Shown: piece after piece, positions 1-64,000 of the stretch
How positions within the stretch are numbered: the stretch's first letter is position 1
Layout of the letters: every line of letters starts with the position of its first letter
DNA from: Gemmatimonadaceae bacterium
Lineage (GTDB): Bacteria > Gemmatimonadota > Gemmatimonadetes > Gemmatimonadales > Gemmatimonadaceae
Direction of reading: 5' to 3'
DNA length: 64,000 nt
NCBI GenBank assembly: GCA_035533755.1
Contig: DATLTC010000077.1
Span: forward strand, 1 to 64,000
Notes under the pieces: model-generated
Seen by the model: only the letters and a program-made list of their open reading frames with translations
Told to the model about the DNA's origin: nothing
Database searches by the model: none
Position numbers and translations under genes: made by a program

Positions 1-1821
1 GCTGTTGGGCGCATGATCGGTGCGGGCGCCGAATGCGGAGGCCACGGCGGGGTTGTAGGCCGGCGCGTCAGTGAAGGCGTTGCCCTCGAGACGCGCGCCG
101 TACATCACCTGGAGCGTCTGGTTGACGCGCCAGAGATCGCTGAGCGCGGCGAAGGCGTTCCACTCGCCGCCGGTGCGGGTGGGGGCGTTGAGGGTGCGCG
201 AGAACGACGCCGGCCGGTTGGCGGCCAGGTCGGCGAGCGAATTGTACGCGAACGCCCCGAGTTGGTTGCCCAACATGTCCTGCGAGTAGGTGTCGAGGCG
301 CGCGTCGGCGTCGAGCTTCACGCGGTGCGCCGCCAGGCCCTGCGGATAGAACTGCAGGTCGGTGGTCGTCTCCCAGGTGAGGTTGCGTGTATCGCTGTTC
401 AGCGCGCTGTTGCCGCCGAATTGGAGGGCGCTCACCCCGCCGGTGCCGCCGGGGAAGGCGGACGACACCAACACCTGGCCGTTGGGAAGCTGCAGGTACG
501 GATTGGACTGGTTGCGGTTGTATGACACGCTGCTGCGAACGTCGCCCAGGTAGTCGCGGCCGAAGTAGAACGAATACTCGCCCTGCAGCGATCCGATGGT
601 CTGCTTGGAGTCGCCCGTATGCGCCGGCGTGCTGGTGGGGCCCATGGTGAGGGCCTGCGCGTGCGCGTACTTGGCGTAGCCGGTGATGCCCCAGGTGTTC
701 TTGGCCTGGGTCAGGCTCACGGCGTCGAACGGCGCGTGGTCGATGCGACCGATGAACGCCACGTTGTCGTTGATCGAGGCCGACGGCACGTTGGCGGCGC
801 TGACGGGGATGCCGGCGCCCTGCATCAACTGGAGAAAGTGCGCCACCGAGTCGGCGGCCACGCCGGAATGCGCGAGCAGATCGGGGTCGGCGGTCACCAG
901 CGACGCGACGTCGGCCGAACGGCGGCTGCCCTGGAGCCCGTAGTTGTAATAGAAGGTGTTGTCCACGAGCTCGCCGTCGCCGCCCACGCTCGCCTGCGCA
1001 TTGGTGAACCGCTGGCCGAGTCGCGACGAGATGGGGTCGGAATACTGGAGCGCCGGGGCATCGAGCGTGAGGTGCGACCGCCGGGAGCTGAAGATGTTGC
1101 CGGGGGCGAGTTCGACGTTGGTGCGAGCGCCGCTGAACCACCCCTGGGACGGATCGTACGACGATGCCGAAACGCGCACGCGGGTGTTGGCGTCGCGTGG
1201 AATGTCGGCGCCGGCGAATGCCATGCCGTTGAGCGTAGTGCTGTTCTGCCCGGGGCCGAGGCCGAGCACCGAGATGCCGCCGCTCGTGGGCATGACGCCG
1301 GGAATGGTGCTCGCGATCGAGGCGAGGTCGCCCGCCAGGTCGGGGGGCAGCGCGCCATCGACGCCCGACGCGATCTGTTCCGAGGCACCGACGCCGGCGC
1401 CGAATGGCGCGCCGCGGGTGGGCTTGGGATTGCTCGCGCGGGAAACCACGGTCTCGAGCTGCTGGGCCTTGAGTTGGGGGGCGAGCTTCACGTCCACCAC
1501 GAACACCGAGTCGGCGCCGACGCGCGTCACGCGTTTGCGAAAGGTCTGGAAGCCGACGGCGGATACGTGGACCAGGTAGTCGCCCGTCCCCTGATCCCAG
1601 GTGATCGTGTACCGGCCCACGGAATCGGTATTCGTGGACTCATATGCGCGGTCCGGCGCGCGCGTCACGATGACCTCGGCGCCGGCAAGCGCCCGGCCGC
1701 TGTCGGAGGTCACGGTGCCCCGAATCACGTCGTGGTGCGTGGCCGGGGTCTGGGCCGCGATCGCCGCCGGCGCGATCGAGAGGGCGACGGCGAAGCCGAG
1801 CCGTCGGGAGAGGATCGACAT
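1..1821 (-). CDS. TonB-dependent receptor, Oar-like, N-terminal 607 residues (runs off window)
   Basis: The frame is open from an ATG at 1821 to base 1 without a stop, so the C-terminal barrel end lies outside the window. It begins with a signal peptide (MSILSRRLGFAVALSIAPAA, likely cut after AIAA). A carboxypeptidase-regulatory-like beta-sandwich follows at about residues 31-105 (IRGTVTSDSGRALAGAEVIV). Next comes a plug-like region with LETVVSR and a segment around STIPGVMPTSGGISVLGLG. The rest, rich in aromatic and Asn residues, looks like outer-membrane beta strands. This architecture is that of Oar/SusC-like TonB-dependent transporters that import large nutrients across the outer membrane. 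The substrate cannot be told from the sequence. Confidence 0.85.
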   Translation of the reverse strand, partial: MSILSRRLGFAVALSIAPAAIAAQTPATHHDVIRGTVTSDSGRALAGAEVIVTRAPDRAYESTNTDSVGRYTITWDQGTGDYLVHVSAVGFQTFRKRVTRVGADSVFVVDVKLAPQLKAQQLETVVSRASNPKPTRGAPFGAGVGASEQIASGVDGALPPDLAGDLASIASTIPGVMPTSGGISVLGLGPGQNSTTLNGMAFAGADIPRDANTRVRVSASSYDPSQGWFSGARTNVELAPGNIFSSRRSHLTLDAPALQYSDPISSRLGQRFTNAQASVGGDGELVDNTFYYNYGLQGSRRSADVASLVTADPDLLAHSGVAADSVAHFLQLMQGAGIPVSAANVPSASINDNVAFIGRIDHAPFDAVSLTQAKNTWGITGYAKYAHAQALTMGPTSTPAHTGDSKQTIGSLQGEYSFYFGRDYLGDVRSSVSYNRNQSNPYLQLPNGQVLVSSAFPGGTGGVSALQFGGNSALNSDTRNLTWETTTDLQFYPQGLAAHRVKLDADARLDTYSQDMLGNQLGAFAYNSLADLAANRPASFSRTLNAPTRTGGEWNAFAALSDLWRVNQTLQVMYGARLEGNAFTDAPAYNPAVASAFGARTDHAPNS

Positions 1822-1857
1822 GGAATGAGGGGATGGAGAGTGACGCCCCGTTCGACA

Positions 1858-1887
1858 CGCCGGCGGGAAAGACCGTTGCCGCCGGCG
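1858..1887 (-). terminator. Hairpin after the formamidase-like gene
   Basis: A perfect 9-bp stem (1858-1866 with 1879-1887) with a 12-base loop lies just past the stop codon of the minus-strand gene that ends at 1890. There is no U tract after it, so termination is inferred from position and stem strength only. Confidence 0.35.
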
Positions 1888-1889
1888 GG

Positions 1890-2933
1890 TCAGTGCGTGA
1901 AGATCGCCTTGGGAATCATCACGTGGACGCCCACATTGCCATCCACCAATTCCGTGATATCGACGTCGGACGAGACGCTGACGAGCATATATGCCTCGTC
2001 GCGCGTGAGGCCCTTGGTGGTGACCAGGAAGTTGATGGCTTCGCGGATGGCGTTCTTGGTGGCGGTGACGAGATCCTTGTCGATCCCCATGGCGATGTAG
2101 TGCGTGGGCGTCTCGGCGCGGGGCCATTGGGCGTGGAGGTCCTTGCGCACGATCAGTTGGAACCGGCCTCGCAGCGACGTCTCCATGGCCGTGATGTCCA
2201 CCTCGCCGTTGCCCTGGCCGGCGTGGCCGTCGCCGATCTCGAGCAGCGCGCCCTTGGTCCACACCGGGATGTAGAGCGTGGTGCCGGCCACGAGTTCCTT
2301 GTTGTCGAGATTGCCGGCGAAGATGCCCGGCGGCGCGCTGCTCACGCGGCCCATGGCGGCGGGTGGAGCGTCTCCGATGCTGCCGAAGAACGGGTGCAGC
2401 GGGATGTCGATGCCCGGCGCGAAATGGGCGACCATCTTGTCGCGGTCGAGGGGGATGATCTTCATTCGCGAATACGGGAAATCCTCGGGCAGGAAGCCGC
2501 TGCGCGGTCCGAAGGCGTTGTAGGCGTACGGGATGGCGAGGTCGATGGACTCGATGCGCACCTCGAGCACGTCGCCGGAATCGGCGCCCTCGACGTAGAT
2601 CGGACCGGTGAGGATGTGCCCGCCGGGCCCGTGGTCCTTGACGTTGTCGACGATGTCGCGCAGGGACTGCTGCACGTCGGCGGAATCGACGCCGGCGCCC
2701 TCGAGACGCGACGGGGTGGAGGTGATGAGCGTGCCGACGTCCACCTCGTCTCCCGACTGGACGCGCAGCACCGGCTTGGCGGCGGCGTCGTAGTAGCCCC
2801 AGGCGACCGTGGTGGGCGTGGGCATCAGGTGATAGAGATGGCCCGGGCGCGGCGGCACCGCGGCGGTCTGTGCCGTGGCGGCGGTGGCCAGCAGGACGCA
2901 ACTTGTGAGGGACCCGAGAATGAACCGATGCAC
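1890..2933 (-). CDS. Secreted acetamidase/formamidase family protein
   Basis: The protein is 347 residues from a GTG start at 2933. That start gives a clean signal peptide (VHRFILGSLTSCVLLATAAT, cut near TAQT), and no ATG in a suitable place exists. The body matches the FmdA/AmdA fold family: a GDEVDV segment, a DHGPGGHILTGPIYVEGA stretch, VLEVRI, and the GDGHAGQGNGEVDITAME segment typical of the family core. Family members hydrolyse formamide or short amides to ammonia and the acid. A periplasmic form is common in soil bacteria, but the substrate here is unknown. A divergent small gene starts 96 bases upstream. The annotation of the family is fairly safe; the enzymatic specificity is not. 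Confidence 0.85.
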   Translation of the reverse strand: MHRFILGSLTSCVLLATAATAQTAAVPPRPGHLYHLMPTPTTVAWGYYDAAAKPVLRVQSGDEVDVGTLITSTPSRLEGAGVDSADVQQSLRDIVDNVKDHGPGGHILTGPIYVEGADSGDVLEVRIESIDLAIPYAYNAFGPRSGFLPEDFPYSRMKIIPLDRDKMVAHFAPGIDIPLHPFFGSIGDAPPAAMGRVSSAPPGIFAGNLDNKELVAGTTLYIPVWTKGALLEIGDGHAGQGNGEVDITAMETSLRGRFQLIVRKDLHAQWPRAETPTHYIAMGIDKDLVTATKNAIREAINFLVTTKGLTRDEAYMLVSVSSDVDITELVDGNVGVHVMIPKAIFTH

Positions 2934-3029
2934 GGCGAAAGCCCTGGGTTGAAGGTGGCCAGCGTTGAACCGGCGGTGCGTACCGAGCGCCCCGTATCTT
3001 GCAGTCTCGAACCCCGGCGGGCCAGTGGA

Positions 3030-3257
3030 ATGGTGAGACCATCTGCGTGGGTGAAGCTCACGACGTACAGCTCGGCGCTCGACGCCGACGTGGCGGTATC
3101 GCAGCTGGAGGCCGCGGACATTCCGGCGCTGGCCCGGGGCAACGACATCGTCGGCCTCTTCGGGCCGGGGTTCCAGGGGGCCACGGCGCGGGGCGTGGAC
3201 GTGCTCGTGCCGGAGGCGGCGCTCAAGGATGCGCGTGCCGTGCTCGAGCTGGACTAG
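3030..3257 (+). CDS. DUF2007-type small protein
   Basis: This is a 75-residue protein with no signal peptide or membrane segment. The sequence VKLTTYSSALDADVAVSQLE, then an alanine-rich helix, a GLFGPGF turn, and VDVLVPEAALKDARAVLE fits the DUF2007 fold (PF09413, a putative signal-transducing domain of about 65-70 residues). Members occur alone or fused to other domains, and their role is not established. The ATG at 3030 is used; a GTG at residue 8 (3051) would also leave the domain intact. It stands alone, divergent from the formamidase-like gene and followed by a strong hairpin. Confidence 0.7.
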   Translation: MVRPSAWVKLTTYSSALDADVAVSQLEAADIPALARGNDIVGLFGPGFQGATARGVDVLVPEAALKDARAVLELD

Positions 3258-3274
3258 CGCCGCCACATAGCCGA

Positions 3275-3303
3275 CACGCCGGGCGCGGATGGCGCCCGGC
3301 GTG
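3275..3303. terminator. Bidirectional hairpin between convergent genes
   Basis: A perfect 12-bp stem (3275-3286 with 3292-3303, loop GGATG) sits between the convergent stop codons at 3257 (plus) and 3331 (minus). It can serve both transcripts. No run of T follows on either strand. Confidence 0.5.
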
Positions 3304-3330
3304 CGGCCTGTCGTGCAACGCACCAACCGA

Positions 3331-3948
3331 CTACGGGGCGAGGAGCGCCTTGTTGGGCTCGTTGAACCCGCGGTGGCAGGTGACGCAATCGATGTGCGGC
3401 CACATGCCGCGCGGGTTCTTCAACTTCACCAGATAGGCGTCGTTGATCGAATCCGTCATCTGGATCATCATCCGCGCCGTCTGCTTCTCCTTGCGCTTGT
3501 CGCTGTCCCAGTGATCGGGAACGTGGCAGAAGTTGCAGTTCCGGCCGAGCGCCTTGCCGTAGTCGTTGTTCATGAGTTCGAGGAATTTTCCGGCCGGCAT
3601 GTCCTTGAGCAGCTTGACGTTCTTGAAGACCTTGCCGGCGGGCTCGTTCTCACGCCCGGCGATCGTCTTCATGACTTCGTCCACGAGGCGCTGGCGATCG
3701 GCGGTAGCGGAGTCGCGCCGCGCGGCACGCTGCTCGGGGGTGAGGGGGACTCGGCGGAAGCGGAAGCGCTCGCCGGGCGGCAGCTCGCCGCGGCCACCCG
3801 GGGGACCTTCGTCTCCGCCGCGTTGAGCCACGGCCTGGTTTCCGGCGGCGGCCGGAGCGGGCGCCGGGGCCGGGGCGGGCGTTGCCGAGCGACAGGAGAG
3901 TCCGGTGGCCAGCAGGAACGGCACTATGAAACGAACACCTCGATGCAT
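3331..3948 (-). CDS. Di-haem c-type cytochrome lipoprotein, reaction-centre cytochrome subunit-like
   Basis: The 205-residue protein starts with a lipoprotein signal (FLLATGLSC), followed by an Ala-Pro linker. It carries two CxxCH haem c sites: CNFCH at 138-142 and CVTCH at 188-192, the second followed by the RGFNEP segment. The pattern of GKFLELMN, NCNFCH and CVTCHRG is that of the family related to the photosynthetic reaction-centre cytochrome c subunit, which is also widespread in non-phototrophs. It probably carries electrons in the periplasm, anchored in a membrane. The ATG at 3948 is preceded by GAGGA five bases upstream. It follows the VPS10/BNR gene on the same strand, with a terminator between them. 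Confidence 0.82.
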   Translation of the reverse strand: MHRGVRFIVPFLLATGLSCRSATPAPAPAPAPAAAGNQAVAQRGGDEGPPGGRGELPPGERFRFRRVPLTPEQRAARRDSATADRQRLVDEVMKTIAGRENEPAGKVFKNVKLLKDMPAGKFLELMNNDYGKALGRNCNFCHVPDHWDSDKRKEKQTARMMIQMTDSINDAYLVKLKNPRGMWPHIDCVTCHRGFNEPNKALLAP

Positions 3949-3973
3949 ATGGGTCCTCGTGAAGGGAGCGATT

Positions 3974-4008
3974 AGAAAGAGCCCGCCGGCACGAACCGTG
4001 CCGGCGGG
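3974..4008 (-). terminator. Intrinsic terminator of the VPS10/BNR gene
   Basis: A perfect 12-bp GC stem (3982-3993 with 3997-4008) with a 3-base loop is followed, reading the minus strand, by CTCTTTCTAAT. It lies 33 bases past the stop codon at 4042. Confidence 0.75.
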
Positions 4009-4041
4009 TTCCTTCGTGATTCACCTGGCCTGCGACGACAA

Positions 4042-7000
4042 CTACGGATCGCGACGGTCGCCGGTGCCGAAATCGAAGCCCGCGGCCCCGCCGCCGCTCA
4101 GCCGGTCGACGCGAAGGATCTGCTTCTGCGTCTGGCCGTCGACGGTGATCGAGACCATGTAGTCGCCGGAGTCAACGATGTTCCCGCCGGCGCCGCGACC
4201 GAACCCGCCACGGCCGCGCATGCCGAACAGCTCCGACATCTGACGGAAGCCGCCCGGGAATGCCCCCATGACATCCACGGCAGCGCCGCCGCGTCCGCCG
4301 CGAGCGGGCGCACCGGGCACCGGACCTTCGGCCGGACGGGCCACGAATCCGGCTTCCCCGCCACGGCCGGCGCGTCCGCCGCCTCCACCGCCGCGGCCGA
4401 ACAGGCTGGTCAGATTACCGCTCGTCACGGCAGTGCGCAGTCGACTGATCACCGCCGTGTCCATGCCCGCCTTCTCGAGGGAGTCGATCACGCGGACCGT
4501 TCGCTGCGCCTGCACCACGCTGTCGCGAAGTTCCGACGGCGAGAGCTTGGGTGCCGGGGCCCGCTTGGTAGACTGGAAGTTCCAGGTGACCGTGTGGAAT
4601 CCGGCGCTACCCGGCCCGGTGAGCGAGTCGACGGTGTCGCCGGCGATGTCGGTGACGACGACGTGCACCGGTCCGTGCACGGCGCTGGCCAATCGATAGC
4701 CGATGACCGCTCCGTATTCCGGGCTGGGCGCTTCGAACACTTTCTGGCCCTGTCCGTTGGCGGACGCGCCCACGGCCGGACCCTGGCCGTACTCGTAGGC
4801 CGTGACCGGCTTGTAGAGGTGCGCGGCCGAGGCGAGCACCTTGGCGTCGGTCTGCTCCAGGGGCGCCACGTTCACGATCCAGATGCCGCGGCCGAACGTG
4901 GCCGCGATGAGATCGTGATCGCGCGGCTGGATCTTGAGGTCGTACACGGGCACCGTGGGCATGCCGGACATGAACCGCGTCCAGTGCGCGCCGCGATCGA
5001 TGGAGGCGTACGCCGCGCGGGAGGTGCCGACGAACAGCAGGTTCTGGTTGAACGGATCCTCGCGGATCACGTGCACCCAGTCGGTGCCGCCCGTGGGCAG
5101 GTCGCTGGCGATGGAGTGGAAGGTCTTGCCGCCGTCGTTCGTGGCGTAGAGATACACGCCGAAGTCGTTGGTGCGGTGATTGTCGAACGCGATGTAGAAC
5201 GTCAAGCTGTCGAAGTGCGACGGCTCGATGCGGCTGACGTAGGCGCCTTCGGGGAGCCCGGGGAAGCGGCCGTTGAGCTTGTCCCAGGTGGCGCCGTCGT
5301 TGCGCGTCATCCAGGCGTTGCCGTCGTCGGTGCCGGCGAACAGCCAGCCCGGCTTCATGTACGATTCGGCCAGCGACACGACGGTGCCGAAGTTCTCGGC
5401 GCCAGTGGCGTCGTTGGTGATGCCGCCCGTGGTGACGAGGCTGACGTGGATCTTGGCCTGGTCCTGCATGCTGAGGTCGGGCGAGATCGGGTAGAGATTG
5501 TCGCCGCGATCCATGGACTTGAGCACGCGGTTGCCGCCCATGTAGAACACGCGCGGGTTGAACGCCGAGATGATGAAGGGCGTCTCCCAGTTGAAGCGCA
5601 TGTCGAGCGCCGCGGAGTCGGTCTTCTCGGCGGTGCGGAGTTGGGCGATCTGCTGTTTCTGCGCGGCCGTCTCGGGCTTGGTGGTGTCCCCGCGCACGGC
5701 GAGGATGGAATCCTCGTAGATGCGGCGGCTGTCGTGCCAGTCGGGCTTGCGCAGCGAGGTCCGCTCGCCCGTCTTGAGATTGGTGCGCACCACCCCGCCT
5801 TCCTGCGACTCGCCCCACACGATGTTGGGATCGTTGGGGTCCTGCGCGGTATAGAAACCGTCGCCGCCGGAGATGGTGAACCAGTAGGCGTTGGTGACCG
5901 GTCCCTGCTTGCGCCGGCTCGGACCGCACCAGCCGCCGTTGTCCTGAGCGCCGGCGCACACGTTGTACGGCGTGTCGAAATCGTAGCTCACGTCGTAGAA
6001 CTGGGCGAGCGGGAGGATGTTGAGGTAGTCGAAGTTGCCCCCGCGGTCCCACGTCTGCGCCACACCGCCGTCATTGCCGATGAGCCAGTGCTGGCCGTCG
6101 GTGGGGTCGATCCAGATGGCGTGGTCGTCCACGTGCACGCTGCCGGTGGTGGTCCGCGCCGTCTTGCCGCCGTCGTCGGAGAAGAGGAACGGCGTGGAGG
6201 AGAAGTACACGCGGTTGGGGTTCTGCGGGTCGACATCGACGCGCGAGTAATAGAACGGGCGCGTGTCCTGGTCGTTCATCCACCGCCAGGTCTTGCCGCC
6301 GTCGTCGGAGCGGTAGAGGCCGCTCAGCAGCCGCTGCTTGACCGGGGCCTTGGGCTTCTCGCCGACCGAATCGCTGGCCGGCGCGAGGATGGCGTGGTCC
6401 TTGCCGCGCAACGAGTCGGCCTCGACCAGCGCGTACACGACGCTGGGGTTGCTGCGCGCGAACGCGAACGTCATCCGGCCCTTCTCGGTGGACGGGAATC
6501 CGCCGCCCTTCACTTCGGTCCAGCTGTTACCGCCGTCGGTGCTGTGCCAGAGGGCAGAGCCCGGTCCGCCGGATTTGAGGAAGTAGGGACCGCGAATGCG
6601 CTCCCAGCTCGCCGCGAAGATGTTGTTCGGGTTGGACGGGTCGATCTTCACGTCCACGAACCCGGCTTTGTCGCTGACGTACTTGACGCGCTTCCATGTG
6701 GCGCCGCCGTCGGTGGTCTTGTAGAGGCCGCGCTCGCCCTTGGTGTCCCAGGCGTGGCCGAGTTCGGCGACGAAGACCACGTTGGCGTTGGTCGGGTCGA
6801 TGGCGATGTTGCCGATCATCTGCCCGTCCTTGAACCCCATCAGCTTCCAGGTCATTCCGCCATCGGTGGACTTGTACACCCCGTCGCCGGGCTCGATGGT
6901 GTTGCGGCTGTTGGGATCGCCCGTGCCCGCCCAGATCACGTTCGTGTCGGAGGGGGCGATGGCGAGGGCGCCGATGGACGCCACCGGCTCGTTGGTGAAC

Positions 7001-7251
7001 AGCGGCCGGAAGGTGGTGCCGGCGTTGGTGGACTTCCAGACGCCGCCGGCGGCTGCGCCGACGTAGATGGTCTTGGAGGGGCCGGGGATGCCGGCGATGG
7101 CGTTGACGCGGCCGTCGAAGTTGGCCGGTCCGATCTCTCGCCAGCGCATGCCGGCGATGGTCGGGGAGTCCACGCTCTGGGCGGCCGCGAGGTGCGGCGC
7201 GGCAGCGAGCAGGGCTCCGGCGAGGAAGGGGAGAAGCCGGTAGCGATACAT
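4042..7251 (-). CDS. Secreted VPS10/BNR (sortilin-like beta-propeller) protein
   Basis: This 1069-residue protein has a signal peptide (MYRYRLLPFLAGALLAAAPH, cut near AAAQS). At least eight Asp-box/BNR motifs of the S-x-D-G-G-x-T-W kind (STDGGMTWKL, TTDGGATWKR, SDDGGKTWRW, TNDGGKTFHS) predict one or two large beta-propellers over about residues 30-800. The C-terminal part has a short helical segment (about 900-945), then a Gly-Arg-rich insert at about 949-1024 with RGG/GRGG repeats, then a final beta sandwich. Related proteins are annotated as VPS10 domain-containing or 'glycosyl hydrolase' proteins and are abundant in this phylum; no catalytic activity can be assigned. The start at 7251 has AGGA upstream. 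Confidence 0.85.
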   Translation of the reverse strand: MYRYRLLPFLAGALLAAAPHLAAAQSVDSPTIAGMRWREIGPANFDGRVNAIAGIPGPSKTIYVGAAAGGVWKSTNAGTTFRPLFTNEPVASIGALAIAPSDTNVIWAGTGDPNSRNTIEPGDGVYKSTDGGMTWKLMGFKDGQMIGNIAIDPTNANVVFVAELGHAWDTKGERGLYKTTDGGATWKRVKYVSDKAGFVDVKIDPSNPNNIFAASWERIRGPYFLKSGGPGSALWHSTDGGNSWTEVKGGGFPSTEKGRMTFAFARSNPSVVYALVEADSLRGKDHAILAPASDSVGEKPKAPVKQRLLSGLYRSDDGGKTWRWMNDQDTRPFYYSRVDVDPQNPNRVYFSSTPFLFSDDGGKTARTTTGSVHVDDHAIWIDPTDGQHWLIGNDGGVAQTWDRGGNFDYLNILPLAQFYDVSYDFDTPYNVCAGAQDNGGWCGPSRRKQGPVTNAYWFTISGGDGFYTAQDPNDPNIVWGESQEGGVVRTNLKTGERTSLRKPDWHDSRRIYEDSILAVRGDTTKPETAAQKQQIAQLRTAEKTDSAALDMRFNWETPFIISAFNPRVFYMGGNRVLKSMDRGDNLYPISPDLSMQDQAKIHVSLVTTGGITNDATGAENFGTVVSLAESYMKPGWLFAGTDDGNAWMTRNDGATWDKLNGRFPGLPEGAYVSRIEPSHFDSLTFYIAFDNHRTNDFGVYLYATNDGGKTFHSIASDLPTGGTDWVHVIREDPFNQNLLFVGTSRAAYASIDRGAHWTRFMSGMPTVPVYDLKIQPRDHDLIAATFGRGIWIVNVAPLEQTDAKVLASAAHLYKPVTAYEYGQGPAVGASANGQGQKVFEAPSPEYGAVIGYRLASAVHGPVHVVVTDIAGDTVDSLTGPGSAGFHTVTWNFQSTKRAPAPKLSPSELRDSVVQAQRTVRVIDSLEKAGMDTAVISRLRTAVTSGNLTSLFGRGGGGGGRAGRGGEAGFVARPAEGPVPGAPARGGRGGAAVDVMGAFPGGFRQMSELFGMRGRGGFGRGAGGNIVDSGDYMVSITVDGQTQKQILRVDRLSGGGAAGFDFGTGDRRDP

Positions 7252-7470
7252 GGTAGGTCCTGTGAGGTGGCGGAACCGCTCGGTGAGGCCGAGCCGCGGC
7301 GACCCGGGCGGGTCGGCGCCTGACACGACAATACCGTATACGGCAGGCGGGGCGCGAGTGTTGGGCGCGCCGGCTCGCCCCGGCCGGGCGCGGCCCACGC
7401 CCATGGGCAACGTTGCTGTGACCCCAGCAATTCCTTAATGTGGAGCCACCGGGCGTCACTCCCGGCGGAT

Positions 7471-7504
7471 CCCTCCCTCCCCCTCCCCCTCCGCCTCCGG
7501 AGGC
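7471..7504 (+). promoter_or_regulatory. Pyrimidine tract and palindromic ribosome binding site of the SPFH gene
   Basis: The 259-base divergent region 7252-7510 separates the VPS10/BNR gene from the SPFH operon. It ends in a CCCTCC-rich tract (7471-7498). The Shine-Dalgarno GGAGG (7499-7503, 7 bases before the ATG) lies inside the palindrome GCCTCCGGAGGC (7493-7504). Several upstream CCTCC copies are exact anti-Shine-Dalgarno complements, so the site could be masked in the mRNA. No convincing promoter hexamers were seen. Confidence 0.45.
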
Positions 7505-7510
7505 TCCACG

Positions 7511-8491
7511 ATGTCGTTGGGCGACTTCATTAAGAAACAATTCATAGACGTCATCCAGTGGACGGAAGACGCCGACGGCACCCTGGCGTACCGGTATCCG
7601 ATGCGGGACATGGAGATCCAGTACGGCGCGCAGCTCACGGTGCGCGAGTCGCAGATGGCGCTGTTCGTGAACGAGGGCAAGGCGGCCGACACGTTCGGCG
7701 CCGGCCTCTACACGATCGAGACCCGCACCCTGCCGGTGCTCACGAACCTCATGAACTGGGACAAGCTGTTCAAGTCGCCGTTCAAGTCGGACGTGTACTT
7801 CTTCTCGACCCGCATCCAGACCGACCAGAAGTGGGGGACGCAGCAGCCGATCACCATCCGCGACAAGGATTTCGGGATGGTGCGTCTGCGGGGATTCGGC
7901 ATCTACTCGTATCATCTCGTGGAGCCGCTGAAATTCCACCAGAAGCTGAGCGGCACGAGAGAGCTGTATGCCGTGTCCGACCTCGAAGGGCAGCTCCGCA
8001 ACACGATCCTGGGCCAGTTCGCGGATGCATTCGCGACGAGCGGCGTGCCGTTCCTGGACATGGCCGCCAACCAGGGGATGCTGGCCGACAAGATGAAGCA
8101 GACGGCGGCGCCGGCATTCGGCGAATACGGCCTGATGCTCGACTCGTTCGTGGTCGAGAACCTCTCGCTGCCCGACGAACTGCAGCAGAAGCTCGACGAG
8201 CGGATCGGCATGAACATGGTGGGCAACATGCAGCAGTACACCCAGTACCAGGTGGCCCAGTCGATGCCGATCGCGGCCGCCAACCAGGGCGGCGGCGCGG
8301 GGCTCGGTGCGGGGCTGGGTGCCGGCATGGCTATGGGCAAGGCCATGGTCGACGCGGTGAGCGGAGGCGGGGCGCCGCCGCCGGCCGCCGCCGCCGGCGA
8401 TGCGACGGCGACCAAGTTCTGCATCGCGTGCGGCAAGGCGATTCCCAGGAGTTCCAAGTTCTGTCCGGAGTGCGGCGGCACGCAGGGCTGA
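7511..8491 (+). CDS. SPFH-domain protein with C-terminal zinc ribbon (YdjI-like)
   Basis: The 326-residue protein has an SPFH/virion-core-like region over about residues 15-240 (LTVRESQMALFVNEGKAAD, FGAGLYTIET, LRGFGIYSYH, GEYGLMLDSFVVENLSLP). A Gly/Ala-rich linker follows, then a zinc ribbon with C304, C307, C318 and C321. The arrangement matches Bacillus subtilis YdjI, which helps place the phage-shock protein PspA at the membrane together with zinc-ribbon partners. Here it heads an operon with two zinc-ribbon DUF4178 proteins, which supports a similar membrane scaffold or envelope-stress role. No PspA gene is present in the window. A GGAGG lies 7 bases before the ATG. Confidence 0.85.
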   Translation: MSLGDFIKKQFIDVIQWTEDADGTLAYRYPMRDMEIQYGAQLTVRESQMALFVNEGKAADTFGAGLYTIETRTLPVLTNLMNWDKLFKSPFKSDVYFFSTRIQTDQKWGTQQPITIRDKDFGMVRLRGFGIYSYHLVEPLKFHQKLSGTRELYAVSDLEGQLRNTILGQFADAFATSGVPFLDMAANQGMLADKMKQTAAPAFGEYGLMLDSFVVENLSLPDELQQKLDERIGMNMVGNMQQYTQYQVAQSMPIAAANQGGGAGLGAGLGAGMAMGKAMVDAVSGGGAPPPAAAAGDATATKFCIACGKAIPRSSKFCPECGGTQG

Positions 8492-8497
8492 CCTGGC

Positions 8498-9142
8498 ATG
8501 CCAGCGCCCACTGCCAACTGCCCGAATTGCGGGGCCGCCATTCGCTTCGAGTGGTCGCGCGCCGTGCAGACCACCTGCCCCTACTGCGGGTCGGTTCTGG
8601 TGCGCGGCGACGTGGATCTGAAGACGGTGGGCAAGGTGGGGGACTTTCCGGCCACGAGTTCTCCGCTCCAGCTCGGGGCCACCGGTGTCGTGCACCATCA
8701 CCGGTTCACCGTCGTGGGGCGCGTGGTCTACGAGTACGAGCGGGGCTCGTGGAACGCGTGGCATGTCCACCTGGACGACGAGAGCGGCGGATGGCTGAGC
8801 GACGCGGGGGGGGAGTACGCGTTCTCCCAGGAAGCCCCGAGCCACGACATCCCGGCGCCCGACCATCTGCATCCGGGCGCGAACTTTCCGTGGGAGAAGC
8901 GCATCTACAAGGTCATGTCGGTGACCACCGCGCGCTATGGCGCGGCGGAGGGTGAGCTGCCGTTCACCACGTGGGATCGCCGGGAGGCCACGCACGCCAT
9001 GCTCGACGCGAACGACGGTCATTTCGCGACGATCGACTACCGCGAGTCACCGCCCACGCTGTACCTGGGCGAATGGACGTCGTTCGAGGCGCTGCAATTG
9101 GATGGCCTGCGCGAGGTGGCCGGATGGCCGCGCCCAGCCTAG
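8498..9142 (+). CDS. DUF4178 protein with N-terminal zinc ribbon (short copy)
   Basis: The 214-residue protein begins with a zinc ribbon (C8, C11, C27, C30) directly followed by a single DUF4178 domain. That domain is a beta-rich fold with the family hallmarks LGATGVVHHHRFTVVGRVVY, the YEYERGSWNAWHVHLDDE strand pair and GGWLSDAGGEYAF. There is no membrane segment. The gene starts 6 bases after the SPFH gene and overlaps the next DUF4178 gene by 19 bases, so the three are almost surely co-transcribed. The DUF4178 function is unknown; in many genomes it neighbours SPFH/zinc-ribbon and membrane genes. Confidence 0.8.
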   Translation: MPAPTANCPNCGAAIRFEWSRAVQTTCPYCGSVLVRGDVDLKTVGKVGDFPATSSPLQLGATGVVHHHRFTVVGRVVYEYERGSWNAWHVHLDDESGGWLSDAGGEYAFSQEAPSHDIPAPDHLHPGANFPWEKRIYKVMSVTTARYGAAEGELPFTTWDRREATHAMLDANDGHFATIDYRESPPTLYLGEWTSFEALQLDGLREVAGWPRPA

Positions 9143-10053
9143 CCGGCCTCAATTGCCCGAACTGCGGCGCCGCGATCACGATCCGCGCGCTCCAGCAGAC
9201 GCAGACCGTGGTGTGCGCCGCCTGCCACGCCGTGCTCGACGCCAAGGACCAGCAGTTGAGCGTGCTGCAGGCGTATCAAGCGCAGATGACGTTTTCCCCG
9301 GACATCCCGCTGGGCACGCGCGGCACGCTGCGGGGGGACGCGTACGAGGTGAGCGGCTTCCAGGTGCGGAGCGTCCGCCACAACGAGGTCGAGTACTTCT
9401 GGCGCGAGTACACGCTGTGGAATCCGTACAAGGGCTACCGGTACCTCATGGAGTACAACGGCCACTGGTGCGATTTCGCCGCGTCGCGTATCGCGCCGTC
9501 GGAGATGGTGAGCGGCCGCCAACCGTACGTGACCTACCAGGGCGAGCTCTTCCGCCACTTCCGCACGACCACGGTGACCACCGTGTTCATTCTCGGAGAA
9601 TTTCCCTGGCAGATCCGGAGCGGGGACCGCGTCACGTCGCGCGATTTCGTAGCGCCGCCGCGCATGCTCTCGGAAGAGGTCTCACCCGACGCCACGGGGT
9701 GGTGGGTGGGCGCGTATCTGCCGGCCGCGGTGGTCTGGCATGCGTTCGCGCTGCCGGGAGCGGCACCGCAGGCCACGGGGATCTTTCCCTGCGAGCCCAA
9801 TACCGACGCGCCGCGTGCGCGCGCCGGCCGCGTACGCGCGCTCTGGTTGGCGGTGCCGGTGGCGGCGGCACTGTTGGCGCGCGCGCTGTTCGCTGCGCCG
9901 AACACGGTGTTGGGACAGCGCTGGCCATACCTCGTCCTGCTCGCATTGCTCGCACTGTTCGCGGTGCCGGCGATCGTCGACGGCATGCGGGCGTCGGCGT
10001 TCGAGCGCGCGCGGTGGTCGGACAGCGATTACGCGGCCGACAACACGGACTGA
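9124..10053 (+). CDS. DUF4178 membrane protein with N-terminal zinc ribbon
   Basis: The 309-residue paralogue of the preceding protein has a zinc ribbon (C11, C14, C31, C34) and a DUF4178 core (LGTRGTLRGDAYEVSGFQVR, EYFWREYTLWNPYKGYRYL, NGHWCDF). A longer beta region follows, and then two C-terminal transmembrane helices (about 238-258 and 266-288). The start ATG at 9124 lies within the end of the upstream gene, so translation is probably coupled. The membrane anchor here, with the soluble paralogue and SPFH partner upstream, suggests a membrane-tethered complex. No substrate or signal can be named. Confidence 0.8.
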   Translation: MAAPSLAGLNCPNCGAAITIRALQQTQTVVCAACHAVLDAKDQQLSVLQAYQAQMTFSPDIPLGTRGTLRGDAYEVSGFQVRSVRHNEVEYFWREYTLWNPYKGYRYLMEYNGHWCDFAASRIAPSEMVSGRQPYVTYQGELFRHFRTTTVTTVFILGEFPWQIRSGDRVTSRDFVAPPRMLSEEVSPDATGWWVGAYLPAAVVWHAFALPGAAPQATGIFPCEPNTDAPRARAGRVRALWLAVPVAAALLARALFAAPNTVLGQRWPYLVLLALLALFAVPAIVDGMRASAFERARWSDSDYAADNTD

Positions 10054-10346
10054 ATCGCATCTTGTGTTCTCGCGCAGAAACGACAATTGTTCTGGCGTGT
10101 GACGCGCGTTTGCACATCACGCGCGGTGCGTCGTCATCCTGGGATCGTCATGCTTCCGGGAGCATGATGCGTAGACGGATCGGCTGCGGGGGCCGGCTCG
10201 CTCTGCGCGAGATCCGCAAGCAGCCCCGCGGCAACGCGACATCGCTTGCGGATCTCGACCCAGTGATGCGCGCCCCCTGACAGGCCCTCGAAGCGGGTGC
10301 ATCTTTGGGCGCGCCGGCGGGCACACAGGGCGCGTGGAGGCATGGC
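10054..10346 (+). other. 293-base non-coding region with inverted repeats
   Basis: No plausible gene lies here. It holds a perfect 14-bp inverted repeat (10208-10221 with 10244-10257, CGAGATCCGCAAGC and its complement) with a 22-base loop. A smaller hairpin is built on TCATGCT/AGCATGA near 10147-10166. The stems may be the 3' end of the DUF4178 transcript or a structured leader of the permease gene. The Shine-Dalgarno GGAGG at 10336-10340 serves the GTG at 10347. Confidence 0.5.
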
Positions 10347-11717
10347 GTGACCGAATCAGACGCGGCGCCCGGCACGGCAGGGCCAGCCCTGGCCCGCCGG
10401 TTGGGCGTGTTCGACGCGACGATGATCGTGATGGGCGGAATCGTCGGCGCCGGGATCTTCATCAATCCGTACGTCGTCGCACGCCAGGTGCACACGCCGG
10501 CGCTCATCCTCGGCGCGTGGGCCGCGGGCGGGTTGATCGCGCTCGCCGGCGCGTTCGTGTACGCCGAGCTGGCGCAGCTCCGGCCGCAGGTGGGCGGACA
10601 ATACGCCTATCTGCGCGACGCCTTCCATCCGATGGTGGCGTTCCTGTACGGATGGGGGCTGTTGCTCGTGACGCAGACCGGCGGCATGGCCGCCGTGGCC
10701 GTCACGTTCGCGAACTACTTCCGCGAACTGACCGGCACGGGCGTCTCGCCGGCAACACTCGCCGTGCTGGCGCTGGCCGCGCTGACGATCGTGAACTGTC
10801 TGGGCGTGCGCTCCGGCAGCAACGTGCAGAGCGCCCTGATGGTGACCAAGATCGTCGCCGTGCTGGTGCTGGTGACGATCGGGTGGCTGGCGGTGGGCGC
10901 GCCGCCGAGCGTTGCGGCGCCCGTGGCGCCGGGTGGCGACAAGCCGGTGCCGATCGCGTTCGCGGCGGCGATGGTGCCGGTGTTGTTCGCATACGGCGGC
11001 TGGCAGACGTCGAGCTTCGTGAGCGGGGAGTTGAAGAACCCCACGCGCGACCTGCCGCGGGGCCTGCTGATCGGCGTCGCGGGCGTGATCCTGCTTTATC
11101 TCGCCGTGAATGTGGTCTGCCTGCATGCGCTCGGGCCAGACGGGCTGGCAGCCACGACGACCCCGGCGTCGGAGGTGATGCGGCGCGCGCTCGGCGCGCC
11201 GGGCGCGAAGTTGATCGCCGCCGGCATCGCGATCTCGACGGTGGGATTCCTGAGCCAGGGGATGCTCACCGCGCCGCGCGTGTACTACGCCATGGCGCGC
11301 GACGGCGTGTTCTTTCGCGCCGTGGGGTGGCTGGACCCGCGCTCGCGCGTGCCGACCGTGGCCATCGTGCTGCAGGGGGTGTGGGCCGCGGTGATCGCCC
11401 TCTCGGGGCGGTACGAGCAGATCCTCAACTATGTGGTGTCGATGGACGCGGTGTTCTTCGGGCTCACCGGCGCGGCGCTGCTCGTGCTCCGGCGGCGCGA
11501 GCGGCGCGACGGCGCGGCCAACTCGGGGATGGGCGCCGTGGGCCTGCGCATGCCGGGCCATCCGTGGACCACGTTGGCCTTCGTGGCCGCGTTCTGGGCG
11601 CTCGCCGCGAGCACGATGATCCAGTTCCCGAAAGCCTCGGGCGTCGGCGTGCTGATCATGCTGGCCGGGGTGCCGGTGTACTGGGTGTGGGCGCGGCGCC
11701 AGCGGGCCCCTTTCTGA
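10347..11717 (+). CDS. APC-family amino acid permease
   Basis: The 456-residue polytopic protein starts at the GTG at 10347, which has GGAGG six bases upstream. It shows the APC signature in TM1 (FDATMIVMGGIVGAGIFINP), about 12 predicted transmembrane helices, and the conserved FAYGGWQTSSFVSGELKNPTRDLPRG stretch between TM6 and the following loop. Such proteins carry amino acids or related amines across the inner membrane by proton symport or exchange; the substrate is unknown. Its last 62 bases overlap the end of the convergent terC-like gene. Confidence 0.88.
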   Translation: MTESDAAPGTAGPALARRLGVFDATMIVMGGIVGAGIFINPYVVARQVHTPALILGAWAAGGLIALAGAFVYAELAQLRPQVGGQYAYLRDAFHPMVAFLYGWGLLLVTQTGGMAAVAVTFANYFRELTGTGVSPATLAVLALAALTIVNCLGVRSGSNVQSALMVTKIVAVLVLVTIGWLAVGAPPSVAAPVAPGGDKPVPIAFAAAMVPVLFAYGGWQTSSFVSGELKNPTRDLPRGLLIGVAGVILLYLAVNVVCLHALGPDGLAATTTPASEVMRRALGAPGAKLIAAGIAISTVGFLSQGMLTAPRVYYAMARDGVFFRAVGWLDPRSRVPTVAIVLQGVWAAVIALSGRYEQILNYVVSMDAVFFGLTGAALLVLRRRERRDGAANSGMGAVGLRMPGHPWTTLAFVAAFWALAASTMIQFPKASGVGVLIMLAGVPVYWVWARRQRAPF

Positions 11718-12408
11718 TGCGGAGATTGAGCATCTCCACGCCCACCGAGAAGGCCATCGCGAAGTAGGTGTACCCCTTGGGGATGTGCTGCCCCAGCCCC
11801 TCGGCCACGAGATTGGTGCCGATCAGCACCAGGAACGACAGGGCGAGCATCTTGACCGTGGGATGGCGCTCGACGAAGTCGCCGACCGGAGCTGCTGCGA
11901 CGAGCATGAAGCCGAGCGCGAGGAGCGTGGCGGCGACCATGATCCAGATGCTGTCCACCATGCCGACCGCGGTGATCACCGAGTCGAGCGAGAACACGAT
12001 GTCGATGAGCATGATCTGGAGCACCACGGCCATGAGGGGCTTCACGATGGGCTTCACCCCTTGGGGGCGGCCGGATTCCTCGAGCTTGCCGTGGATCTCG
12101 AACGTCGCTTTGGCGATCAGGAACAGTCCGCCCGCGACGAGGATGATGCTCCGCCCGCTGATCGCCACGCCGAGGACGGTGAACAACGGGCGCGTGAGCC
12201 GGACGATCCAGACGATGCTCGCCAGCAGCAGCATGCGGGTGAAGAACGCCCCGATCAATCCCAGCCGCCGGGCGCGCAGTTGATGGTCGGGCTCCACCTG
12301 TCCGGCAAGGATCGTGATGAACACGATGTTGTCGACGCCGAGGACGACCTCGAGCGCGGTGAGCGTGAGCAGTCCGATCCAGGCATTGGGGTCGGTGAGA
12401 AAGGACAT
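11656..12408 (-). CDS. TerC-family integral membrane protein
   Basis: The 250-residue protein has about seven transmembrane helices and the TerC hallmarks ALEVVLGVDNIVFITILAG in the first helix and IVFSLDSVITAVGM in the middle. The paired acidic residues in these helices are thought to bind metal. Members of the family have been tied to manganese export and tellurite resistance. The last 24 residues (Ala/Pro-rich) are encoded opposite the end of the permease gene; the 62-bp tail-to-tail overlap (11656-11717) is longer than the short overlaps elsewhere in the window. Confidence 0.88.
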   Translation of the reverse strand: MSFLTDPNAWIGLLTLTALEVVLGVDNIVFITILAGQVEPDHQLRARRLGLIGAFFTRMLLLASIVWIVRLTRPLFTVLGVAISGRSIILVAGGLFLIAKATFEIHGKLEESGRPQGVKPIVKPLMAVVLQIMLIDIVFSLDSVITAVGMVDSIWIMVAATLLALGFMLVAAAPVGDFVERHPTVKMLALSFLVLIGTNLVAEGLGQHIPKGYTYFAMAFSVGVEMLNLRIRKGPAGAAPTPSTPAPRPA

Positions 12409-12457
12409 GGCGAAGGGGGTTCGGGGTCCGATTCACGCTTCGGGGTCGATCCATGCA

Positions 12458-12488
12458 ACGCGGGCCGGTCGGTTGGACCGGCCCGCGT
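12458..12488 (-). terminator. Hairpin terminator of ahcY
   Basis: A perfect 13-bp GC stem (12458-12470 with 12476-12488, loop GGTTG) begins 22 bases after the ahcY stop codon. A U tract is lacking. Confidence 0.55.
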
Positions 12489-12509
12489 GGATCAGATGCC
12501 GCGCAGGGC

Positions 12510-14003
<1,494 letters not shown>

Positions 14004-14039
14004 GGGTATGGCCTCGACAGGGTCAGGAATGGACAGTAG

Positions 14040-14987
14040 TCACTTGCGCCCGCGTCGCGCGAGGGCCGAGAAGAGCGTCGGTCCCTGGGCGGCGGGGTCT
14101 GCGGGGAGATGCCGGTAGCGCACATCGGGGAATCCGGCGTCGTGCAACCAGGCGCCGAGCTGCGACTCGTCGAACCCCTGCCACACGTGTCCCATCTCGA
14201 CCGTGTAGTTCTCCCGCTCGTGGGGCGTGAGGTCGATGATGAGCAGGCGGCCCCGGGGCTTGAGGGCGCGCCGCACTTCGCGAAAGACCCGCGCCGGATC
14301 GAGCACGAAGTGCAGCACGAGGCACATGACGGCCACGTCCAGCTCGCCGCGGGCGACCGGCAACGCCTCGAGCGATCCGGCGCGCACGTCGATGTGGTCC
14401 GTGGCGGCCAGGCGGCGGCGCGCCGCCGTCAGCATGGCGGCCGACTCGTCCACGGCGATGACGCGGGCCACGGCGGGGGCGAGCGCCTCGGCGATCTGGC
14501 CGGTGCCGCAGCCCAGGTCGCCCACCACGAGGTCGGGATCGAGCAGGTCGAGCAGCGCCAGCAGATCGGTGCGGGCGCCGATGAGGTCGGCGCGCACGCG
14601 ATTCCAGTCGCCGGCCGCCGTGGTGAAGTAGCGCTTGGACTTCTCGCGGCGGTCGCGCAGCACGCTCTCCAGCCGGCGGGCGTCCTGGCGCACGGGCGCG
14701 GTGTCGGCCACCTGGCCGCGCACGACCGTCCAGAGCTTGTGCGGAAACGGATCGAGACGCGCCGGCGCCATGCGGTAGAAGCGGCTGGTGCCGGCGTCGC
14801 GGACCGCCACCCAGCCGTCGTCGCTCAGGATCTTGAGGTGGCGGCTGACCGTGGACTGCGGCAACTGCACCACGGCGCACAGTTCGCGCACCGTGAGCTC
14901 GTGGGCTTCGAGCACGGCAAGGAGGCGTGTACGCGTGGAGTCGGCGAGGGCCGACAGGCGGTCGAAGACGGGCGCGGCGGAATTCAT
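14040..14987 (-). CDS. ArsR-family regulator fused to SAM-dependent methyltransferase domain
   Basis: The 315-residue protein has a winged-helix ArsR domain at 1-90 (RLLAVLEAHELTVRELCAVV, recognition helix QSTVSRHLKIL). A class I methyltransferase domain follows at about 115-300 with the SAM motif VVGDLGCGTGQ (155-164) and the acidic loop VIAVDES. ArsR regulators next to ahcY and methionine-cycle genes include SahR, which senses S-adenosylhomocysteine in Proteobacteria. A fused SAM/SAH-binding domain makes an effector-sensing role likely, although active methylation cannot be excluded. It is first in a two-gene operon with ahcY and has an inverted repeat 7-22 bases upstream of its start. Confidence 0.85.
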   Translation of the reverse strand: MNSAAPVFDRLSALADSTRTRLLAVLEAHELTVRELCAVVQLPQSTVSRHLKILSDDGWVAVRDAGTSRFYRMAPARLDPFPHKLWTVVRGQVADTAPVRQDARRLESVLRDRREKSKRYFTTAAGDWNRVRADLIGARTDLLALLDLLDPDLVVGDLGCGTGQIAEALAPAVARVIAVDESAAMLTAARRRLAATDHIDVRAGSLEALPVARGELDVAVMCLVLHFVLDPARVFREVRRALKPRGRLLIIDLTPHERENYTVEMGHVWQGFDESQLGAWLHDAGFPDVRYRHLPADPAAQGPTLFSALARRGRK

Positions 14988-14993
14988 CGCTAT

Positions 14994-15009
14994 ATCCGGA
15001 TTAACGGAT
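14994..15009. promoter_or_regulatory. Candidate operator ahead of the ArsR-methyltransferase gene
   Basis: ATCCG-GATTAA-CGGAT is an inverted repeat in an AT-richer patch of the 102-base divergent region between the ArsR fusion gene and the hexosaminidase gene. ArsR-family proteins bind such imperfect palindromes near their own promoters. The binding itself is inference. Confidence 0.35.
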
Positions 15010-15089
15010 TGAATTTGGCGGCGGAAGGCCCGCCCGGCAAGGCCGGCCGGGCGCATTGCCAGCCGACCGCCGTCCCTGCATCGTTCGGC

Positions 15090-17183
15090 ATGCGATTCTC
15101 CATCCTTCCGGTCCTGCTCGCGGCCTCGGTGGCCGGCGCCCAGACCACCGACAGCACGCTCGCTCTCATTCCGCAGCCTCGGCACCTCAGCCGCGTGCAC
15201 GACGTCCCGCTCCGGCACGGCGTCTCGATCGATCTCCCCCGGGACGCCGCCGATCGGTTCGCGGCCCGCGACCTCGGCGACGCGCTCAAGGCGCTCGGCC
15301 TCCGCGTGGTGTACGGCGGATCGGCGTCGGCGCGCGTGGAGTTCGTGCGGAGCGGCACGGCCCGGGCACGCGAACTCCTGCGCTCGGCCAAGCTCGAATG
15401 GTCGGCGCCGATGGATGACGAGGGCTACGCGATCGTGTCGGCCGGCGCGCATCTCACCGTGATCGCGAAGACGCCGTCGGGGATCTTCTACGGGGCGCAG
15501 ACGGTGAAGCAGCTCGTGGACGGCGAGCGGACGAGCGCCGTCCTGCATCTGGTGGACGTGCGCGACTGGCCGGCCATGCGATATCGCGGATTCCACGCCG
15601 ATCTGTCGCGCGGCCCGATGCCCACGCTGGACTTCCAGAAGCTGCAGATCCGGACGCTGGCGGCGTACAAGGTCAACGTCTACTCGCCCTACTTCGAGAA
15701 CACGCTGTACTACGCGTCCAATCCGTTGCCGGCGCCGCCTGGCGGCGCGATGACCCCGGACCAGGTGAAGGAGCTGGTCGCCTACGCCGCCCGCTACCAC
15801 ATCGATGTGATCCCGGAGCAGGAAGCGTTCGGCCACCTGCACCACATCCTGAAGTACGACCTCTATTCCGGTCTGGCCGAGACGCCCCATGGCCACGTGC
15901 TCGCGCCGGGCCAGCCCGGCTCGATGGCCCTGATCAAGCAGATGTTCTGGGAGATCGACTCGCTCTTCCCGAGCCGGTTCGTGCATCTGGGCGCCGACGA
16001 GACCGTGGAGTTGGGCAAGGGCCAGACGCGCGATCTCGTGAAGTCGGAGGGCTTGGGGCAGGTATACATCGACTTCCTCAAGTCCATCGATTCGACCCTC
16101 CAGCCGCTGCACAAGCGCCTGCTGTTCTGGGGTGACATTGCGAGCGGCAGTCCGGAGTTGGTGAAGACGCTGCCCAAGGACATGGTCGCCGTGGCCTGGG
16201 GATACGGCCCGTCGAAGCACTTCGACGACGCCATCAATCCCTTCCGGCAGGCGGGCATGGAAACCTGGGTGGCGCCCGGGGTGAGCAACTGGAGCCGGGT
16301 CTATCCCGACAACGACGTGGCGCTGCGCAACATCCAGGGCTTCGTGCGCGACGGCCAGCGTCTGGGCGCCACCGGCGTGCTCAACACGAGTTGGGACGAC
16401 GATGGCGAGGCGATCTTCAACCAGACCTGGTACGGCGTGCTGTTCGGCGCTGCGGCGGGTTGGCAGGCGGGTGAGTCGAGCATTCCCGCCTTCGAGCACG
16501 CGTATGGGCGCGTGTTCAACGGCGATACCACCGGCAAGATCGACGACGCGCAGATGAAGCTGTCCGAGGCGCACGCCCTGCTCAGCAAGGCGGGGCTGGG
16601 CGATGCGAGCGACAACCTGTTCTGGGTGGATCCGTGGTCGAGCGAAGGGCAGCGCACGGCGCAGCAGATCCGGCCCGTCGTGCACGATCTGCGCATCCTG
16701 GCCGAGTCGTCGCTGGTGCTGATCGACCAGGCCCGTCCGTTCGTGCACCGCAATCAGGACGCGGTGGATGCGATGGCGCTCGGGGCGCGCAAGATGGACT
16801 TCATCGGGATGAAGTTCGAATTCGCCGATGAAATGGTGCAGATGTACGCGCGCGCCGCCGATACCACGACGCCGCCCGCTCAGCGCGTGCAGTCGCCGGC
16901 CGCCGAGCTGATCGACATGTCGAGCATGAACGGCCGGGCGCAGGATCTGCGCGACGGCTACTCGCTGATTCGCGACCTGTACGAGCAGGCGTGGCTCAGG
17001 GAGAACCGCCCGTACTGGCTGCACAACGTGCTGGCGCGGTATGACATGGCGACCCAGCTCTGGATCAGCCGGGGAGACCGGATCACCGACGCGCGGGCCG
17101 TGTTGGGTCGCACCCACCACTTGCCGCCGGCTGATGTGGTTGGCATTCCTGCGAGTATGCCGGGGTTGGGAGTAGGACGGTAG
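15090..17183 (+). CDS. Secreted GH20 beta-N-acetylhexosaminidase-like protein
   Basis: The 697-residue protein has a signal peptide (MRFSILPVLLAASVAGAQTT). An N-terminal alpha/beta domain of the GH20b type (about 30-160) ends in TVKQLVDG. The GH20 barrel opens with VRDWPAMRYRGFHADLSRGP and contains the catalytic pair D303-E304 in HLGADETVELG. This family removes terminal GlcNAc or GalNAc from chitin fragments and glycans using substrate-assisted catalysis. The C-terminal 200 residues are helical and not assigned. The final codons and the TAG stop come from a TAGGACGG repeat element. Confidence 0.85.
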   Translation: MRFSILPVLLAASVAGAQTTDSTLALIPQPRHLSRVHDVPLRHGVSIDLPRDAADRFAARDLGDALKALGLRVVYGGSASARVEFVRSGTARARELLRSAKLEWSAPMDDEGYAIVSAGAHLTVIAKTPSGIFYGAQTVKQLVDGERTSAVLHLVDVRDWPAMRYRGFHADLSRGPMPTLDFQKLQIRTLAAYKVNVYSPYFENTLYYASNPLPAPPGGAMTPDQVKELVAYAARYHIDVIPEQEAFGHLHHILKYDLYSGLAETPHGHVLAPGQPGSMALIKQMFWEIDSLFPSRFVHLGADETVELGKGQTRDLVKSEGLGQVYIDFLKSIDSTLQPLHKRLLFWGDIASGSPELVKTLPKDMVAVAWGYGPSKHFDDAINPFRQAGMETWVAPGVSNWSRVYPDNDVALRNIQGFVRDGQRLGATGVLNTSWDDDGEAIFNQTWYGVLFGAAAGWQAGESSIPAFEHAYGRVFNGDTTGKIDDAQMKLSEAHALLSKAGLGDASDNLFWVDPWSSEGQRTAQQIRPVVHDLRILAESSLVLIDQARPFVHRNQDAVDAMALGARKMDFIGMKFEFADEMVQMYARAADTTTPPAQRVQSPAAELIDMSSMNGRAQDLRDGYSLIRDLYEQAWLRENRPYWLHNVLARYDMATQLWISRGDRITDARAVLGRTHHLPPADVVGIPASMPGLGVGR

Positions 17184-17253
17184 GACGGTAGGGGAGTAGG
17201 ACGGATAACTGCGGAACGCCGTTTACCCACGACCGTCCTACCGTCCTACCGTC
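17172..17253. repeat. TAGGACGG palindromic element, copy 1
   Basis: Tandem GTAGGACG/GTAGGGGA-like units on the left (17172-17212) and the complementary CCGTCCTA units on the right (17232-17253) enclose a small hairpin core (ATAACTGCGGAACGCCGTTT). A 17-bp perfect pairing (17173-17189 with 17232-17248) is possible. The element lies between the convergent hexosaminidase and M13 genes and contains the hexosaminidase stop codon. Confidence 0.8.
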
Positions 17254-17257
17254 ACTC

Positions 17258-19309
17258 TTACCAGATCTTCGGCCTGAGACTGTCCGGACGGACCATCGGA
17301 TCGCCGTCCTTGCAGCCCCAGGCCTTCCTGAATTCCGGCATGTTGCTGAGCGGCCCGTTCACGCGCCATCGGGACGGCGAGTGCACGTCGGCGCTCACGA
17401 GCATGCGCGCGTACGCCGGCCGGTCGAGTTCCCGCCACACCTGGGCCCAGGCCAGGAAGAAGCGTTGCTCGGGCGTGAAGCCGTCGATCGTGGGGCGCGG
17501 TCCGTTGCCGAGCGCCTTCTCCATGGCCGCGTAGGCCACCGTGAGTCCGCCGAAGTCGGCGATGTTCTCGCCCAGGGTGAGTTGGCCGTTCACGTGCGTC
17601 GTGGAGTCGAGCACGGTGTAGCCGTCGAACTGCTTGACCACTTTCTCGGCCTGCGCGTTGTAGCGTTCGGCGTCGCCCTTGGTCCACCAGTCCCTGAGGT
17701 TCCCGTTCTTGTCGTACAGGCGGCCCTGGTCGTCGAACCCGTGGGTCATCTCATGGCCGATCACGGCCCCCATGGCGCCGTAGTTCACGGCGTCGTCGGC
17801 GGTGGGGTTGTAGAAGGGCGGCTGGAGAATGCCCGCCGGGAACACGATCTCGTTCATGAGCGGATTGTAATAAGCATTCACCGTGGGCGGGGTCATCCCC
17901 CACTCGGTGCGATCCACCGGTTTGCCGATCTTGGCCCAGTCGCGGGCGCTCCCGAACTGGTCGGCGGCCATGACGTCGGCCAGATAGCGGCCCGGGGTGA
18001 CGTCGAGCCTGGAGTAGTCGATCCAGTGGTCGGGGTATCCGATCTTCTTCGTGTACGCCGCGAGTTTGGCCAGGGCGCGCTGCTTGGTGGTGTCGCTCAT
18101 CCAGGTGAGCTGCTCGATCCGGTCGTGGAGCGCATCCACCAGATTGTCGACGATCTTCACGGCGCGGGCCTTGGCCGCGGGCGGGAACGCTTCCTTCACG
18201 TACTCCTGGCCGAGCAGTTCACCCAATCGCTGGTCGGTGGAGTTGGAGCAGCGCTTCCAGCGCGGGAGGTTCTCCCTGGCGCCGGTGAACAGCTGGTTGA
18301 ACTTGAAGTTCTCGGCTACGAACGGGGAACTGAGCGCGAATGCGGTGGCGTGCACGGCCCGCCAACGGAGGAGCACCTTCCAGTCGGCCACGGGGACGGT
18401 GGAGAACATGCCGTCCACCGCCTTGAAGAATTCGGGCTGGCCGACGTCGATCGCGGGCACGCGGGGGGCGCCCTGCGCGATGAAGAACGCGTCCCAATTG
18501 AAGTGTGGGGTGAGGCTGTCGAGTTGGGCCAGCGTCATCTTGTGGTAGTTGGCGTTGGGGTCGCGCAGTTCCACCGGCGGCTTGGAGGCGAGGGCGAGCC
18601 GGGTCTCGATGGCCAGCACCGTTCGGGCTTCGGCGGCCGCGGTGTCCGCGGGATCACCCATCAACTGGAACATCCGCGTCACGTGGGCCACGAACTCGTC
18701 GCGAATCTTCTTCGAGGCATCGTCGGTCTTGACGTAGTAGTCGCGGGTAGGCAGCGAGAGTCCGCCCTGCGAGAGACTGGCGATGACCGCGGTGGCGTCC
18801 TTGGCGTCCTGTACGGAGCCGTCACTCCAGGGGGCGAGGCCCGCGGTGTGCTCGAGACTGCCGAGGGCCCGCTCGAGGTCGGCGGGTGTCTTGATGGCGG
18901 CGATGCGATCGAGCACCGGCTGGAGCGGCGTGATTCCCTGCCGGTCGATCGCGACCGTGTCCATGCAAGCCGCGAAATAGGTACCGACTTTCCACGCGGC
19001 CGAACCGGCGGCGAGCTTGCCGCCAGTTGCCTCGTTGGCGTCGCGGTCGAGGATGGTGTGCAGGACGTCCCAGTTGTGATCCTGGACCGCGTAGAACGCG
19101 CCCCACGAGGGGTAAGCCGAGGGGATGGTGTCGTGCTTGAGCCATCCGCCGTTGGCAAACTGGTAGAAGTCGGTGCAGGGGGCGCACGTGGTATCGAGGT
19201 TGGCGCGATCGAGCGGTCGCGGGGTCTGGGCGCGTGCTGGCGAGAGACCGGCCGTTGCAAGGGCGAGCACGACCGCGAGGGCGGCGGAGAGTCGGCGCGT
19301 GATGGTCAT
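17258..19309 (-). CDS. M13-family zinc metallopeptidase (neprilysin/PepO-like), secreted
   Basis: The 683-residue protein has a signal peptide (cut near ARAQT) followed by the family opening CAPCTDFYQFANGGWLKH. The zinc site HEMTH is at 519-523, with the third ligand in ENIADFGGL. The VNAYYNPLMNEIVFPAGILQPPF segment and the terminal KIW, the typical M13 end, are also present. Such enzymes cleave oligopeptides on the amino side of hydrophobic residues, here probably in the periplasm. The ATG at 19309 was chosen because it starts the signal peptide. Full family length; no defects seen. Confidence 0.93.
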   Translation of the reverse strand: MTITRRLSAALAVVLALATAGLSPARAQTPRPLDRANLDTTCAPCTDFYQFANGGWLKHDTIPSAYPSWGAFYAVQDHNWDVLHTILDRDANEATGGKLAAGSAAWKVGTYFAACMDTVAIDRQGITPLQPVLDRIAAIKTPADLERALGSLEHTAGLAPWSDGSVQDAKDATAVIASLSQGGLSLPTRDYYVKTDDASKKIRDEFVAHVTRMFQLMGDPADTAAAEARTVLAIETRLALASKPPVELRDPNANYHKMTLAQLDSLTPHFNWDAFFIAQGAPRVPAIDVGQPEFFKAVDGMFSTVPVADWKVLLRWRAVHATAFALSSPFVAENFKFNQLFTGARENLPRWKRCSNSTDQRLGELLGQEYVKEAFPPAAKARAVKIVDNLVDALHDRIEQLTWMSDTTKQRALAKLAAYTKKIGYPDHWIDYSRLDVTPGRYLADVMAADQFGSARDWAKIGKPVDRTEWGMTPPTVNAYYNPLMNEIVFPAGILQPPFYNPTADDAVNYGAMGAVIGHEMTHGFDDQGRLYDKNGNLRDWWTKGDAERYNAQAEKVVKQFDGYTVLDSTTHVNGQLTLGENIADFGGLTVAYAAMEKALGNGPRPTIDGFTPEQRFFLAWAQVWRELDRPAYARMLVSADVHSPSRWRVNGPLSNMPEFRKAWGCKDGDPMVRPDSLRPKIW

Positions 19310-19723
19310 GGCTGGTGGGTGTGTCGGGTGAGAGCGGTGTGTCGATTCGGGAGAAACTACGGTGTGGCGTGCCGGCTGGTGTCCGGGAAATGCTGGGGGG
19401 TCGGGCGGGGTGATGTGAGGATTATTGGAGTCCAGCGATTGCCCCACACGTGAGCCAGAATTAGTAGCCATCTGCATATATTTAATTGATCGGAAGTATC
19501 TGTCGTATATGATCTTACGACATTGCACGCGTTCTGGGCCCCCATTGGTTGCGAGCCATATTGTAGGCAATTGCCCTACACTCTCGTGAGATTTGCGACT
19601 AAAAAGATACGGTTATTCCGTGCATGGCCGGGGCATATCACCCGACGCCGGGCCCGTTCGGTGTTTCCTAGGTTAAGCACACGATCTCAGTAGTTCCTTC
19701 AGTCCTGGTTGCAGGAGCTCTCC
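19310..19723. promoter_or_regulatory. 414-base divergent regulatory region, AT-rich
   Basis: This region between the M13 gene (minus) and the yceI-like gene (plus) is much richer in A+T than its surroundings, especially 19470-19640. It holds the near-perfect palindrome TGTAGGCAATTGCCCTACA (19562-19580), a likely operator. A short minus-strand reading frame at 19357-19545 has no protein-like character and was left out. GCAGGAG (19711-19717) is the ribosome binding site of the next gene. No unambiguous promoter hexamers could be fixed. Confidence 0.5.
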
Positions 19724-20374
19724 ATGAAACGGCTTTCCCTGACTCTCGGTTTCGCTGCCCTGACCCTGATGGGCGCGACCGCCAAGGCACAGGATGGGCG
19801 GGGTACCCGCCTCGTCCTGCGCGATTCGAGCACGCTCTCGCTGGACGGCACGTCGACGATGCACGGCTTCACCTGTCGTACCCAGAACATCGAAGCGCTC
19901 GTCGAGGTGGATTCGAGCTACTCCATCGTACCATTGAACACTCTGGCGCATCCCATGGATCGGGTCGAAGTGACGATTCCCGTGAAGTCGCTCAAGTGCG
20001 GGCATGGCCAGATGGATGACAACATGTACGGCACTCTGCGCGCCAAGGACTACCCGAACATCACCTACGTGCTGCGCGGCTACGACCTGGTGTCGGCGGA
20101 AGCCGCGGCCGACAGCTTCGTGGCGAAGACGCACGGCGTGCTCACGATCGCCGGAAAGGCGAATCAGGTGGACATGACGGTGGTCGGCGGGCGGAGCCCC
20201 AACGGAGTGGCCCGCGCGACCGGCAGCCTGGAGCTCAAGATGTCGGATTTCGGCATCAAGCCCCCGTCGTTCTTCTTCGGGACGCTGCGGGTGGGCGACA
20301 AGATCGTGATCAAGTTCGACCTGTCGGCTGATCAGGCGGCCGCGGTGGCTGCCGGGATCCTGCAGCAGCAATGA
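19724..20374 (+). CDS. YceI-family periplasmic protein
   Basis: The 216-residue protein has a signal peptide (MKRLSLTLGFAALTLMGATA, cut near KAQD) and the YceI lipocalin-like barrel. Its marks are SLDGTSTMHGFTCRT, VEVTIPVKSLKCG, MYGTLRAKDYPNITYVL, the THGVLTIAGKANQVDM strand pair, and a final FGTLRVGDKIVIKFDL. YceI proteins bind long-chain isoprenoid or lipid molecules and respond to acid or osmotic stress in some species. The ATG at 19724 is preceded by AGGAG. It is monocistronic and followed by a strong terminator. Confidence 0.9.
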   Translation: MKRLSLTLGFAALTLMGATAKAQDGRGTRLVLRDSSTLSLDGTSTMHGFTCRTQNIEALVEVDSSYSIVPLNTLAHPMDRVEVTIPVKSLKCGHGQMDDNMYGTLRAKDYPNITYVLRGYDLVSAEAAADSFVAKTHGVLTIAGKANQVDMTVVGGRSPNGVARATGSLELKMSDFGIKPPSFFFGTLRVGDKIVIKFDLSADQAAAVAAGILQQQ

Positions 20375-20392
20375 GGACCTCCGGGTGTCGGG

Positions 20393-20431
20393 AGCGGCGG
20401 ATCCCCGTGGGGGATCCGCCGCTCTTTCTTT
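20393..20431 (+). terminator. Intrinsic terminator of the yceI-like gene
   Basis: A perfect 14-bp stem (20393-20406 with 20410-20423) with a 3-base loop is followed by CTTTCTTTG. It lies 19 bases past the stop. Confidence 0.85.
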
Positions 20432-20457
20432 GGCTACGCCGGTCCGAGGGAGTGCGC

Positions 20458-22035
20458 CTACCGTGGCAGGGTGAAGCGGAACGTCGCGCCCTCGCCCGGA
20501 ACGCTCTCGGCCCAGACCTGGCCGAGATGAGCTTCCACGATCGTCTTGGCGATCGGCAAGCCCAGGCCGGCACCCCGATTGCGCCGGCTCGATTGCCAGT
20601 AGCGATCGAAGATGTGCGCCAGGTGCTCGGCGGGGATTCCCGGACCGGTATCGATCACCGACACGAGCACGCTGGCCAGGTCGGCGGACGCGGTGACGCG
20701 AATGCAGCCGCCGGACGGCGTGAACTTGATCGCGTTGCCGACGATGTTGGAGATCACCTGGGTGATCCGCTCGGGATCGACCTGGACGTCGGGCAGCGGT
20801 TCCTGCCACTCCGTGACGAGCGCCACGCCCTTGTTCGCGGCCAGCGGCGCGAGCGTCCGCAGCGCATCACGGAGCAGGGTGGCGCAGGGCACGCTCCGGA
20901 GATCGACGGCGAATCGCCCGGCTTCGGCGCGGCTCATGTCGAGGAGGTCCTGGATGAGCGTGTCCATCTGCTGGGCCGCGCTCTGGATGACGCTCACCTG
21001 CTCGGTGATCTCGGCGGGAAGGCCCGCGCGATCGGCCGCCTGCAACACGGCGCCGGCGAGCATCTTGACGGCATTCACCGGATTGCGCAGGTCGTGCGAC
21101 ACCACGCTGATGGTATCGTCCCGCGCGCGCACGGCGCGGTGGAGCTGCTCGTGCAGCCGCGCGTTCTCGAGAGCGACGGCGGACCGGTGCGCGAGGTCCT
21201 CGGCGAGAATGAGATCATCGCCGGCGAGCGGGCCGGCACGATCCGCGAAGAGCGTGATTCGGCCGAGCAGCCCGTCACGATGATGCAGCGACACCACCAT
21301 GGCCGTGCGCGGGGCGAGCGCTTCGACGGCGGCCCGATGCGGCGGGGCCACCGCTGCCAGCGCGACGTCCACCGGCACGCCGCCTACCGGCTGCGTTCGC
21401 GAGCCGTCGACGCCCTCGATGGCGGAGAATCGTCTTCCGGCGAGCGTCACGATGTCCGAGTGCTCGACGGTGCCGTCGGCGGACCGTGCCGCCCGCAGAT
21501 GGTAGAACTCGCCGCGGTGCACCATCTCGACGACGGCGAGATCGGCGAACGACGGGATCCACAGCCGGGCAAGCAGCTGGAGCGTTTCGTTCAACTCGAG
21601 CGACGCCGCCAGCAGCGTCGATGTCTCGAGCAGGAAGCGCTGCCGGGCTTCGGCCCGCTTCTGATCGGTGACGTCGCGGAGCACGACCGAGGAGAGGATG
21701 TCGTCGCCGTACGCCAGTTTGGCGATGGCTGCTTCAGCCGGGAACTCCTCGCCGTTCTTGCGTCGGCCTGCGATCGGGCGGCGCTCTCCCATGCGACGGG
21801 AGTGGACCGGGGAGTTGGCGAATTGTTCGACGTGGTGGTGGTGCGTGGCTCGGGCGCTGGCCGGGAGCAGCATCTCGAGGGGCTGCCCGAGCACCTCACC
21901 GGACGTGTAGCCGAAGATCCGTTCGGCACCTTCATTGAAGAACGTCACCCGCTGGTCACGACCGACGCAAATGATCGCATCGGCGGAGATTCCGATGATT
22001 TCAGCTAGCAGTGAGCCGGGAAGCGGTGCGGTCAT
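20458..22035 (-). CDS. PAS-GAF sensor histidine kinase
   Basis: The 525-residue soluble kinase has a PAS domain at about 8-125 (ADAIICVGRDQRVTFFNEGA, IFGYTSGEVLG, and its PAC end LRDVTDQKRAEA). A GAF-like domain spans about 135-295. The HisKA dimerisation helix carries phosphoacceptor H314 in VVSHDLRNPVN, and the HATPase domain carries N (NIVGNAIKFT), G1 (DTGPGIP) and G2 (GAGLGLPIAK) boxes. The ATG at 22035 opens just ahead of the PAS domain. No response regulator is adjacent on this strand; the divergent kinase-regulator pair shares its upstream region. The signal is unknown. Confidence 0.92.
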   Translation of the reverse strand: MTAPLPGSLLAEIIGISADAIICVGRDQRVTFFNEGAERIFGYTSGEVLGQPLEMLLPASARATHHHHVEQFANSPVHSRRMGERRPIAGRRKNGEEFPAEAAIAKLAYGDDILSSVVLRDVTDQKRAEARQRFLLETSTLLAASLELNETLQLLARLWIPSFADLAVVEMVHRGEFYHLRAARSADGTVEHSDIVTLAGRRFSAIEGVDGSRTQPVGGVPVDVALAAVAPPHRAAVEALAPRTAMVVSLHHRDGLLGRITLFADRAGPLAGDDLILAEDLAHRSAVALENARLHEQLHRAVRARDDTISVVSHDLRNPVNAVKMLAGAVLQAADRAGLPAEITEQVSVIQSAAQQMDTLIQDLLDMSRAEAGRFAVDLRSVPCATLLRDALRTLAPLAANKGVALVTEWQEPLPDVQVDPERITQVISNIVGNAIKFTPSGGCIRVTASADLASVLVSVIDTGPGIPAEHLAHIFDRYWQSSRRNRGAGLGLPIAKTIVEAHLGQVWAESVPGEGATFRFTLPR

Positions 22036-22330
22036 CGAGGGCCGGAGAGTGTCTTGCAGGAATCTTAATCCAACGCACGCTCTCGTAGGGGCTTGGGTCG
22101 TCAGGCATTTCCCTACAATGTTCCTGAAAACCCCTGAGCACAAGCCCGTTCATTCCCGACAGTTTGACACCACTCCAAAAACTACGTTCGAGTCGGACCC
22201 ACCTCCAGCCGGCAGACCGCATGACCCACATGGGGATCACCCACTGCAGCTCCGCATCGCGAGCTCTGAGCCACGGCGCCCATCAGCGCCGCCGGGCCCG
22301 GGCGTTGTTCGCGACCACGGTGGGGCTTCT
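22036..22330. promoter_or_regulatory. 295-base divergent region between two histidine kinase genes
   Basis: No gene was found here. A TTGACA box is present on the plus strand at 22164-22169, but no good -10 box stands at the right distance. A patch with CCCTACAATGTTCCTGAAAA (around 22112) is AT-richer than its surroundings and is the likely promoter zone. Confidence 0.35.
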
Positions 22331-23398
22331 GTGACGCCGGTTCCAGTCCTGATGTTGGCGAGCAAACCGTTGGCGGACGCGGCCTCGGAGGTCTCGGGGC
22401 GGCACGCGCTGGGGCGGCGGCTGCTTCGCGTGCCATTGATCGGCAAGCTGTTGGGCGCGAACATGCTGATCGCGGTCGCGGCGATGAGTGCGGCGGCGGT
22501 ATTCGGACATCCGGGACTGTTCGCCCTGGTCTGTCTCGCGTTGACGATCAGCTTCGTGGCCAATGCCCTGTTGGTGCGGCTGGCTCTGCTGCCGCTGGAC
22601 GGGCTTCAGGACGCGGCTCAGCGGGTGTCCGAAGGGGACTTCTCGGCGCGGGTGCCGGGGTCGGCGATCGCCGACCGGCAGATTGCACGGCTCGGCGAAA
22701 CGTTCAACCGGCTGCTGAGCCGGGTGGAGAGCGACCGGGCGCGGATCCGGCATCTGGTGCGGCAGAGTCTGCGGGTGCGCGAGGCGGAGCGGGCGGGGAT
22801 CGCCGACGAACTGCGGGAAGCCACCGCGCAACAACTGTCGGCGCTGACGATGCATCTGGCGGCCGCGATGCGCGAATGCCGCGACCCCGACGTGGCGCCG
22901 ATGCTGTCGGCGGCGCGAGACATCGCCTCGCACATGGTGGAAGAGGTGCAGGGCGTGGCCGAGTCGGTGTATCCCGGGTTGCTCGGGGAATTCGGGCTGC
23001 CGGCGGCGCTGGAGGCGCTGGGGCGCCGCGTGTCGCGGCGCACGAATCTCGACGTCAGCGTGACGTCGGATGGGGTGGACACGCCGTTGCCGCTGGCGCT
23101 GGTGACGGCGCTGTATCGGGTGGCGGAAGAGGCGGTACGGAACGTGGAGGCGCATGCGCATGCAGGATCCGTGTGGCTCAGCCTTTCGCGTGAGGACCAT
23201 ACGATCCGGCTGCAAATCGAGGACGACGGGCGGGGGTTTGACGTCGCGGCGGCGGATCGGACATCGACGGGGATCGGGATCTTCCGGGCGCGGGAGTTGC
23301 TCGCACATGCGGGCGGCGATCTGCAGATTTCAAGTGCCCCCGGAAGCGGAACCAGCGTGGTCGCGACGACCACCGTGCAAGAGGGATTGAATCAGTGA
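22331..23398 (+). CDS. NarL-type sensor kinase homologue lacking the H-box histidine
   Basis: The 355-residue protein has two transmembrane helices (about 43-60 and 62-84), a HAMP segment (86-138; LPLDGLQDAAQRVSEGDFSA), a HisKA_3-like helix (about 150-215) and a HATPase domain. The latter shows RVAEEAVRNVEAHA, DDGRGFD and TGIGIFRARELLAHAGG. In NarL-type kinases the H box reads ELHD; here it is I-A-D-E-L-R-E, with R162 (codon CGG) in place of His. Autophosphorylation at the usual site is therefore not possible. It overlaps the response-regulator gene by 4 bases (GTGA). The start is the GTG at 22331; an ATG at 22352 is an alternative. Confidence 0.85.
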   Translation: MTPVPVLMLASKPLADAASEVSGRHALGRRLLRVPLIGKLLGANMLIAVAAMSAAAVFGHPGLFALVCLALTISFVANALLVRLALLPLDGLQDAAQRVSEGDFSARVPGSAIADRQIARLGETFNRLLSRVESDRARIRHLVRQSLRVREAERAGIADELREATAQQLSALTMHLAAAMRECRDPDVAPMLSAARDIASHMVEEVQGVAESVYPGLLGEFGLPAALEALGRRVSRRTNLDVSVTSDGVDTPLPLALVTALYRVAEEAVRNVEAHAHAGSVWLSLSREDHTIRLQIEDDGRGFDVAAADRTSTGIGIFRARELLAHAGGDLQISSAPGSGTSVVATTTVQEGLNQ

Positions 23399-24057
23399 CA
23401 AACGACATCATTCGCGTCGTCCTGGCGGACGATCACACGGTGGTCCGCGCCGGGTTGAAGGCGGTGCTCGGCGGAGCGAAGGACATCCAGGTGGTGGGAG
23501 AGGTGGCCAACGGCACCGATGCGGTGGCGATGACCGAGAAGCTCGATCCGGACGTCTTGGTGATGGACCTGTCGATGCCGCAGATGGACGGAGCGGAGGC
23601 GACCAAGACGCTCTCGGCGGCCGGCACGCGGACGAAGATCCTGATCCTCACGATGCACTCGCCCGACGAAGCGTTGGTGCCGCTGCTGGAGAGCGGGGCG
23701 AGCGGATTTCTGCAGAAGAGCGCGGCGGACCGGGAGTTGGTGGACGCGGTGCGGGCCGTGGCGCACGGCGACACGTATCTGCAGCCGTCGGCGGCCCGGG
23801 TGCTGGCGGGCGGCTTGCGGAAGAAGGCCGAGCACATCGACGAACGCACGAAGTACGAGCGGCTCACGCAGCGGGAGCGTGACGTGTTGCGGTTGGTGGC
23901 GCAGGGCTATTCGGCGCCGGAGATCGGCGAGCGCCTGTTCATCAGCCCGAAGACCGTGGACACGTACAAGCAGCGGATCCAGGAGAAGCTGGGACTCCAG
24001 CACCGGTCGGAATACGTGCAGTTCGCGTTGCATCTGGGCCTGCTGACCGAGGAGTAA
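23395..24057 (+). CDS. NarL/LuxR-family response regulator
   Basis: The 220-residue protein has a receiver domain (VVLADDHTVVRAGLKAVLGG; phospho-acceptor D in VLVMDLSMPQMDG; K in FLQKSA) and a GerE/LuxR helix-turn-helix (LTQRERDVLRLVAQGYSAPEIGERL, then the FISPKTVDTYKQRIQEKLG recognition segment). All key receiver residues are intact. The GTG start overlaps the kinase stop codon, so the pair is translationally coupled. Because the partner kinase lacks its phosphoacceptor, phosphate may come from another kinase or from a small-molecule donor. Confidence 0.92.
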   Translation: MTNDIIRVVLADDHTVVRAGLKAVLGGAKDIQVVGEVANGTDAVAMTEKLDPDVLVMDLSMPQMDGAEATKTLSAAGTRTKILILTMHSPDEALVPLLESGASGFLQKSAADRELVDAVRAVAHGDTYLQPSAARVLAGGLRKKAEHIDERTKYERLTQRERDVLRLVAQGYSAPEIGERLFISPKTVDTYKQRIQEKLGLQHRSEYVQFALHLGLLTEE

Positions 24058-24182
24058 CCTGGCCCGCAGCCGGGGCCATCCGGCGCGTCGGTTCCCGGGG
24101 CGGCGGGTGCGGAAGCGGTTTGCCGACATTAGTATAAGGGTCCATCCGGGCATGGCGTCCGCGATGTAGCCGAGCTGCTTCA

Positions 24183-25244
24183 ATGACCGCCAATCGCAAC
24201 CTCGAGCCGGCGTCCCGCGTATCGACGGAGCACGCCGGCCACGGATCACGGCCCGTGCTGGTCACGTCCGATCGCCCCAAGCCACCGTCGGGGCACGTGG
24301 ACCGGAATCCGGGCGTGCCGCTCGATCTGGACGTCGTCCGCTCGATCCGGGTGAACCGGAGCGCGGTGGAGCGTCGTGCGGCGACGATTCCCACGCGCCG
24401 CACCGTGAAGAAGGAATGGCAGGCGGGGTGGCTGGTGCGGGCGATCACGCTCATCGATCTGACGACGCTGTCGGGCGACGATACGCCGGGCAACGTGCGC
24501 CGCCTCTGCGCCAAGGCGGCGCACCCGCTGCGCGAGGAGATCGCGCGTGGGCTGGGGGTGGAGCATCTGGGGATCACGGTGGGCGCGGTGTGCGTGTACC
24601 ACGCGATGGTGAAGACCGCGGTGGACGCGCTGCGCGGCACGAACATTCCGGTGGCGGCGGTGTCCACGGGGTTTCCGGCCGGCCTCAGTCCTCTGGAGCA
24701 GCGGATCGAGGAGATCCATGCGTCGGTGGCGGCGGGGGCGCGGGAGATCGACATCGTGATCACGCGTGGCCATGTGCTCACGGGCAACTACGAGGCGCTC
24801 TACGACGAGGTGAAGGCGTTTCGGGCCGCCTGCGGCGATGCACACATGAAGGCAATTCTCGCCACGGGCGAGTTGGCCACGCTGGGCAATGTGGCGCGGG
24901 CGAGCATGGTGGCGATGCAGGCCGGCGCGGATTTCATCAAGACCTCCACGGGCAAGGAGGGGGTGAACGCGACGTTGCCGTTTGCCCTGGTGATGAGCCG
25001 CATGATCCGCGAGTACTTCGACGCGACGGGGTACGCCGTGGGATTCAAGCCGGCGGGTGGCGTGCGCACGTCCAAGCAGGCGTTGGAGTTCCTCTATCTC
25101 ATGAAGGAAGAGCTGGGCAGCCGGTGGTTGCGGGCTGATCTGTTCCGGTTCGGAGCCAGCGGGTTGCTCACCGACATCGAACGGCAGTTGGAGATGTTCC
25201 TCACGGGGCGGTACGCCGCGGGGTACCGGCAGCCGATGGGGTGA
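24183..25244 (+). CDS. deoC: Deoxyribose-phosphate aldolase, long (animal-type) form
   Basis: The 353-residue enzyme splits 2-deoxyribose 5-phosphate into acetaldehyde and glyceraldehyde 3-phosphate. The Schiff-base lysine is K253 in FIKTSTGKEG, and the second lysine lies in GFKPAGGVRT. Unlike the ~220-260-residue bacterial forms, it carries a long N-terminal part (RRTVKKEWQAGWL, ITLIDLTTLSGDDTPGNV) and the C-terminal ending LTGRYAAGYRQPMG. These resemble animal DERA closely. The next gene is an aldehyde dehydrogenase that could oxidise the acetaldehyde. Between the two genes lies a half copy of the TAGGACGG repeat. Confidence 0.93.
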   Translation: MTANRNLEPASRVSTEHAGHGSRPVLVTSDRPKPPSGHVDRNPGVPLDLDVVRSIRVNRSAVERRAATIPTRRTVKKEWQAGWLVRAITLIDLTTLSGDDTPGNVRRLCAKAAHPLREEIARGLGVEHLGITVGAVCVYHAMVKTAVDALRGTNIPVAAVSTGFPAGLSPLEQRIEEIHASVAAGAREIDIVITRGHVLTGNYEALYDEVKAFRAACGDAHMKAILATGELATLGNVARASMVAMQAGADFIKTSTGKEGVNATLPFALVMSRMIREYFDATGYAVGFKPAGGVRTSKQALEFLYLMKEELGSRWLRADLFRFGASGLLTDIERQLEMFLTGRYAAGYRQPMG

Positions 25245-25252
25245 GCCATATG

Positions 25253-25286
25253 GTAGGACGGTAGGAGGGTAGGACGGTAGGACGGA
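25253..25286. repeat. TAGGACGG repeat, half copy 2
   Basis: Four GTAGGACG/GTAGGAGG units in tandem lie 8 bases after the deoC stop codon. The complementary right arm and hairpin core seen in copies 1 and 3 are missing. Confidence 0.7.
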
Positions 25287-25330
25287 CACAGCGTTCACGC
25301 GTTCACACGGCGCTCCAGCAATCCCCGACC

Positions 25331-27730
25331 ATGGCGACAGTTTCCTCGATTTTCGAGACGATGGAGTATGGGCCGGCGCCCGAGAGCAGCGCGGAAGCGA
25401 CGGCCTGGCTCGGCCGGCACGGCCGGGCGTTCGGGCATTTCATCGGCGGCAAGTGGACCAAGCCCGGCAAGACGTTCGACGTGATCGATCCGTCCACGGC
25501 CGAAGTGCTGGCCGGGGTGTCGCAGGGCAGCGCCCGTGATGTGGACGCCGCGGTGGCCGCCGCGCGGCGGGCGCTGCCGGCGTGGCAGGGACTGAGCGGT
25601 CATGCCCGGGCCCGGTTCCTGTACGCGCTGGCGCGCGAGGTACAGAAGAACTCGCGGTTGTTCGCGGTGCTCGAGAGCATGGACAACGGCAAGTCCATCC
25701 GGGAGACGCGCGACATCGACATCCCGCTGGTAGCGCGGCATTTCTACCATCATGCGGGCTGGGCGCAGTTGATGGAAACGGAGTTCGCCGGCTACGGCGC
25801 GGTGGGCGTGGTGGGGCAGATCATCCCGTGGAACTTTCCACTGCTCATGCTGGCGTGGAAGATCGCGCCGGCGATCGCTGCGGGAAACACCGTGGTGCTG
25901 AAGCCCGCGGAGTTCACGCCGCTCTCGGCGCTGCTGTTCGCCGAGGTGGCGGAGCAGGCGGGCATTCCGGCCGGCGTGATCAACGTCGTCACCGGCGACG
26001 GTGACACGGGGCGCGCGATCGTGGAGCATCCGGAGGTGGACAAGATCGCCTTCACGGGCTCCACCGAGGTGGGGCGGATCATCCGGCGTGCCACGGCCGG
26101 GAGCGGCAAGAAGCTGAGCCTCGAGTTGGGCGGGAAGAGTCCGTTCCTGGTGTACGAAGACGCCGACCTGGACAGTGTGGTGGAGGGCGTGGTGGACGCG
26201 ATCTGGTTCAACCAGGGCCAGGTCTGCTGCGCGGGGTCGCGTCTGCTGGTGCAGGAGGGGATCGCCGACCGCCTGATCGCCAAGTTGCGGGCGCGGATGG
26301 AGACGCTGCGCCTGGGGTCGTCGTTGGACAAGGCGGTGGACATGGGGGCGATCGTCGCGCCGGTGCAATTGAAGCGGATTCGCCAACTCGTGGACCAGGG
26401 AATTGCCGAAGGGGCCACGATGTGGCAGCCATCGTGGGCGTGTCCCACGGAGGGTTACTTCTATCCGCCCACGCTGTTCACCGACGTGGAGCCGGCATCG
26501 ACGATCGCGCAGGTGGAGATCTTCGGCCCCGTGCTCGTGGAGATGACGTTCCGGACGCCCGACGAGAGCGTGGCGCTGGCCAACAACACGCCCTACGGGT
26601 TGGCGGCGAGTGTCTGGACGGAGAACATCAACCTCGCGTTGGACATCGCGCCGAAGATCAAGGCGGGTGTCGTGTGGATCAACTCCACGAACATGTTCGA
26701 CGCGTCGGCCGGGTTCGGCGGGTATCGCGAGAGCGGATTCGGCCGGGAGGGCGGGCGCGAGGGGATGTGGGAGTATCTCAAGGCCGAGTGGGAGCACCAT
26801 GCGCCCGCGAAGGGCTCGGTGCGCAGGCGTGCCGCGTCGAGCGCGGGGCAGAGCGCCGAGACGCCGGCGCGCGGCGCGCTGCCGGCGATCGACCGGACGC
26901 CCAAACTGTTCATCGGCGGCAAGCAGGCGCGGCCGGATGCGGCCTACACGCGCCGGATCGTGGGCGCCGGTGGGCGCGTGGTGGGCGAAGTGGGAGAGGG
27001 CAACCGCAAGGACATCCGCAACGCGGTGGAGGCGGCCCACAAGGCGTGGACGGGCTGGGGCAAGGCCACGGGGCACCTGCGGGCGCAGGTCCTGTACTAC
27101 ATCGCCGAGAATCTCGCCGTGCGGGCCGACGAATTCGCGGCGCGCATCGACGCCATGACTGGCGTGGGCAAGCGCGCGGCGGGGCAGGAGGTGGAGGCCT
27201 CGATCTCGCGGCTGTTCACCTATGCGGCGTGGGCCGACAAGTACGACGGCGCGGTGCACAACGTGCCGATTCGCGGCGTGGCGCTGGCGATGAACGAGCC
27301 GATCGGCGTGATCGGCATGGCCTGTCCGGAGCCGCACCCGCTCCTCGGCCTCGTGTCGCTGGTGGCGCCGGCGGTCGCGACGGGGAACGCGGTGGTCGCG
27401 ATCCCGTCGGAGCGCTTTCCGCTCTCGGCCACCGATTTCTACAGCGTGCTGGAAACGTCGGATGTGCCGGCGGGCGTGGTGAACATCGTCACCGGCGGCG
27501 CGCTGGCGCTGGCCAAGGTGCTGGCCGAGCACGACGATGTGGAAGCCATGTGGTATTTCGGTTCACGGGAAGGCGTGCAGACGGTGGAGCATGCCTCGGC
27601 GTCGAACATGAAGCGCACCTGGTGTTCATGGCGCGAGCGTGATTGGACCGACGGGAGCCAGGGCGAGGGACGCGAATTTCTGCGGGCGGCGACGCAGGTG
27701 AAGAACATCTGGATTCCGTATGGGGAGTAG
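25331..27730 (+). CDS. ALDH16-like aldehyde dehydrogenase with two ALDH domains
   Basis: The 799-residue protein has a complete first ALDH domain (about 30-500). It shows the NAD loop GVVGQIIPWNFPLLMLAWK, the general base region ELGGKSPFLVYED and the catalytic C299 in FNQGQVCCAGSR. A partial second ALDH domain (about 520-799) has IGVIGMACPEPHPLLGL and a fold-like repeat but no catalytic Cys motif. This layout matches ALDH16, known from bacteria and animals; bacterial members keep the first-domain cysteine. It probably oxidises an aldehyde, possibly acetaldehyde from the neighbouring DERA. The last codon and stop belong to a TAGGACGG element. Confidence 0.88.
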   Translation: MATVSSIFETMEYGPAPESSAEATAWLGRHGRAFGHFIGGKWTKPGKTFDVIDPSTAEVLAGVSQGSARDVDAAVAAARRALPAWQGLSGHARARFLYALAREVQKNSRLFAVLESMDNGKSIRETRDIDIPLVARHFYHHAGWAQLMETEFAGYGAVGVVGQIIPWNFPLLMLAWKIAPAIAAGNTVVLKPAEFTPLSALLFAEVAEQAGIPAGVINVVTGDGDTGRAIVEHPEVDKIAFTGSTEVGRIIRRATAGSGKKLSLELGGKSPFLVYEDADLDSVVEGVVDAIWFNQGQVCCAGSRLLVQEGIADRLIAKLRARMETLRLGSSLDKAVDMGAIVAPVQLKRIRQLVDQGIAEGATMWQPSWACPTEGYFYPPTLFTDVEPASTIAQVEIFGPVLVEMTFRTPDESVALANNTPYGLAASVWTENINLALDIAPKIKAGVVWINSTNMFDASAGFGGYRESGFGREGGREGMWEYLKAEWEHHAPAKGSVRRRAASSAGQSAETPARGALPAIDRTPKLFIGGKQARPDAAYTRRIVGAGGRVVGEVGEGNRKDIRNAVEAAHKAWTGWGKATGHLRAQVLYYIAENLAVRADEFAARIDAMTGVGKRAAGQEVEASISRLFTYAAWADKYDGAVHNVPIRGVALAMNEPIGVIGMACPEPHPLLGLVSLVAPAVATGNAVVAIPSERFPLSATDFYSVLETSDVPAGVVNIVTGGALALAKVLAEHDDVEAMWYFGSREGVQTVEHASASNMKRTWCSWRERDWTDGSQGEGREFLRAATQVKNIWIPYGE

Positions 27731-27809
27731 GACGGTAGGGGCGTAGGACGGTAGGACGGATAACTGCGGAACGCGGTTATCTGTCCTACTCTCCTACCGT
27801 CCTACCGTC
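27727..27809. repeat. TAGGACGG palindromic element, copy 3
   Basis: Left units 27727-27759, hairpin core ATAACTGCGGAACGCGGTTAT (27760-27780) and right units 27781-27809 form an 83-base imperfect palindrome. Its left edge holds the dehydrogenase stop codon, and its right edge encodes the last eight residues and the TAG stop of the convergent DUF72 gene. Confidence 0.8.
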
Positions 27810-28799
27810 AATCAGCATTCCCGCCAGCTCCGCGGCATTCGTGGTGCCATAATTGGCATAGCAATTATTGAATACCAGGTGGATCTCCTCGGCGCGGTCG
27901 GCAAGCTCGGCGATGCGGGGAAGCCATTCGTCCAACTGCGCGGCGTCGTAGAGGTAGCGGAAGCGTTCGCTGACCTTGGCCACCGGACCTTCCCAGAATG
28001 CGGCGCGGCGGCCGTGGAAGCGCACGATGGCGAGGCGGTTGGTGACGGCGGTCGCCGGCGGCACGCTGCTCTCGAGTCCCTGCGGCTCGTCCACGCACAC
28101 GTATGCCAAGCCGTTCCGCTGGAGCAGGGCGAGCGTGCGGTCGCGCGTGCCGTCGGCGAGCCAGTCGCGATGGCGGAACTCGACGGCCGCCGGGCGATCG
28201 CCGAGCCGGCGTCGGGCATCCTCGATGAGCGCGGCGCTGGCGCGCGAGGGGCGCACCCAGCGCGGATACTGCAGCAGGATGGCCCCCAACTTTCCGGCGG
28301 ACCGGAGGGGCTCGAGGGCATCCAGAAACATGGTCCACGCCAGGTCGAGCAATTCGGGTGGAAGATCCTTGGCGTACAGGCGCGATTTCTCGCGTACCGA
28401 ACCGGGCAGCGCCTCGCGGATCGCGTTGGGCAGGCGCGACGTCTCGGTGGGCTGGCCGGTCATGAGGGCGTGCGCCTTGATATTGAACAGGAAATGCTCG
28501 GGGGTGCGCTCGGCCCAGATGGCGCCCATGCGCCGGGCGGGGATCGCGTAGTAGGTGGAATCGACTTCGACGAGCGGGAAGCGCGAGGCGTAGTAGCGGA
28601 GCCGCGCTTCGGGCGTGGCGACGCCGTCGGGATAGAAGACGCCGGGCGCGACCATGGTGGGGTCGGTCCAACTGGCGGTGCCGATGCGGATGTGGGCGTC
28701 GTGCGCGGCGCGCAGCACCGGAATCTCGCCGGCGCCGGCGGCCTCACTCCGGCGCATCGCTTCGGCCGCGCCGGGATCGTGCGACGGTTCGTCGCTCAT
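27786..28799 (-). CDS. DUF72 (YecE-like) protein
   Basis: The 337-residue protein opens its domain with IRIGTASWTDPTM and continues with LRYYASRFPLVEVDSTYYAIP, FLFNIKAHALMT, LGAILLQYPRW, AVEFRHRDWL and a VCVDEPQG segment. These are marks of the DUF72 TIM-barrel-like family. The conserved acidic and aromatic residues point to an enzyme, but its reaction is unknown. It is the last gene of a minus-strand operon with two antiporters, overlapping the previous one by 4 bases. Its C-terminal residues LIDGRTVGE are encoded by the inserted repeat element. Confidence 0.85.
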   Translation of the reverse strand: MSDEPSHDPGAAEAMRRSEAAGAGEIPVLRAAHDAHIRIGTASWTDPTMVAPGVFYPDGVATPEARLRYYASRFPLVEVDSTYYAIPARRMGAIWAERTPEHFLFNIKAHALMTGQPTETSRLPNAIREALPGSVREKSRLYAKDLPPELLDLAWTMFLDALEPLRSAGKLGAILLQYPRWVRPSRASAALIEDARRRLGDRPAAVEFRHRDWLADGTRDRTLALLQRNGLAYVCVDEPQGLESSVPPATAVTNRLAIVRFHGRRAAFWEGPVAKVSERFRYLYDAAQLDEWLPRIAELADRAEEIHLVFNNCYANYGTTNAAELAGMLIDGRTVGE

Positions 28800-30163
28800 T
28801 CCGACGTGGCGCTGCTCGCTGTGGCTACGGCGGGCACGGCGAGTGGCGCATCGGGAGCATTCGCCGCGTCGGCGCGGGGCTCCATCTCGCCGGCGCGGCT
28901 CAGCGCCCGCCGGAAGAGGATCGGTCCCAGCGTCTCATTCACGGCGATGACCCCGATCACGGTGGACTGCATCGCGAGACCGACGTCCGGGAAGCGGTCG
29001 GCGACCAGCGTCGCCAGTCCGAGCGCCACGCCGGCCTGCGACACCAGCCCCATCCAGCCGTAGCGCCGCACCGGCTCCTCGGCCCCGGCCCACTGGGCGC
29101 CCAGTCCGGCGCCGATCACGATCCCGACGAGCCGTACCGCCGAGAGCACGAGAATGACGACGGCGAGCGGTGCCGCTTCACGAAGCTGCAGGTCGGCGCC
29201 GGCGAGCGCGAAGAAGATCACGAACACGGGATTGGCGGTCTGATGGAGGGCGTGCACGAGCGGTTCGGCGCGAACCGGCGCGACGTTCTCGATCAGGAAG
29301 CCGGCCACGACCAGGGTGAGCAGCAGCTCGAAGTCGAGCGCGCTGACGAGCGCGGCGGTGGCGAAGACCATCACCACGGCGAAGACCACGATCTCCCGCT
29401 TCACAAAACGCAGATAGAGCGTGAACAGCACACTGATCAACGCGCCGACGAGGAACGACCCGCTGATTTCCCAGACCAGGCCGCGGAGGATCGTCCACGC
29501 GTGGACCTGGCCGGCGGTGAAGCCGGCCTGGGCGAGACTGAGCGCGATGGTGAACAGGAAGATCACCACGACGTCGGCCACGAGCACCACCCCGAGCGTG
29601 GTCCGGGCGACGGGGCCGTTGGCCCTGGTCTCTCGCAACAGGGCGATGGTGACGATGGGGGAGTTGACGGTGAGCAGCGTGGCGAAGAGGAACGCGATGA
29701 GGAGCGTCTGGCGCGTGTCCAGGCCCGCGACGAACGGAACGAAGTCGCGACCGATCACCACCGCGGCGACGATCAACCCGAGCACGACCACGGTCTGCGT
29801 GCCCAGGATGGCGAGGATCTGTTTCCAGCGGTCGCGGATGTCGCTGAGCCGGAGTTCCGCGCCGGCGAGCAGACCGATGAGCCCGAGCGCCAGCCGGTTG
29901 GTCATCGAGAGGTCGCTCACCACCGAGGCGGGCACGAGCCCGCCGACCGACGGGCCGAGGGCCACGCCCGCCAGGAGGTACCCCAGGATTCTGGGCAGCC
30001 CCATCTCGTGCGCGAGGAGCCCGAGAGAATCGGCGGTGAGCAGCAGGAGGCCGAACATGAACAGCGAACGCGGCGCGATCACGCCCTCGGTGGGCACGCG
30101 GAGCGGTTCCATGAGCACCGCCCCGCCGATCAGCAGCAGGATGACCAGGATGCGGCGGATCAC
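28796..30163 (-). CDS. Cation/proton antiporter (CPA family), second of a pair
   Basis: The 455-residue protein has about 12 transmembrane helices. The family features are HEMGLPRILGYLLAGVALGP in an early helix, the discontinuous-helix region FLFATLLTVNSPIVTIALL, and an acidic residue in VVLVADVVVIF. The C terminus is a short Ala/Pro tail without a TrkA/RCK domain. It starts at a GTG that overlaps the stop of the upstream antiporter by 4 bases and ends in a 4-base overlap with DUF72. It presumably exchanges Na+ or K+ for H+; the ion is not defined. Confidence 0.85.
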   Translation of the reverse strand: MIRRILVILLLIGGAVLMEPLRVPTEGVIAPRSLFMFGLLLLTADSLGLLAHEMGLPRILGYLLAGVALGPSVGGLVPASVVSDLSMTNRLALGLIGLLAGAELRLSDIRDRWKQILAILGTQTVVVLGLIVAAVVIGRDFVPFVAGLDTRQTLLIAFLFATLLTVNSPIVTIALLRETRANGPVARTTLGVVLVADVVVIFLFTIALSLAQAGFTAGQVHAWTILRGLVWEISGSFLVGALISVLFTLYLRFVKREIVVFAVVMVFATAALVSALDFELLLTLVVAGFLIENVAPVRAEPLVHALHQTANPVFVIFFALAGADLQLREAAPLAVVILVLSAVRLVGIVIGAGLGAQWAGAEEPVRRYGWMGLVSQAGVALGLATLVADRFPDVGLAMQSTVIGVIAVNETLGPILFRRALSRAGEMEPRADAANAPDAPLAVPAVATASSATSE

Positions 30164-31410
30164 GTGACGGGCTCGTTGTCGGGCACGGGCTGGGCGGGCG
30201 TGGCGAATGGCGGACGTTCGATGAACCGGGCCGTCTCACTGGCGGCGATTCCCTCGAACACCAGCACGGACAGCAGCGCCGCGGTGAGCACCAGATTGGG
30301 GCGGAACGAGGGATATACCTGGCCGTAATTGAGCGCCAGAGCGACGCCGATGGCCCCCTGCGCGAGCAGCGCCCTGCCGAGCGCCGGGGCGCGGACGGCG
30401 CGATCGGCGGCCCACCGTCCCGCCACCCATCCGCCGACGTAGCGGGCCACCAGACGCACGCCGATGAACGCCGGGGCGAGGAACAACAGTCGCGGATCGG
30501 GCGCGGTCCACATGGCGCCGGCGAAGATGAGCAATGCGAGATACACCGGGCGTTCCGTGCTGAGCAGCAGTTGGCGCACATCCTCGTGGGCGCGTCCCGT
30601 ATTGACGAGCACGAACCCGAGGATCATGCTCGTGTAGATCGGCGACAGATTCAGATAGTACGACGCACCGCTCGCGATCACGATCACCGCCGAGAGCGCG
30701 ACGAACAGCTGGCTGCGATCGTCGGGGTTGCCGGTGGAGGGCGCCCGCCCCAGGAACAGGTGAAACAGGACGCCGCTCACGACGCCGACGGCGATGTTGA
30801 TGACGGCCCATTCGGTGGCGGTCGGCGGACGGATGTAGGGGGCCACCGCGCCCTGGTGAAATACCGCCAGCACGAGTCCGAACGTGACGATGCCTACCAG
30901 GCCGTCGATTCGCGCCGTGAATTGCAGGACGGGCATCAGCGGATGGCCGGCCCACCTGGGTTGACTGGCGAACGCATCGATGGCCGCGGGCGCGCTGAGC
31001 GCGGCGATGGCGCTGAGGGTGGAGGCCAGCAGGGCCGCGGGTGCGATGGGCAGTCCCGCCAGATAGTGCAGCGCGGTGTACAGGAGTCCGAACGCGATCG
31101 CCAACGTGGTGATCGCCTCCGCGAACGCCGTGCGCGGCACGCCTTCCTCGAGCTTCATCAACTCCGGCAGCCGGAAGTAGGTGCCGAGCGACATGCCGAG
31201 CCAGCCCATGGCCAGACTGGCGATCGGGGTCAGACTCCGAACGGCCGTATCGCTGAGCAGTCCGGAGACCTTGGGTCCGAGCAGGAATCCGAGGATGACG
31301 TACTCCGCACCACCGGCGTATCCGAAGCGGACGCGCAGACGGTCGAACACGAAATACGCCAGGACGTATCCGACGCTCAGGACGGCGAGCGCGGCCAGCG
31401 TTGTTTGCAC
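30160..31410 (-). CDS. Cation/proton antiporter-like membrane protein, first of a pair
   Basis: The 416-residue protein with about 12 transmembrane helices resembles the CPA fold: YVILGFLLGPKVSGLL, SAIAALSAPAAIDAF in the crossing-helix region, and FTARIDGLVGIVTFG with a buried acidic residue. It is more divergent than the next protein. The GTG start at 31410 is preceded by GGAGG. The two genes are different in sequence but similar in size and topology, and they are translationally coupled. That suggests the two chains work together. Confidence 0.75.
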   Translation of the reverse strand: MQTTLAALAVLSVGYVLAYFVFDRLRVRFGYAGGAEYVILGFLLGPKVSGLLSDTAVRSLTPIASLAMGWLGMSLGTYFRLPELMKLEEGVPRTAFAEAITTLAIAFGLLYTALHYLAGLPIAPAALLASTLSAIAALSAPAAIDAFASQPRWAGHPLMPVLQFTARIDGLVGIVTFGLVLAVFHQGAVAPYIRPPTATEWAVINIAVGVVSGVLFHLFLGRAPSTGNPDDRSQLFVALSAVIVIASGASYYLNLSPIYTSMILGFVLVNTGRAHEDVRQLLLSTERPVYLALLIFAGAMWTAPDPRLLFLAPAFIGVRLVARYVGGWVAGRWAADRAVRAPALGRALLAQGAIGVALALNYGQVYPSFRPNLVLTAALLSVLVFEGIAASETARFIERPPFATPAQPVPDNEPVT

Positions 31411-31540
31411 GCGGACGCCTCCGATTCATCGTGCACGGATTTTGTCAGACTAACCCCCGCCAAGTCCGGCGGCAACCGGCTCGCCGGGGGCCGCGAGCGG
31501 ATCAGGCGTGGCGAGCGCGGCGAATACTCTCGAGAACCGG

Positions 31541-32623
31541 CTACTTGCGCGCCGCCAGCCGCTCGCGTTCGAGCAGCTTGGCCTTCACGTCGGCGCCCCA
31601 ACGATAGCCGCCCAGTTCGCCGGAACTCTTCACCACGCGGTGGCACGGTACGGCGACCGCGACGGGATTCCGCGCGCATGCGCTGGCCACGGCGCGCACC
31701 GCGTTGGGGTTGCCGATGCTGCGCGCCACCTGGGCGTATGACCGGGTCTCGCCGAGTGGGATGCGCTGCAGGGCCTTCCATACCTTCCATTGAAACGCAG
31801 TGCCCTGAACGTCGAGTGGAACCGCGTGTGCGGCCGGCCGGCCGCGAGCCTGGTCGACGATCGTCGTCACCCACGCGTTGGCGCCGGCATGGATTCGCGC
31901 GATGACGGCGTTCGAGAAGTCGGCGCGCAGCACGCGTTCGAGCGCGTCGTCACTGGCGCCCAGCTCCACGGCGCACACGCCTTCGTCGGTGAAGGCGACG
32001 AGCAGCCGTCCCAGTGGCACGGCGACCGTGGTGAATCGGATCTGGCGGCCGGTGGCCTTGCGCCGGAACACGGCGGGGGTCATGCCAGCGCGGACTTCAC
32101 GGCGGCCGTACACGCGGCTGCTCGATCCATAACCGGCTTCATAGGTGGCGCGACTCACGGTATCTCCGGCGCGGAGCCGCTCCACGAAGCGGCGTTTGCG
32201 CAACGCGTCCTGGTATTCGCGCGGCGAGATGCCGACGGTCTGTTTGAAGCCGCGTTGCAGGTGAGAAGGACTGAGCGCGGTCTCCACGGCGAGTTCGCCG
32301 AGCGTGACGCGGCGATCGGCGTGGGCCTCGAGGTATGCGATGGCGCGCGCGATCGCGGCCTGCATGCGCGATGGCTGCTCCGAGCCAGGCCGGCAGCGCT
32401 TGCAGGGACGAAAGCCGGCGGTGCGCGCGGACTCGGCGTCGGCGAAGAACCGCACGCGATCTCGCCGCGGCTGCCGCGATGGGCACGACGGCCGGCAGAA
32501 CACGCCGGTGGACGAGACGCCGTACACGAAACGGCCGTCGAAGCGCGTGTCGCGCTCGACGACGGCGCGCCACGCGGTGGCGGCGGATGGGATGCGGGGG
32601 GCGGAGGGCGGCGTTCTGGTCAC
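31541..32623 (-). CDS. ada: Bifunctional Ada regulator/O6-alkylguanine-DNA methyltransferase
   Basis: With a GTG start at 32623 the protein has 360 residues. The N-terminal zinc domain has C43 (methyl acceptor equivalent), C47, C74 and C77. It is followed by an AraC-type helix-turn-helix (ITLGELA-like VTLGELAVETALSPSHLQRGFK), the RNase-H-like fold and the MGMT domain with PCHRVV as active site. It repairs methyl phosphotriesters and O6-methylguanine and activates its own transcription when methylated. No ATG fits the family start. The region 31411-31540 downstream holds no gene and no clear terminator. The upstream PntB-like gene is 64 bases away on the same strand. Confidence 0.92.
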   Translation of the reverse strand: MTRTPPSAPRIPSAATAWRAVVERDTRFDGRFVYGVSSTGVFCRPSCPSRQPRRDRVRFFADAESARTAGFRPCKRCRPGSEQPSRMQAAIARAIAYLEAHADRRVTLGELAVETALSPSHLQRGFKQTVGISPREYQDALRKRRFVERLRAGDTVSRATYEAGYGSSSRVYGRREVRAGMTPAVFRRKATGRQIRFTTVAVPLGRLLVAFTDEGVCAVELGASDDALERVLRADFSNAVIARIHAGANAWVTTIVDQARGRPAAHAVPLDVQGTAFQWKVWKALQRIPLGETRSYAQVARSIGNPNAVRAVASACARNPVAVAVPCHRVVKSSGELGGYRWGADVKAKLLERERLAARK

Positions 32624-32687
32624 GCGACTGAAACTAGGGCGCCGGGCGGGGCGCGCTATCCGAAGCTTGCGCGCCAATCGAATCGTC

Positions 32688-33227
32688 CTACGGTCTGCGC
32701 ACGAGCAGCCACACGATGAACCCCGACAATCCGGCGAGCAAGCCGACGAGGATCAGGATGCCGTCGGTGATCGCGAATCCGGCGGCGCACGCGGCGAGCC
32801 CGGAACATGCGTTGAGCAGCGCTACGGCTCCCGGCGCTTCCGCGCGGTCGATCGGGATCAGGAGCAGGATGCCGAATACGAAGGCGAGGGCAATGGTCGT
32901 GTAGAACACCCACGCGGTGGGCGGATAGACGATCAGGTATACGAGCATCCCGAGGATGAACGCGCCGAGCGACCCGGTGATGAACTCCCGGCGGCGGTAC
33001 GCGACGGGTCCCGACGTGACCCGTGCGCGGAGTTTCCCGATGGCGACGAGGGTGCCTGCGACGGTCACGGTGCCGAGCAGGACCTCGAAGCCGATGGCGG
33101 CCATCTCGACGCGCGAGATGAACTGGCCCGACGTGATGTCGGCGTGGTATCCGATGAGGCCGTCGAGCGCCCTGGCAAAGGCGATCAACGTGAGCGCGAG
33201 GGCGATTCGCCGCGGTGTGGACGTCAT
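32688..33227 (-). CDS. Stand-alone PntB-like membrane-domain protein
   Basis: The 179-residue protein has about five hydrophobic helices. It aligns by eye with the membrane part of transhydrogenase subunit beta: VEMAAIGFEVLLGTVTVAGT-LVAIGKL against the PntB segment AVIGSVSFSGSLVAWAKL, and AVALLNACSGLAACAAGF against PVVISLYNALTGLAVGLDGF. The C-terminal NADP(H)-binding domain III and the first helices are missing. It is divergent from the real pnt operon, 498 bases away. It cannot transfer hydride on its own, so it may be a proton-channel relic, a regulator or an accessory chain. The ATG at 33227 is chosen because it places the first helix correctly. Confidence 0.6.
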   Translation of the reverse strand: MTSTPRRIALALTLIAFARALDGLIGYHADITSGQFISRVEMAAIGFEVLLGTVTVAGTLVAIGKLRARVTSGPVAYRRREFITGSLGAFILGMLVYLIVYPPTAWVFYTTIALAFVFGILLLIPIDRAEAPGAVALLNACSGLAACAAGFAITDGILILVGLLAGLSGFIVWLLVRRP

Positions 33228-33725
33228 CGATGTCGCATGAGCTGAAGGAGACGGGCGGAAGGAATCCCACGGCGAGTCGCACCGCTGCAAACTCGACACA
33301 CGCGATGTCGGGCGCCAGATCCGCGCGATGCTGGGCGCGCCGCGGTATGTGGCGCGCGGATCGGACGCAAGCAGGGAATCGGAGGAATTCCGTCGTCTTC
33401 GGTCCGACGATTTCTTCGGTTTTCGCCGACAGTGGGTGGCGGGATGTGCTGCTTGATCAGGAACTCCCTATTGGCGGGTGCATCATGTTATAGTTCGTGC
33501 GCCTACCCGTCCTGCCGCCGGTACCCTCGGCGGTGCTCAACGCGAGATGACGGTGGTCTGTCGCCGGCTCCGGCCGGTTGTGCCCGGAGCCGATCCAGGT
33601 CCGGGGCTCTGCCGACGGGCGTGGGCAGTCGGTGTCTTCCAGCCTGGTTGGCGGGGGACGAGGCGAGCGGCGCGGCCGGCGAAGGACCGGCCATGCCCAC
33701 CAGCACCGGATCGATGGAGCGTTTG
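33228..33725. promoter_or_regulatory. 498-base region upstream of pntA
   Basis: This divergent region has no credible gene. A TATAGT box on the plus strand (33489-33494) in an AT-richer patch is a possible -10 element for the pnt operon, without a good -35 box. If used, it gives a leader of about 225 bases. The leader contains a 9-bp hairpin (33565-33573 with 33584-33592) and a GGCCGG/CCGGCC stem close to the start. GGAG before 33726 is the ribosome binding site. Confidence 0.4.
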
Positions 33726-34853
33726 ATGTCACTGAAAGTCGCGGTACTGAAAGAGACCCGGGCCGGCGAGCGGCGTGTGGCCATGGTGCCGGCCGTCGTC
33801 GACAAGCTGGTGAAGCTCGGCGCCGAGGTTCGGTTGCAGGCCGACGCGGGCGCGGCGGTGAGCCTGCCGGACAACGCCTACCGGAACGTCACCATCGCCA
33901 CGGATGTGTCGAGCCTGGTCGGTGATGCGGACCTCGTGCTGGCCGTGCAGCCGCCGTCGCTCGAGGTCGCGCGCGCGATGAAGGAAGGCGCCGTCCTGAT
34001 CTCGTTCGTGTACGCCCACCGGGAGCCCGAGCTCGTGAAGCTGCTCCGCGACCGGCGGATCACCTGCTTCGCCATGGAGCTGGTGCCGCGGATCACGCGC
34101 GCGCAGGCGATGGACGCGCTGTCGAGCCAGGCGGCGCTGGCCGGATATTACGCCGTGCTCCTGGCCGGCACCGAACTTCCGCGCATTTTGCCGCGAATGA
34201 CGACGGCCACCGGCGCGTTGCGGCCGGCGACCGTGCTCGTGATCGGGCTGGGCGTGGCCGGGCTGCAGTCGATCGCGACCGCGCGGCGCCTGGGCGCGGT
34301 GGTCGAGGGGTACGACGTGCGGCCCGAGACGCGCGAAGAGGCGGCGTCGCTGGGCGCGAAGTTCGTGGACACCGGCGTGGACGCGCGCGGCGAAGGCGGC
34401 TATGCGCGCGAGCTGACGGCGGAGGAGAAGGAGAAGGTGGCGGCGGCGCTGACGCGGCACATCCAGCAAGCGGACGTGGTGATCACCACCGCCGCGGTGC
34501 CGGGCCGGCCCGCGCCGAAGCTCATCAGCAAGGCGCAGGTGGACGGCATGAAGAACGGCGCGGTGATCATCGATCTGGCGGCCGAGGGTGGCGGAAACTG
34601 CGAATACACGAAACCGGGCGAGACGATCCGGATCGGACAGATCACGATCGCCGCACCGCTGAACGTGCCGTCGCTGCTCGGGGAACACGCGAGCGAACTC
34701 TACGCCAAGAACGTGCTGAACCTCCTGGAGTTGCTGGTCAAGGACCAGGCGCTCGCGCCGGATTGGGAGGATGAGGTCGTGGCGAAGACGGCGTTGACGC
34801 ATGCGGGCAAGATCACGAACGAAGCGGCCCGAGCGGCCGTGGAATCGGCTTAG
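33726..34853 (+). CDS. pntA: NAD(P) transhydrogenase subunit alpha, NAD-binding part
   Basis: The 375-residue protein is domain I, which binds NAD(H). It shows LKVAVLKETRAGERRVAMVP at the start, ATVLVIGLGVAGLQSIATAR as the dinucleotide fold, the VEGYDVRPETREEAASLGAK segment and ITTAAVPGRPAPKLI. The mobile-loop region has AAEGGGNCEYTKPGE. It is soluble and docks on the membrane subunits. It is one of three genes (split alpha subunit, as in Rhodospirillum), followed at 17 bases by the small membrane alpha subunit. The ATG at 33726 has GGAG upstream. Confidence 0.95.
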   Translation: MSLKVAVLKETRAGERRVAMVPAVVDKLVKLGAEVRLQADAGAAVSLPDNAYRNVTIATDVSSLVGDADLVLAVQPPSLEVARAMKEGAVLISFVYAHREPELVKLLRDRRITCFAMELVPRITRAQAMDALSSQAALAGYYAVLLAGTELPRILPRMTTATGALRPATVLVIGLGVAGLQSIATARRLGAVVEGYDVRPETREEAASLGAKFVDTGVDARGEGGYARELTAEEKEKVAAALTRHIQQADVVITTAAVPGRPAPKLISKAQVDGMKNGAVIIDLAAEGGGNCEYTKPGETIRIGQITIAAPLNVPSLLGEHASELYAKNVLNLLELLVKDQALAPDWEDEVVAKTALTHAGKITNEAARAAVESA

Positions 34854-34870
34854 CGCACGGAGACAGCTTC

Positions 34871-35179
34871 ATGAACGTGGAAACGGGGATCGTCGGGTTC
34901 GTCGCGCTGTACATCTTCATGCTCGCGGCATTCACCGGCTACGAGGTGATCGGGAAGGTGCCGGCCATCCTGCACACGCCGCTGATGTCGGGTTCCAACT
35001 TCGTGCACGGCATCGTCGTGGTGGGCGCGATGTATGCCCTGCTCAACGCCAGTTCGACGCCAGAACAGGTGATCGGATTCATCGGCGTGTTCCTCGGAGC
35101 GGCCAACGCGGCCGGGGGCTACGTGGTGACGGAGCGCATGCTGGAGATGTTCAAGTCCAGCGGTCCCGCCAAACACTAA
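34871..35179 (+). CDS. NAD(P) transhydrogenase subunit alpha, membrane part
   Basis: The 102-residue protein has three transmembrane helices (about 8-26, 42-58, 68-88). The family segments VALYIFMLAAFTGYEVIGKVP, LHTPLMSGSNFVHGIVVVGAM and FLGAANAAGGYVVTERMLEMF are clear. It forms part of the proton channel (domain II) with PntB. GGAG precedes the ATG, and the pntB gene starts 10 bases after its stop. Confidence 0.95.
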   Translation: MNVETGIVGFVALYIFMLAAFTGYEVIGKVPAILHTPLMSGSNFVHGIVVVGAMYALLNASSTPEQVIGFIGVFLGAANAAGGYVVTERMLEMFKSSGPAKH

Positions 35180-35189
35180 GGACGCGACC

Positions 35190-36626
35190 ATGAACCCAGT
35201 CTGGATCATCCAAGCGACCGACTTCCTGGCCGCGTTCCTGTTCATCTACGGCCTCAAGCGGATGTCGTCGCCGGTGACGGCGCGATCGGGCATTCGCGTG
35301 GCCGGCTACGGCATGCTGCTCGCGACGCTGGCCGGCTTCCTCTACGTGTTCGGCATCAGCGACGCGGCGGCGCCGCACCTGGCGGCGAACCTCGGGCTGA
35401 CGCTGCTGGCGCTGCTGGTGGGCGTGGGTTGGGCATGGCGCAGCGGCAAGCGCGTGGCCCTCACGGACATGCCGCAGATGGTGGCGCTCTACAACGGCAT
35501 GGGCGGCGGCGCGGCGGGCGCGATCGCGGCCGTGGAACTGCTCCGCGGCAGACCCGACAGCGCCACGCACCTGGCGGTCACGCTCGTGGGCGCCGTGATC
35601 GGGTCGGTGTCGTTCTCGGGGTCGCTCGTGGCATGGGCCAAGCTCGACGGACGCATCAACAAGCCGTGGCGCGTGAACGGCCAGCACCTGTACAACGCCT
35701 TCGCACTGCTGGTCACGCTGGGCGTGGGCATCGCGGTGGCCGTCGGCGTGGCGGGTGTGCCGACGCACGTGCTGATCGCCGTCTTCTTCGGCCTGGCGCT
35801 GCTCTACGGGGTGATGGCGACGATGCCGATCGGCGGCGCCGACATGCCGGTGGTGATCTCACTCTACAACGCGCTGACGGGCCTGGCCGTGGGGCTCGAC
35901 GGCTTCGTGCTGCAGAGCCCCGCGCTGATGATCGCCGGCATGGTGGTGGGATCGGCCGGCACGCTGCTGACGCTGCTGATGGCGCGGGCGATGAACCGCT
36001 CGGTGAGCAACGTGCTGTTCAGCAACTTCGGCGACGTCAGCCTGGAGCATCACGGCGAGATCAAGGGGCGGATGAAGCCGGTGGAAGCGAGCGACGCCGG
36101 CGTGGCCATGCGGTACGCGGGCAAGGTGATCATCGTGCCGGGCTATGGCCTGGCGGCGGCGCAGGCGCAACAGAAGTTGTATGAGTTCGTGAAGGCGCTG
36201 CAGGCCGCCGGCGTCGAGGTGAAGTTCGCCATCCACCCGGTGGCGGGCCGCATGCCGGGCCACATGGACGTTCTGCTGGCCGAGGCGGGCGTGCCGTATG
36301 ATCTCATCGCCGAGCTCGACGAAGTGAACGATGAGTTCTCCAGCACGGATGTGGCGTTGGTCATCGGCGCGAACGACGTCGTGAATCCGGCGGCGCGCAC
36401 GGACAAGACGTCGCCCATCTACGGGATGCCGATCCTCAACGTCGATTACGCCCACCAGGTCTACGTGATCAAGCGCGGCCAGGGCAAGGGCTACGCCGGG
36501 GTGGAGAACGAACTGTTCTACGCCGATAACTGCAACATGATCTATGGCGACGCCCGCGCGGTGCTGGTGAAGATGCTCCAGGCGGTGAAGGATCTGGGCG
36601 AGGAAGGCGCGGAGTCGGCGGCGTAG
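35190..36626 (+). CDS. pntB: NAD(P) transhydrogenase subunit beta
   Basis: The 478-residue protein has about nine transmembrane helices (1-270), including LTDMPQMVALYNGMGGGAAG and IGGADMPVVISLYNALTGLA. The NADP(H)-binding domain III follows at about 300-470 (IIVPGYGLAAAQAQQKL, KFAIHPVAGRMPGHMDVLLAEA, DVALVIGANDVVNPAARTDK, and the YAGVENELFY loop). With the two preceding genes it couples proton flow to hydride transfer from NADH to NADP+. AAGGA lies 8 bases upstream of the start. Confidence 0.97.
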   Translation: MNPVWIIQATDFLAAFLFIYGLKRMSSPVTARSGIRVAGYGMLLATLAGFLYVFGISDAAAPHLAANLGLTLLALLVGVGWAWRSGKRVALTDMPQMVALYNGMGGGAAGAIAAVELLRGRPDSATHLAVTLVGAVIGSVSFSGSLVAWAKLDGRINKPWRVNGQHLYNAFALLVTLGVGIAVAVGVAGVPTHVLIAVFFGLALLYGVMATMPIGGADMPVVISLYNALTGLAVGLDGFVLQSPALMIAGMVVGSAGTLLTLLMARAMNRSVSNVLFSNFGDVSLEHHGEIKGRMKPVEASDAGVAMRYAGKVIIVPGYGLAAAQAQQKLYEFVKALQAAGVEVKFAIHPVAGRMPGHMDVLLAEAGVPYDLIAELDEVNDEFSSTDVALVIGANDVVNPAARTDKTSPIYGMPILNVDYAHQVYVIKRGQGKGYAGVENELFYADNCNMIYGDARAVLVKMLQAVKDLGEEGAESAA

Positions 36627-36651
36627 CAGCGCCGCCCGCGCGGCACTGACC

Positions 36652-37182
36652 TCAGGCCCAGCCCATCCGCTCGCGGAGAGCGGTGATGTGCGCCACGTGA
36701 TGGCGCCCGTGCCAGGCGTAGAGCGCGACCATCGTGTCGAGGGACATCGGCGCACCCGGACGTTCGGGGTGCACGAGCGTGCGCGCGAACTCGGCCGGCG
36801 TCATGGCGCGCAGCAGCGACACCCACCGCGCATGCAGCGCCTCGAGCAGCGCCAGCGACTCGGCGACGAGTGGTCCCTTGGCATCGGGCAACTCGGCCCA
36901 GCGAGCCTCGTCGTACGGCTTGATGGTGGGCTGCTCCTCGGTGAGCGCCAGCCGGAACCGCACGTACGAGTTGAGATGGCTGTCCGGGACGTGGTGCACG
37001 ACCTGCCGCACCGTCCAGCCTTCGGGGCGATACGGTGTATCGAGCTGGGTGCCGGACAGGCCTCGGACGGCGGCGCGGAGGGCGGCCGGCGTCGCGGCGA
37101 TGGTGTCGATCAGCGCGCTGCGCTCCGGCGGGGTGAGTTGCGCGGGGCGTTCGAACCGTCCAATCGGGTAGCGGAGATCCAT
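36652..37182 (-). CDS. DinB/YfiT-family putative metal-dependent transferase
   Basis: The 176-residue four-helix-bundle protein shows the family features GWTVRQVVHHVPDSHLNSYVR and the C-terminal metal-ligand pair WHGRHHVAHI. The pattern H...HxxxH forms a nickel or zinc site in YfiT-like proteins. Relatives include bacillithiol S-transferases and hydrolases; which thiol or substrate applies here is unknown. It converges on pntB, with 25 bases between the stops. Confidence 0.85.
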   Translation of the reverse strand: MDLRYPIGRFERPAQLTPPERSALIDTIAATPAALRAAVRGLSGTQLDTPYRPEGWTVRQVVHHVPDSHLNSYVRFRLALTEEQPTIKPYDEARWAELPDAKGPLVAESLALLEALHARWVSLLRAMTPAEFARTLVHPERPGAPMSLDTMVALYAWHGRHHVAHITALRERMGWA

Positions 37183-37190
37183 GGAATGCC

Positions 37191-38057
37191 TCAGTTCATG
37201 GTCACGGGGGAGCTCAGCGTGAGCGTGAGCGCGGAACCCTCCGGCAGGCAGGCCTGATAGCTCTGCTGCGCCTTGGCCACGACCGCACCGGTGGCCGCGC
37301 CGGCCGCGGCGCCAATCACCGTGGACTTGGTGTTGCGGCCGAAGATCTGGCCGAGAATGGCGCCGGCAATCGCGCCGCCCACGACCTTTTCCTTGTCCGA
37401 AGGGCCGGTGGATGGCGCCTCGACCCGCTGCGGCGGCGTGGTGGATACGATGTCCCCGGTGGCGGGATAGGCGACGCCGCCGACGTAGATGGCGGCGGGC
37501 TTGAACACGATCCCGCCGCCGTCGGGCGAGTCTGCCGGTCCCACCTGCGCCACCTCGAGCACGACACGCGATCCGGCGGGAACCATCGCGCCGCCGGACC
37601 CGGTGACAGGACTGGTCACCGTGGCCACCAGCTTGTCGCCCACCTTGTTGGTGCCCGTGCAGACGCGCATTCCCGAAGTGAGCGCGAGTTGCGTGCCGGT
37701 GTCGATGACTCTGGCGATGGGGGCCGGCGCCGGCGCCGCGCCAACGATGACCGTCGAATCCGGCTGTTGGGCCGGCTGCGTGTCTGGCGGCGGCGCCGCG
37801 ACGGTGGCCGCCGGCTGTGGTGCCGAGGCCGGCGTGCTCGCGGATGCCGGCGGTGGGGCGGGCTGCGGCTGCGCCTGGTTGGCTACGGCGGTGTCCTGGA
37901 GGGCCGGCTGGCCATTCATCTGCCCAGCCAAGGCTAGATCGTGCGAGAGGTCCGAATCGGCACGTTCGGCGGTTCGGCGATCGGAGCAGGCCGTGGCAGT
38001 CATCACTGCGCCGGCCAAGGCTATCGCGCGAAAAAGGCTGGAAGATGGCATGGGCAT
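37191..38057 (-). CDS. Lipoprotein with glycine-zipper domain
   Basis: The 288-residue protein has a lipoprotein signal (AIALAGAVMTATAC) and a long Pro/Ala/Gln-rich linker (about 55-110). A beta-rich middle part (110-220; GDKLVATVTSPVTGSGGAMV, PAGSRVVLEV) is followed by a glycine-zipper segment (GGAIAGAILGQIFG, GAAAGAATGAVVAKA). The end is LTLTLSSPVTMN. The glycine zipper can insert into membranes, and this family sits in the outer membrane or periplasm. The start at 38057 has GAGGA seven bases upstream. It precedes the DinB-like gene by 8 bases and is probably co-transcribed with it. Confidence 0.75.
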   Translation of the reverse strand: MPMPSSSLFRAIALAGAVMTATACSDRRTAERADSDLSHDLALAGQMNGQPALQDTAVANQAQPQPAPPPASASTPASAPQPAATVAAPPPDTQPAQQPDSTVIVGAAPAPAPIARVIDTGTQLALTSGMRVCTGTNKVGDKLVATVTSPVTGSGGAMVPAGSRVVLEVAQVGPADSPDGGGIVFKPAAIYVGGVAYPATGDIVSTTPPQRVEAPSTGPSDKEKVVGGAIAGAILGQIFGRNTKSTVIGAAAGAATGAVVAKAQQSYQACLPEGSALTLTLSSPVTMN

Positions 38058-38128
38058 GGGGCGGTCCTCGATGACGCGGGCGATGCAGGCTGTGGAATGA
38101 TACACATCCCGTGGCTCGGCGTTCTCCG

Positions 38129-38815
38129 TCAGGAGGCGCGGCGGTCCGACCGGTGGTGGTGCGCGGGCCAGAGCTCGGTTTGCGGGAGCTCTTCATCGAG
38201 GCGGCTGCGCACACGCGCCGCGACGTCGTCGATCGCGTCCGGATCGGCGACGAGGTCGTACTCGCGCACGTCGAGGCGCAGCACCGGACAGTGGTGGAAC
38301 CCGGCGATCCACCGCTCGTAGCGGCCGTGGAGGGCGCGCCAGTATTCCGGATCCGTGTCTCGCTCCTTGGGACGGCCGCGGGTGGCGATGCGCTCGACGA
38401 TCGTCTCGAGCGGTCCGTGCAGGTAAAGGAGGAGGCGGGGTGGGCGCGCGGCGGGTGCGTGCAGCAGTTCGGCGTAGAGCTGCTGGTAGAGCCGCCATTC
38501 GTCGGGGCTCATGAGGTCCTGCTCGAACAGGCCGCGGGCGAACACCTCGGCGTCCTCATACCAGGTGCGGTCGAGCACCCAGCTGCCGCCGGTACCGACG
38601 ATGCGGCGCATGGCGGCGAATCGCGTGGCGAGAAAGTGGAGCTGGAGGTGCATGCCATAGGCACGCATGCCGTCGGGGCCCGCGTAGAACCGGTCGAGCC
38701 AGGGGTTCTCGTCATCCACGCTCTCGAGGGCCAATTGCAGGCCGAAGCGGGACGCGAGGGCGCGCGCGAGGGTCGTCTTGCCGGACCCCACCATGCCTGC
38801 TACACCGAGCAACAT
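38129..38815 (-). CDS. Deoxynucleoside kinase
   Basis: The 228-residue protein has the P-loop GMVGSGKTTL at the N terminus and the family segments LDRFYAGPDG, LQLHFLATRF, DRTWYEDAEVFA and LYLHGPLETIVERIATRGR (a lid-like region rich in Arg). This is the fold of deoxyadenosine/deoxyguanosine kinases, which phosphorylate deoxynucleosides in salvage. Substrate preference cannot be read from sequence. It is a soluble single gene, 71 bases upstream of the glycine-zipper gene. Confidence 0.88.
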   Translation of the reverse strand: MLLGVAGMVGSGKTTLARALASRFGLQLALESVDDENPWLDRFYAGPDGMRAYGMHLQLHFLATRFAAMRRIVGTGGSWVLDRTWYEDAEVFARGLFEQDLMSPDEWRLYQQLYAELLHAPAARPPRLLLYLHGPLETIVERIATRGRPKERDTDPEYWRALHGRYERWIAGFHHCPVLRLDVREYDLVADPDAIDDVAARVRSRLDEELPQTELWPAHHHRSDRRAS

Positions 38816-38844
38816 GGAGGAAAGGTAGTGAGCGCCGGCGACGG

Positions 38845-38875
38845 GCGGAGGGGGCGCGACCAGCGACCCCTCCGC
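38845..38875 (-). terminator. Hairpin after the first Rieske gene
   Basis: A 9-bp stem (38845-38853 with 38867-38875, loop 13) lies 6 bases past the Rieske gene's stop codon at 38882. A U tract is missing. Confidence 0.4.
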
Positions 38876-38881
38876 CGCGCG

Positions 38882-39409
38882 TTACAGCGTGAGGAAGGCG
38901 GCCTTCCAGAGGTCGGGATCCGAATCTTCCTGATACAGCTTGTCCAGATCCACCGTGACGTTGCCGCCGTTCTTCTGCACGGCGAAGCGGTCCATGCTGC
39001 GCGTGGCGCGCCCGTCGATGAACACGCCGTCGGCCGTGTATTCGGAGTGGTGCTTGGGACAATGGAATTCCTGGTCCGCCGGGTCCCACCGCAGGGCGGT
39101 GTTCTGGTGCGGACAGGCCAGCGAGAACGCGAACAGCTTGCCTTGGGTGCGCGCGATGATGACCGATTGGTCCTGATCGATGTTGACGCTGTCGGTGCCG
39201 GGGATGGCGTAGCTCTTGAGCTGGTCGCCGCTGTGCACGGCGCGGATGAACCGCGTCTCGAGCGCGGCGGCGTTGGCGGGCAATGCGCCCAGCGCGACGA
39301 GGGTGCCGGCCACCATGACCGCGGCGTCGCGCAGGAACTGCCGGCGTCCTCCCACCGCGCAGCCTGCACACGCGTCGTCGACGCCGCCGGGAACGTGCTT
39401 CGTATCCAT
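38882..39409 (-). CDS. Rieske [2Fe-2S] protein A, Tat-exported, without disulfide cysteines
   Basis: The 175-residue protein has a twin-arginine type leader (GGRRQFLRDAAVMVAGTLVA). Its Rieske cluster ligands are C99 and H101 (CPHQ) and C117 and H120 (CPKH). The two extra cysteines that form the disulfide in high-potential Rieske proteins are absent, so a lower potential is likely. The protein probably acts at the periplasmic face. The ATG at 39409 has GGAG nine bases upstream. It follows a four-helix membrane protein by 23 bases and looks like its partner. Confidence 0.85.
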   Translation of the reverse strand: MDTKHVPGGVDDACAGCAVGGRRQFLRDAAVMVAGTLVALGALPANAAALETRFIRAVHSGDQLKSYAIPGTDSVNIDQDQSVIIARTQGKLFAFSLACPHQNTALRWDPADQEFHCPKHHSEYTADGVFIDGRATRSMDRFAVQKNGGNVTVDLDKLYQEDSDPDLWKAAFLTL

Positions 39410-39432
39410 CACTCCATTCTCCAGAATGCGCA

Positions 39433-39936
39433 TTACATGTTCGCCAGGATGATGCCGGCGAGTGAGATGGTGAACCAGAGGCCGATGCTCGCGAGCGCGG
39501 TGCGCCGCAGCGTGGCCCAACGCTCGACGCCATTGGCCGTGCCCTCGCGCAACCCGCGTTCGGTGCGCTGCATGACGTAGCCGTTGACGAGGAGCGCGAC
39601 GATCAGCGCCATCTTGGTCCAGAACACCCAGGAACCGAAAAACGTCTTGACGTCGGCGGCGAACAGCAGCAGTCCCGAGATTGCCGAAACGGCGAGCCCG
39701 CCGATCACCCACGCGTGCACGGTACCCATGTCCTCGAGGTGCAGGGCGCGCACCGAGTCGCCGGCCTTGATGGCGCGGAACGTGTCACGGTCGGTGGACA
39801 GGGCGAAGCCGCCGGCCAGCACGAGCGCGCCAACGTGGAGGAAGGTGACCACCGTGGGCACCACCTTGGAACGGTCGTAGAACTCGGCCCAGGGCTTCAG
39901 CAGGTGTACCACCAACTCGGGTGCGGCGAGAATCAT
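39433..39936 (-). CDS. Four-helix membrane protein with helix-borne histidines (module A)
   Basis: The 167-residue protein has four hydrophobic helices (about 27-48, 73-94, 101-120, 143-165). His residues lie within or at the ends of the first two helices ([12 protein letters not shown] and [17 protein letters not shown]). That is compatible with a haem b site, as in small cytochrome b-like or CopD-like proteins; I do not recognise the exact family. It stands directly before the Rieske A gene. It may be the membrane anchor or electron partner of the Rieske protein. Confidence 0.6.
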
Positions 39937-40074
39937 AGGGAGAGGTGTTGGGTCCGGGTCTGCACTGAGGCGCCGGGTGGATGGAGCGGCACGAGCCGGG
40001 CGGCTCGCGCGACGTTGGATAACGCGTGGAGGTCCGGAATCGTTCGCGGGTCGTGCGCGTGGCGTGTCACGACG

Positions 40075-40527
40075 TCACGACCCGATGGTCAGCAGGTCGG
40101 TGGTCGCGTCATAGGAGGTGCTGTACTGCGTGAGGGCCCGGTTGGCGGGCCCGCGCGTGACCTGGCCACTGCTGTTGAACGACGCCCCGTGGCAGGGGCA
40201 GTAGAACGCGTTGCTCTGCAGGACGGTGAGGCAGCCCTGGTGGGTGCAGACCATGGAGTAGGCGGCGAAGGTGGCGGCTCCGGTTCGTTTGACGGCGCGG
40301 TAGCTGTCCACCTGGACGAGTCGGCCGACGGTGGCGAGCCCGGCGTAGTTGCCGACCTTGAAGCCCGGTGCCGTATTGCCGCCCGATGAGCCGTTGCCGT
40401 TGGGAACCGTCACGGCCGTGGGCCCGATCTGCCCGTTGCCGCATCCGACGACGACCGCGGCGGCCGCGGCGGCGAGCGCCGATTTGGCGAGAAACTCCCG
40501 CCGGCTCACGCAATCCTCACATCCCAT
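40075..40527 (-). CDS. Rieske [2Fe-2S] protein B, Tat-exported, with disulfide cysteines
   Basis: The 150-residue protein has a twin-arginine leader (SRREFLAKSALAAAAAAVVV) ending in a Cys that could be a lipoprotein site (VGC). Ligands are C94 and H96 (CTHQGC) and C110 and H113 (CPCH). C99 and C112 form the disulfide of classical high-potential Rieske proteins. The start at 40527 has GGGAG five bases upstream. It is the second Rieske gene in this stretch, again preceded by a small membrane-protein gene. Bases 39937-40074 hold no gene. Confidence 0.88.
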   Translation of the reverse strand: MGCEDCVSRREFLAKSALAAAAAAVVVGCGNGQIGPTAVTVPNGNGSSGGNTAPGFKVGNYAGLATVGRLVQVDSYRAVKRTGAATFAAYSMVCTHQGCLTVLQSNAFYCPCHGASFNSSGQVTRGPANRALTQYSTSYDATTDLLTIGS

Positions 40528-40591
40528 GGGTGCTCCCGGTGTCATGCATCATGTGTGACGTCCACGCGGCGGCCGCCGAGCGGACCGCGCG

Positions 40592-41182
40592 TCAATGATT
40601 GAAGAAGGTCATCATCAGACTGCTGGCGAGGGTGAGGCCCATCGCCGAGATCGTGATCGTGCGGTGCAACTGGCGTTTGGCGAGGCTGTTCTGGGCCTGC
40701 GTGGCCACCGTGCTCCCGGCGTAGCTGAACGCCCCGTCGGCGATCAGCATCGTGAGCGTGTGCACGATACGCATGGTCCGGTGATCGGGAACGTTTCGCG
40801 AGTCCCAGAGGTTCCAGAGACCGGTGACCGTATTGACGGCGAACACGCCGACGAGCGCCGTGGCGAACACGCGATGTCCGGTGATCGCCCAGGTGGGCGC
40901 GTTGCGCGACTCGGCCCACAGGCGCCGGCCAAAGACGTACTCGCCGGCGAACAGCGGGTAGATGGCGTAGCTCATGTCGCGGTGGATCGCGAGGCGCGAG
41001 TAGTACGCGTCGCTGAGTTCGATGGCGCGGGGACGCGGCCTCCGGCGCACCGTGTCGCGCGGCGCCGGGACGACGAACGGCGCCGCGGGCTGCGAGTCTC
41101 TCACCGGGACCGGGTTCGGCGGCGTGGTGTCGGCGAACGCGCCCGTGGATAACGTCAGTGCGAGGACGGCGTGAACGAGCAT
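40592..41182 (-). CDS. Small membrane protein with helix-borne histidines (module B)
   Basis: The 196-residue protein has a signal-like first helix (MLVHAVLALTLSTGAFA), a Pro-rich stretch, and three or four further helices with His at helix ends (AITGHRVFATALVGVFAV, HRTMRIVHTLTMLIADGAF, HRTITISAMGLTLASSLMM). Several paired histidines in helices are what one expects of a cytochrome b561-like haem protein, but the family was not recognised. It lies upstream of Rieske B on the same strand, mirroring module A. The ATG at 41182 is the best start; no strong ribosome binding site is seen. Confidence 0.55.
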   Translation of the reverse strand: MLVHAVLALTLSTGAFADTTPPNPVPVRDSQPAAPFVVPAPRDTVRRRPRPRAIELSDAYYSRLAIHRDMSYAIYPLFAGEYVFGRRLWAESRNAPTWAITGHRVFATALVGVFAVNTVTGLWNLWDSRNVPDHRTMRIVHTLTMLIADGAFSYAGSTVATQAQNSLAKRQLHRTITISAMGLTLASSLMMTFFNH

Positions 41183-41431
41183 CGGAGCCCAGGACGGAGG
41201 GATGTCAGCGGCCGCGCAGCGCGCGCGCGACCGACGCCATGACGAGGGTGCGGGACAGTACCCCCCACCCGGAATGTTTGATCCATCACCTAATCTATGC
41301 CCCGGCCGCCGTTCGGGTTCCCGGGAGGGGACGCGAACGGCCCGCCGGCGGGGCTGCGATGCCGGGACGGGTGGGCGCGCGGCCTGGGCAGGCCGTGGAC
41401 AATGCGGTACCGACACCGTAATTCGCAGCGT

Positions 41432-42328
41432 ATGCAGATCGCACTGTCGGGGTCGTCGGGATTTCTGGGGCGCCATCTCGAGCGCCGTCTGGAGGATGCC
41501 GGGCACGTGGTGCGGCGCCTGGTGCGCACGGCCGATGCGCGCGACGGCATCGTGTGGAACCCCGAGGCCGGCGGGCTCGATCCGGCGGCCCTGTCGGGCA
41601 TCGACGTGGTGGTTCATCTGGCCGGCGAGCCGATCGCGCAGCGGTGGACGCGGGAGCGCAAGCGTCGCATTCGCGAGAGCCGGGTGCGGGGCACGGAGAC
41701 GATCGCGCGGGCGATGGTCGGCGCGCGCGATCGTCCGCGCGTGCTGTTGTCGGGCTCGGCGGTGGGGATCTACGGTGATCGCGGGGACGAGGTGCTGGAC
41801 GAGCGCAGCGGGCGGGGCAAGGACTTCCTGGCCGCAGTGGCCACGGAGTGGGAGCGGGCCACCGATCCGGCGCGCGACGTGGGCGTGCGCGTGGTGCAGC
41901 TTCGGACCGGGTTGGTGCTGGCGGAGGATGGCGGCGCGCTGGCCAAGATGCTGCCGCTGTTCCGGGCCGGCGTGGGGGGGCCGATCGGGACGGGGCGGCA
42001 GTGGATGAGTTGGATCACGCGGGAGGATTTCGTGCGGGCGGTGCTGTTCCTGCTCGGCGCGGAGGAGGCGGCAGGGCCGGTGAACGTGGTGGGGCCGCAT
42101 CCGGCGCGCAACGCGGAATTCGCGCGGCTCCTGGGGCGCGCATTGCACCGGCCGGCGGTGCTGCCGGTGCCGGCCGTGGCCCTGAGGCTGGCATTCGGGG
42201 AGATGGCGCAGAGCACGCTGCTCGCCAGCCAGCGGGCGCTGCCGCGGCGTCTGGGAGAGCTGGGGTTCCAGTTCCGGTTCCCGCTGCTCGCCGACGGGCT
42301 GGCGTTCGAATTGGGGCGGACGGTCTAG
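41432..42328 (+). CDS. TIGR01777-type NAD(P)-dependent epimerase-like protein
   Basis: The 298-residue protein belongs to the extended SDR fold: IALSGSSGFLGRHLERRLE dinucleotide motif, VVHLAGEPI, LLSGSAVGIYGDRGDEVLDE and VQLRTGLVLAEDGGALAKML. The GTGRQWMSWITREDFVRAVL stretch and the C-terminal DUF1731-like end are those of the YfcH/TIGR01777 family. Its substrate is unknown. The 249 bases upstream (41183-41431) are a divergent spacer with no gene and no clear promoter. The end overlaps the convergent LytTR gene by 4 bases. Confidence 0.88.
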   Translation: MQIALSGSSGFLGRHLERRLEDAGHVVRRLVRTADARDGIVWNPEAGGLDPAALSGIDVVVHLAGEPIAQRWTRERKRRIRESRVRGTETIARAMVGARDRPRVLLSGSAVGIYGDRGDEVLDERSGRGKDFLAAVATEWERATDPARDVGVRVVQLRTGLVLAEDGGALAKMLPLFRAGVGGPIGTGRQWMSWITREDFVRAVLFLLGAEEAAGPVNVVGPHPARNAEFARLLGRALHRPAVLPVPAVALRLAFGEMAQSTLLASQRALPRRLGELGFQFRFPLLADGLAFELGRTV

Positions 42329-42807
42329 CCGATCAGCGCGTCGAGGCGGTCGCTGAACACGCGGCTGGCCGAGAGCCGCGTGCCGTCGTCGAGGATCACC
42401 ACGTATTCCCCGTGCAGCCAGGGCTGCAGCTCGCGGATGCGGTCGACGTTGACGATGGCCGATCGGTGGATGCGGACGAAGACGGCGGGGTCGAGCCGCG
42501 TCTCCATGTTCTTCATGCTCTGGCGGAGCACGTGCGCGCTGCCGCGGACGTGCAGCCGCACGTAGTTGCCGGCGGCCTCCACCCATTCGATCTCCTCCTG
42601 GCGGAGGAAGAGCAGGCGGCGTTCGGAGCGCACGACGATGCGAGAGCGCTGGCGTTCGGCGCGCAGCAGTTCGAACACCGTGCGGGCGATGGAATCGACG
42701 CGGGACGGCGCGGTGCCGGCCCGGTCGCGGTTTGAAACGTCGGGACGGAGCGCGTCGCCGTGTGGATCATCCTCGGCAAGGCTCAGCAGTCGGGTGGATT
42801 CCGTCAT
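42325..42807 (-). CDS. LytTR-domain DNA-binding regulator, without receiver
   Basis: The 160-residue protein has a charged N-terminal part and the LytTR domain at about 60-158 (RRLLFLRQEEIEWVEAAGNY, MKNMETRLDPAVFVRIHRSA, IVNVDRIRELQPWLHGEY, VVILDDGTRLSASRVF). The domain binds short direct repeats in promoters. There is no receiver domain, so it must respond to something else or act constitutively. The ATG at 42807 is used; a TTG five codons upstream is possible. Bases 42808-42968 upstream hold no gene. Confidence 0.87.
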   Translation of the reverse strand: MTESTRLLSLAEDDPHGDALRPDVSNRDRAGTAPSRVDSIARTVFELLRAERQRSRIVVRSERRLLFLRQEEIEWVEAAGNYVRLHVRGSAHVLRQSMKNMETRLDPAVFVRIHRSAIVNVDRIRELQPWLHGEYVVILDDGTRLSASRVFSDRLDALIG

Positions 42808-42968
42808 GGGACAGTTCCGCAAGGGTGAAGGGATGCGGGGCGCGAGACACGGGCCTCAGGCACTTAGACACCGTTCCCTACGGATTGGTAGCCGTTCTGG
42901 TGTCCGTAATCTGTAAAGACATGGTGAACGATACCCGGCGTTGGTCGGAGGCCGCGGTGCGGAACGAC

Positions 42969-42999
42969 GAACGCCCGCGACGCGAGGTCGCGGGCGTTC
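42969..42999 (-). terminator. Hairpin after the first pilin cluster
   Basis: A perfect 13-bp stem (42969-42981 with 42987-42999, loop GCGAG) is 26 bases downstream of the PilX-like gene that ends at 43025. No strong U tract follows. Confidence 0.55.
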
Positions 43000-43024
43000 C
43001 ACGTGCATCTGGACCGAGGTGCGC

Positions 43025-44977
43025 TCAGGGGCCCGGGGTGAGGCTCTGGAACAGCGAGACAACGTTGAAGCCCACGGGATTGAGCTCGAAGTACCGGTTA
43101 TCCTGGAACCTGCCCGTGGTGGGGAAGTACGGGGGCGGGTTCACCGCGGCGCAGCGGTCATAGCTGTATTGTTTGATGTACCCCTGGCCGGAACTGTAAC
43201 CCACGGGGCCGCGGTCCTGCTGGATCAGCCCGCCGGTCAGGTATAGGCAGCCGCGGCCGTCGGAGTTGCCGGCACACGTCTGGCCGCTGCTCGGACCGGT
43301 GGTGTAGTTCTGCACCATGAACGACGTGTTGAGCGCCATGAGCACGCCCTGGATGTACAGGTCATGCGAATCGTCGAACGACTTGTACGACCCCGTGAAG
43401 CTCTGCGGGGTGTTGATGGCGTTGTCGGCCACGACGATGTTGTTGTCGGCGAGCAGACCGAGGATGTCGGCGCAGGTGCCGAGGGCTGGATCGTCGGCGT
43501 CTCGCATGTCGTCGAGGATCACGATCGTGCCGCCCTTGGCATACATGGTTTCCCGCCCGCGGAGCGTGCCGCTGACGCCTACCGTGCCGGCGAAGGTGAC
43601 GACGCCCTTGACGTTGATGTTGTATCCGCGGTAGAGCGGGAACAGATACTTGGCGTCGACGCGCCTGGCGGAGACGGCCGCGTTGGGCGAGTTGGAATAG
43701 AGCGACCATGCGCCATACTGGTCTTTGGGCGTGAACGTCGTATCGCTGCCGCCCTTCTGGATGGCGTTGGTGGTGTAGTTGGATCCGGTGCCGGGGTCGA
43801 GGATGCTCGTGGTGCGCGCCACGGCCACGAGGTGCGGATCGCCGCCGAGATAGCAGCGGGCATTGGCATGCCCCATGATCGTGGAGGCGGACGCCGAGCC
43901 TTCGCTGTTGGCCTGCGTGGAGTTCATCGTGCCGCCGTTCGCAGTCAACATCGCGCTCTTGAACCAGGTGGTGTTGTGCACGGAGATCGGGAAGAACACG
44001 CTCACGCCGTTGACCACATGCCAGTCGCCGCAGTTCTTGGTCTCGTTGGCAGCGTCACCGCGCAGCCACGCGGTCTGGCCAGAGTTCGCGGTGTACACGC
44101 GGAAGAAGCCATCCTGGATGGCCAGTGAATCGCCGGTGCCCATGATGTCGGTGGCCACGAACTCGACGCGCTGTCGGACCGTGGTCTCATCGCCGCTGGT
44201 GGGTGGAGTGAACGCATACCCGGCAAGGCCGGCGTATCCCGTGAGGCTGGCGAGATTGGCCGTGGAAGGCAGCGAGATCTTTGGGGCGTTCTGGTGATAC
44301 CCCATGAGGAACGTGCCGTAGCCGATGCCGCTGATGGTCTGGGCCGTGCTGACGTCGCTATGGAACTTGGCGCCGCCGCTTCCGATGTGGATGACGTCGT
44401 TGGAATAGACGGGTCCCCAGAGTTCGTCGCCGCTGTTGAAGTAGATGGTCACTCCGCCGCAGCAGGTCTCGGAGTTGGTGTAGTAGGCGAACTTGGCGAA
44501 GCTCTCCTGATCCAATTCGAGTCGCCGGACGAACCCCGAGCCGCGGTTGTCCACGGCCTGGGCAACCACGCTGGCGAACCGGCCGAACTGGCCGGTGGTG
44601 GATCCCGTGGGGCCCACCCAGACGTTGACGCTCACGTTGGGCAGCGTCGTGCCGTCGGCCGCGTACACCGGCTGGTTGGTGATGATCTGAGTCTCTCCGC
44701 TGTCGGGGAGCGAGGCGGGATCGTAGTTGAGCCGGCTCTTGCCAATCTGCAGCGCGGCTTCGGCCGCGTACCGCATCTCCGTTTGCCGGTCGGTGGCCTT
44801 GGCCATGAGCGTGGCGTTGGACGAGAGCACGATGGCCGAGGTGGCGAGCGCCCCGATGGCCAGCGTGAACATGAGCGCCAGGCCCAGCGCGAAGCCGGGC
44901 CGATTCCGGGCGCCATGTGAGGGGCGGAGCCGGGTGTGCGCCAACCGGGCGCGCGAGGTGGTACGATGTGAGCGCAT
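43025..44977 (-). CDS. Long PilX-like minor pilin protein, cluster 1
   Basis: The 650-residue protein has an N-terminal hydrophobic helix of pilin type (RPGFALGLALMFTLAIGALA, cleavage after G expected), then a large beta-rich region. PilX proteins are usually 150-200 residues long, so about 450 residues are extra. Repeating strands with Gly and Asp turns (VVTFAGTVGVSGTLRGRETM, DLYIQGVLMALNTSFMV) suggest a beta-helix-like head. Conserved Cys-containing segments (NCGDWH, NARCYLGGDPH, CLYLTGG) also occur in the cluster 2 paralogue. It probably sits at the tip of a type IV pilus or pseudopilus. GGAAGGA precedes the ATG. Confidence 0.75.
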   Translation of the reverse strand: MRSHRTTSRARLAHTRLRPSHGARNRPGFALGLALMFTLAIGALATSAIVLSSNATLMAKATDRQTEMRYAAEAALQIGKSRLNYDPASLPDSGETQIITNQPVYAADGTTLPNVSVNVWVGPTGSTTGQFGRFASVVAQAVDNRGSGFVRRLELDQESFAKFAYYTNSETCCGGVTIYFNSGDELWGPVYSNDVIHIGSGGAKFHSDVSTAQTISGIGYGTFLMGYHQNAPKISLPSTANLASLTGYAGLAGYAFTPPTSGDETTVRQRVEFVATDIMGTGDSLAIQDGFFRVYTANSGQTAWLRGDAANETKNCGDWHVVNGVSVFFPISVHNTTWFKSAMLTANGGTMNSTQANSEGSASASTIMGHANARCYLGGDPHLVAVARTTSILDPGTGSNYTTNAIQKGGSDTTFTPKDQYGAWSLYSNSPNAAVSARRVDAKYLFPLYRGYNINVKGVVTFAGTVGVSGTLRGRETMYAKGGTIVILDDMRDADDPALGTCADILGLLADNNIVVADNAINTPQSFTGSYKSFDDSHDLYIQGVLMALNTSFMVQNYTTGPSSGQTCAGNSDGRGCLYLTGGLIQQDRGPVGYSSGQGYIKQYSYDRCAAVNPPPYFPTTGRFQDNRYFELNPVGFNVVSLFQSLTPGP

Positions 44978-44991
44978 AGGATTCCTTCCTC

Positions 44992-46152
44992 TCATGGCAC
45001 GACGATCGTGCCGGTCGCGCCGATGGGCGAGCTGGATGGCGTGCAGTCCTGCGCCGACACGCCGTAGACCCAATTGTCGCCGGAGGCCACGTTGTTGTCG
45101 GTCCACGAATACGTCGCCGACCCGGCCGGAACACTGGCCACGGGTTGGTTGAACGTCGGAATGCCAGGGGGGCGTCGGTAGATCGCGTAGCTCTCCACGT
45201 CCTTCTCGCCGCCGCCGTCGTCGCCCGACGCCGGCCACGTGAGGGTGATGAAGGGCGTGGACGCGCCGGCCGTCGAGGTGGTGTAGCTGACGGTCACGCC
45301 GAGCGGGGGATTGCCGCACGTGGTGGCATTCACGAGGCCGGCGTTGAGAATGCGGAGCGTGCTGCGGATGGTCCGCGTCACGATGCTGGTTGGCTGTTTC
45401 GGGTCATGATACACGGCGACGAGCTTCAGCTTCACCATCGTGACGCTGTCCACCAGCGCGAACTTGCCGGTGTCGGAGATGGCCCCGTGAATCGTGGCCT
45501 TGTGGTACAGCGGGAGCGACGACATGGGAATCGCCGTGAGCTTGCCCGTGGTGTCTTCCTTGAAGAACTGGAAGACCGTGTCCCCGGCCGTGTATTGGAT
45601 GCCCCGGGCGATGATCTGCGGCGCCGTGGCGTTCACCCGCCGGTACAGGTTGTACTGGTTGCTGTAGCTCGAGGTGGTGTCCTTTCCGAGGTAGTAGGCG
45701 ATCGTTTCGGCGCCGCTCACCGTGCCGCTCGGCTGCACGTACGTGGAGTTGGGGTAGAAGACCGACATGCCCGGGAGGAGGAGCTTGTTGACGGACTTCA
45801 TGGCGGACACCGAATTGGAATCGGCATTGGTGTCCACGTACACGGCGCCGACGTCGCCCAGTGTGCGCGAGATGAGGTCGACGTTGAACACGATGGCGGT
45901 GGTGTCGGCTTCCACGAGCAGTGGTTGGCCGGCCACCGTACCCACGCCGGCGACCCGCAGGTCACGGTCCAGGGTGGTGACCGCGAAGCGGGCGTTCTGC
46001 TGCGCCTCGAGGCGTCCGCCCTGGGCGCCGAGCAGATTCGAACTCTTGCGGAAGGTCTGCACCGTGGTGGCCATGATGACCATCAGCAGCATCATGGCGA
46101 CGATGACTTCGACCAGGGTGAAGCCGCGGCGGGCCTGGAGTCGGGGCGACAT
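44992..46152 (-). CDS. PilW-like minor pilin with C-terminal Fn3-like domain, cluster 1
   Basis: The 386-residue protein begins with a class III prepilin leader, RRGFTLVEVIVAMMLLMVIM, with the G/F cleavage site and Glu at +5. A long helix and beta-rich pilin head follow (ARFAVTTLDRDLRVAGVG). From about residue 275 a fibronectin type III-like domain is visible (GVTVSYTTSTAGASTPFITL, WPASGDDGGGEKDVESYAIY). A terminal domain that may bind partners fits a minor pilin at the tip. It is 14 bases ahead of the PilX-like gene and 9 bases behind the PilV-like gene. Confidence 0.85.
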   Translation of the reverse strand: MSPRLQARRGFTLVEVIVAMMLLMVIMATTVQTFRKSSNLLGAQGGRLEAQQNARFAVTTLDRDLRVAGVGTVAGQPLLVEADTTAIVFNVDLISRTLGDVGAVYVDTNADSNSVSAMKSVNKLLLPGMSVFYPNSTYVQPSGTVSGAETIAYYLGKDTTSSYSNQYNLYRRVNATAPQIIARGIQYTAGDTVFQFFKEDTTGKLTAIPMSSLPLYHKATIHGAISDTGKFALVDSVTMVKLKLVAVYHDPKQPTSIVTRTIRSTLRILNAGLVNATTCGNPPLGVTVSYTTSTAGASTPFITLTWPASGDDGGGEKDVESYAIYRRPPGIPTFNQPVASVPAGSATYSWTDNNVASGDNWVYGVSAQDCTPSSSPIGATGTIVVP

Positions 46153-46161
46153 ATGGGTTCC

Positions 46162-46587
46162 CTAGAAGGCCGCGATGGCGGTGGTCTTTTTCACCGGCGC
46201 CGACATCACCGGATCGGTGACGATGACGGTGACGATGCGGTAGTCCACGGAATCGGCAACGCCGCCACCGACGTGCTTGACCAGTGTCTGGCGCTTGAAG
46301 CCGACATAGTCCGGGGATCCGGCGATCGTGGACTCGGTGATCGCGCAGGTGTCGATGGACGCGTAGTTGGTGATCGACTTGATGCTCTCGATCCGATTGG
46401 TGACGAGTTCGGTGGCGGTGCCGAGGAGTCGCGAGTCACTCGTGGCGTGCGCCATCCGGGACACGAACAGGGCGAGACCGAGGAGCGCGGCCGTGAGGAT
46501 GACGAGGGCCACGAGGACCTCGGCGAGCGAGAAGCCCGCGCGAGCCCGGAGGGCGCGTGAATTACGTGCAGGCTGACGGGACAACAT
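46162..46587 (-). CDS. PilV-like minor pilin, cluster 1
   Basis: The 141-residue protein has the prepilin motif RARAGFSLAEVLVALVILTA with +5 Glu, a helix ending in LFVSRMAHATSDSRLLG, and a short beta head. A start at 46587 gives an 18-residue leader like that of the cluster 2 paralogue. An ATG at 46665 would give a 44-residue leader, and neither has a strong ribosome binding site. It is the first gene of the minus-strand cluster, and 46588-46876 before it is a divergent regulatory region. Confidence 0.8.
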   Translation of the reverse strand: MLSRQPARNSRALRARAGFSLAEVLVALVILTAALLGLALFVSRMAHATSDSRLLGTATELVTNRIESIKSITNYASIDTCAITESTIAGSPDYVGFKRQTLVKHVGGGVADSVDYRIVTVIVTDPVMSAPVKKTTAIAAF

Positions 46588-46792
46588 GACGCGTGAGGCG
46601 TGATCGTCGTCTCCCAACAGGGAGACTACGTGTGTACGGTTGCGCGTCGCGTTGAAGAGAGCCATAACGAAAGGTCGAAATGAGGAGCCAATACTTCGAG
46701 CGGTTCGGACCGCGGGTCATTGGTGCTACGAAGATCTGATCACGAGGGTAACGCCTCAGGTGATCCTGGCCATCACGACACAGGCATAGACC

Positions 46793-46807
46793 ATCACATT
46801 GTGTGAT
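46793..46807. promoter_or_regulatory. Inverted-repeat motif between pilin cluster 1 and the AraC-type gene
   Basis: ATCACATTGTGTGAT is a perfect inverted repeat (6-bp arms, spacer TTG) in the 289-base divergent region. Its first 11 bases (ATCACATTGTG) recur at 50092-50102 ahead of the gspH-like gene. A second inverted repeat, GACCATCAC/GTGATGGTC, surrounds it. Both copies lie 127-130 bases ahead of a minus-strand ATG (46665, 49961). A regulator site is inferred, and the neighbouring AraC-type protein is a candidate. Confidence 0.45.
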
Positions 46808-46876
46808 ATTCGGCCTTGCTGGTGATGGTCATCTGCCCCTACCGTAGAGGCGAACTCCGGGCGAACGGCCCGGGGG

Positions 46877-47731
46877 ATGCCGATTCAACCACGCCGATGT
46901 GGGGGTCGTTTGGGCGTAATTGCCACGCTGTTGCCGCAGGCGGGACATCTGCAACGCCTGCGCGCCGCCATTCGCGACCGACACGAACTGGTGCCGTGCG
47001 CGACATGGGACGCGTTGGCGGAGGCGTGCGAGATGCAGCCGGTGCGTATTGCGGTGGTGGATTTGTACGCGACCGGCGAGGCGAACTTCGAGCGCATCCG
47101 GCAGCTCAAGCAGCGATGGCCAGGGCTGTCGCTGCTCACGTATTCCACGATCACGCTCGACCGAATCCACGACGTATTCGATGCCGGTCGTCTGGGCATG
47201 GATGCGCTCATCGTCGCGGACCACGACGACACCCCTCGGCAGATCCTATCACGGGTCGAGCGGGCGGAGTCCCGGAGCCTGGGCGGGGAGGTACGCCTGG
47301 CGCTGGGCGAAGTGGACGTGAGCGTACGTGATGCCGTGCTTTTGGTGATCACGCGGGCTCATGAACGTTTGTCGCCGGAGGGGTTGGCGCGGTTCCTGGC
47401 GCTTCCGCGGCGGACGATGAGCCACCGTCTGGCAGCGGCCGGCTACCCGCCGCCGCGGCGGCTACTCACCTGGGGGCGGCTGATCGTTGCGGCGAGAATG
47501 CTCGAGGACCCGCATCGGACGGCCGATCGGGTGGCGGCCAGCCTGGGGTTCCCGTCGGGAAGCGCGTTTCGAAACGTATGTCAACGGTATCTGCATTCCA
47601 CCCCCGGGGACATCCGTCGCCGGGGCGGCGCGGCGTTCGTGCTGCGCGCCATGCTGCGCCAGGTGCGTCAGGCCAACGCGTCGCCGCAGGTGTCGCGCAG
47701 CGGCCTGCGGTCGCCGGCGCTGGCGCTCTGA
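46877..47731 (+). CDS. AraC-family regulator with degenerate receiver-like N terminus
   Basis: The 284-residue protein has an N-terminal part of about 120 residues resembling a receiver domain. It keeps an Asp in VRIAVVDLYATG at the usual phosphorylation position but lacks the acidic pair at the start (VIATLLPQAG), so it is probably not a standard phospho-switch. The C-terminal AraC helix-turn-helix (about 185-265) reads RRLLTWGRLIVAARMLEDPH and VAASLGFPSGSAFRNVCQRY, followed by a basic tail. It sits between two pilin clusters and could regulate them. The ATG at 46877 is the first good start; no clear ribosome binding site. Confidence 0.75.
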   Translation: MPIQPRRCGGRLGVIATLLPQAGHLQRLRAAIRDRHELVPCATWDALAEACEMQPVRIAVVDLYATGEANFERIRQLKQRWPGLSLLTYSTITLDRIHDVFDAGRLGMDALIVADHDDTPRQILSRVERAESRSLGGEVRLALGEVDVSVRDAVLLVITRAHERLSPEGLARFLALPRRTMSHRLAAAGYPPPRRLLTWGRLIVAARMLEDPHRTADRVAASLGFPSGSAFRNVCQRYLHSTPGDIRRRGGAAFVLRAMLRQVRQANASPQVSRSGLRSPALAL

Positions 47732-47776
47732 ATGGCTCCTCGCATAGTACAGACTCTTCATATGGAGAAGTTCCGC

Positions 47777-48316
47777 ATGTTGCCACGCGTTCGACTCTTC
47801 GTTCTCACGCTTTCCGGTATGGCGGTTGTCCTGGCGGCCGGGTGCCGCGATCTGACGCTTCCGGCGGGCGGACCGGCATCTGCCTCGAGGGGTATCCATA
47901 GCGATGTGGGATCCTCGGGCGGGGATGACGGCAATGTTCCGGACCTGCTCACGTGCAGCGCGCACGGCACCGCGACCGCGAGCGCGATGGCTGGACCGAC
48001 CGGAGCGGTGATCGTCGTGGGCCTCGACCGGCTGGTCATTCCGGCGGGCGCGGTGGCCGAGCCGACGCTGATCACGGCGACGATCCCGGCCGACACGCTG
48101 GCCGACATCCACTTCGAGCCGCAGGGGCTGCAGTTCGCGAAGCGGGCGACCCTGGTGCTGACCACCGCCGGTTGCAATGTGGGGGACAGGACGCCAAGTC
48201 ACGTGGTGTACCTTGATGACGCAGGCAACGTGCTCGAGACGCTCGGCGCGACGTTCGATGGGCACGCCGTGGCCACGACCATCGGACATTTCTCATCGTA
48301 CTCGATCGCATTCTGA
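47777..48316 (+). CDS. Lipoprotein with ZU5-like domain
   Basis: The 179-residue protein has a lipoprotein signal (VRLFVLTLSGMAVVLAAGC) and a mature region starting with a Gly/Asp linker. A beta-rich domain follows with the ZU5-like features VIVVGLDRLVIPAGAVAEPT, LITATIPADTLADIHFEPQGL and TLVLTTAGCNVG, ending in GHFSSYSIAF. The ATG at 47777 has GGAG nine bases upstream; an ATG at 47762 would overlap that site. It lies 45 bases after the AraC-type gene. Function unknown; likely envelope-exposed. Confidence 0.65.
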   Translation: MLPRVRLFVLTLSGMAVVLAAGCRDLTLPAGGPASASRGIHSDVGSSGGDDGNVPDLLTCSAHGTATASAMAGPTGAVIVVGLDRLVIPAGAVAEPTLITATIPADTLADIHFEPQGLQFAKRATLVLTTAGCNVGDRTPSHVVYLDDAGNVLETLGATFDGHAVATTIGHFSSYSIAF

Positions 48317-48344
48317 TGACACCCGCTGTTGGCCCGGTCTCTCA

Positions 48345-49346
48345 ATGTCGATGACGGCATTCAACAAGCGTCCCGGTCTCGAATCCGCACTCGCCGCCGG
48401 CGAGGCGGCCGAGGAACGGGGCGACTATGTGCAGGCCGCGGCGGCGTATGCCCAGGTGGCTGGCGAGGCCGACCCCGGGTACGCGGCGGAAGGGTATTTC
48501 CGGCTGGGCCGCGTGGACTGGAGGCAGGGGCGATACGATCATGCGCTGACGCTGTACGAGCGGGCGCGGACTGCTGCCCGGGCGGCGGAACGCCGCGATC
48601 TGGAGGCGCGCGCTGAAAATGGAATTGGCGCCGTGCACTACGCGCGCGGCGAGTATGCCCAGGCGCGGGCGTCGTACCAGGTGGCCATGGAGCGGACGGA
48701 CGACCCGGTGCTGATCGGGCGGTTTCTGCTGAACCTGGGCGTGATCGCGAACATCGAGGGCGATCTCGAGAGCGCGCTATGGCACTATCTCCGGGCGCGC
48801 TCGCTGTTTCGTGATCACAACGATCGGGCAAGTGAAGCGCTGGCGCTGAAGAACCTGGGCATGATCTACGCCGACCGCGAGGAGTGGGAAGCGGCGGGGG
48901 ACGCCTACGAGCAGTGCCTCGGGCTGTCCGAGTTGCTCGGCCACCGACCGATGGTCGCCAATGTGCTCCTGAATCAGGCCGAGGTCCTCGTGGCGCGGCA
49001 GGAATACGAGAGAGCCGTGCGGAACTGTGAGTTGTCGATATCGATTTCCATCGACATCGGCGACGAGGTGGAGCGTGGGGAGGCGTATCGCTGGCAGGGC
49101 TATGCCTACCGCATGGCGGGAAACGCGGAAGCCGCCGAAGCGGCGCTCACCGAAGCGTTACAGGTGGCCCAGCGGTTTCGCGTGAGGTTGCTCGAAGCCG
49201 AGGCGTGCCGCGAGCTGTGGGAGCTGAAGCGGGCGACGCGAGCTCCGGACGCCATGCGGTGGCGTGATCAGGCGCTGGCGCTGTTTCGTGACCTGGGCGC
49301 GAAACGGGAAGTGGCGACGCTGGAAGGGCAATCCACGCGTCAGTAA
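48345..49346 (+). CDS. TPR-repeat protein
   Basis: The 333-residue all-helical protein has about six tetratricopeptide repeats, for example AEERGDYVQAAAAYAQVAGE, YFRLGRVDWRQGRYDHALTL, NGIGAVHYARGEYAQARASY, NLGMIYADREEWEAAGDAYE and YRWQGYAYRMAGNAEAAEAA. There is no signal peptide or membrane segment. Such proteins act as scaffolds or as sensors in regulators, and in pilus systems as assembly factors. The start at 48345 is taken; the ATG at 48351 is equally possible. It is the last of three plus-strand genes inside the pilin region and converges on the gspH-like gene. Confidence 0.85.
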   Translation: MSMTAFNKRPGLESALAAGEAAEERGDYVQAAAAYAQVAGEADPGYAAEGYFRLGRVDWRQGRYDHALTLYERARTAARAAERRDLEARAENGIGAVHYARGEYAQARASYQVAMERTDDPVLIGRFLLNLGVIANIEGDLESALWHYLRARSLFRDHNDRASEALALKNLGMIYADREEWEAAGDAYEQCLGLSELLGHRPMVANVLLNQAEVLVARQEYERAVRNCELSISISIDIGDEVERGEAYRWQGYAYRMAGNAEAAEAALTEALQVAQRFRVRLLEAEACRELWELKRATRAPDAMRWRDQALALFRDLGAKREVATLEGQSTRQ

Positions 49347-49373
49347 GCCCGGCGTTTGCAGCAACGGTGGACG

Positions 49374-49961
49374 CTAGTTCAGCCCGCCGAGCTTCCAGGT
49401 GTTGGCCTGGGCGTTGTACAGATACCAATCGGTGCGTCCGGTACCCTGGGTGAGCCGCACGGCGCGATAGGTGTGCGTGGGGTTGGCGGGGCCGGCGATG
49501 TAGAGCTGCAGGTCGGTGGTGGCCGCCCCGTCCCGGTGGAACGTGATGGTGGGCAGCCCGTTCATGGTGCCGAGGTGCGCACCGACCACGGCCGAACTCA
49601 CCGCGCTGTCGAGACCCGTGGGCGGCACCATGAACACCACGCCGTCGTTGAGCGGGTACGACCGCTTGTGTTCCGTGGACTGGATGGTGCCGTCGTTATT
49701 CGCGTCCTCGGCCCAGAGCAGCGCGTTGTGAACCGTATCGATGCTGATCACCACGTCGTACTGTCGAACGAGGGCGGTACGCTGGGCCTGCATCAGCACG
49801 CTGCGCACGCCCTGGACGGCGGCATCGGTGCGATACCGGGCGAGATCGAGGCGAGGACCGACCAGCGCGAGAAGCGCACCGATCATGACGAGCACGATCA
49901 GGATCTCGATCAGGGTGAACCCGATCGCCCGACGGACCCTGTGCAGGGTGGCAACGGTCAT
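49374..49961 (-). CDS. GspH/FimU-like pseudopilin
   Basis: The 195-residue protein has the prepilin motif RRAIGFTLIEILIVLVMIGA (Glu at +5) followed by a long amphipathic helix (RYRTDAAVQGVRSVLMQAQR). The beta head has GVVFMVPPTGLDS and LQLYIAGPANPTHTYRAVRL. This is the GspH/FimU type, a minor pseudopilin near the tip. It follows the PilX-like gene of cluster 2 after 210 bases, with its own promoter-like sequence, and so completes a FimU-V-W-X set. The start at 49961 is set by the leader length (13 residues before FTLIE). Confidence 0.85.
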   Translation of the reverse strand: MTVATLHRVRRAIGFTLIEILIVLVMIGALLALVGPRLDLARYRTDAAVQGVRSVLMQAQRTALVRQYDVVISIDTVHNALLWAEDANNDGTIQSTEHKRSYPLNDGVVFMVPPTGLDSAVSSAVVGAHLGTMNGLPTITFHRDGAATTDLQLYIAGPANPTHTYRAVRLTQGTGRTDWYLYNAQANTWKLGGLN

Positions 49962-50086
49962 GGCGGTGTACTCGCGAAAGGAGCGGATTCCGATGGACCG
50001 TGTGTGGGGCTGGTCCACCAAACCATACGAATCATGGCTCTGGACAGTAACTGAGATGGTGACCCGTGGCATCACGAGGCGGGCAG

Positions 50087-50102
50087 ATTATATCACATTG
50101 TG
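50087..50102 (-). promoter_or_regulatory. TATAAT box and shared motif ahead of the gspH-like gene
   Basis: On the minus strand CACAATGTGATATAAT combines the motif shared with 46793-46803 and a perfect TATAAT (forward 50087-50092). No good -35 hexamer stands 16-18 bases upstream, so a factor bound at the motif may help. The leader to the ATG at 49961 would be about 120 bases. Confidence 0.5.
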
Positions 50103-50171
50103 CGGGGTATGGTCGGCCGTGTAATGGTAGGGTTTCCGGTGAAGCGAGCGCGCCGGTGGAGCGAGTCGTGG

Positions 50172-52118
50172 TCAGCTCCCGCTGGTGATGCCCTTGAACA
50201 GCGTCAGGACGTTGAATCCGATCGGGTTCACGTCGTAGAACTTGTTGTTGGTGAAGCGCCCGGTGGTGGGGAAGTACGGCGGTGGGTAGTTGCCGGCGCA
50301 TTGATCGTAGCCGTAGCGCTTGACATATCCCGATCCGTTTCCGTATCCAACGATGCCGCGGACCAGCTGTATGATCCCGCCGGTGACATACAGACAACCG
50401 CGGCCATCCACACTGCCCTGGCAACTGAGGGCATTGGTGGGGCCGGCGGAGGCATTCTGCACCCGGAATGAGCTGTTGAGCGCCATAACGACGCCCTGGA
50501 GGTAGAGGTCCTGCGTGTTGTCGAGTGATCGCCAGATCGTGAACCCGCCGGGGTTCACGTTCTGCGGGGTGTTGATGGCGTTGTCGGACACAACGACATC
50601 GTTGTCGGCGATGAGCCCCAACACGTCGGCGCAGGTGTTGAACGAAGGGTCGGTGGCGTAGCGGAGGTCGTCGAGAAGGACGAGGTCGCCTCCGTGGGCG
50701 TAGACGGTGGTGCGGCCGCGCACCATCCCACTCACCCCCACCGTTCCGTTGAAGTAGACCACTCCCTTGGTGTTCAGGTTGAGGGTACGGGAGAGGGGGA
50801 AGAGGTACTTGGCGTCGACTCGCTTGCTGGCGACCGTCACGCTGGGGGTGTTGCTGTAGAGCACCCAGGAGCCGTAGGCGTCGACCGGTGTGAATGTGGT
50901 GTCATCGCCGCCCTTCTGGCGGCTCGAGAGCAAGGGATAGAGCGTGGCGGTGCGGGCGACCGCGACGAGGTGCGGATCGCCGCCCAGGTAGCACCGTGCG
51001 TTGGTGTGCTGCATGATCGTGGTGATGGTCGCGGAGCTCTCGGCGGCGGCGGCCGAGTAGCTGAGGCCGGCGGACTGCATGAGGGCGCGGAACCAAGTGG
51101 TTGGGTGCACCGCAGCCGGGAAGAACTTGAGGTCGGGGGCGCCGGGCACCGCGTGCCAGTCACCGCAGTTGGTGTAGCTGCTGACGTTCGTGACCCCGGG
51201 CCATTGCGACTGCAGCCATGCCTGCTGGCCGCCGTTTGCCTTGTAGATGCGGAACAGGCCCTCGTTCTCATCCGTCGAATCTCCGTCGCCGTTGAGGTCC
51301 GTGGCCACGAACTCGATCCGCTCCAGGGCCGTGGTCTCGTCGCCGTTGGTCGGGGCGGTGAAGTTGTAGCCGGCCGAGGAAGCATACGTGCTCAATTTGC
51401 CGAGTTTGGCCGAGGACGGGAGGGCGACGGTCTTCTGATATTGGAGATATCCCTTGAGGAAGGTGCCGTAGTTTGCGCCGCTCACCGTCTGCGCCGTGGC
51501 GACGCTGTCGTGGAAGGTGGCGCCGCCGCTGCCGATGTGGAGGACGTCGTTGGAGAACACGGGACCCCAGAGCTGGTCGCCGTTGTTGAAGTAGAGCGTG
51601 CCGTAGGGGCCGGTCTCGGAGTTGGTCCAGTAGCCGTACTTCGCGAAACTCTCCTGAATGACGTCGAGGCGGCGGACGAACGCCACGCCATTGTTGTCCA
51701 CGGCCTGGGCGACGATGCTGGCGAAGTTGCCGTACTGGCCGGACAGGGAGCCCGACGGGCCCACCCACACGTTGACCGTGACGCCGGGCAGGGTGTCGTA
51801 ATCGGCGCTGATGATTGGGGCGTTGGTCATCACCTGGCGCACGCCGCTATCCGGGAGGAGGGCGGCGTTCAGGTCGAGACGGCTCAGCGTCATCTGCAAG
51901 CCGGACTCGGCGGAGTACTTGATGTCGCGCTGATGCGCCACGGACTTGGCGAGGAGCGTGGCGTTGGACGAGAGGATGATCGCGGCCGTGGCGAGGGCGC
52001 CGATCACGAGCGTGAAGATGAGGGCCACGCCCAGCGCGAAGCCGGCGCGGCGGCGGCCGGATGGCAGCCGGAGATTGCGTGGGGTGCCGGCGGGGCTCGG
52101 GATGGGCGGGAGTGGCAT
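50172..52118 (-). CDS. Long PilX-like minor pilin protein, cluster 2
   Basis: The 648-residue paralogue of the 43025-44977 protein shares its N-terminal helix (RAGFALGVALIFTLVIGALA). The same core segments recur: ESFAKYGYWTNSETG, GDQLWGPVFSNDVLHIGSGG, NCGDWHAV, NARCYLGGDPHLVAVART, TCADVLGLIADNDVVVSDNA and NPPPYFPTTGRF-like GNYPPPYFPTTGRF. Similarity runs across the full length with local insertions, so it arose by duplication of the cluster. The leader region before the helix is longer and Pro-rich. The role is inferred to be at the pilus tip, as for its twin. Confidence 0.75.
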   Translation of the reverse strand: MPLPPIPSPAGTPRNLRLPSGRRRAGFALGVALIFTLVIGALATAAIILSSNATLLAKSVAHQRDIKYSAESGLQMTLSRLDLNAALLPDSGVRQVMTNAPIISADYDTLPGVTVNVWVGPSGSLSGQYGNFASIVAQAVDNNGVAFVRRLDVIQESFAKYGYWTNSETGPYGTLYFNNGDQLWGPVFSNDVLHIGSGGATFHDSVATAQTVSGANYGTFLKGYLQYQKTVALPSSAKLGKLSTYASSAGYNFTAPTNGDETTALERIEFVATDLNGDGDSTDENEGLFRIYKANGGQQAWLQSQWPGVTNVSSYTNCGDWHAVPGAPDLKFFPAAVHPTTWFRALMQSAGLSYSAAAAESSATITTIMQHTNARCYLGGDPHLVAVARTATLYPLLSSRQKGGDDTTFTPVDAYGSWVLYSNTPSVTVASKRVDAKYLFPLSRTLNLNTKGVVYFNGTVGVSGMVRGRTTVYAHGGDLVLLDDLRYATDPSFNTCADVLGLIADNDVVVSDNAINTPQNVNPGGFTIWRSLDNTQDLYLQGVVMALNSSFRVQNASAGPTNALSCQGSVDGRGCLYVTGGIIQLVRGIVGYGNGSGYVKRYGYDQCAGNYPPPYFPTTGRFTNNKFYDVNPIGFNVLTLFKGITSGS

Positions 52119-52133
52119 GTGCGGCGCGAGGTC

Positions 52134-53294
52134 CTATGGCACGATGACGGTGGGCGTGACGCCGAGCGCGGAGCGGCTCGGTGTACAATCTTGCGCGACC
52201 ACGCCGTAAATCCAGCGGCTGCCGTGGGTGACCTGGTTGTCGGTGAATGTGTAACTGGACGAGCCGGCGGGGATGCTGGTGAGCGGCTGGGTGAACACCG
52301 ACAGGCTGTCGGGGCGGCGGTAGATCACGTAGAGGTCGACGTCGTTCTCGCCGCCGCCGTCATCGGCCGAGGCGTTCCAGGTGAGTTTGACCCACGGGGA
52401 CGCGGCGCCGAGCAGGGACGTGGTGGCCGTGACCGAGACGCCGACCGGCGCCTGGCCGCAGCTGGTCTGGCTGGCGAGGCCGGCGTTGAGCAGGCGGATG
52501 GTGGTCTGCAGGGGACGCAGGACATCGCCCGATTTGGGATCGTGATACACGGCCTTGATGGAGACCCGCACGCTGCGAATGCTGTCGAGGACCGCGGAGG
52601 AGCCGGTGTCGGCGGCCGATCCCTGCGCGGCGGCGTAGTGGTAGAGCGGGAGCTGGGCACTCGGGACGGCGGCGAGAGTGTCCGGGCCGGTGACGCGGAA
52701 GTACTGAAAGACGGTATCGGTGGGGTTGAACTGGATGCCGCGCGCGATGACGCGTGGCGTGGTGCCGTTCACGCGGCGCCAGAGGATGTATTCGTTGGAC
52801 AGCGCGGTGGTGGAGTCCTTGGCCAGGTAGTACGAGATCGTCTCGGCGCCGCCGATGAGGCCCGTGGCCTGGTAGTACGTACTCTCCGGATAGGTGAACG
52901 ACGAATTGGGGAGCGTGATCGGGGCGGACTTGCGCATGGCCGAGGTGGCGTTGCTGTCGGCGCTCTGGTCGATGTATACGGCAAAGACGTCGGTGGGGTC
53001 TCTGGACACCAGGTCCACGTTGAAGGTGATGGCGGTGTTCGACGCCTGGACGAGCGTGGGCTGGGCGGGCATGGTGCCGATGCCGGCGACGCGCAGATCG
53101 CGATCGAGGCTGGTGATGGCGAAGCGGGCATTGGCCTCCGCTTCGAGGCTGCCGGCCTGGCTGGCCAGCAGATCGGAACTGCGGCGGAACGTCTGCACGG
53201 TGACAGCCATGATCACCATCATGAGAAGCATGGAGATCAGCAGTTCGATGAGCGTGAAGCCGCGGCGCGCGGGACGCGTGTGCACGATTGGCAT
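52134..53294 (-). CDS. PilW-like minor pilin with C-terminal Fn3-like domain, cluster 2
   Basis: The 386-residue protein has exactly the same length as its cluster 1 twin. Leader and helix are ARRGFTLIELLISMLLMMVI with Glu at +5. The pilin head holds ARFAITSLDRDLRVAGIG, and the C-terminal Fn3-like domain has VTATTSLLGAASPWVKLTWN and ADDGGGENDVDLYVIYRRPD. It is 6 bases downstream of the PilV-like gene and 15 bases ahead of the PilX-like gene, so the three form one transcript. Confidence 0.85.
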   Translation of the reverse strand: MPIVHTRPARRGFTLIELLISMLLMMVIMAVTVQTFRRSSDLLASQAGSLEAEANARFAITSLDRDLRVAGIGTMPAQPTLVQASNTAITFNVDLVSRDPTDVFAVYIDQSADSNATSAMRKSAPITLPNSSFTYPESTYYQATGLIGGAETISYYLAKDSTTALSNEYILWRRVNGTTPRVIARGIQFNPTDTVFQYFRVTGPDTLAAVPSAQLPLYHYAAAQGSAADTGSSAVLDSIRSVRVSIKAVYHDPKSGDVLRPLQTTIRLLNAGLASQTSCGQAPVGVSVTATTSLLGAASPWVKLTWNASADDGGGENDVDLYVIYRRPDSLSVFTQPLTSIPAGSSSYTFTDNQVTHGSRWIYGVVAQDCTPSRSALGVTPTVIVP

Positions 53295-53299
53295 GGCCG

Positions 53300-53710
53300 C
53301 TAGAACGCCGCGATGACCGTGGTCTTGCGGATGGTGTCGGTCATCGCCGGGTTGGTCACGATCACGGTGACGATGCGGTAGTCCAAGGTGTCGGACGTTC
53401 CGCCGCCGACGTGGCGGATGATGGTCTGGCGCGTGAATCCCGCGTTGCCAAGGCCGGAGATGGCGGTTTCGGTGCCGGCGTACCTGGAATCGAGCGTCGA
53501 GTAGGTGGTGGCGCTCTTGATGGTCTCGATGCGATCGGCGGCGAGCTCGTTGGCGGTGCCGAGCAGGTGCGAGAAGGTAGCCGCGTGGGCCATGCGGGAG
53601 ACGAAGAGGGCGAGCCCGAGCAATGCCATTCCGAGGATGAGCAACGCGATGACGACCTCGATCAGCGTGAACCCATCCCGCGCACGCCAGCGGCGACGGC
53701 GCAGCAGCAT
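53300..53710 (-). CDS. PilV-like minor pilin, cluster 2
   Basis: The 136-residue protein has a short basic leader (MLLRRRRWRARDG), then FTLIEVVIALLILGMALLGL with Glu at +5, and a head that closely follows the cluster 1 paralogue (HVGGGTSDTLDYRIVTVIVT). The ATG at 53710 has GGAGG six bases upstream; a GTG one codon earlier would be too close to it. It is the first gene of cluster 2. The 139 bases before it (53711-53849) hold no gene. Confidence 0.85.
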   Translation of the reverse strand: MLLRRRRWRARDGFTLIEVVIALLILGMALLGLALFVSRMAHAATFSHLLGTANELAADRIETIKSATTYSTLDSRYAGTETAISGLGNAGFTRQTIIRHVGGGTSDTLDYRIVTVIVTNPAMTDTIRKTTVIAAF

Positions 53711-53849
53711 CACATCCCTCCAGGCATGCAGGCGAATCCCTCGTTCAAACGATCTTGATAGTGGACCATTCTACCACAAATCGGGCCGCCCCGGGCGGGG
53801 GCTGGTGGCAGGCAGGCAGGCCTCACCGCGATGGCGTTACATTTCCTCC

Positions 53850-54380
53850 ATGGACCTTGCCAAGCTCTCCACGTCCGTCCAGATGCCTCTCGCTGCATTT
53901 TCCTCGCTTCCCGACAGCGCGCGGGTGTGGGTGTTCGCGTGCGACCGGAACCTGACCGGCGAACAAACACGGCCGCTGCTGGCCCAGGTGGACGCCTATC
54001 TGGCGCAGTGGAAGGCGCACGGCGCGCCGCTCCGTTGCGCGCGGGAGTGGCAGCACGACCGATTCCTGGCGGTGGGCATCGATCCGACGGTGGAGCAGGC
54101 ATCGGGGTGCTCCATCGACGATCTGTTCCGACACCTCCGGGAGATTGGCGTCTCGGTGGGCGTCCAGATGTTGTCGGGGGGCCGGGTGTTCTTCCGAGAC
54201 GCCGACGGGAACACGCAGTCCGCGACCCGCGGTGAATTTTCCGCGATGGCGGCGCGGCGCGATGTGACGGCGGACACGACGATCTTCGACACCAGCCTGA
54301 TCTCGGCCCGCGACTGGCGGGAGCGGTTCGAGCGACGCGCCGGCGACGCGTGGACGGCGGAGCTGCTGCCGGCTAGCTGA
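53850..54380 (+). CDS. Conserved protein of unknown function (ASGCSIDD family)
   Basis: The 176-residue soluble protein opens with FSSLPDSARVWVFACDRNLT, then a helix ending in QWKAHGAPL, a strand DRFLAVGID, and the signature QASGCSIDDLFRHLREIG. Similar proteins of about 160 residues are common in Bacteroidetes and are often labelled 'ABC transporter ATPase', but no nucleotide-binding motif is present here. The Cys in the signature is the only candidate functional residue. The ATG at 53850 is chosen because it matches the family length. It overlaps the convergent aldolase-like gene by 8 bases. Confidence 0.65.
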   Translation: MDLAKLSTSVQMPLAAFSSLPDSARVWVFACDRNLTGEQTRPLLAQVDAYLAQWKAHGAPLRCAREWQHDRFLAVGIDPTVEQASGCSIDDLFRHLREIGVSVGVQMLSGGRVFFRDADGNTQSATRGEFSAMAARRDVTADTTIFDTSLISARDWRERFERRAGDAWTAELLPAS

Positions 54381-55416
54381 GCCAGCGCTCGAGGTTGTCG
54401 CGGACGAAGGCATCGTCGCCGAGCGTGGGGTAGGCGCGCCGGACGCGAGCGATGGCGTGCCGCTGGCCGGGGGAGAGCGTCTCGCGGGGATCGAGGCACC
54501 AGACGCCGCGCACCAGGCCCTGCGCGCGGAGCACTTCGTGGATGCCGGGAATGCTGCCGGCGAATCCGTGCGCGGCGTCGAAGATGGCGGCGTTGGCGAT
54601 CGTCAGGGCCGACCCCATGGCGAGTAGCGACGCGGGGACGACGCGCCGCGCGCGGGCACGTTTGGCGTCGCGCAGCAGGGCAACGGCGTGTTGTGTCCAC
54701 ACCGCCCATTGCCCGAGCAGGCCGCCGTCCATCCACCGCTCGCGCATCGTGCCGCCCACCGCGATGCGGAACGGCGTGACGAGATCGGCCACGATATTGT
54801 CATCGTTGCCGGTGTAGAGCGCGACGTCATCGCGTCCCGATTCGACCACGGCGCGCACCACGTCGTGCGTGGCGTACCGGTTGAAGGGCGCCACCTTGAC
54901 GGCCCACAGGCCCGGCAGTTCGCAGAGTTCTCGCCAGAAGGCGTGCGACAGCACGGGGCCGCCGACGGCGGGTTGCAGGTAGAACCCGAACAGCGGCATG
55001 ACTTCGGAGACGGCTCGGCAGTGGTGCACGAGCGCGCGGTGGTTGCCGGAATCGAGGCCGGCCAGACTCACGAGGGCGAGGTCGTAGCCCAGGGCGCGGG
55101 CGATGGAGGCCTCGGCCACGGCTTGCCGGACGGGACCGCACACGCCGGCGACCAATGCGAACGCGCGGCGCGAGGGCGGGAGCGCGGCGCGCGCTGTTTC
55201 TGCGGCCAGCTCGAGTACGGGGCGGAACATGCCGTGGCGGCGGATGGCGAACTGCGTGGTGTGCACGCCGACGGCGATCCCGCCGGCGCCGGCGTCCACA
55301 TAGTAGCGGGTGAGCGCGCGCTGGTGGCGCTCGTCGAGGGTGCGCCGCGGCGTGAGGGCGAGCGGATGGGCCGGGATCACCTGGCCTTCGCGCAGATGGG
55401 CGCGCAGGCCGCTCAT
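54373..55416 (-). CDS. DapA/NanA-like lyase family protein
   Basis: The 347-residue TIM-barrel-like protein has LRAHLREGQVIPAHPLALTP, YYVDAGAGGIAVGVHTTQFA, LVSLAGLDSGNHRALVHHCR, VMPLFGFYLQPAVGGPVLSH and LPGLWAVKVAPFNRYATHDV. The Lys in AVKVAPFN is in the place of the Schiff-base lysine of the DHDPS/NAL family. It probably cleaves or condenses a keto acid; the substrate is not known. Its ATG at 55416 overlaps the stop of the epimerase gene by one base, so the two are translationally coupled and likely act in one pathway. Confidence 0.78.
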   Translation of the reverse strand: MSGLRAHLREGQVIPAHPLALTPRRTLDERHQRALTRYYVDAGAGGIAVGVHTTQFAIRRHGMFRPVLELAAETARAALPPSRRAFALVAGVCGPVRQAVAEASIARALGYDLALVSLAGLDSGNHRALVHHCRAVSEVMPLFGFYLQPAVGGPVLSHAFWRELCELPGLWAVKVAPFNRYATHDVVRAVVESGRDDVALYTGNDDNIVADLVTPFRIAVGGTMRERWMDGGLLGQWAVWTQHAVALLRDAKRARARRVVPASLLAMGSALTIANAAIFDAAHGFAGSIPGIHEVLRAQGLVRGVWCLDPRETLSPGQRHAIARVRRAYPTLGDDAFVRDNLERWLS

Positions 55417-56456
55417 CAGAACGCTCCGTCGCGCACGTCGAACCGCGTGGGCTTGCCGAGCAGCGGGCGCCCGGCGCGGACCCAGTCTGCCACCCAGTCG
55501 ATCATGGTGGCGAGCGGCATCGCCGGCGGCGCGAGCAGGTCCCGCATGCGGACGGTGTCGCTGAGCAGCGCGTCGGGCTGCTCGGCGTCGGCGAATCGCG
55601 GGGGACGACCGAGGCGGGCCCCGAGTTGCTCGGCCAGGGCGCGCACGGACAGCGCGTGGTGGCCGGTGACGTTGACCACGAACGCGGGGGAGGCGGCGAA
55701 CGGCAGCAACTCGAGCGCGGCGCGGTTGGCGTCGCCCTGCCAGATCACGTTCACGAACGTCATGGCCCGCGACACGGGCTCGTCGCGGGAGATGCGGACG
55801 GCGAGATCGGTGAGCACGCCGTAGCGGAGGTCGATGGCGTAGTTGAGCCGCATGACGGCGACGCGGGCGCCGAGGCCGGCGGCGTGCTCGAACACGCGTT
55901 CGCGGCCGAGGCACGACCAGGCGTACTCGCCGACCGGCGCCGGGGGGTCGGTCTCGCGGGCGCCGGGCCCGTGGATGGACGAGAGCGAATACACGTTGCC
56001 CGTGGAGAAGACGACGAAGCGCGAGGCGGCAAACCGCGCGGCGCACACGGCGGGCGCGACGACGTTCATCATCCACGTGCGTGACGGCGCGTCGTGGGTG
56101 CCGAACTTCTGGCCGGCCATGAAGATCACGTTGGGCGCGTCGGGGAGGGCGGCCACCGCGTCGCGGTCGAGCAGATCGCACCGGATGGTGTGCATGCCGG
56201 CGTCGCGGAGGGTCTGTTCGGCGGCGGTGGACGAGAAGCGCGATACGGCGATCACGCGGCGCGGCCGGGCGCCGTCGGCTTGGCGGGCGGCGGCGAGGGC
56301 CATGCGAGCGAGCGTCGGTCCCATCTTGCCTCCCGCGCCGAGCACGACGACGTCGCCCGGGCATGCGGCGAGGGCGGCCACCGTTTCGTCGCGCGGCTCG
56401 GCGAGCCGGTCATCCAGCTCGCGTTCATCGCGGGGGCAAGCGGGCGCCGTGGTCAC
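55416..56456 (-). CDS. NAD-dependent epimerase/dehydratase family protein
   Basis: The 346-residue extended SDR has the dinucleotide motif VVVLGAGGKMGPTLARMALA, then VIFMAGQKFGTHDAPSRTWM and FVVFSTGNVYSLSSIHGPG, with catalytic S/Y-like positions to be confirmed. It continues with EYAWSCLGRERVFEHAA and FVNVIWQGDANRAALELL. The start is the GTG at 56456, overlapping the stop of the upstream CDGSH gene by 4 bases (GTGA). It is followed by the lyase-like gene. The pair suggests sugar or sugar-acid degradation. Confidence 0.82.
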   Translation of the reverse strand: MTTAPACPRDERELDDRLAEPRDETVAALAACPGDVVVLGAGGKMGPTLARMALAAARQADGARPRRVIAVSRFSSTAAEQTLRDAGMHTIRCDLLDRDAVAALPDAPNVIFMAGQKFGTHDAPSRTWMMNVVAPAVCAARFAASRFVVFSTGNVYSLSSIHGPGARETDPPAPVGEYAWSCLGRERVFEHAAGLGARVAVMRLNYAIDLRYGVLTDLAVRISRDEPVSRAMTFVNVIWQGDANRAALELLPFAASPAFVVNVTGHHALSVRALAEQLGARLGRPPRFADAEQPDALLSDTVRMRDLLAPPAMPLATMIDWVADWVRAGRPLLGKPTRFDVRDGAF

Positions 56457-56692
56457 CCGGCGGTGGGGGCCGGCGGCGGCGGCGGGGGTGCGTGCTCGTC
56501 GAAGTTGAGCGTCTTGTGGGTGCCGTCGCAGAACGGCTTGCGTCTGGACGCGCCGCAGCGGCAGAGCGTGACCCCGGGTTTGCCCTGGGGGATGTCGATG
56601 GGCTTGCCGTCGCCGTCCAGGAGCTGGACGTCGCCGGTGGTGAGGTCGAGGAAGTAGGGACCGTTGTGTCGAACCTTGATGACGAGCGGCAT
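56453..56692 (-). CDS. CDGSH-type [2Fe-2S] protein
   Basis: The 79-residue protein has the cluster motif CRCGASRRKPFCDGTH, with ligands C44, C46, C55 and H59. The N-terminal part (VIKVRHNGPYFLDLTTGDVQ) matches the small bacterial CDGSH proteins. The tail is Pro-rich. The role of these proteins in electron transfer or cluster handling is not settled. It sits two genes after sufE in the same operon, with an 8-base gap to the DUF6526 gene. Confidence 0.9.
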   Translation of the reverse strand: MPLVIKVRHNGPYFLDLTTGDVQLLDGDGKPIDIPQGKPGVTLCRCGASRRKPFCDGTHKTLNFDEHAPPPPPPAPTAG

Positions 56693-56700
56693 GAGTGTCC

Positions 56701-57138
56701 TCAGGCGCGGACGAAGTCGGGGCGCCAGTCCTTGACCCGGCGTTTGACGTCGTCTGCAGTGGTGAGCTCACCGGCCAGACAGCGCCGGACGAGGTCGGGG
56801 AGTTCGGGGTCGCTCGCGAAGCGCAGACCGACGATCTGGCGCAGGGTGAGATCGCCGATCCGGGGGCGGAGCTCGGGTGGCAGAATGGCCGTGAGACGCA
56901 GGCGCATCTCGAGGCCGACCAGGCGATTCTGGACGATGAGGGTGGACGCGCGGGAGGCGAGGAGTCCCGCGGCGAGGGCCATGGCGACGAGGAGCCACCA
57001 GGTGTTGGCGATGGAGGGCGCGCCGACGAGCCGGGCCACCGCCACGATCACGTTGATGGCGAGGATAGGAAAGGCGAACAGGTGGTACAGCGGAAAGATG
57101 CGTCGATGGTTCGCGTACGCTTGGGGCGTGGCGGACAT
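56701..57138 (-). CDS. DUF6526-type small membrane protein
   Basis: The 145-residue protein starts with a family-like segment, QAYANHRRIFPLYHLFAF, followed by two transmembrane helices (about 20-40 and 47-66). The soluble tail has EMRLRLTAILPPELRPRIGD and ELPDLVRRCLAGELTTADDV. The function is not known. It lies 32 bases after sufE and 8 bases before the CDGSH gene. Confidence 0.75.
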   Translation of the reverse strand: MSATPQAYANHRRIFPLYHLFAFPILAINVIVAVARLVGAPSIANTWWLLVAMALAAGLLASRASTLIVQNRLVGLEMRLRLTAILPPELRPRIGDLTLRQIVGLRFASDPELPDLVRRCLAGELTTADDVKRRVKDWRPDFVRA

Positions 57139-57170
57139 GCGGGCCTCCGGGGGGCGGGTGAGCTCGGCGG

Positions 57171-57626
57171 TTACGACGCGTGCGCGAGCGCGCGGCGGGC
57201 GTGGGTCTTGAGGTGGGCGACCATGGCCGACAGGCCGACTTCGCGGCCGGCGAGCCCGATCCCGTCCATCATCTGCCGGACGAAATCGGCGGGCACGGCC
57301 AGGGTGGTTTCCGGGGGCTGATCGTTGACGGCGGAGAACAGGATAGCGAGAAAGGCGGCAACGGTGGGCGACTGGCGCACGTCCACGTCGGCGTAGAAGT
57401 GCATGGTGCCGTTACGGAATTCGGGGAACAGATCGACGCGGGTCTGGCACTCGGGTACGGTGAAATTGCCGCGGTCGAGGTTCCGGAACCGGTCGGGGAG
57501 GGGTTCCAGTTTCTTGGAGTAATGCAGCAAAGTCTGCATCTTTTCTTCACGCCCGAGCGCCGCGAACTGGCGGAGCACGCGGGCGACGGATGGCGGCAGG
57601 CTCGGCGATGCGTCGTTGTCGGGCAT
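57171..57626 (-). CDS. sufE: SufE-family sulfur acceptor protein
   Basis: The 151-residue protein has the SufE fold features: FAALGREEKMQTLLHYSKKL, NFTVPECQTRVDLF with the sulfur-accepting C60, and a MHFYADVDVRQSPTVAAFLA segment. SufE takes persulfide sulfur from SufS and passes it to SufB for iron-sulfur cluster assembly. No other suf gene is in the window. It is the first gene of a five-gene minus operon containing a [2Fe-2S] CDGSH protein; it is divergent from the HlyD gene, 84 bases away. Confidence 0.9.
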   Translation of the reverse strand: MPDNDASPSLPPSVARVLRQFAALGREEKMQTLLHYSKKLEPLPDRFRNLDRGNFTVPECQTRVDLFPEFRNGTMHFYADVDVRQSPTVAAFLAILFSAVNDQPPETTLAVPADFVRQMMDGIGLAGREVGLSAMVAHLKTHARRALAHAS

Positions 57627-57710
57627 GCCGGAGATAAACCCGGGAGCCGACGGTGCGTCAAGCGCCGGCGGGTGGCGGGACGGCTCTTCTCATATTCTCA
57701 ACGGACTCCC

Positions 57711-58679
57711 ATGCGCGTCAGTCTTCTCGTTGCGGCGGTGGTGCTCGCCGGGTGCAGTCGGGCCGGCGACGGTTCGGTGGCGGCCACGGGGACGGTGGAA
57801 GTGGTGGAAACCGATGTGGCGGCGCTGGTGCCGGCCCGGGTGGTGCGGGTGTGGCCGCATGAGGGAGCCGTGGTGCACGCCGGCGACACGCTGGTGTCGC
57901 TCACCCAATCGGTGACGCGGTCGGACATCGCGGGGCGGCAGGCGCGTCTGGCATCGTCCGAGGCGCAGTTGCGCGAACTGATCGCGGGACCGCGGGCGGC
58001 AGAGATCCAGCGGGCCGAAGCGGATCTGCGCTCGGCGCAGGCCGAGGCGACGCGCGCGGCGGAGGATCTGGCGCGGCTCACCGGGCTGGCGCAGTCGGGG
58101 ACGATCAGCAAGCAGCAGTTCGACGCGGCGCGGGCGGCGGCGGCCGGGGCGGCGGGGCGGCGGGACGCGGCGGCGCAGAGTCTGACGCTGTTGCGGGAGG
58201 GCGCGCGGCCGGAGCAGATCGCGGCGGCGCGGGGCGAGGTGGCCAACGCGCAGGCGGCGCTGCAGGCGGCGGAGCAGACGGCGAGCGACCTCGTGCTGCT
58301 GGCGCCGACGGACGGGCTGGTGATGAGCCGCAACGTGGAACCCGGGGATGTGATCGGGGCGGGCGTATCGGCGATGACGATCGGCGACGTGTCGCGGCCG
58401 TACGTGCGGGTGTACGTGGGGGAGAGCGTGGTGCCGCGCCTGCACGTGGGCGACACGCTGAGCGGATTCCTGGACGGGTTTCCGCGGCGCCCGTTCGTGG
58501 GGCGGATCGAAGCGATCGCGGACAAAGCGGAATACACGCCGCGCGTGGCGCTCACGAAGGATGAGCGGGCCGATCTGGTGTTCGGGGTGAAGGTGGCGTT
58601 CACGGATACGTCGGGGATGCTGAAGGCGGGGCTGCCGATCACGGTGCATTTCGCGGCGCCGCCGGCCGGCGGGAAGTGA
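57711..58679 (+). CDS. HlyD-family membrane-fusion lipoprotein of an ABC exporter
   Basis: The 322-residue protein has a lipoprotein signal (MRVSLLVAAVVLAGC), a beta-barrel/lipoyl segment (TDVAALVPARVVRVWPHEGA), a long Ala/Arg-rich helical hairpin (about 75-190) and the returning lipoyl half (DLVLLAPTDGLVMSRNVEPG). The end has VALTKDERADLVFGVKVAFT. Such adaptors link an inner-membrane ABC pump with the outer membrane. It is translationally coupled (GTGA overlap) to the ATPase gene, and the permease follows. Confidence 0.9.
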   Translation: MRVSLLVAAVVLAGCSRAGDGSVAATGTVEVVETDVAALVPARVVRVWPHEGAVVHAGDTLVSLTQSVTRSDIAGRQARLASSEAQLRELIAGPRAAEIQRAEADLRSAQAEATRAAEDLARLTGLAQSGTISKQQFDAARAAAAGAAGRRDAAAQSLTLLREGARPEQIAAARGEVANAQAALQAAEQTASDLVLLAPTDGLVMSRNVEPGDVIGAGVSAMTIGDVSRPYVRVYVGESVVPRLHVGDTLSGFLDGFPRRPFVGRIEAIADKAEYTPRVALTKDERADLVFGVKVAFTDTSGMLKAGLPITVHFAAPPAGGK

Positions 58680-59479
58680 GCGGGGCGCCGGTGGGGACGA
58701 GCGACGGTCGTTTCGCGATCACGACACAGAAGCTCCGCCGGACCTTCGGGGCGTTGGTGGCGGTGCAGGGATTGGATCTCGAGATCCGGCGCGGCGAAGT
58801 GTTCGGCATGCTGGGTCCCAACGGGTCGGGCAAGACGACGACCATCCGCATGTTGTGCGGCCTGCTGGCGCCCACCTCGGGCGGGGCGACGGTGGCGGGG
58901 CTGGACGTGGAGCGCGAGCCGGAGCGGGTGCGGCGGGCGATCGGGTACATGTCGCAGCGGTACGGGTTGTATGACGATCTCACCGTGGCGGAGAACCTGC
59001 GGTTCTACGCCGAGGTGTACGGGTTGCGCGGTGCCGAGCGCGATGCGCGGATGGGCGAACTGATCGAGGAGTTGGGGCTGTCGGGACGGCTGGACCAGTT
59101 TGCCGGTACGTTGAGCGGCGGGTGGAAGCAGCGGCTGGGGCTGGCCTGCGCCACGGCGCACCGGCCGGAGGTGCTGTTCCTGGACGAGCCCACGGCGGGG
59201 GTGGATCCGGCGTCGCGGCGGCGGTTCTGGGACCTGATCCACGAGATGGCGGGGCGGGGGACGACCATCCTGGTGACCACGCACTACATGGACGAAGCGT
59301 CGCGCTGCGACCGGCTGGCCTTCATGTCGCGGGGGCACCTGATCGCGCTCGGCACGCCGGACGAAGTGACGCGGCAGTTCGGCCGGAAGACCGTGGAGGA
59401 CGTGTTCATCGAGTTGCAGCTGCGCGACGAAGCGGAGCAGGATGCGGCGGCGGTGGGCGGCGGCGGGGTGCCGGCATGA
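58676..59479 (+). CDS. ABC transporter ATP-binding protein
   Basis: The 267-residue ATPase starts at a GTG overlapping the previous stop codon. Walker A GPNGSGKT is at about 48-55, the signature LSGGWKQR is in the middle, and Walker B is VLFLDEPTAGVDP, followed by the H-loop TTHYMDEASRCD. It powers the permease encoded downstream (4-base ATGA overlap). The C-terminal tail is Ala/Gly-rich. Confidence 0.96.
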   Translation: MSGAPVGTSDGRFAITTQKLRRTFGALVAVQGLDLEIRRGEVFGMLGPNGSGKTTTIRMLCGLLAPTSGGATVAGLDVEREPERVRRAIGYMSQRYGLYDDLTVAENLRFYAEVYGLRGAERDARMGELIEELGLSGRLDQFAGTLSGGWKQRLGLACATAHRPEVLFLDEPTAGVDPASRRRFWDLIHEMAGRGTTILVTTHYMDEASRCDRLAFMSRGHLIALGTPDEVTRQFGRKTVEDVFIELQLRDEAEQDAAAVGGGGVPA

Positions 59480-60606
59480 CGCGGTGGGTGGCGCGACTCC
59501 TGCCGCGTCCGGCGTCGCCGTTCTGGCCGATGCTGTGGAAGGAGTTCATCCAGATGCGCCGCGACCGGCTGACGCTGGCGATGATGGTGGTGCTGCCGTC
59601 GGTGCAGCTGGCGCTGTTCGGCTACGCGATCCGCACCGACGTACGGAACGTGCCGACCGTGGTGCTGGACGAATCGCGGTCGTCGGCGTCGCGGGCGCTG
59701 GTGCAGGTGATGGCGAACACGGGCAACTTCCGGATCGTGGGCACGGTGGCGGACCGGGCCGAGCTGCAGCGGCGGATCGAAGCCGGGACGGCGCACGCCG
59801 CGGTGATCATTCCGCCGGGCTTCATGAAACACATGAAGCGGCATCAGCCGGCGCAGGCGCAGGTGATCATCGACGCGGCCGATCCGCTGTCGTCGAGCGC
59901 GGCGATCTCCGGCGCGCAGTTGGCGGCGGCGGTGACGTCGGCGTCGGGGGTGCCGGGGGGGATGGCGCTCGACGTGCGGGTGCGGCCGTGGTACAACCCC
60001 GATCTCAAGAGCTCGACGTTCATCGTGCCGGGGCTGGTGGGGGTGCTGCTCGCGATCACGATGATCCTGATCACAAGCATGGCGATCGTGCGCGAGCGGG
60101 AGCGGGGCACGTTGGAGCAGCTGATCGTGACGCCGATCTCCAAGACCAGCCTGATGCTCGGCAAGATCGTGCCGTTCGTGCTCGTGGGCTACGTGCAGAT
60201 GTCGCTGATCCTGGTGCTCGGCAAGCTGCTGTTCGACATTCCGCTGCGGGGCAGCCTGTCGCTGCTGTACGTGGTGACGGCAGCGTACATCGTGGCCAAT
60301 CTGGGGCTGGGGCTTCTGGTGTCGACGCTCGTGCGCACGCAGGCCCAGGCGATGCAGTTGAGCTTCTTCTTCATCATGCCGAACATCCTGCTGTCGGGGT
60401 TCATGTTTCCCCGCGAGGCGATGCCGGCGCTGGCGCAGTGGATCGGGCTCCTCCTGCCGCTCACGTACTATCTGGAGATCCTGCGGGATATTCTACTCAA
60501 GGGCACGGGTTTTGCGGCCATATGGCGCGATGCCGCCGTGCTCACGATGTTCTGTGTGCTGTTGATCACGCTGAGCGTCAAGCGGTTCTCGAAGACGATC
60601 GGCTGA
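59476..60606 (+). CDS. ABC-2 type permease (YhhJ/YbhS-like)
   Basis: The 376-residue membrane protein has a first helix (RLTLAMMVVLPSVQLALFGY), a large periplasmic domain (about 45-185, with VVLDESRSSASRALVQVMAN) and five C-terminal helices. The family motif AIVRERERGTLEQLIVTPIS and LSGFMFPREAMPALAQWIGL are present. The exporter HlyD-ATPase-permease could expel drugs or lipids. YbhFSR-type systems often have two permeases; only one is coded here. Confidence 0.93.
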   Translation: MTRWVARLLPRPASPFWPMLWKEFIQMRRDRLTLAMMVVLPSVQLALFGYAIRTDVRNVPTVVLDESRSSASRALVQVMANTGNFRIVGTVADRAELQRRIEAGTAHAAVIIPPGFMKHMKRHQPAQAQVIIDAADPLSSSAAISGAQLAAAVTSASGVPGGMALDVRVRPWYNPDLKSSTFIVPGLVGVLLAITMILITSMAIVRERERGTLEQLIVTPISKTSLMLGKIVPFVLVGYVQMSLILVLGKLLFDIPLRGSLSLLYVVTAAYIVANLGLGLLVSTLVRTQAQAMQLSFFFIMPNILLSGFMFPREAMPALAQWIGLLLPLTYYLEILRDILLKGTGFAAIWRDAAVLTMFCVLLITLSVKRFSKTIG

Positions 60607-60631
60607 ACGCGAATCCTCAACCTCACCTCCC

Positions 60632-61009
60632 ATGTCCGACACGACGCGGCACGTGACCTTCTATCGTTGGGACGAGATGCCCCGCGAGACTGTTTCGCCC
60701 ATGCTGGGCCGGCGCCTGATCACCGGCGACCGCATGATGCTGGCGCACGTGTACCTGAAGGAAGGGTGCATCGTGCCCAAGCACCAGCACGAGAACGAGC
60801 AGCTCACCTACATCCTCGAAGGGGCGCTGCGATTCTGGATCGGCGAGGACGAAAAGGAGGAGCTCGTCGTCCGGGCGGGCGAGGTGTTGCACATCCCGTC
60901 GATGGTATGGCACAAGGCGGAGGCGCTGGAGGACACGCTCGACGTGGACATCTTCAGCCCGCCGCGCGAGGACTGGCTGAACAAGACCGACGCCTACCTC
61001 CGCCGCTGA
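60632..61009 (+). CDS. Cupin-domain protein
   Basis: The 125-residue protein has a single conserved cupin barrel. Motif 1 is VPKHQHENEQLTYILEGALR, with His ligands and Glu, and motif 2 has EVLHIPSMVWHKAEALED, with a third His. The metal site is therefore probably intact. Reaction or ligand unknown. It lies 25 bases after the exporter operon and 2 bases before the SDR gene. Confidence 0.87.
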   Translation: MSDTTRHVTFYRWDEMPRETVSPMLGRRLITGDRMMLAHVYLKEGCIVPKHQHENEQLTYILEGALRFWIGEDEKEELVVRAGEVLHIPSMVWHKAEALEDTLDVDIFSPPREDWLNKTDAYLRR

Positions 61010-61011
61010 TC

Positions 61012-61803
61012 ATGGATCTCGGACTCAAGCACCGGGTGGCGATCGTCGCGGCGGCAAGCCGCGGCCTGGGCTACGCGGTGGCGCACGAGCTGGCGGCCGA
61101 GGGGGCGCGGGTGGTGATCTGCGCGCGGTCGGCCGAACCGCTCGAGGCGGCGCGGCGGGAGCTCGTGAAGGCCACCAACGGCGACGTGCGGGCAATCGCG
61201 GCCGACCTGTCGACCACGGCGGGGATCGACGCCGTGGCGGCCGAGGCGGAGCGGGCGTACGGGCCCGTGGACATCCTGGTGAACAACACGGGCGGGCCGC
61301 CGTCGGGCCCGTTCGAGCAGCACGACTGGGCGGCATGGCAGGGCGCCGTGGATCTGCTGCTGCGCAGCAGCGTGGAATTGACGCGCCGCGTGCTGCCCGG
61401 GATGCGGGCGCGGCAGTGGGGGCGGGTGCTCAACGTGACGTCGATCGCGGTGAAGCAGCCGGTGGACGGGCTGATCCTGTCGAACGCGATCCGCGCCGCG
61501 GTGACGGGATTCGCGCGGACGCTGGCCAACGAAGTGGCGCGTGACGGGGTGACGGTGAACAGCATCATGCCGGGCTACACGCGCACCGAGCGCGTGGAGC
61601 AACTGGCGCGGGCCACCGCGGCCCGCGACGGCGTGACCGAGGCCGAGGTGCTGGCGCGGTTCGAGTCGCAGATCCCGATGCGGCGGCTGGGGGAGCCGCG
61701 CGAGTTCGGCGCGCTCGCGGCGTTCCTGGTGTCGGAGCGCGCGAGCTACATCACCGCGCAGTCGTTCGCGGTGGACGGGGGGTGGATCCGGTCGCTGCTC
61801 TGA
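61012..61803 (+). CDS. SDR-family protein lacking the Tyr-Lys catalytic pair
   Basis: The 263-residue protein has the cofactor motif VAIVAAASRGLGYAVAHELA, VDILVNNTGG, and S144 in LNVTSIAVKQP. The YxxxK catalytic pair is replaced: S157 and R161 stand in LILSNAIRAAVTGFARTLAN. The C-terminal features VTVNSIMPGYTRTERVEQLA and YITAQSFAVDGGWIRSL are normal. Other SDR proteins with SNAxR in this place are known, so this may be a subfamily trait. It is probably co-transcribed with the cupin gene. Confidence 0.85.
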   Translation: MDLGLKHRVAIVAAASRGLGYAVAHELAAEGARVVICARSAEPLEAARRELVKATNGDVRAIAADLSTTAGIDAVAAEAERAYGPVDILVNNTGGPPSGPFEQHDWAAWQGAVDLLLRSSVELTRRVLPGMRARQWGRVLNVTSIAVKQPVDGLILSNAIRAAVTGFARTLANEVARDGVTVNSIMPGYTRTERVEQLARATAARDGVTEAEVLARFESQIPMRRLGEPREFGALAAFLVSERASYITAQSFAVDGGWIRSLL

Positions 61804-61893
61804 GCGGTGCGGACGGCGGTGCCGGCGCCGGGAACGGTTTGGCGGGGGGACCGGTATGTTCGGGGAGCGCAGGATGAACCTCGAGGAGCGGTG

Positions 61894-62823
61894 ATGCTGA
61901 TCAAGAAACCCGACGACGTGCCGTTCTCCGAGATCACGCCGGAGCGCGAGTACCTGAACCGGCGGACGTTCCTGAAGCTGGCCGGGGGCGTGGGGGCGAT
62001 CGCCGCGGGAAGCGCGCTGGCGCCGCATCTGCTGCGGAGCGCGCTCGTGTCCGGCGCCGGCGCGCAGGAAGACAAGCTCAACAGCTGGGACCAGATCACC
62101 TCGTACAACAACTATTACGAGTTCGGCACCGATAAGGCGGATCCCAAGGAGTATTCGCAGCAGTTCAGAACGCACCCCTGGTCGATCGCGGTGTCGGGGC
62201 TGTGCAAGAAGCCGGGCACGTACGCATACGAGGATCTGTTCAAGCCGGGCCAACAGGTGGACCGCGTGTACCGGCTGCGGTGCGTGGAAGCGTGGTCGAT
62301 GGTGATTCCGTGGAACGGCTACGTGCTGGCGGACATCCTGAAGCGGTTCGAGCCGGCGCCGGGCGCGAAGTACGTGAAGTTCACCACGCTGTACGACCCG
62401 GCGCAGATGCCGGGGCAGCGGCGGAGCGTGCTCCAGTGGCCGTATGTGGAAGGGCTGCGCATGGACGAAGCGATGCACCCGCTGACGCTGCTCGCGACCG
62501 GGCTGTACGGCAAACCGCTGCCCAACCAGGATGGCGCGCCGGTGCGGTTGGTGGTGCCGTGGAAGTACGGCTTCAAGGGCATCAAGGCGATCGTGAAGAT
62601 CGAGTTCGTGGATGCGCAGCCGGCCACGGCGTGGATGCTGGCGGCACCCGACGAATACGGATTCTACGCCAACGTGAATCCCACGGTGGACCATCCGCGG
62701 TGGACGCAGGCGGTGGAGCGGCGGATCGGCGAGTTCCGCCGCCGTCCGACACTGATGTTCAACGGATACGGCGACCAGGTGGCGTCGCTGTACGCGGGCA
62801 TGGATCTGAGGAAGAACTTCTGA
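61894..62823 (+). CDS. msrP: Protein-methionine-sulfoxide reductase catalytic subunit
   Basis: The 309-residue protein has a twin-arginine leader (NRRTFLKLAGGVGAIAAGSA) and the molybdopterin Cys C130 in RLRCVEAWSMVIPWNGY. The family ending is RRPTLMFNGYGDQVASLYAG. MsrP reduces methionine sulfoxide in periplasmic proteins with electrons from the haem membrane protein MsrQ, which is encoded next and overlaps by 4 bases. GAGGAG lies six bases before the ATG at 61894. Confidence 0.95.
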   Translation: MLIKKPDDVPFSEITPEREYLNRRTFLKLAGGVGAIAAGSALAPHLLRSALVSGAGAQEDKLNSWDQITSYNNYYEFGTDKADPKEYSQQFRTHPWSIAVSGLCKKPGTYAYEDLFKPGQQVDRVYRLRCVEAWSMVIPWNGYVLADILKRFEPAPGAKYVKFTTLYDPAQMPGQRRSVLQWPYVEGLRMDEAMHPLTLLATGLYGKPLPNQDGAPVRLVVPWKYGFKGIKAIVKIEFVDAQPATAWMLAAPDEYGFYANVNPTVDHPRWTQAVERRIGEFRRRPTLMFNGYGDQVASLYAGMDLRKNF

Positions 62824-63488
62824 CGCTCTCGCAGGCGCTGGGGCGCCAGCGCTGGCTGAAACCGGTGGTGTTCGCGGCGTGTCTGATTCCCGCCGGCGAT
62901 CTCGCGTGGCGGGCGCTTCGTCCCGACGGTCTGGGGGTGAATCCGATCGAAGAGGCGGAGATCTTCACCGGGCTCTGGACGCTGCGCTTTCTGGCCATCA
63001 CGCTCGGCGTGACGCCGGCGCGCCGGCTGCTCCATCTGGGCTTCCTGGCCAGGTACCGGCGGATGTTCGGGCTGTTCACGTTCTTCTACGCGTGCGTGCA
63101 CCTCTCGATGTGGGTGGGGGTGGACTGGTTCTTCGCGTGGGGGCTGATGGGCGGGGAGATCGTGAAGCACCGATACATCCTGGTGGGGATGGCGAGTTTC
63201 GTGCTGCTCGTGCCGCTCGCCCTCACGTCCACCAACGGGTGGGTGCGCCGGTTGGGGGGCCAGCGGTGGGCGCGCTTGCACCAACTGATCTACGCAATCG
63301 CGATCGGGGGGACGGTCCACTACCTTTGGGCCGTGAAGAAGGACACGCTGTTCCCGCTCGTGTACCTGGCCGTATTCATCGCGCTGCTCGCCTATCGCGT
63401 GATCGCGCGCTGGGGTCCGCGACGGGCCTCCCCGACCAAGGCTGCCCCGAGTGTCGCGAACGCCGCCGGTTCCCAGCGCAGCGAATAG
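62820..63488 (+). CDS. msrQ: Protein-methionine-sulfoxide reductase haem-binding subunit (CTG start likely)
   Basis: The protein has 222 residues if translation begins at the CTG at 62820. It has about six helices with the MsrQ marks EEAEIFTGLWTLRFLAITLG, ARYRRMFGLFTFFYACVHLS, WVGVDWFFAWGLMGGEIVKH and LHQLIYAIAIGGTVHYLWAV. His residues in the third and fifth helices bind haem b. No ATG or GTG lies in frame before the first helix. CTGA overlaps the msrP stop, and GAGGA stands just upstream, as expected for a coupled start. A GTG near 62862 would remove the N-terminal residues that align with E. coli MsrQ. Confidence 0.9.
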   Translation: MTLSQALGRQRWLKPVVFAACLIPAGDLAWRALRPDGLGVNPIEEAEIFTGLWTLRFLAITLGVTPARRLLHLGFLARYRRMFGLFTFFYACVHLSMWVGVDWFFAWGLMGGEIVKHRYILVGMASFVLLVPLALTSTNGWVRRLGGQRWARLHQLIYAIAIGGTVHYLWAVKKDTLFPLVYLAVFIALLAYRVIARWGPRRASPTKAAPSVANAAGSQRSE

Positions 63489-64000
63489 CCCGTACGAGTG
63501 CTTCGCCATCGCGGCGCCGGGCCTCGAGCCTCTGGTGGCGGGGGAGCTGACGGCACTGGGGGAAGCGCCGCGCCCGGAGGCGGGCGGGGTCGCGTGGACG
63601 GGGGACGCCGCGTCGCTGTGCCGCGCCAACCTGTGGCTCCGTTCGGCCAGCCGCGTCGTGGTGCGCGCGGCGGAATTCCGGGCGCGCACGTTCTACGAAC
63701 TGGAGCGCCACGCGCGCCGGATTCCGTGGGAGCGGTTCGTGGCGCCGGGCGGCGCGGTGCGGTTCCGGGTGACGTGCCGCAAGTCGCGGCTCTATCACTC
63801 CGACGCGGTGGCGCAGCGGATGGCGGCGGCGATCGAGCACCGGATGGGGGCCGCCAGTGCGTTCACGGCGCGCGAGGAGACGGCCGACGACGAGACGGCG
63901 GACAGCGGACGCGAGCAGATGTTCGTGGTGCGGCTGTCGCACGACGTGTGCACGGTGAGCGCCGACAGTTCGGGGGCGCTGCTCCATCTGCGGGGCTATC
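63451..64000 (+). CDS. THUMP-domain RNA methyltransferase, N-terminal part (runs off window)
   Basis: The frame is open to the window end for 183 codons from a GTG at 63451, overlapping msrQ by 38 bases. It shows CFAIAAPGLEPLVAGELTAL, an LWLRSASRVVVRAAEFRART strand pair and VRFRVTCRKSRLYHSDAVAQ. The end holds VRLSHDVCTVSADSSGALLH followed by LRGY. This is the THUMP region of RlmL/YpsC-type 23S rRNA guanine-N2 methyltransferases. The start is uncertain, and the methyltransferase domain lies outside. Confidence 0.85.
   Translation, partial: MSRTPPVPSAANSPYECFAIAAPGLEPLVAGELTALGEAPRPEAGGVAWTGDAASLCRANLWLRSASRVVVRAAEFRARTFYELERHARRIPWERFVAPGGAVRFRVTCRKSRLYHSDAVAQRMAAAIEHRMGAASAFTAREETADDETADSGREQMFVVRLSHDVCTVSADSSGALLHLRGY

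Follow-up and report, generated by a model that had tools for sequence, protein, structure and literature searches.

The four genes described here probably constitute a small membrane electron-transfer unit with a b561-like conduit and periplasmic Rieske carriers, a compact, well-conserved set that is separate from any bc complex and pairs a b561-like cytochrome candidate with Rieske proteins. The window analysed is the whole stretch of 64,000 nt from Gemmatimonadaceae bacterium (GCA_035533755.1, contig DATLTC010000077.1, positions 1 to 64,000, forward strand), on contig C77 of a 98%-complete genome of 3.25 Mb belonging to a soil-type bacterium. As the initial annotation of this DNA had it, the four genes are minus-strand ORFs within 38882-41182 in the order memB, Rieske B, memA and Rieske A (Table 1), and its membrane/Rieske electron-transfer unit is retained as a real one, having a genomic linkage conserved in dozens of genera. 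The intergenic gaps are 64 nt between memB and Rieske B (with the preferred start of the latter), 138 nt between Rieske B and memA and 23 nt between memA and Rieske A, so the co-transcription of the four genes is plausible. The deoxynucleoside kinase gene directly downstream is syntenic with the cassette in about 10 loci and is probably an incidental neighbor.

Table 1. Genes of the membrane/Rieske cassette and neighboring genes in the window.
Feature	Position	Strand	Evidence or remark
memB, 196-aa membrane protein	40592..41182	(-)	ORF; b561-like diheme His pattern
Rieske B, Tat lipoprotein with Rieske [2Fe-2S] domain	40075..40527	(-)	ORF; Pfam PF00355, TIGR01409
memA, 167-aa four-helix membrane protein	39433..39936	(-)	ORF; PF20349 (DUF6644), DUF2214/HemJ/CopD-like
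Rieske A, Tat-exported Rieske protein	38882..39409	(-)	ORF; Pfam PF00355
Deoxynucleoside kinase	38129-38815	(-)	Directly downstream of the cassette
TIGR01777 epimerase-like gene	41297-42328		Upstream of memB
LytTR-domain DNA-binding protein	42325-42822		Upstream of memB
NAD(P) transhydrogenase subunit-like genes	33432-36626		Judged by sequence inspection, not by profile

Of 395 genomes sampled from the phylum Gemmatimonadota, 122 had a match to the memB profile, and the memB sequence alone had matches in 45 of 99 relatives. A strong Rieske A was present in 43 of these 45 memB-bearing relatives and in 8 of the 54 others (Fisher p=3e-17, with relatedness ignored). Profiles mapped 140 loci, 116 of them distinct after duplicate removal and some ending at contig edges. 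The genes of the cassette lie next to each other on one strand in dozens of genera. Of the 116 distinct loci, 81 have memB together with memA and Rieske A, and Rieske B is found in about half (63/116); therefore, the core of the cassette consists of the former three genes, to which Rieske B is an optional addition. The commonest order is memB-memA-RieA-RieB (37 distinct loci), followed by memB-memA-RieA (26), RieA alone (11), the alternating order of the window (9) and memA-RieA (6), with further orders in the remaining loci. The description of the layout as two consecutive modules thus fits a minority order, with about 11 of the 116 distinct loci when the extra-copy variants are counted, and it was given up. 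The pairing of membrane protein and Rieske genes, on whose conservation elsewhere the initial annotation had staked its proposal, was conserved in the neighborhood survey of the relatives. In five loci (L100, L139, L142, L174 and L190), an opposite-strand ABC-F gene splits memB, together with Rieske B if present, from memA-Rieske A; this interruption was judged incidental. No recurrent functional neighbor beyond the four genes was found in the cassette flanks of the surveyed loci, where a conserved gene for a catalytic or c-type partner is likewise lacking. The related records found with Rieske A as the query were Gemmatimonadota MAGs, and a few MAGs labelled Acidobacteriota/Vicinamibacterales (loci L192 and L201), a kind of label that can be wrong, carry exactly the three-gene core. 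The cassette is also present in an isolate of Roseisolibacter and in a MAG labelled Gemmatimonas phototrophica.

The initial annotation had placed possible haem b-binding histidines in the helices of both membrane proteins, a claim for which the pattern is strong in memB, with four invariant histidines, and weaker in memA, with two. The AlphaFold2 model of memB (pLDDT 87.6) predicts helices at residues 60-94, 97-127, 135-163 and 167-194, and the alignment of 39 sequences has one invariant histidine for each of them (H67, H103, H141 and H173), always residue 6-7 of its own predicted helix. In the cytochrome b561 core, four consecutive helices likewise carry H1-H4, of which the pairs H1/H3 and H2/H4 each hold one haem (PMC10691727). 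The spacing of the memB histidines is 36/38/32, compared with 41/30/36 for CG8399 as derived from the numbering in PMC10691727. With helices 1/3 and 2/4 parallel, two bis-His sites would be put on opposite faces, and since the order of the histidines is the same as in the b561 pairs, memB likely carries two b-haems across the membrane.

Neither profile nor fold assigns memB to the cytochrome b561 family. The profile search suggested for the two membrane proteins gave a match above the cut-off for memA (DUF6644) and none for memB, which in the window is below every Pfam and NCBIfam cut-off. Among the 39 memB relatives, weak matches were to DUF4079 (21), DUF420 (15) and PF01292 of cytochrome b561 (5), and one relative weakly resembles COX15-CtaA. 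Neither the sequence search nor the fold comparison of the model found a homolog in the PDB; the comparison with cytochrome b561 4o6y (E about 1, TM about 0.34) was not significant, and a sequence match of 30 residues to the designed diheme protein 4D2 (E=3e-4) was attributed to convergent helix composition, not homology. An internal duplication of memB (TM1-2 against TM3-4) was not significant in hhalign.

The other membrane protein, memA, has no homology to memB that could be found, and the two are considered unrelated. It matches PF20349 (DUF6644) with 28.1 bits against a cut-off of 27 and weakly resembles DUF2214, HemJ (UPF0093) and CopD, with DUF2214 and HemJ below the cut-off (UPF0093, 17.5 bits against the curated 34.2). 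Its model has four helices (pLDDT 95.9), and the invariant residues of the family alignment are H34, H74, K108 and N118. The presence of haem is less certain in memA than in memB.

Both Rieske proteins pass the PF00355 cut-off of 20.3, with 41.2 and 40.0 bits, and keep the cluster ligands CxH...CxxH. In Rieske A these are C99, H101, C117 and H120, with Ser122 and Tyr124 present, the disulfide cysteines absent and a family signature, GRATRxMDR, after the cluster; its solved relatives are mostly of the respiratory type (b6f-type, anammox and AioB). In Rieske B the ligands are C94, H96, C110 and H113, the disulfide pair is C99/C112, and Ala115 and Phe117 occupy the Ser/Tyr positions. This numbering, also that of the initial annotation, corresponds to the ATG at 40527, which is preceded by a GGGAG Shine-Dalgarno sequence; an alternative start is possible at 40545. 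The Tat leaders noted earlier on both proteins were confirmed, having an RRxFL motif and then a hydrophobic stretch, and the RR motifs are conserved among the homologs of each. The lipobox Cys29 of Rieske B is invariant across homologs, which makes the protein a Tat lipoprotein, and the Rieske A signal ends in a conserved AxA-like region, so the protein may be released or anchored. In both window signals, a Cx2C precedes the RR motif (39350-39410; 40490-40527), and Cx2-3C is found before RR in 92/105 Rieske A and 50/63 Rieske B sequences, in comparison with 2/71 other Tat-like genes chosen by a coarse rule. Tandem two-domain Rieske B lipoproteins are encoded at L075:6137-6946, L082:4380-5198 and L095:9189-10067, and around the cassette of the last, in genome G046, Rieske B is present in several copies. 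Separately, a small soluble Rieske ferredoxin-like gene is located among suf-like iron-sulfur assembly genes (L002, G000:C15).

As had been stated, the cysteines C99 and C112 of Rieske B have no counterparts in Rieske A; however, the argument for two clusters of different potential that was built on this difference does not hold. The disulfide pair was found in 0 of 108 Rieske A domains and in 27 of 72 Rieske B domains, being absent in the other 45, and is therefore not characteristic of the family; neither family belongs to the high-potential (disulfide) Rieske class as defined by a conserved pair. In addition, disulfides do not set the Rieske potential: the AioB of NT-26 lacks the disulfide at +225 mV, and adding one lowered the potential (PMC3758308). 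In the yeast Rieske protein, the potential drops by about 130 mV when Ser is lost and by about 65 mV when Tyr is lost (PMC12954380). Ser/Tyr are kept in 96 of 108 Rieske A domains, and Ala/Phe are found in 49 Rieske B domains. With Ser/Tyr in Rieske A and Ala/Phe in the window Rieske B, the assignment of high and low potential in the initial annotation does not follow, and judging from these residues the order could be the reverse. As the two cysteines appear or vanish in the 72 Rieske B domains as a pair and never singly, the Rieske domains of the cassette are a natural set where the disulfide comes and goes while the Ser/Tyr positions vary.

In the arrangement proposed here, the binding of haem, the formation of a complex, the direction of electron flow, the role of quinone and the acceptor are all inferred. 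In it, memB would be a b561-like diheme cytochrome whose two b-haems carry electrons one at a time across the cytoplasmic membrane, with H67/H141 near one face and H103/H173 near the other. A second, HemJ/DUF2214-like subunit, memA, possibly with one b-haem, may provide the quinone/membrane interface. In the periplasm, Rieske A would exchange electrons with the membrane part, as acceptor or donor, and Rieske B would be an optional membrane-tethered carrier that could extend the chain to an acceptor or donor whose gene lies elsewhere.

A further, tentative reading is that of a minimal quinol:periplasmic-carrier oxidoreductase of Gemmatimonadota not described before, where a diheme four-helix cytochrome with a HemJ-like subunit would reduce Rieske proteins exported by Tat; the lipoprotein among these, which has tandem-cluster versions, may act as a tethered electron wire.

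It is unlikely that memA and memB help respiratory enzymes to acquire haem or copper while the Rieske proteins donate electrons locally. The weak likeness of memA to HemJ (UPF0093) and CopD and of memB relatives to DUF420, and once to COX15-CtaA, agrees with such a biogenesis or assembly cluster, but the distribution (45/99 relatives) is patchy for a core assembly function, oxidase genes are not conserved beside the cassette in the flank survey, and the four invariant histidines of memB suit stable haem binding. A role as a generic electron supply for a periplasmic reductase or oxygenase that is not linked to the cassette, in detoxification or substrate-specific respiration, has an equally low probability. 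The lack of a catalytic subunit in the cassette, the varying copy number of Rieske B and the tandem-Rieske versions are consistent with it; however, the respiratory-type kinship of Rieske A argues against oxygenase ferredoxins.

Still more doubtful is a minimal complex III analog, in which memB and Rieske A would bifurcate the electrons of menaquinol (Q cycle) and replace bc1 in Gemmatimonadota. A diheme b pattern and a Rieske protein do meet in a single cassette, and cytochrome b had been reported in only 23% of Gemmatimonadota genomes, where novel modules may exist; that genomic survey left the identity of the complex III modules open (PMC9426454). However, the cassette stands apart from the classical bc complex, as the initial annotation had held. 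There is no PF00033 among its genes and no cytochrome b gene in the window, the two PF00033 hits of the genome falling on C42 and C56, and the closest plausible CXXCH protein lies some 35 kb away. A standard bc operon on contig C42 encodes a Tat Rieske protein, a c-type cytochrome and a cytochrome b to which a c-type domain is fused; the bc-type cytochrome b gene on C56 is separate from it. Strong bc cytochrome b was found in 18 of 45 cassette-bearing relatives and 17 of 54 others (p=0.41); with no anti-correlation in the 99 relatives, the cassette was rejected as a bc replacement. NrfD-family proteins, a possible alternative complex III, are present in all 99. Bc-type cytochrome b has two histidines on each of two helices, and the memB layout, with one per helix, is b561-like and not bc-like. 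The cassette adds to the respiratory chain and is not a substitute for bc. Finally, chance neighborhood of unrelated genes, supported only by the absence of a known named system, is extremely improbable and is refuted by the same-strand adjacency in dozens of genera and the strong co-occurrence.

The building blocks are already known, and the combination of a b561-like membrane protein with a Rieske set appears to be new; no description of the cassette was found in the open-access literature searched, and papers on DUF6644 and DUF4079 added nothing of use. The cassette is directly testable, including in or near cultured relatives.

Among known systems, the cytochrome b561 core (PF01292/PF03188) shares with memB the four consecutive helices with one invariant histidine each and the two b-haems predicted on opposite faces; however, memB lacks the six-helix b561 context and has no significant profile or fold match. 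CYBDOM proteins have an attached extracytoplasmic redox domain, whereas the cassette has a separate Rieske partner. HemJ (UPF0093), DUF2214, DUF6644 and CopD resemble memA in the four helices and the invariant His and Lys, but memA is linked to Rieske genes and has no haem-synthesis or copper context. AioB is one of the solved proteins most closely related to Rieske A; it is likewise a Tat-exported respiratory-type Rieske protein and in NT-26 also lacks the disulfide. A molybdopterin AioA-like subunit was not seen in the cassette or beside it in the loci read by eye. As in bc1/b6f and other Rieske/cytochrome b complexes, a b-haem candidate is paired with a Tat-exported Rieske protein, but the cassette has neither a PF00033/PF00032-type cytochrome b nor c1/f, and Rieske A, without a disulfide, carries GRATR where a GPAx loop is usual.
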